NCBI GenBank assembly: GCA_002772205.1
Contig: PCRZ01000043.1
Coordinates: forward strand, 1 to 10,042
DNA from: Candidatus Jorgensenbacteria bacterium CG23_combo_of_CG06-09_8_20_14_all_54_14
GTDB lineage: Bacteria; Patescibacteriota; Minisyncoccia; UBA6257; GWB1-50-10
DNA: 10,042 nt
Direction of reading: 5' to 3'
The translations under genes were made by a program, and so were the position numbers. The number at the start of each line of letters is the position of its first letter. Position 1 is the first letter of the stretch. This document shows positions 1 to 10,042 of the stretch, in pieces. The notes below the pieces were generated by a model. The model did no database searches and was not told the DNA's origin. It worked only from the letters and a program-made list of their open reading frames with translations.

Positions 1-1
1 C

Positions 2-62
2 ACACCAAACAGGGAGTATTTACAGATGTGAATTATTGGCTCTGTCGCTCCTCGTTTGGTGT
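2..62. repeat. Long imperfect hairpin at the left edge
   Basis: ACACCAAAC (2-10) is the exact reverse complement of GTTTGGTGT (54-62). The pairing continues as GGAG (13-16) with CTCC (48-51) after a two-base interruption. A competing pair TATTTAC (17-23) with GTAAATA (67-73) overlaps it. There is no T-run on either side, so a terminator is not supported. It could be the end of an element whose other parts lie outside the window. Confidence 0.55.
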
Positions 63-277
63 CAGGGTAAATAGAAAATGACATTTGTCCGCATAAAACC
101 TACATATTTTAACCCCGCGCCAGCCCGCCTAAGGCAGACGGTGTGGGGTTCCCTGCCCGCCGGCAGGCAGGCGCTCCACGTAACCCCGAATGGAGAGAAA
201 CTATGAGTGGCCTACTCCGCCCCGCTAAGCGGGGCTACGAAGGCTGGATAAGCCCGTGGAGCTTCACTTGGAAAGGA

Positions 278-283
278 TATAAT
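278..283 (+). promoter_or_regulatory. -10 box positioned for a leaderless rluA transcript
   Basis: TATAAT is followed by six bases and then the ATG at 290. Transcription would start at or next to the start codon. No good -35 box is visible. AAAGGA just upstream could be read as a ribosome binding site for an out-of-frame ATG at 282. The same -10/ATG spacing recurs before four other genes in this window. Confidence 0.5.
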
Positions 284-289
284 GAAACC

Positions 290-1147
290 ATGTTCGAGGT
301 TATCTATGAAGATAAGGATTTTCTGGTGCTGAATAAGCCCGCCGGGGTGCTCGTGCACCCGGTAGCAAGGCGCAAATCGCAAAGCGCAAATCGCGATGAG
401 GAGACAATAGTGGATTGGCTCCTGCGGTACTACCCGGAGGTGAAAGGGGTGGGGGACCCTTCGGCGGGGACTTCGACTGAGCGGTTCGATAGTCCTGAGC
501 GGCTCACCGCCGAAGGGCTCAGCCGAACGTCCTCAGGGCAGGCTCCTTCGTCAGCGGATTCAGGACAAGCGACCCCTGCCCGCCCAGGCATCGTGCACCG
601 GCTGGACCGAGACACTTCCGGCGTGCTTCTCGTGGCACGCACCCAGCCGTTCTTTGAATACATGAAGCGCCTTTTCCAGGCGCACGAAGTGGAGAAAACC
701 TACCTTGCCCTTGTCCACGGGCGGGTGAAGGGACCTGGAGTGATAAATACACCTATCGGGTTGCGCGCCGGGTCGGTGAAGCGAAGCGTGAGGGCGCGGC
801 ACATGAAGATGGTAAAGGAGGCGATTACGGAGTACAGGCCTCTCAAGGTCTTTGAGCGGTTGGGTGGCGGTGAACTTTTCACTCTCGTGGAACTCACCCC
901 GCGGACGGGGCGCACCCACCAGCTTCGTGTCCACCTTGCCTCCATCGGCCATCCTGTGGTGGGGGACGCGCTCTACGGAGTGAAGGGGAACCCCTTGGGA
1001 CTCCCGCGACACTTTCTCCACGCGGAGTCCATAGCGTTTTCCCTGCCTGCGCAGGCGGGATTGCCCAATGGGAAACGGATGCGGTTTGATGCGGAATTGC
1101 CGGATGATTTGAAGTATATTGTTGACGGATTGCGTGAAATCAGGTAA
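290..1147 (+). CDS. RluA-family 23S rRNA pseudouridine synthase
   Basis: This 285-residue enzyme is expected to convert specific uridines in large-subunit rRNA to pseudouridine. The catalytic block GIVHRLDRDTSG lies at residues 100-111, with the catalytic Asp at 106. The conserved RTGRTHQLRVHL block is at 205-216, followed by GHPVVGDALYG. No N-terminal S4 domain is present; the protein begins directly with the synthase fold (VLNKPAGVLVHP, 13-24). The start at 290 is chosen because this is where family similarity begins and a -10 box lies six bases upstream. Unusual are a repeat-derived stretch at residues 27-35 and a larger one at about 57-97, directly before the catalytic block; homologues usually go from YPE through a short GVG linker to RPGIVHRLD. 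A smaller insertion, about residues 253-259, contains a CCTGCGCAGG palindrome. All are in frame and the catalytic motifs are intact. RluD and RluC subtypes cannot be separated here. Confidence 0.93.
   Translation: MFEVIYEDKDFLVLNKPAGVLVHPVARRKSQSANRDEETIVDWLLRYYPEVKGVGDPSAGTSTERFDSPERLTAEGLSRTSSGQAPSSADSGQATPARPGIVHRLDRDTSGVLLVARTQPFFEYMKRLFQAHEVEKTYLALVHGRVKGPGVINTPIGLRAGSVKRSVRARHMKMVKEAITEYRPLKVFERLGGGELFTLVELTPRTGRTHQLRVHLASIGHPVVGDALYGVKGNPLGLPRHFLHAESIAFSLPAQAGLPNGKRMRFDAELPDDLKYIVDGLREIR
370..394 (+). repeat. Tandem 11-bp repeat inside rluA
   Basis: GCGCAAATCGC occurs at 370-380 and again at 384-394, a 14-bp period. It encodes the RKSQSANR segment between two conserved parts of the enzyme and looks like an in-frame low-complexity insertion. 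Confidence 0.6.
457..517 (+). repeat. Palindromic repeat insertion inside rluA
   Basis: CCCTTCGGCGG (457-467) is the exact reverse complement of CCGCCGAAGGG (507-517). CTGAGCGG is repeated directly at 477-484 and 495-502. The wider inserted stretch runs to about 580, and the encoded residues (about 57-97) are Ser/Gly/Ala-rich and lie outside the conserved fold. The structure resembles REP-type intergenic repeats, but here it is translated in frame. Confidence 0.65.
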
Positions 1148-1159
1148 TCTCGTTATACT
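1130..1159 (+). promoter_or_regulatory. Probable promoter of rplS
   Basis: TTGCGT (1130-1135) and TATACT (1154-1159) are separated by 18 bases. Seven bases follow before the ATG at 1167, which again suggests a leaderless message. The -35 lies within the end of rluA. Confidence 0.45.
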
Positions 1160-1166
1160 ATCTTTT

Positions 1167-1484
1167 ATGGATGCTGACACGATGAAAAAAATAAAACCGG
1201 GTGCGCAGGTGCGCGTTTGGGAGCGCATCAAGGAAGGCGAGAAGGAACGGCAGAGCGCTTTTGAAGGTATCGTCATCGCGCGGAAGCACGGCTCGGAGGC
1301 CGGCGCCTCATTCACTGTGCGCGCGGTGCTCTCCGCGGTGGGGGTGGAAAAAGTGTATCCCATTCACTCGCCGATGATCGCGAAGGTGGAGATACTCTCC
1401 TCGCCTAAGAAGGTCCACCGGGCGAAGCTCTACTACCTCCGCGGGTTCTCGAGCAGGAAGGTGAAGGAGCGCCTGAAGACATAA
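1167..1484 (+). CDS. rplS: 50S ribosomal protein L19
   Basis: L19 (bL19) sits at the interface of the ribosomal subunits. The 105-residue product shows the family pattern: an N-terminal KPGAQVRVWERIKEGEKER segment, then FEGIVIARKHG, FTVRAVLSAVGVEKVYPIHSP, and a basic C-terminus with RAKLYYLRG. Length is close to the usual ~115 residues. Two starts are possible, ATG 1167 and ATG 1182 (MKKIKPG). I prefer 1167 because a -10 box ends seven bases upstream, matching other genes here; 1182 would be closer to the usual family N-terminus. It begins 19 bases after rluA and is followed by an intrinsic terminator. Confidence 0.95.
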   Translation: MDADTMKKIKPGAQVRVWERIKEGEKERQSAFEGIVIARKHGSEAGASFTVRAVLSAVGVEKVYPIHSPMIAKVEILSSPKKVHRAKLYYLRGFSSRKVKERLKT

Positions 1485-1528
1485 AAGTGAAACCAGAAGA
1501 ACTTACTGCGCTCGCAAATGAAATTTAC

Positions 1529-1560
1529 GCGGCCTCTCACAATCAAGAAGCCGCTTTTTT
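1529..1560 (+). terminator. Intrinsic terminator after rplS
   Basis: GCGGC (1529-1533) pairs with GCCGC (1550-1554). After one mismatch the stem continues as TCT with AGA, around an 8-base loop. Six T residues follow directly, then ATTTT. It lies 44 bases after the rplS stop and should end the rluA/rplS transcript. Confidence 0.75.
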
Positions 1561-1572
1561 ATTTTGTGGGTA

Positions 1573-1578
1573 TATAAT
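1573..1578 (+). promoter_or_regulatory. -10 box at the original start of the small basic gene
   Basis: TATAAT is followed by six bases (AGAGGG) and an ATG at 1585. That ATG now opens into the inverted-repeat element. The same bases GGGATGAA recur at 1686-1693, where the small gene now starts. The promoter therefore appears to have been separated from its gene by the element. Confidence 0.55.
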
Positions 1579-1588
1579 AGAGGGATGA

Positions 1589-1690
1589 ATCCCGTTAGAG
1601 ACAACCAAAATCTAGGAATAAACATGTTCAACAAAAAAAGATACCAACATTGCCAAAGGTCAAATCTAACGGGACTGTCTCTAATGGGAT
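1589..1690 (+). repeat. Start-codon-abutting inverted-repeat element A
   Basis: ATCCCGTTAGAGAC (1589-1602) pairs with GTCTCTAATGGGAT (1677-1690) with one G-T wobble. The right arm ends in the AT of the ATG at 1689. A second right arm, TCTAACGGG (1665-1673), is a perfect complement of CCCGTTAGA in the left arm, so the left arm has two possible partners. GGGATGAA occurs on both sides (1582-1589 and 1686-1693). The interior is A-rich and encodes nothing recognisable. Confidence 0.75.
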
Positions 1691-1817
1691 GAAACAGCAC
1701 GCTAAGGTGGGGAACCGCCCCGGGAGACCAACCTACCGCACGCCGGCCGTCTTTCGGTACCAACAGTATCTCAAAACAAAAAGCGCAAAGAGCAAGGCGC
1801 GTTTCCGCCAAAAATAA
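1689..1817 (+). CDS. Small very basic protein, unknown function
   Basis: This 42-residue reading frame starts at the ATG joined to element A and ends one base before the old rsmI start at 1819, an operon-like spacing. It has seven Lys and six Arg and no Asp or Glu. The N-terminal part contains GNRPGRPTYR, loosely like an AT-hook (GRP flanked by basic residues); the C-terminal part is KTKSAKSKARFRQK. Such composition fits a nucleic-acid- or ribosome-binding peptide, but I recognise no family. Support for being a real gene is the TATAAT promoter that would stand six bases from its ATG if element A were absent, and the one-base spacing to rsmI. No ribosome binding site is visible. Confidence 0.5.
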   Translation: MKQHAKVGNRPGRPTYRTPAVFRYQQYLKTKSAKSKARFRQK

Positions 1818-1818
1818 C

Positions 1819-1854
1819 ATGGGAACGCTCTATGTGGTGGGAACCCCCATCGGT
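1819..1854 (+). pseudogene. Truncated extra copy of the rsmI 5' end
   Basis: The twelve codons read MGTLYVVGTPIG, the standard start of RsmI, and lie one base after the stop of the preceding small gene. The frame then runs into a hairpin-rich spacer and stops at 1912-1914 after 31 codons. The real gene restarts at 1945 with MGILYIVATPIG. The two 36-base copies differ at 11 positions, mostly synonymous. This looks like the original rsmI start, displaced by an insertion that supplied a replacement start, or a remnant of recombination with a diverged rsmI. Confidence 0.7.
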
Positions 1855-1935
1855 CCCGATTTTGTTAGCCACGACGGAGTCGCGTCTAACAAAATCGAGG
1901 ATCCTCGATTATAATTTAAGAAATCATAATCGGGA
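1854..1935 (+). repeat. Structured inverted-repeat element B before rsmI
   Basis: The outer arms TCCCGATT (1854-1861) and AATCGGGA (1928-1935) are exact complements. Inside are CGATTTTGTTAG (1857-1868) with CTAACAAAATCG (1886-1897), whose loop holds a further CGAC/GTCG hairpin; an 18-bp perfect palindrome centred on GGATCC (1893-1910); and CGATTAT (1906-1912) with ATAATCG (1926-1932). The arms overlap, so several folds exclude each other. The CCCG...CGGG ends match elements A, C and D. Confidence 0.7.
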
Positions 1936-1944
1936 GAACCCACT

Positions 1945-2616
1945 ATGGGGATTCTTTATATCGTAGCTACCCCAATTGGTAATTTGAAGGACATCACCCT
2001 GCGGGCGCTGGAGGTTTTGAAATCCGCCGACGTCATTTTTGCGGAGGATACGCGGGTGACGAAGAAGCTCCTCGCGCACTATGCTATCCAGAAACCGCTG
2101 GAACGCTATGACGAACATTCCCACGCGCGGGCGTGCGAGAAGGTAAAAGAATTGCTCCGGCAGGGGAAATCGGTAGCGCTGGTCACGGATGCCGGTACCC
2201 CGGGGATCGCGGATCCCGGCACGCGCCTTGTGTCATATGTTAAAAGTCAATTGTTAAATGTTAGCGTAGTCCCCATACCTGGTCCCTCGGCACTTACCGC
2301 CGCGCTCTCGGTTGCGGGCGTCGGTGCGGAACACTTCACCTTCGCCGGCTACCCGCCGCACAAGAAGGGGCGGCAGACGTTTTTCCTAGGACTCCATCAC
2401 GCGACACTCCGGCCCATCGTGCTCTATGAATCGCCGCACCGCCTTGCGCGGACACTTGGAGAACTGGGGCAGGTGTTTGGACTTGATGCGGAAATTGTAG
2501 TGGCGCGGGAGCTAACGAAGATATATGAAGAACTGTTCCGCGGCGACATCAAGACCGCGCTTGTATATTTCACCGGTGAGCGGGGGAGAGGCGAGTTTGT
2601 ACTTATCATCCCGTAG
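1945..2616 (+). CDS. rsmI: 16S rRNA (cytidine-2'-O-)-methyltransferase RsmI
   Basis: RsmI uses S-adenosylmethionine to methylate the 2'-OH of C1402 in 16S rRNA. Family motifs are in order: PIGNLKDITLRALEVL (10-25), AEDTRVTKKLL (33-43), VTDAGTPGIADPG (80-92), VPIPGPSALTAAL (109-121), FAGYPPHKKGR (133-143), LYESPHRL (160-167) and VARELTKIYEELFRG (186-200). At 223 residues it ends after the methyltransferase domain (GEFVLIIP) and lacks the C-terminal extension of the ~285-residue E. coli protein. The start at 1945 has a Shine-Dalgarno-like GGGAG eight bases upstream, the best such site in the window. The first ~14 codons are AT-richer than the following sequence, which fits a replaced 5' end. 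An AT-rich patch at 2238-2263 (residues 99-106) is also out of character, but length is normal there. Confidence 0.95.
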   Translation: MGILYIVATPIGNLKDITLRALEVLKSADVIFAEDTRVTKKLLAHYAIQKPLERYDEHSHARACEKVKELLRQGKSVALVTDAGTPGIADPGTRLVSYVKSQLLNVSVVPIPGPSALTAALSVAGVGAEHFTFAGYPPHKKGRQTFFLGLHHATLRPIVLYESPHRLARTLGELGQVFGLDAEIVVARELTKIYEELFRGDIKTALVYFTGERGRGEFVLIIP

Positions 2617-2636
2617 CGCAGGCGAAGGCGGCTTTA

Positions 2637-2668
2637 CTACACTAAATGACGATCGGATTTTAGTGTAG
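2637..2668 (+). repeat. Inverted repeat between rsmI and the sugar transferase
   Basis: CTACACTAAA (2637-2646) is the exact complement of TTTAGTGTAG (2659-2668) around a 12-base loop containing CGATCG. It starts 20 bases after the rsmI stop. There is no proper T-run, so a terminator role is only possible, not shown. Confidence 0.55.
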
Positions 2669-2721
2669 CAGCTGGAAAAAGCGGATGAAGGGGGACATGA
2701 AAGAACGAAACCAATTTCTGG

Positions 2722-2727
2722 TAGAAT
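2722..2727 (+). promoter_or_regulatory. -10 box positioned for a leaderless sugar transferase transcript
   Basis: TAGAAT is followed by seven bases and the ATG at 2735. The ATG at 2726 overlaps this box and is in frame, but starting there would add only MFP. No clear -35 is seen. Confidence 0.4.
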
Positions 2728-2734
2728 GTTTCCA

Positions 2735-3325
2735 ATGCTGAAGCGGTTATTTGATATTGTTGGGGCGCTCGCAGGCCTCGTTTTCATTTTGCCATTCACA
2801 CCGTTCATTGCACTCGCCATCGTGTTAGACGATGGCTTTCCCGTCTTTGTGCGGCTTGACCGCGTGAGCGTGGGCCGGGTATTCAAGATGTTGAAGTTTA
2901 GGACGATGGTTCGCGGCGCCCACGGCATGAAACCGCTGTACGCGCACCTGAACGAGCGCCGCGACGGGCCGTTCTTCAAGATCAAAGATGACCCGCGCCT
3001 CACAAAGGTAGGGAAGTGGCTTCGCAGGTTCCGGTTGGATGAGTTCCCGCAGTTCTGGAATGTCCTTATAGACGACATTTCACTCGTCGGGCCGCGGCCC
3101 TACCCCCCGGAGGAAGTGGTGGAGTACCCGCCAGAGTTCAGGAGATTGTATTTCGCGAAGGCGGGGCTCACGGGGCTCGCGCAAGTCATGGGCGCCTCCA
3201 CCCTCTCCTTCAGGAAAACTATGGAATACGACATCTACTACGTGGAGCACCAGTCGCTATGGCTGGATGTGAAAATTTTGTTCAGGACAGTGTTCATTTT
3301 TTTCACCGACCCGACGGGGGTATAG
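2735..3325 (+). CDS. Undecaprenyl-phosphate sugar-1-phosphate transferase (bacterial sugar transferase)
   Basis: This 196-residue membrane protein belongs to the monotopic phosphoglycosyl transferase family (PglC and the catalytic domain of WbaP). Such enzymes move a sugar-1-phosphate from a nucleotide sugar to undecaprenyl phosphate and so start glycan assembly at the inner face of the membrane. The N-terminal hydrophobic re-entrant helix is at residues 7-31. The family motifs KFRTMVRGAHG (54-64), DDPRLTKVG (85-93), the catalytic Asp-Glu in LDEFPQFWNVL (101-111, D102/E103), SLVGPRPYPPEE (116-127) and GLTGLAQV (144-151) are all present. It lacks the N-terminal multi-spanning part of full WbaP, as is normal for PglC-like forms. 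The sugar cannot be predicted. It probably initiates the glycan extended by the two glycosyltransferases downstream. Confidence 0.92.
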   Translation: MLKRLFDIVGALAGLVFILPFTPFIALAIVLDDGFPVFVRLDRVSVGRVFKMLKFRTMVRGAHGMKPLYAHLNERRDGPFFKIKDDPRLTKVGKWLRRFRLDEFPQFWNVLIDDISLVGPRPYPPEEVVEYPPEFRRLYFAKAGLTGLAQVMGASTLSFRKTMEYDIYYVEHQSLWLDVKILFRTVFIFFTDPTGV

Positions 3326-3344
3326 GGATAGGAGTGAATGTTCT

Positions 3345-3375
3345 GATGTCGGACATCCTCGGGATGTCCGACATC
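3345..3375 (+). repeat. Tandem 13-bp palindromes forming a 14-bp stem
   Basis: GATGTCGGACATCC (3345-3358) and GGATGTCCGACATC (3362-3375) are exact complements around a 3-base loop. Each arm is itself a palindrome of form GATGTC-N-GACATC, with centres 18 bases apart. It could be a dimer-of-dimers protein site or an RNA hairpin. It lies 19 bases after the sugar transferase stop. Confidence 0.8.
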
Positions 3376-3379
3376 CACT

Positions 3380-3419
3380 AAAATGTTACAATTCCGCGAT
3401 CGCGGAATTGTAACATTTT
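3380..3419 (+). repeat. Perfect 40-bp palindrome
   Basis: The left half AAAATGTTACAATTCCGCGA is followed directly by its exact reverse complement, giving a loopless 20-bp arm with a CGATCG centre. Four A at the left end and four T at the right end would allow a weak bidirectional terminator. It is only 4 bases after the preceding palindrome pair. Confidence 0.85.
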
Positions 3420-3498
3420 GCACAAGTTCCTCACGTTGAAGGAACCGCCCCGTCCGATTCATTCGCAGCGGCGTTTTTTATTTTTACTTCGTGCGGGG

Positions 3499-3504
3499 TA
3501 CAAT
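3499..3504 (+). promoter_or_regulatory. -10 box positioned for a leaderless GT4 transcript
   Basis: TACAAT is followed by seven bases and the ATG at 3512. A T-rich tract (3474-3485) lies upstream where a -35 or UP-like element could be, and may alternatively be the tail of a weak terminator. Confidence 0.45.
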
Positions 3505-3511
3505 AAAGACA

Positions 3512-4657
3512 ATGCGTGTCGCCATTCTCCACGACTACCTGAACCAGTTCGGCGGGGCGGAGCGGGTGCTTAAGGTTATCCTGGAGCTCTTTCCCGACGC
3601 GGACCTCTACACGCTTCTCTACGATGAGGGTAAGACCCGCGGACTTTTTCGGGGGCGGGTGACGAAAACAAGCTTCCTGGACATCCCTTTCATCCGCAAC
3701 CATCACCGCGCGTTCATTCCCCTCATGCCCTTTGCGGCGCAAATCCTCCGCTCGCGGGAGAACCCCTATGACCTTGTGGTGTCCTCCACCGCGGGTTATG
3801 GGAAAGGCATCGGCGTCCGCGGCGCCTTCCATGTGAGCTATTGCCACAGCCCGCTCCGCTACGCGTGGGAGATCGATTACCTCAAGAATCTCCCTTTCTC
3901 GCCAGGACCTCTCTCGCGGGGGAGTTTGCGCCCCATTGCGCGCTGGCTTGCCAGGTGGGACTACCGTACGGCGCAGGGCGTGAATCTCTTTATGACAAAC
4001 TCTTACCACATCGCGAAAAAGATAAATTCGTACTACGGCCGCGAATCAGTGGTGGTGCATCCGCCCGTTGATTTAGAAAAATTTTACTACGAACCTCAAA
4101 GCTCCCGCCTTCGCACGGCTACGGACGGGCAGGCAAAGCTCAAAGCTGAAAGCTACTATTTGATGGTGGGGCGGCTCCTCTACTACAAGCGGTTTGACCT
4201 CGGTATCCAGGCGTTCAACCATCTCCGGAAACCGCTCCTCGTGATAGGCGCGGGTCCCGAGATGAAAAAGCTCAAGGCGCTCAACCGCTCGCCCCAGACA
4301 AAGTTCCTCTCGGACGTGAGCGACGGGGACCTGCGGGAGTACTATGCGCACGCGCGGGCACTCCTCTTCCCGCAGATAGAGGACTTCGGCCTCGTGGCGG
4401 CCGAGGCGCAGGCATGCGGGTGTCCCGTCATCGCCTATCGCGAGGGCGGGGCGCCGGAGATCGTGGAGAATAAAAAGACCGGCGTACTTTTCAGCGCGCA
4501 GACGCCGGAGGCGCTCATGGAGGCGATCCGCACTTTTGAAAATCTCTCGTGGAACCGGGCCGCCATCGCGCGCCGCGCCGCGCGTTTCTCAAAAGAAACT
4601 TTCAAGCGGAAGTTCTGTGAGGCGTTGCGGAGCGCGGGTGTGGCGCTCTCGCCATGA
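3512..4657 (+). CDS. GT4-family glycosyltransferase (first of two)
   Basis: This 381-residue cytoplasmic, retaining GT-B enzyme is expected to add a sugar from a nucleotide donor to a lipid-linked glycan. The N-terminal acceptor domain starts MRVAILHDYLNQFGGAERVL, with the glycine-rich GGAE loop typical of GT4. The donor-binding C-terminal domain begins at YYLMVGRLLYYKRFD (215-229) and carries the EX7E motif E290-DFGLVAA-E298 followed by AQACGCPVIAYREGGAPEIV. The upstream in-frame GTG at 3491 lies before the -10 box, so 3512 is the better start. Residues ~194-213 are a repeat-derived insertion between the two domains. The stop TGA overlaps an ATG (ATGA, 4654-4657), which is where element C begins. 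Specificity is unknown. Confidence 0.93.
   Translation: MRVAILHDYLNQFGGAERVLKVILELFPDADLYTLLYDEGKTRGLFRGRVTKTSFLDIPFIRNHHRAFIPLMPFAAQILRSRENPYDLVVSSTAGYGKGIGVRGAFHVSYCHSPLRYAWEIDYLKNLPFSPGPLSRGSLRPIARWLARWDYRTAQGVNLFMTNSYHIAKKINSYYGRESVVVHPPVDLEKFYYEPQSSRLRTATDGQAKLKAESYYLMVGRLLYYKRFDLGIQAFNHLRKPLLVIGAGPEMKKLKALNRSPQTKFLSDVSDGDLREYYAHARALLFPQIEDFGLVAAEAQACGCPVIAYREGGAPEIVENKKTGVLFSAQTPEALMEAIRTFENLSWNRAAIARRAARFSKETFKRKFCEALRSAGVALSP
4095..4147 (+). repeat. Repeat-derived insertion within the first GT4 gene
   Basis: CTCAAAGCT occurs at 4095-4103 and again at 4139-4147, enclosing a GC-rich stretch with CCCG/CGGG complementarity. AAAGCT then continues in a 7-base period to 4154. The encoded residues (about 195-213, SSRLRTATDGQAKLKAES region) lie in the linker between the GT-B domains and look dispensable. 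Confidence 0.5.
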
Positions 4658-4811
4658 TCCCGTTAGAAACCACGCCCGCCCCGTTAGAATTCTCCGCTGC
4701 CGCGTTTCCAACGCGGGAACCAGAAGCAGACAAGAAACATCGGGAAATTCTAACGGGGCCCGCGCTTGGCATACCCAAATGGCCTTTAGGGCTGACCGTC
4801 TCTAACGGGAT
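4657..4811 (+). repeat. Start-codon-abutting nested inverted-repeat element C
   Basis: Outer arms ATCCCGTTAGA (4657-4667) and TCTAACGGGAT (4801-4811) are exact complements, and the right arm ends in the AT of the ATG at 4810. Nested inside are GCCCCGTTAGAATT (4678-4691) with AATTCTAACGGGGC (4746-4759), 14 bp perfect, and inside that CGCGTT (4701-4706) with AACGCG (4710-4715). Inner and outer arms share CCCGTTAGA, so they can exchange partners. ATGA occurs on both sides (4654-4657, 4810-4813). The element happens to stay open in the frame of the next gene. Confidence 0.8.
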
Positions 4812-5961
4812 GACCATCCTCGTTGACCTCCGTCCTCTCGTGAGCGGTGTCGTTTCCGGCGTGGAAACATACACCGTTTCCCTGCTCGCGCATCTCTTGA
4901 AAACGGACACCCGCAATCGCTACCTCTTTTTTCTTAGCCGTTTCCGGAAAAAGCCGCTCCCGCCGGAGTGGGATTTTTTAACGGGGGCAGGCGCGCTCAA
5001 CTGGCATATACCCAATAAGGCGCTTGATGCGTGGTGGGGTGTCGCGAGCTGGCCGCCCGTCGATACGTTTGTTAATGCGGACGTTGTTTTCAGCCCTCAC
5101 CTAAACCTATTGCGCGCCTCGCCGCGGGCAAGACGGGTCATCACCATTCACGACCTCTCATTCGTGCATTACCCGCACTTCTTTCCTTTGCGGAAGCGTT
5201 TTTGGCATTGGACCCAGCATGTGCGCGCGCAGGTGCGGCGCGCCGCGCGCGTGATCGCCGTTTCGGAGTTCACTAAAAAGGATATGATGGCGACCTGGCA
5301 CCTTCCCGAGGAAAAAATTGCCGTGGTTCACTCGGGAATCAATCCGTTCTATCTCCGCTTGCCGGAGAACGACGCAGGGCTCCGCGCGTTCCGTGAGCAA
5401 CACGGTCTCGCACAGCCCTTCGTCCTTTTTGTGGGGACGCTCGAGCCGAGAAAAAACATTCCGGGCATCATCCGCGCGTTCAATGTTTTGAAAGGAGAAG
5501 CGGCCTTTCGCGGCCTCTCGCTTATCCTTGTCGGGCGGCGGGGGTGGCTCTATGATGGCATTGCGCGCGCCATCAGCGGCTCTCCGCACCGGAATGATAT
5601 CCGTTTATGGGGTTCCGCCACGGAGGAAGAACTGCGTTACCTCTATAATCTCGCTGCCGCTTTCACCTATCCTTCCTTTTTTGAAGGATTCGGGTTTCCG
5701 GTCCTTGAGGCGCAGGCGTGCGGCGCGCCCGTGATTGCCTCGAACGTCACCTCGCTGCCGGAAATTTTGGGCGAAAGCGCCATCCTCGTTCCGCCCCGAG
5801 ACACGGACGCCATTGCCCGCGCCGTCGCGAAGGTGGCGGCGAATAGCGAACTCCGCGCGGCGCTCCGTGAAAAAGGTTTTGCGAACGTGAAGCGGTTCTC
5901 GTGGCAGCGCGCGGCGGAGGAAACGCTCGCGGTGTTGGAAGAAACCGGAAACCAACCCTGA
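4810..5961 (+). CDS. GT4-family glycosyltransferase (second of two)
   Basis: This 383-residue GT-B enzyme resembles the mannosyltransferase-like branch of GT4. The N-terminus MTILVDLRPLVSGVVSGVET contains the acceptor-domain glycine loop. Further motifs are VITIHDLSFVHYP (110-122), ARVIAVSEFTKKDM (146-159), VHSGINPFY (173-181), FVLFVGTLEPRKNIPGIIRA (204-223) and the donor-site EX7E, E292-GFGFPVL-E300, followed by AQACGAPVIASNVTSLPEI. I chose ATG 4810 because family similarity starts there; an in-frame ATG at 4654 would add 52 residues encoded by element C, without domain similarity. Without the element this gene would overlap its upstream neighbour by ATGA, as in a tightly coupled operon. No Shine-Dalgarno sequence is present; the start is embedded in the element's right arm. 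It probably acts in the same glycan pathway. Confidence 0.92.
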   Translation: MTILVDLRPLVSGVVSGVETYTVSLLAHLLKTDTRNRYLFFLSRFRKKPLPPEWDFLTGAGALNWHIPNKALDAWWGVASWPPVDTFVNADVVFSPHLNLLRASPRARRVITIHDLSFVHYPHFFPLRKRFWHWTQHVRAQVRRAARVIAVSEFTKKDMMATWHLPEEKIAVVHSGINPFYLRLPENDAGLRAFREQHGLAQPFVLFVGTLEPRKNIPGIIRAFNVLKGEAAFRGLSLILVGRRGWLYDGIARAISGSPHRNDIRLWGSATEEELRYLYNLAAAFTYPSFFEGFGFPVLEAQACGAPVIASNVTSLPEILGESAILVPPRDTDAIARAVAKVAANSELRAALREKGFANVKRFSWQRAAEETLAVLEETGNQP

Positions 5962-5965
5962 TACT

Positions 5966-6141
5966 ATGCCCGGTAGTGAAAACCGGGTAGTAGAACGAAA
6001 GTTTCACTACCCGGAAAACTCGATTGATTCGCAAAGCGAACAAATGACCTTCACCACCAGCGGCATTCGAGGTAGAACAACAAAGTTTCAAAAATGTTGA
6101 GTTAAGGAAGTAATTTCTATCAAGTTTCTACTACCGGGTAT
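5966..6141 (+). repeat. Start-codon-abutting nested inverted-repeat element D
   Basis: Outer CCCGGTAGT (5969-5977) is the exact complement of ACTACCGGG (6130-6138). Inner CCGGGTAGT (5983-5991) pairs exactly with ACTACCCGG (6006-6014). The bases next to the cores are crossed: GAAAAC after the first left arm fits the inner right arm better, and AGAAC after the second fits the outer right arm. TATG stands on both sides (5965-5968 and 6139-6142). An imperfect direct repeat links GTAGAACGAAAGTTTCA (5990-6006) to a similar stretch around 6071-6089. The 43-codon frame beginning at 5966 looks like translated repeat. Confidence 0.75.
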
Positions 6142-8230
6142 GGAAAAAAGAGTGAAGCGGAAGAACATTGACCCCATTCTCGTTGACGTGAAACGCCCCG
6201 GTTTTGCGTACAACGGTCCCATGAAAAAGGGAACGGTGAACCTCGCGCGGGCGGTCCACATTCCCCGCGCGCAATCGCGGCGGTTCCGGCGGTTTGCCTC
6301 GCACATGGGGGTCACCTTCGCGGCGCTTCTCCTCGTCTTGGGCGGCCTTGCCCTGTGGGGTGTGGGCGGCGCGCGGGATGCGCTGGGCGAGCGGGGGAGT
6401 GCCATCGCGCAGAACTTTGAAGGCGCGCTCCGGGCGTTTCAGACGTTCGATGCGGATGCCGCAGAGGGATACCTTTCACGCAACGAGAAAGAGCTTGAGG
6501 GGCTCAACTCGTTTTTAGGGAAACCGCAAAGCTCCGCGCTTGTCGGGGCACTCGGGGCTGTGGTGCCCGCGGTGGGCGAGGGGAAAGCGTTTTTCAGCGA
6601 GGTCGTTTCTCTTAACATTAACCTTCTCCGTATTGCGCGCACCGTTTCCGATCTGAAGAAGAACGGTTTCCGCTACTTCCGTGCCGACGGTGAAAAACTC
6701 CTCGCCTCTCTGGAAGAGCTCCGGACGCGCCTGCAGGCCGTTACCGTTGAGGTACAGGCGGTGAAAGAATCCACGGGCCGCCTGAAGAAGATCGCGCCTT
6801 TCCTTGAGCAGGTGGACCGGGTGGTGGGGGATTCCTACATTACCTACGGGGCGCGCCTCTACGAGTATGACCAACTGCTTGAGCGGCTCACCGCACTCCT
6901 CGGCGCACCCGGCGAGCGCCACCTTCTCATCTTTTTCCAAAACCCGGCGGAGATACGGCCGGGAGGGGGATTCATCGGGAGCTATGCGGACGTCACGGTC
7001 CGCCGCGGGCAGATGGCATCTATGGACGTGCGCGATATCTACGACCCAGACGGCCAGCTCACCATGAAGTTCACCCCGCCGACGCCCCTGCAGACGATGA
7101 CGCAGGATTGGGGGGCGCGCGACGCGAACTGGTTCTTTGATTTTCCCACGTCCGCCGAGACGGTGACGACCATGATGGAGCGATCAGGCATGTACGCGGA
7201 ACGTGGCGTTACCTTTGACGGCGCGGCGGCCATGAACATCAGCGTGTTCCGCTCGCTCATACAGGCGGTAGGCCCCATTTCGCTCCCCGAGTATAAACTC
7301 ACGATAACAGAGGATAATTTTCTGAACGTGATCCAGCGCGAGGTAGAGGCGGGGGAGGATAAGGCCGCCGGCTATCCGAAGCGCATTCTCACCGTGCTCG
7401 CGCCCATGGTGATAGAGCGGCTGGAGCGCCTTTCTCCGGAACAGTTCGCATCGCTCCTCACGGCGGTAGAGGAACACTTCGCGGCGAAGGACATCATGCT
7501 CTATGCGAAGGACGGGACACTCGCGCGGTTCCTCGCCTCCGCGGGCGTAGACGGAGCGGTGTACGAGCTCCCGAATGATTTCTGGGGTTCCTATCTTGCG
7601 GTGGTGAACGCAAATATCGCCGGCGGGAAGAGCGACGCGTTCATGGAAGAGTCAATCGAGGCGCGCCTTGACGTGGGTACCGACGGCAGCACGCTTGCCG
7701 ACATCGCGGTCACCCGTGCCCACCGCGGCGATAGGGAGAAGGATCCGTGGTGGCGGGCGACCAACAAGAACTACCTGCGGATATTCACGAATCCCGGCGC
7801 GGAGCTCCTGGGGCTCAAGGGGAACAGTGTGAAAAACCTTGTATCCACTTTTGACTACCCTGGGAACGGTTACCAGATGCTCCCGCAGCTCCAAATTATT
7901 GAGGCGACGAAAAAGTCCGTTCCTAAGTGGAGTGCGTGGGTGATGGAGGAATTCGGAAAGACGGCTTTCGCGATATGGTCGTCCGTGCCCGCCGGACAGA
8001 GCAAGACCATTGAGTTCCGCTACCAGACCCCGCCCCGAGAGGGCGCGGTGCGCGAAGGAGGCATTTTCACGTTCGTGTTTGAGCGGCAATCGGGTGTGAA
8101 GAGCCCGCTCCGCGCGGTCATCGCGGCGCCGGTGGGGTATGCATGGGCCGAGTCGGGCGACACACGGTTCACATACGAGAACGCGGACCCCGGGAAGCGG
8201 GAGATAGTGAAGCTCACTCTCGCGAAGTGA
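6140..8230 (+). CDS. DUF4012 membrane protein
   Basis: This 696-residue protein carries the DUF4012 domain, whose function is not established. A basic cytoplasmic N-terminus (to about residue 54) is followed by one hydrophobic membrane segment (about 56-76), so most of the protein should be outside the cell membrane. Residues ~85-250 are mostly helical and charged. The family signature begins at HLLIFFQNPAEIRPGGGFIG (261-280), then SYADVTV, DVRDIYDPDGQL (296-307) and DANWFFDFPTSAET (328-341). The C-terminal ~150 residues look like a beta-rich domain. In CPR genomes such genes occur near glycosyltransferases, which matches here and suggests a cell-surface or glycan-related role, by context only. 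The ATG at 6140 is tied to element D; the next in-frame ATG (residue 28) would still keep the membrane segment. Confidence 0.9.
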   Translation: MEKRVKRKNIDPILVDVKRPGFAYNGPMKKGTVNLARAVHIPRAQSRRFRRFASHMGVTFAALLLVLGGLALWGVGGARDALGERGSAIAQNFEGALRAFQTFDADAAEGYLSRNEKELEGLNSFLGKPQSSALVGALGAVVPAVGEGKAFFSEVVSLNINLLRIARTVSDLKKNGFRYFRADGEKLLASLEELRTRLQAVTVEVQAVKESTGRLKKIAPFLEQVDRVVGDSYITYGARLYEYDQLLERLTALLGAPGERHLLIFFQNPAEIRPGGGFIGSYADVTVRRGQMASMDVRDIYDPDGQLTMKFTPPTPLQTMTQDWGARDANWFFDFPTSAETVTTMMERSGMYAERGVTFDGAAAMNISVFRSLIQAVGPISLPEYKLTITEDNFLNVIQREVEAGEDKAAGYPKRILTVLAPMVIERLERLSPEQFASLLTAVEEHFAAKDIMLYAKDGTLARFLASAGVDGAVYELPNDFWGSYLAVVNANIAGGKSDAFMEESIEARLDVGTDGSTLADIAVTRAHRGDREKDPWWRATNKNYLRIFTNPGAELLGLKGNSVKNLVSTFDYPGNGYQMLPQLQIIEATKKSVPKWSAWVMEEFGKTAFAIWSSVPAGQSKTIEFRYQTPPREGAVREGGIFTFVFERQSGVKSPLRAVIAAPVGYAWAESGDTRFTYENADPGKREIVKLTLAK

Positions 8231-8360
8231 TAAACATATAACTGATAACTTATAACGTATGGCGGAACGAATTTTTGAACAAACAAATAGTGTGGAGAAA
8301 TACGAGCCGATGAGAGTAAGTATGACATGTCATACTTAGTGAGGAAACCATGAATTGAAT
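8231..8360 (+). other. Intergenic stretch with a start-like short frame and a palindrome
   Basis: After the DUF4012 stop there is an imperfect tandem ATAACT-type repeat (8238-8256), then an ATG at 8259 opening a 26-codon frame (MAERIFEQTNSVEKYEPM...) that ends at 8337-8339 within a 22-bp perfect palindrome (8317-8338, core TATGACATGTCATA). The first 18 residues look protein-like, unlike translated repeat. I recognise no family. GAGG (8341-8344) then precedes a start-stop pair ATG AAT TGA (8350-8358). Confidence 0.5.
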
Positions 8361-8483
8361 ATGGAAACCAAACAGTGCCAAAATTGCAAGCAAAACTTTG
8401 TCATCGAGCCGGATCCACAGCACCACCCCGACATAATGGTAGGAGGGTGCTGGACTTCGCTCCATCTGCAACTGCACCCATGA
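8361..8483 (+). pseudogene. Truncated extra copy of the zinc-ribbon gene 5' end
   Basis: The frame begins METKQCQNCKQNFVIEP, matching SETRVCQNCKQNFVIEP in the full gene at 8480. Over the shared part most base differences are synonymous (TGC/TGT, AAT/AAC, AAC/AAT, TTT/TTC, GAG/GAA). After Pro17 the frame reads into a spacer with CAGCACC (8418-8424) complementary to GGTGCTG (8446-8452) and GGGTGC (8445-8450) complementary to GCACCC (8474-8479). It ends at a TGA that overlaps the ATG of the full gene (ATGA, 8480-8483). This could be a paralogue remnant, since the family is often present in several copies, or the displaced original start. Confidence 0.65.
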
Positions 8484-10042
8484 CCCAATCTGAAACCCGC
8501 GTTTGTCAAAACTGCAAGCAAAATTTCGTCATCGAACCGTATGACTTCGCGTTCTACGAGCGTATCAAGGTCCCACCGCCGACGTGGTGTCCAGAATGCC
8601 GGCTTATTAGAAAAATTATTTGGTTAAACTCACTCAACCTTTTTAAGCGAAAATGCGATGCGCCGGTGCACAAAGAGGAAATCATTTCGAAGTATCCGTC
8701 GTATTCAAAAAGAAAAGTTTATGACGAAAAATATTGGTGGTCCGATGCATGGGACCCGTTTTCGTATGGGAAGGAATATGATTTTTCAAAAAGTTTTTTC
8801 TCCCAATTTGGGGAACTTGTGGAAAAAGTTCCGCAGAAAAACCTGGATAACGTGAATTCCATAAATTGCGTTTTTTGCGCATCCGCAGTGGAATGTAAGG
8901 ATTGCTATCTTTGTACAGGATCATATAAGTCAGAAAACTGTCTCTACGGAGACACGGTTGTTATGAGCAAGAATTGCTCCTATTGTTTTGGGTGCGTTAG
9001 TTTGAGGAACAAAAAATACTGCATTTTTAACGAGCAATACACAAAAGAAGAGTATGAAAAGAAGATAAAAGAATTTTACCCAACTAACGGAAAATTACTT
9101 GAAAAAACATTGGAAGCTTTTAATAAACTCCTTCTTAAAACTCCGAGAAAATATGCAGCAATAATCCGCAGCTTGAATTGTACGGGGGACGTCATAGAAA
9201 ATTCAAAGAATTGCACATCTTGTTTTTGGATAACCGGGGGAGCGGAAAATTGTAAATTTATTGTTTGCGGCGGATTCGGATTGAAAGATAGTCAAGATGT
9301 GTATGCTGGCGGAGGGCAATCGGAAATGCTTTACGAAACGGTTAGCAGTGGTATCGGGTGTAAAAATATATTTTTTTCAAGCAGAATACAACAATCAATG
9401 GATGTGAAATATTCAATTGATTGTTATGGATCAAACAATCTCTTTGGGTGCGTAGGTCTACGAAACAAAAGTTATTGCATTTTAAACAAACAATGTTCAA
9501 AAGAAGAGTATGAATTGCTTGTCCCGAAAATTATTGAGCATATGAACCAGAAGCCATACATTGATCAAAGGGGTCGCGTATATTCATATGGAGATTTTTT
9601 CCCGATGGAATTGAGCCATTTTTCTTATAACGGAAGCACGGCGCAGGAACATTTTCCAAAGACAAAAGAAGAGATAGAAAAAGCCGGTTATACATGGAAA
9701 GAAGAGGTTGAAAAAGATTATGCCCCGCAGAAAAAATCTGAAGATGTAACCGTTGATATTTCAGATATCCCGGACACCATAACGGATGAAATTATTGAAT
9801 GCGCGCATAAAGGGGAGTGTAATGACAGGTGCACTAAAGCGTTTCGCATTACGCCGGATGAATTGCAATTCCACAAAAAAATGAACATCGTCCTCCCCAT
9901 CCTTTGTCCGAATTGCCGCCACATTGAATTTATAAGACAAAGGAATCCCTTTAAACTCTGGCACCGCACCTGCGCCTGCGGCGGCAGGAAATCCCAAGCA
10001 CCAAATACCAAATCTCAATACGAGAACACCGCCAAGCACCAG
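8480..10042 (+). CDS. Cys-rich double-zinc-ribbon protein, partial (runs off the right edge)
   Basis: The frame is open for 521 codons with no stop before the window ends. An N-terminal zinc ribbon is formed by CQNC (C9, C12) and CPEC (C37, C40); a C-terminal ribbon has Cys at 441, 447, 451, CPNC (476-479) and CAC (498-500). Between them is a YDEKYWWSDAWDP segment (81-93) and a long stretch of spaced Cys. Two copies of an internal unit are visible: FGCVSLRNKKYCIFNEQYTK (170-189) and FGCVGLRNKSYCILNKQCSK (322-341), each followed by EEYE. I recognise the pattern as a family common in Parcubacteria, often labelled only as hypothetical or misnamed; function is unknown, though the ribbons suggest nucleic-acid or protein binding. 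Base composition falls to AT-rich from about codon 43 and rises again near the end. A simple repeat interrupts the sequence after residue 503. Confidence 0.85.
   Translation, partial: MTQSETRVCQNCKQNFVIEPYDFAFYERIKVPPPTWCPECRLIRKIIWLNSLNLFKRKCDAPVHKEEIISKYPSYSKRKVYDEKYWWSDAWDPFSYGKEYDFSKSFFSQFGELVEKVPQKNLDNVNSINCVFCASAVECKDCYLCTGSYKSENCLYGDTVVMSKNCSYCFGCVSLRNKKYCIFNEQYTKEEYEKKIKEFYPTNGKLLEKTLEAFNKLLLKTPRKYAAIIRSLNCTGDVIENSKNCTSCFWITGGAENCKFIVCGGFGLKDSQDVYAGGGQSEMLYETVSSGIGCKNIFFSSRIQQSMDVKYSIDCYGSNNLFGCVGLRNKSYCILNKQCSKEEYELLVPKIIEHMNQKPYIDQRGRVYSYGDFFPMELSHFSYNGSTAQEHFPKTKEEIEKAGYTWKEEVEKDYAPQKKSEDVTVDISDIPDTITDEIIECAHKGECNDRCTKAFRITPDELQFHKKMNIVLPILCPNCRHIEFIRQRNPFKLWHRTCACGGRKSQAPNTKSQYENTAKHQ
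9989..10018 (+). repeat. Simple CCAAGCACCAAAT-type repeat inside the zinc-ribbon gene
   Basis: The stretch is built of CCAAGCACCA and CCAAAT-like words; CCAAGCACCA recurs at 10032-10041. It encodes SQAPNTKSQ directly after the C-terminal ribbon (CACGG), just before YENTAKH, which resembles the family's usual continuation. It looks like an in-frame low-complexity insertion of a type I have seen scattered in CPR genomes. Confidence 0.5.

What the first reader, a model, noticed from the sequence alone, without database searches (positions are those of the whole stretch)
1819..1980. rsmI has two starts: a truncated copy and a synonymously different replacement separated by a hairpin element
Seen: MGTLYVVGTPIG at 1819 and MGILYIVATPIG at 1945, with 11 of 36 bases different, mostly at third positions. 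The first is one base from the upstream stop, so it is probably the ancestral start. Deleting 126 bases (1855-1980) restores an in-frame rsmI. The second copy is AT-richer than the downstream gene, so it may have come from another genome. A simple duplication would give identical copies, and a decaying pseudogene should not keep its amino acids.
Basis: partly seen in the sequence, partly recalled or inferred. Interest (0 to 1): 0.8.

Follow-up and report, generated by a model that had tools for sequence, protein, structure and literature searches.

The report
Hairpin insert with replacement gene start
A short, apparently mobile hairpin has landed inside the first codons of a methyltransferase gene in an uncultured ultra-small bacterium, leaving the old gene start as a relic beside a second, differently spelled start; the same hairpin family does this to other essential genes and tRNA genes in related bacteria, sometimes with a DNA-cutting homing enzyme inside it.

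Summary
Between the two rsmI starts lies an 82-bp double hairpin (1854-1935), ends TCCCGA/TCGGGA, centre ATCGAGGATCCTCGAT. The centre occurs in 23 of 244 genomes of the order (one mismatch allowed) and 32 of 383 of the class (exact); reversed-pattern controls: none.

Of 67 copies, 45 had both ends found; 16 of these have a junction-anchored repeat of flanking sequence at or above the null's 99th percentile. In 13 coding pairs 107 of 151 differences are third-position, so the copies diverged mostly while functional; relics are host-like in GC3, complete ends AT-shifted. Some copies hold a GIY-YIG endonuclease ORF or, in split tRNA genes, a complete replacement tRNA. Sites recur between genomes.

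Best reading: a nuclease-driven homing element that, lacking splicing, leaves its target with a replacement end. Nearest precedent: mobile-ORF gene hybrids of fungal mitochondria. Cutting, mobility and use of the second start are inferred. The window's copy has no endonuclease, and its own half-site evidence is weak.

The parts
1689..1817 (+). 42-aa ORF (MKQHAKVGNRPG...) whose stop is one base before the first rsmI start; a similar ORF precedes rsmI in four relatives
   Evidence: (by eye); no Pfam family
1819..1854 (+). relic: resident 5' end of rsmI (12 codons, MGTLYVVGTPIG), cut off by the element; read on into the element it gives a 31-aa peptide with its stop at 1912-1914
1854..1935 (.). 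82-bp double-hairpin element: TCCCGATT-hairpin 1-ATCGAGGATCCTCGAT-hairpin 2-AATCGGGA (T1854 is also the last base of codon 12)
   Evidence: family seen; folds; no Rfam match
1894..1909 (.). central conserved palindrome ATCGAGGATCCTCGAT joining the two hairpins
1932..1936 (+). GGGAG, a Shine-Dalgarno-like string at the element's right end, 8 bases before the second ATG; possible ribosome binding site supplied by the element (inferred)
   Evidence: sequence; in some other copies the new ATG can be read a similar distance from the same end
1945..1980 (+). replacement 5' end of rsmI (MGILYIVATPIG), mostly synonymously different and AT-richer at third positions
   Evidence: the same N-terminus in a 99% identical protein that differs from the window's at two residues (P0001)
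1945..2616 (+). complete rsmI (223 aa, 16S rRNA C1402 2'-O-methyltransferase) from the second start
   Evidence: Pfam TP_methylase 5.3e-35; named relatives

Best explanation
The 82-bp double hairpin is a non-coding member of a site-specific mobile element family of Patescibacteria that spreads by homing. Inferred mechanism: a GIY-YIG endonuclease, carried by other members, cuts an element-free conserved site (here the TPIGN codons of rsmI). The break is repaired from a relative's allele in which the element already sits beside an intact, differently spelled copy of the gene end. The recipient keeps its own cut-off gene end as a relic (1819-1854) and gains the element (1854-1935) and the donor's gene start (1945-1980), which restores the protein without restoring the cleavage site. 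Shown here: the element family, the relic/replacement anatomy, divergence shaped by selection, host-like relics, endonuclease linkage, same-site recurrence. Inferred: cutting, the repair route, resistance of the replacement, use of the second start, and how the arrangement first arose.
For: Dispersed family with conserved ends and centre. Of 45 copies with both ends found (67 in all), 16 have a junction-anchored repeat at or above the 99th percentile (score 26) of 173 mismatched flank pairs, 12 exceed the null maximum of 30. 13 coding pairs: 32, 12 and 107 differences at codon positions 1, 2, 3 of 176 codons, p 5e-21, and 1.9e-19 without the window. Mean GC3: relic 0.49, rest of gene 0.52, new end 0.31; relic above new in 10, below in 2, tie in 1. 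Both halves of the target site flank the element over 13 cases (permutation p 5e-5). 15 GIY-YIG ORFs (14 distinct) in 74 element loci, 0 in 52 control rsmI loci. fusA 3' site: G082 has the element with a truncated GIY-YIG ORF in hairpin 1, G482 has it without, at the same base. A complete tRNA inside the element while remains of the same tRNA gene flank it: Ser, Cys, Ala, Glu; Ser also in a second genome. Six flank pairs share a site, 0.15 expected. In the window's own genome 3 of 4 GIY-YIG ORFs lie between a relic tRNA 5' part and the complete tRNA (no null was run for these alignments).
Against: This copy has no endonuclease ORF, and no other of the 244 genomes of the order showed the element at the rsmI site (7 other genomes had one-mismatch hits, none at rsmI by eye). 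For rsmI the right half-site is not convincing (2 of 8 bases) and the DNA repeat alone is modest (p 0.012). No donor was identified (best 30 of 36 bases). Replacement ends at one site are not clearly of common descent: fusA 5' new-new 33 of 52 against relic-relic 37 of 52 (though 15 of the last 16 agree); fusA 3' 51 against 48 of 66 (25 against 21 of the first 27). In G082 and G482 the new fusA 3' ends keep amino acids shared with their own relics, so donors must be near relatives or the respelling happened in place. Eight of the 14 loci with a GIY-YIG ORF also hold tRNA genes, so part of the linkage may be shared hot spots; two of the six profile seeds came from element loci. No cleavage, mobility or expression data exist.
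Confidence: 0.68

Rival explanations
1. Insertion with a long target duplication, followed by decay of the unused first copy.
For: Some repeats are nearly identical: tpiA L155 and tRNA-Glu L162 over 62 bases, fusA of G034 62 of 62 with a different insert.
Against: A freely decaying copy should leave about half or fewer of the differences at third positions; 107 of 151 are there and only 12 at second positions. In L162 the homology stops at the tRNA's own 3' end. The element is flanked by the two halves of one site rather than by a duplication (tRNA-Ser L144).
Confidence: 0.12
2. The hairpins are REPIN- or MITE-like elements moved by a transposase, and the exchange of gene ends is a later, separate recombination with relatives.
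For: Paired palindromic hairpins with a bulged base and no target duplication resemble REPINs (recalled); 27 of the 45 testable copies score below 22 in the repeat test.
Against: No Y1 transposase (PF01797) in the 94.6% complete genome, while the same search rings in 5 of 14 control genomes. Insertion sites are shared between genomes, repeats abut the element's edge, and GIY-YIG ORFs are linked. Other transposase families were not searched.
Confidence: 0.12
3. A regulatory leader: the first start encodes a leader peptide and the hairpins attenuate rsmI expression.
For: Strong hairpins and a 31-aa ORF whose stop lies inside hairpin 2, 30 bases before the second start.
Against: No second N-terminal motif in 25 of 29 relatives' loci where the motif could be read. 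The same element sits at unrelated genes, around tRNA genes and in frame inside gyrB, leuS and folD; no Rfam family.
Confidence: 0.05
4. Assembly chimera of two strains.
For: The contig is short (10,042 bp) in a genome of 47 contigs; reads were not available.
Against: The same anatomy occurs in many independent genomes and genes, and a protein differing at two residues carries the same second start.
Confidence: 0.03

Closest known systems
Mobile-ORF gene hybrids of fungal mitochondria (Allomyces macrogynus atp6; Glomus atp6, atp9, cox2, nad3): PMC3630166, passages read
   Same: An endonuclease element sits in a conserved gene; a foreign gene end is fused in frame and the native end remains as a downstream relic; the two atp6 ends share 63.5% of bases but 91% of residues.
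   Different: Here in bacteria, at 5' as well as 3' ends and in tRNA genes; the element is a double hairpin of about 80 bp, mostly without an ORF; the enzyme is GIY-YIG, not the LAGLIDADG reported at Glomus atp6.
Double-hairpin elements of Allomyces mtDNA (Paquin 2000), seen only as cited in passages of PMC2800124
   Same: Two adjacent hairpins, thought mobile, no flanking duplication, found inside genes.
   Different: No replacement gene ends or endonuclease in the passages read; organelle, not bacterium.
Insertions in rRNA genes of CPR bacteria: PMC11270868, passages read
   Same: Same bacterial radiation; GIY-YIG ORFs in insertions unlike group I or II introns, and short insertions (under 200 bp) of unknown nature.
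   Different: rRNA genes only; the authors judged GIY-YIG to lie outside spread by homing; no hairpin family or gene-end replacement in the passages read.
REPINs (PMC3116915, title and start of abstract in a search listing) and Rickettsia palindromic elements (recalled)
   Same: Short palindromic dispersed elements; in-frame copies inside genes were also seen here.
   Different: No Y1 transposase in this genome; no gene-end replacement known to me for those families.

Membership tests
Mobile-ORF gene hybrid (fungal mitochondrial type) | replacement gene end in the working gene plus a truncated native relic, separated by the element | tested here: met
   window rsmI and the other coding pairs; in prfA (L192) it is unclear which copy is the relic
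Mobile-ORF gene hybrid (fungal mitochondrial type) | homing endonuclease ORF in the element | tested here: not met
   absent from the window's 82-bp element; present in or beside other copies, so this copy can only be a shortened relative of such an element
Mobile-ORF gene hybrid (fungal mitochondrial type) | endonuclease shown to cleave the element-free site | not testable with these tools
   needs biochemistry
Group I or II intron | ribozyme core | tested here: not met
   no Rfam match in the window at gathering thresholds
REPIN moved by a REP-associated Y1 transposase | Y1 transposase in the genome | tested here: not met
   PF01797: 0 matches in G000, 94.6% complete
Double-hairpin element | two adjacent hairpins | tested here: met
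   folds
Double-hairpin element | insertion without target duplication | tested here: inconclusive
   met over 13 cases together, but not visible at rsmI itself (2 of 8 bases); kinship with the Allomyces elements was not tested

The most novel reading that the evidence does not exclude
Patescibacteria carry a natural cleave-and-rescue system: hairpin-framed homing elements that insert in the most conserved codons or anticodon loops of essential genes and travel with a differently spelled replacement of the part they destroy (a gene end, or a whole tRNA stowed in a hairpin loop), so they need neither splicing nor a dispensable site.
Probability: 0.45. Interest if true: 0.9.

Novelty: new variant of a known kind. 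Interest (0 to 1): 0.77.

Why it matters
Homing elements are usually thought to hide in introns, inteins or between genes, because they would otherwise destroy the gene they enter. This family enters coding cores and tRNA genes of reduced genomes and leaves a complete gene behind. If the reading holds, it explains puzzling double starts and split tRNA genes, offers a route by which gene ends pass between lineages, warns annotators about false start codons, and is a natural counterpart of cleave-and-rescue designs.

Tried and rejected
Rejected: chance (9 of 12 residues against at most 6 of 12 in 709 ORFs); a conserved leader; an intron; a REPIN with a Y1 transposase; pure duplication and decay as the general cause.

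Led nowhere: rsmI relatives in viral contigs (10 stretches, none a relative); close relatives in named genomes (best of the 80 loci kept is 56% identical); the element at the rsmI site elsewhere in the order; a donor for the second copy (101 rsmI starts compared; best 30 of 36 bases, G034; first copy best 28 of 36). Complementarity of the variable inner stems was 4.05 of 6 pairs against 3.40 with arms swapped between copies; this exceeds all 200 swaps (maximum 3.66) but is not large.

Changes of method: the first codon-position count used automatic frames (41/19/91); a second pass with hand-set frames still had two wrong (42/15/94); one search has all 13 set by hand (32/12/107). Left out of that test: tpiA L155 (nearly identical, with an indel), gyrB L188 (in-frame insertion, score 22), L162, L200, L202 (tRNA or unassigned), L126 and L127 (repeat seen only by eye at protein level). 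22 of 67 copies lacked a recognised end and were not in the repeat test. The 13 cases are not the same 13 as (tpiA and fusA 3' of G082 in, L163 and prfA out). Element loci include repeats of one place; L148, the same as L128, was taken off the ORF count but not off the length. The window's own repeat (score 28) would not have reached the threshold of 44 used for the base rate.

Full report
What is there. The window is a whole contig (G000:C36, 10,042 bp) of a 508-kb, 94.6% complete genome. Its nearest relatives with a name, RsmI proteins 78-81% identical, are Candidatus Jorgensenbacteria, so it is a Patescibacterium. rsmI from 1945 encodes a full 223-aa RsmI (Pfam TP_methylase). Upstream, one base after the stop of a 42-aa ORF, another copy of the first 12 codons starts at 1819 and runs straight into a double hairpin. 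A similar small ORF stands before rsmI in L005, L013, L019 and L030 (by eye), so the first start is in the ancestral place. Of 29 relatives' loci, 25 show one N-terminal motif and none two; in 4 the pattern missed the start.

The hairpin is a family. Searching the element against the own genome and the family gave hits sharing little more than AATCGAGGATCC. Comparing them gave TCCCGATn-[hairpin 1]-nATCGAGGATCCTCGATn-[hairpin 2]-nATCGGGA with stems and loops that differ from copy to copy. The centre occurs in 23 of 244 genomes of the order (one mismatch allowed) and in 32 of 383 of the class (exact; this set includes 42 genomes of the order and family); the reversed-pattern control was 0 in both.

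The double start recurs. At L124 (G004) the element parts MSREYPIEKVRDIGIIAHID from the full fusA beginning MPRIYPIKKVRDIGIIAHID; similarly leuS at L125 (G001), rpmE at L159 (G240), topA at L167 (G135), rplN at L169 (G003), tatD at L199 (G442), fusA again at L198 (G494). 3' ends are affected in tuf (L142), rplK (L180) and fusA (L197, L140). prfA (L192) is a variant in which the nearly complete gene abuts the element and a fragment follows. Gene names rest on my reading of the N- or C-termini, not on a family search. In a junction-anchored test on the 45 of 67 copies with both ends found, 16 reached score 26 (99th percentile of 173 mismatched flank pairs) and 12 exceeded the null maximum of 30; the window's own score is 26. 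One of the 16 (L200) is not assigned to a gene. As a base rate, none of 757 ORFs in the window and L038-L117 had a start-anchored repeat of 44 or more.

Which copy is which. In 13 coding pairs the differences are 32, 12 and 107 at codon positions 1, 2 and 3 (176 codons; p 5e-21 against one third; my arithmetic gives z about 5 even against one half, roughly what a freely decaying relic would give). So the two copies diverged mostly while both were functional. GC3 averages 0.49 in relics, 0.52 in the rest of the genes and 0.31 in the new ends (relic above new in 10, below in 2, tie in 1; Wilcoxon p 0.027); for rsmI 0.67, 0.66 and 0.33. The relic is thus the host's own gene end and the end of the complete gene is the newcomer. 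Exceptions: prfA and L163 in GC3, and tpiA, whose copies are nearly identical.

Insertion looks clean. With the relic on the left in 13 cases, the bases right of the element resemble the bases that follow the break point in the complete gene (mean 5.2 of 8 against 3.5 for mismatched pairs, permutation p 5e-5): both halves of the target flank the element. For rsmI the value is 2 of 8, no support by itself. In tRNA genes the element carries the replacement: complete tRNA-Ser, -Cys, -Ala and -Glu genes lie inside it in L144, L170, L147 and L202, flanked by remains of the same tRNA gene. With the element left out, ARAGORN found no tRNA in the joined flanks of L144, L202 and L147, and in L170 only a tRNA with an undetermined anticodon after one more base was dropped; so the identity of the residents rests on alignment. 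L145 (G040) has the same tRNA-Ser arrangement: cargo 50 of 51 bases identical to that of G135, relics 21 of 28.

A homing enzyme is linked. ORFs matching a GIY-YIG profile built from six proteins (two of them from element loci): 15 in 74 element loci (209 kb; 14 distinct), 0 in 52 control rsmI loci (313 kb). Eight of those 14 loci also hold tRNA genes. Pfam confirmed GIY-YIG for the three ORFs that I submitted. In L158 and L140 the ORF lies in the loop of hairpin 1, in L147 in hairpin 2; the others lie within a few hundred bases. Element flanks coincide at six pairs where 0.15 is expected. One pair is within one genome, which leaves fusA 5', fusA 3', tRNA-Glu, another tRNA arm (by eye) and folD. 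At fusA 3' G082 has the element with a truncated, apparently frameshifted GIY-YIG ORF and G482, in another order, has it without, at the same base. In the window's genome 3 of 4 GIY-YIG ORFs lie between a relic 5' part and the complete gene of tRNA-Phe, -Gln or -Arg (alignment scores 30 to 32, no null run; at tRNA-Gln the tRNA's last 18 bases are also repeated downstream); the fourth stands in the loop of another hairpin.

Mechanism. Ordinary double-strand-break repair from an allele already arranged as relic, element, half-site, intact gene would reproduce all of this: the recipient keeps its own gene end as relic and receives the element and the donor's gene end. How that arrangement first arose is not explained. 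The range of identity, from 62 of 62 bases (fusA in G034, with a different insert at the same codons) to near saturation at third positions, fits donors of varying relatedness. Whether the new spelling is selected because it escapes cutting, or is only the donor's spelling, is open; the shared descent of replacement ends at one site is clear for tRNA-Ser but not for fusA.

Known work. Passages of PMC3630166 describe the same logic in fungal mitochondria: endonuclease ORF, foreign C-terminus in frame, native C-terminus left downstream. Passages of PMC2800124 cite double-hairpin elements of Allomyces mtDNA. Passages of PMC11270868 report non-intron GIY-YIG insertions in CPR rRNA genes and doubt homing. 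Nine literature searches listed, as far as titles and abstract starts show, no paper on such elements in bacteria; the library holds only open-licence papers. I therefore file it as a new variant of a known kind.

Noticed in passing
window 8362-8540: The last gene has a second candidate double start: METKQCQNCKQNFVIEPD, then a hairpin of another kind, then MTQSETRVCQNCKQNFVIEPYDF (repeat of 39 bases, 85% identical). The same gene family carries the TCCCGA element at its start in L126 (by eye).
   Followed up: partly
window 1586-1690 and 4657-4812: Inserts with CCCGTTAGA/TCTAAC(G)GG-like ends abut start codons on both sides (ATGAA|insert|ATGAAACAG; ATGA|insert|ATGACC): another hairpin family that apparently re-supplies start codons.
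   Followed up: no
L220, L221, L222, L231 (fusA of G003, G043, G013, G034): A different insert (GCGTCGC...CGACCCC-like, ending in an inverted copy of the site) sits near the same fusA codons, again with a repeated 5' end; with G004, 5 of the 24 fusA loci with a recognised start (30 fetched) show such a repeat.
   Followed up: partly
L189 and L179 (folD), L188 (gyrB), L151 (leuS): The element inserted in frame and read through as a peptide; in folD at the same site in two genomes (L179 and L151 read by eye).
   Followed up: partly
L176 (G000:C39:7405-7596): A GIY-YIG ORF framed by a stem of about 21 bp (ACCCAGCACTTATTTTTATAA), resembling a third hairpin family also seen before an mraZ-like gene (L037).
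   Followed up: no
window 365-600, 2230-2275, 4090-4155: In-frame repeat-like or AT-rich stretches inside the pseudouridine synthase, rsmI and glycosyltransferase genes that look inserted (by eye).
   Followed up: no
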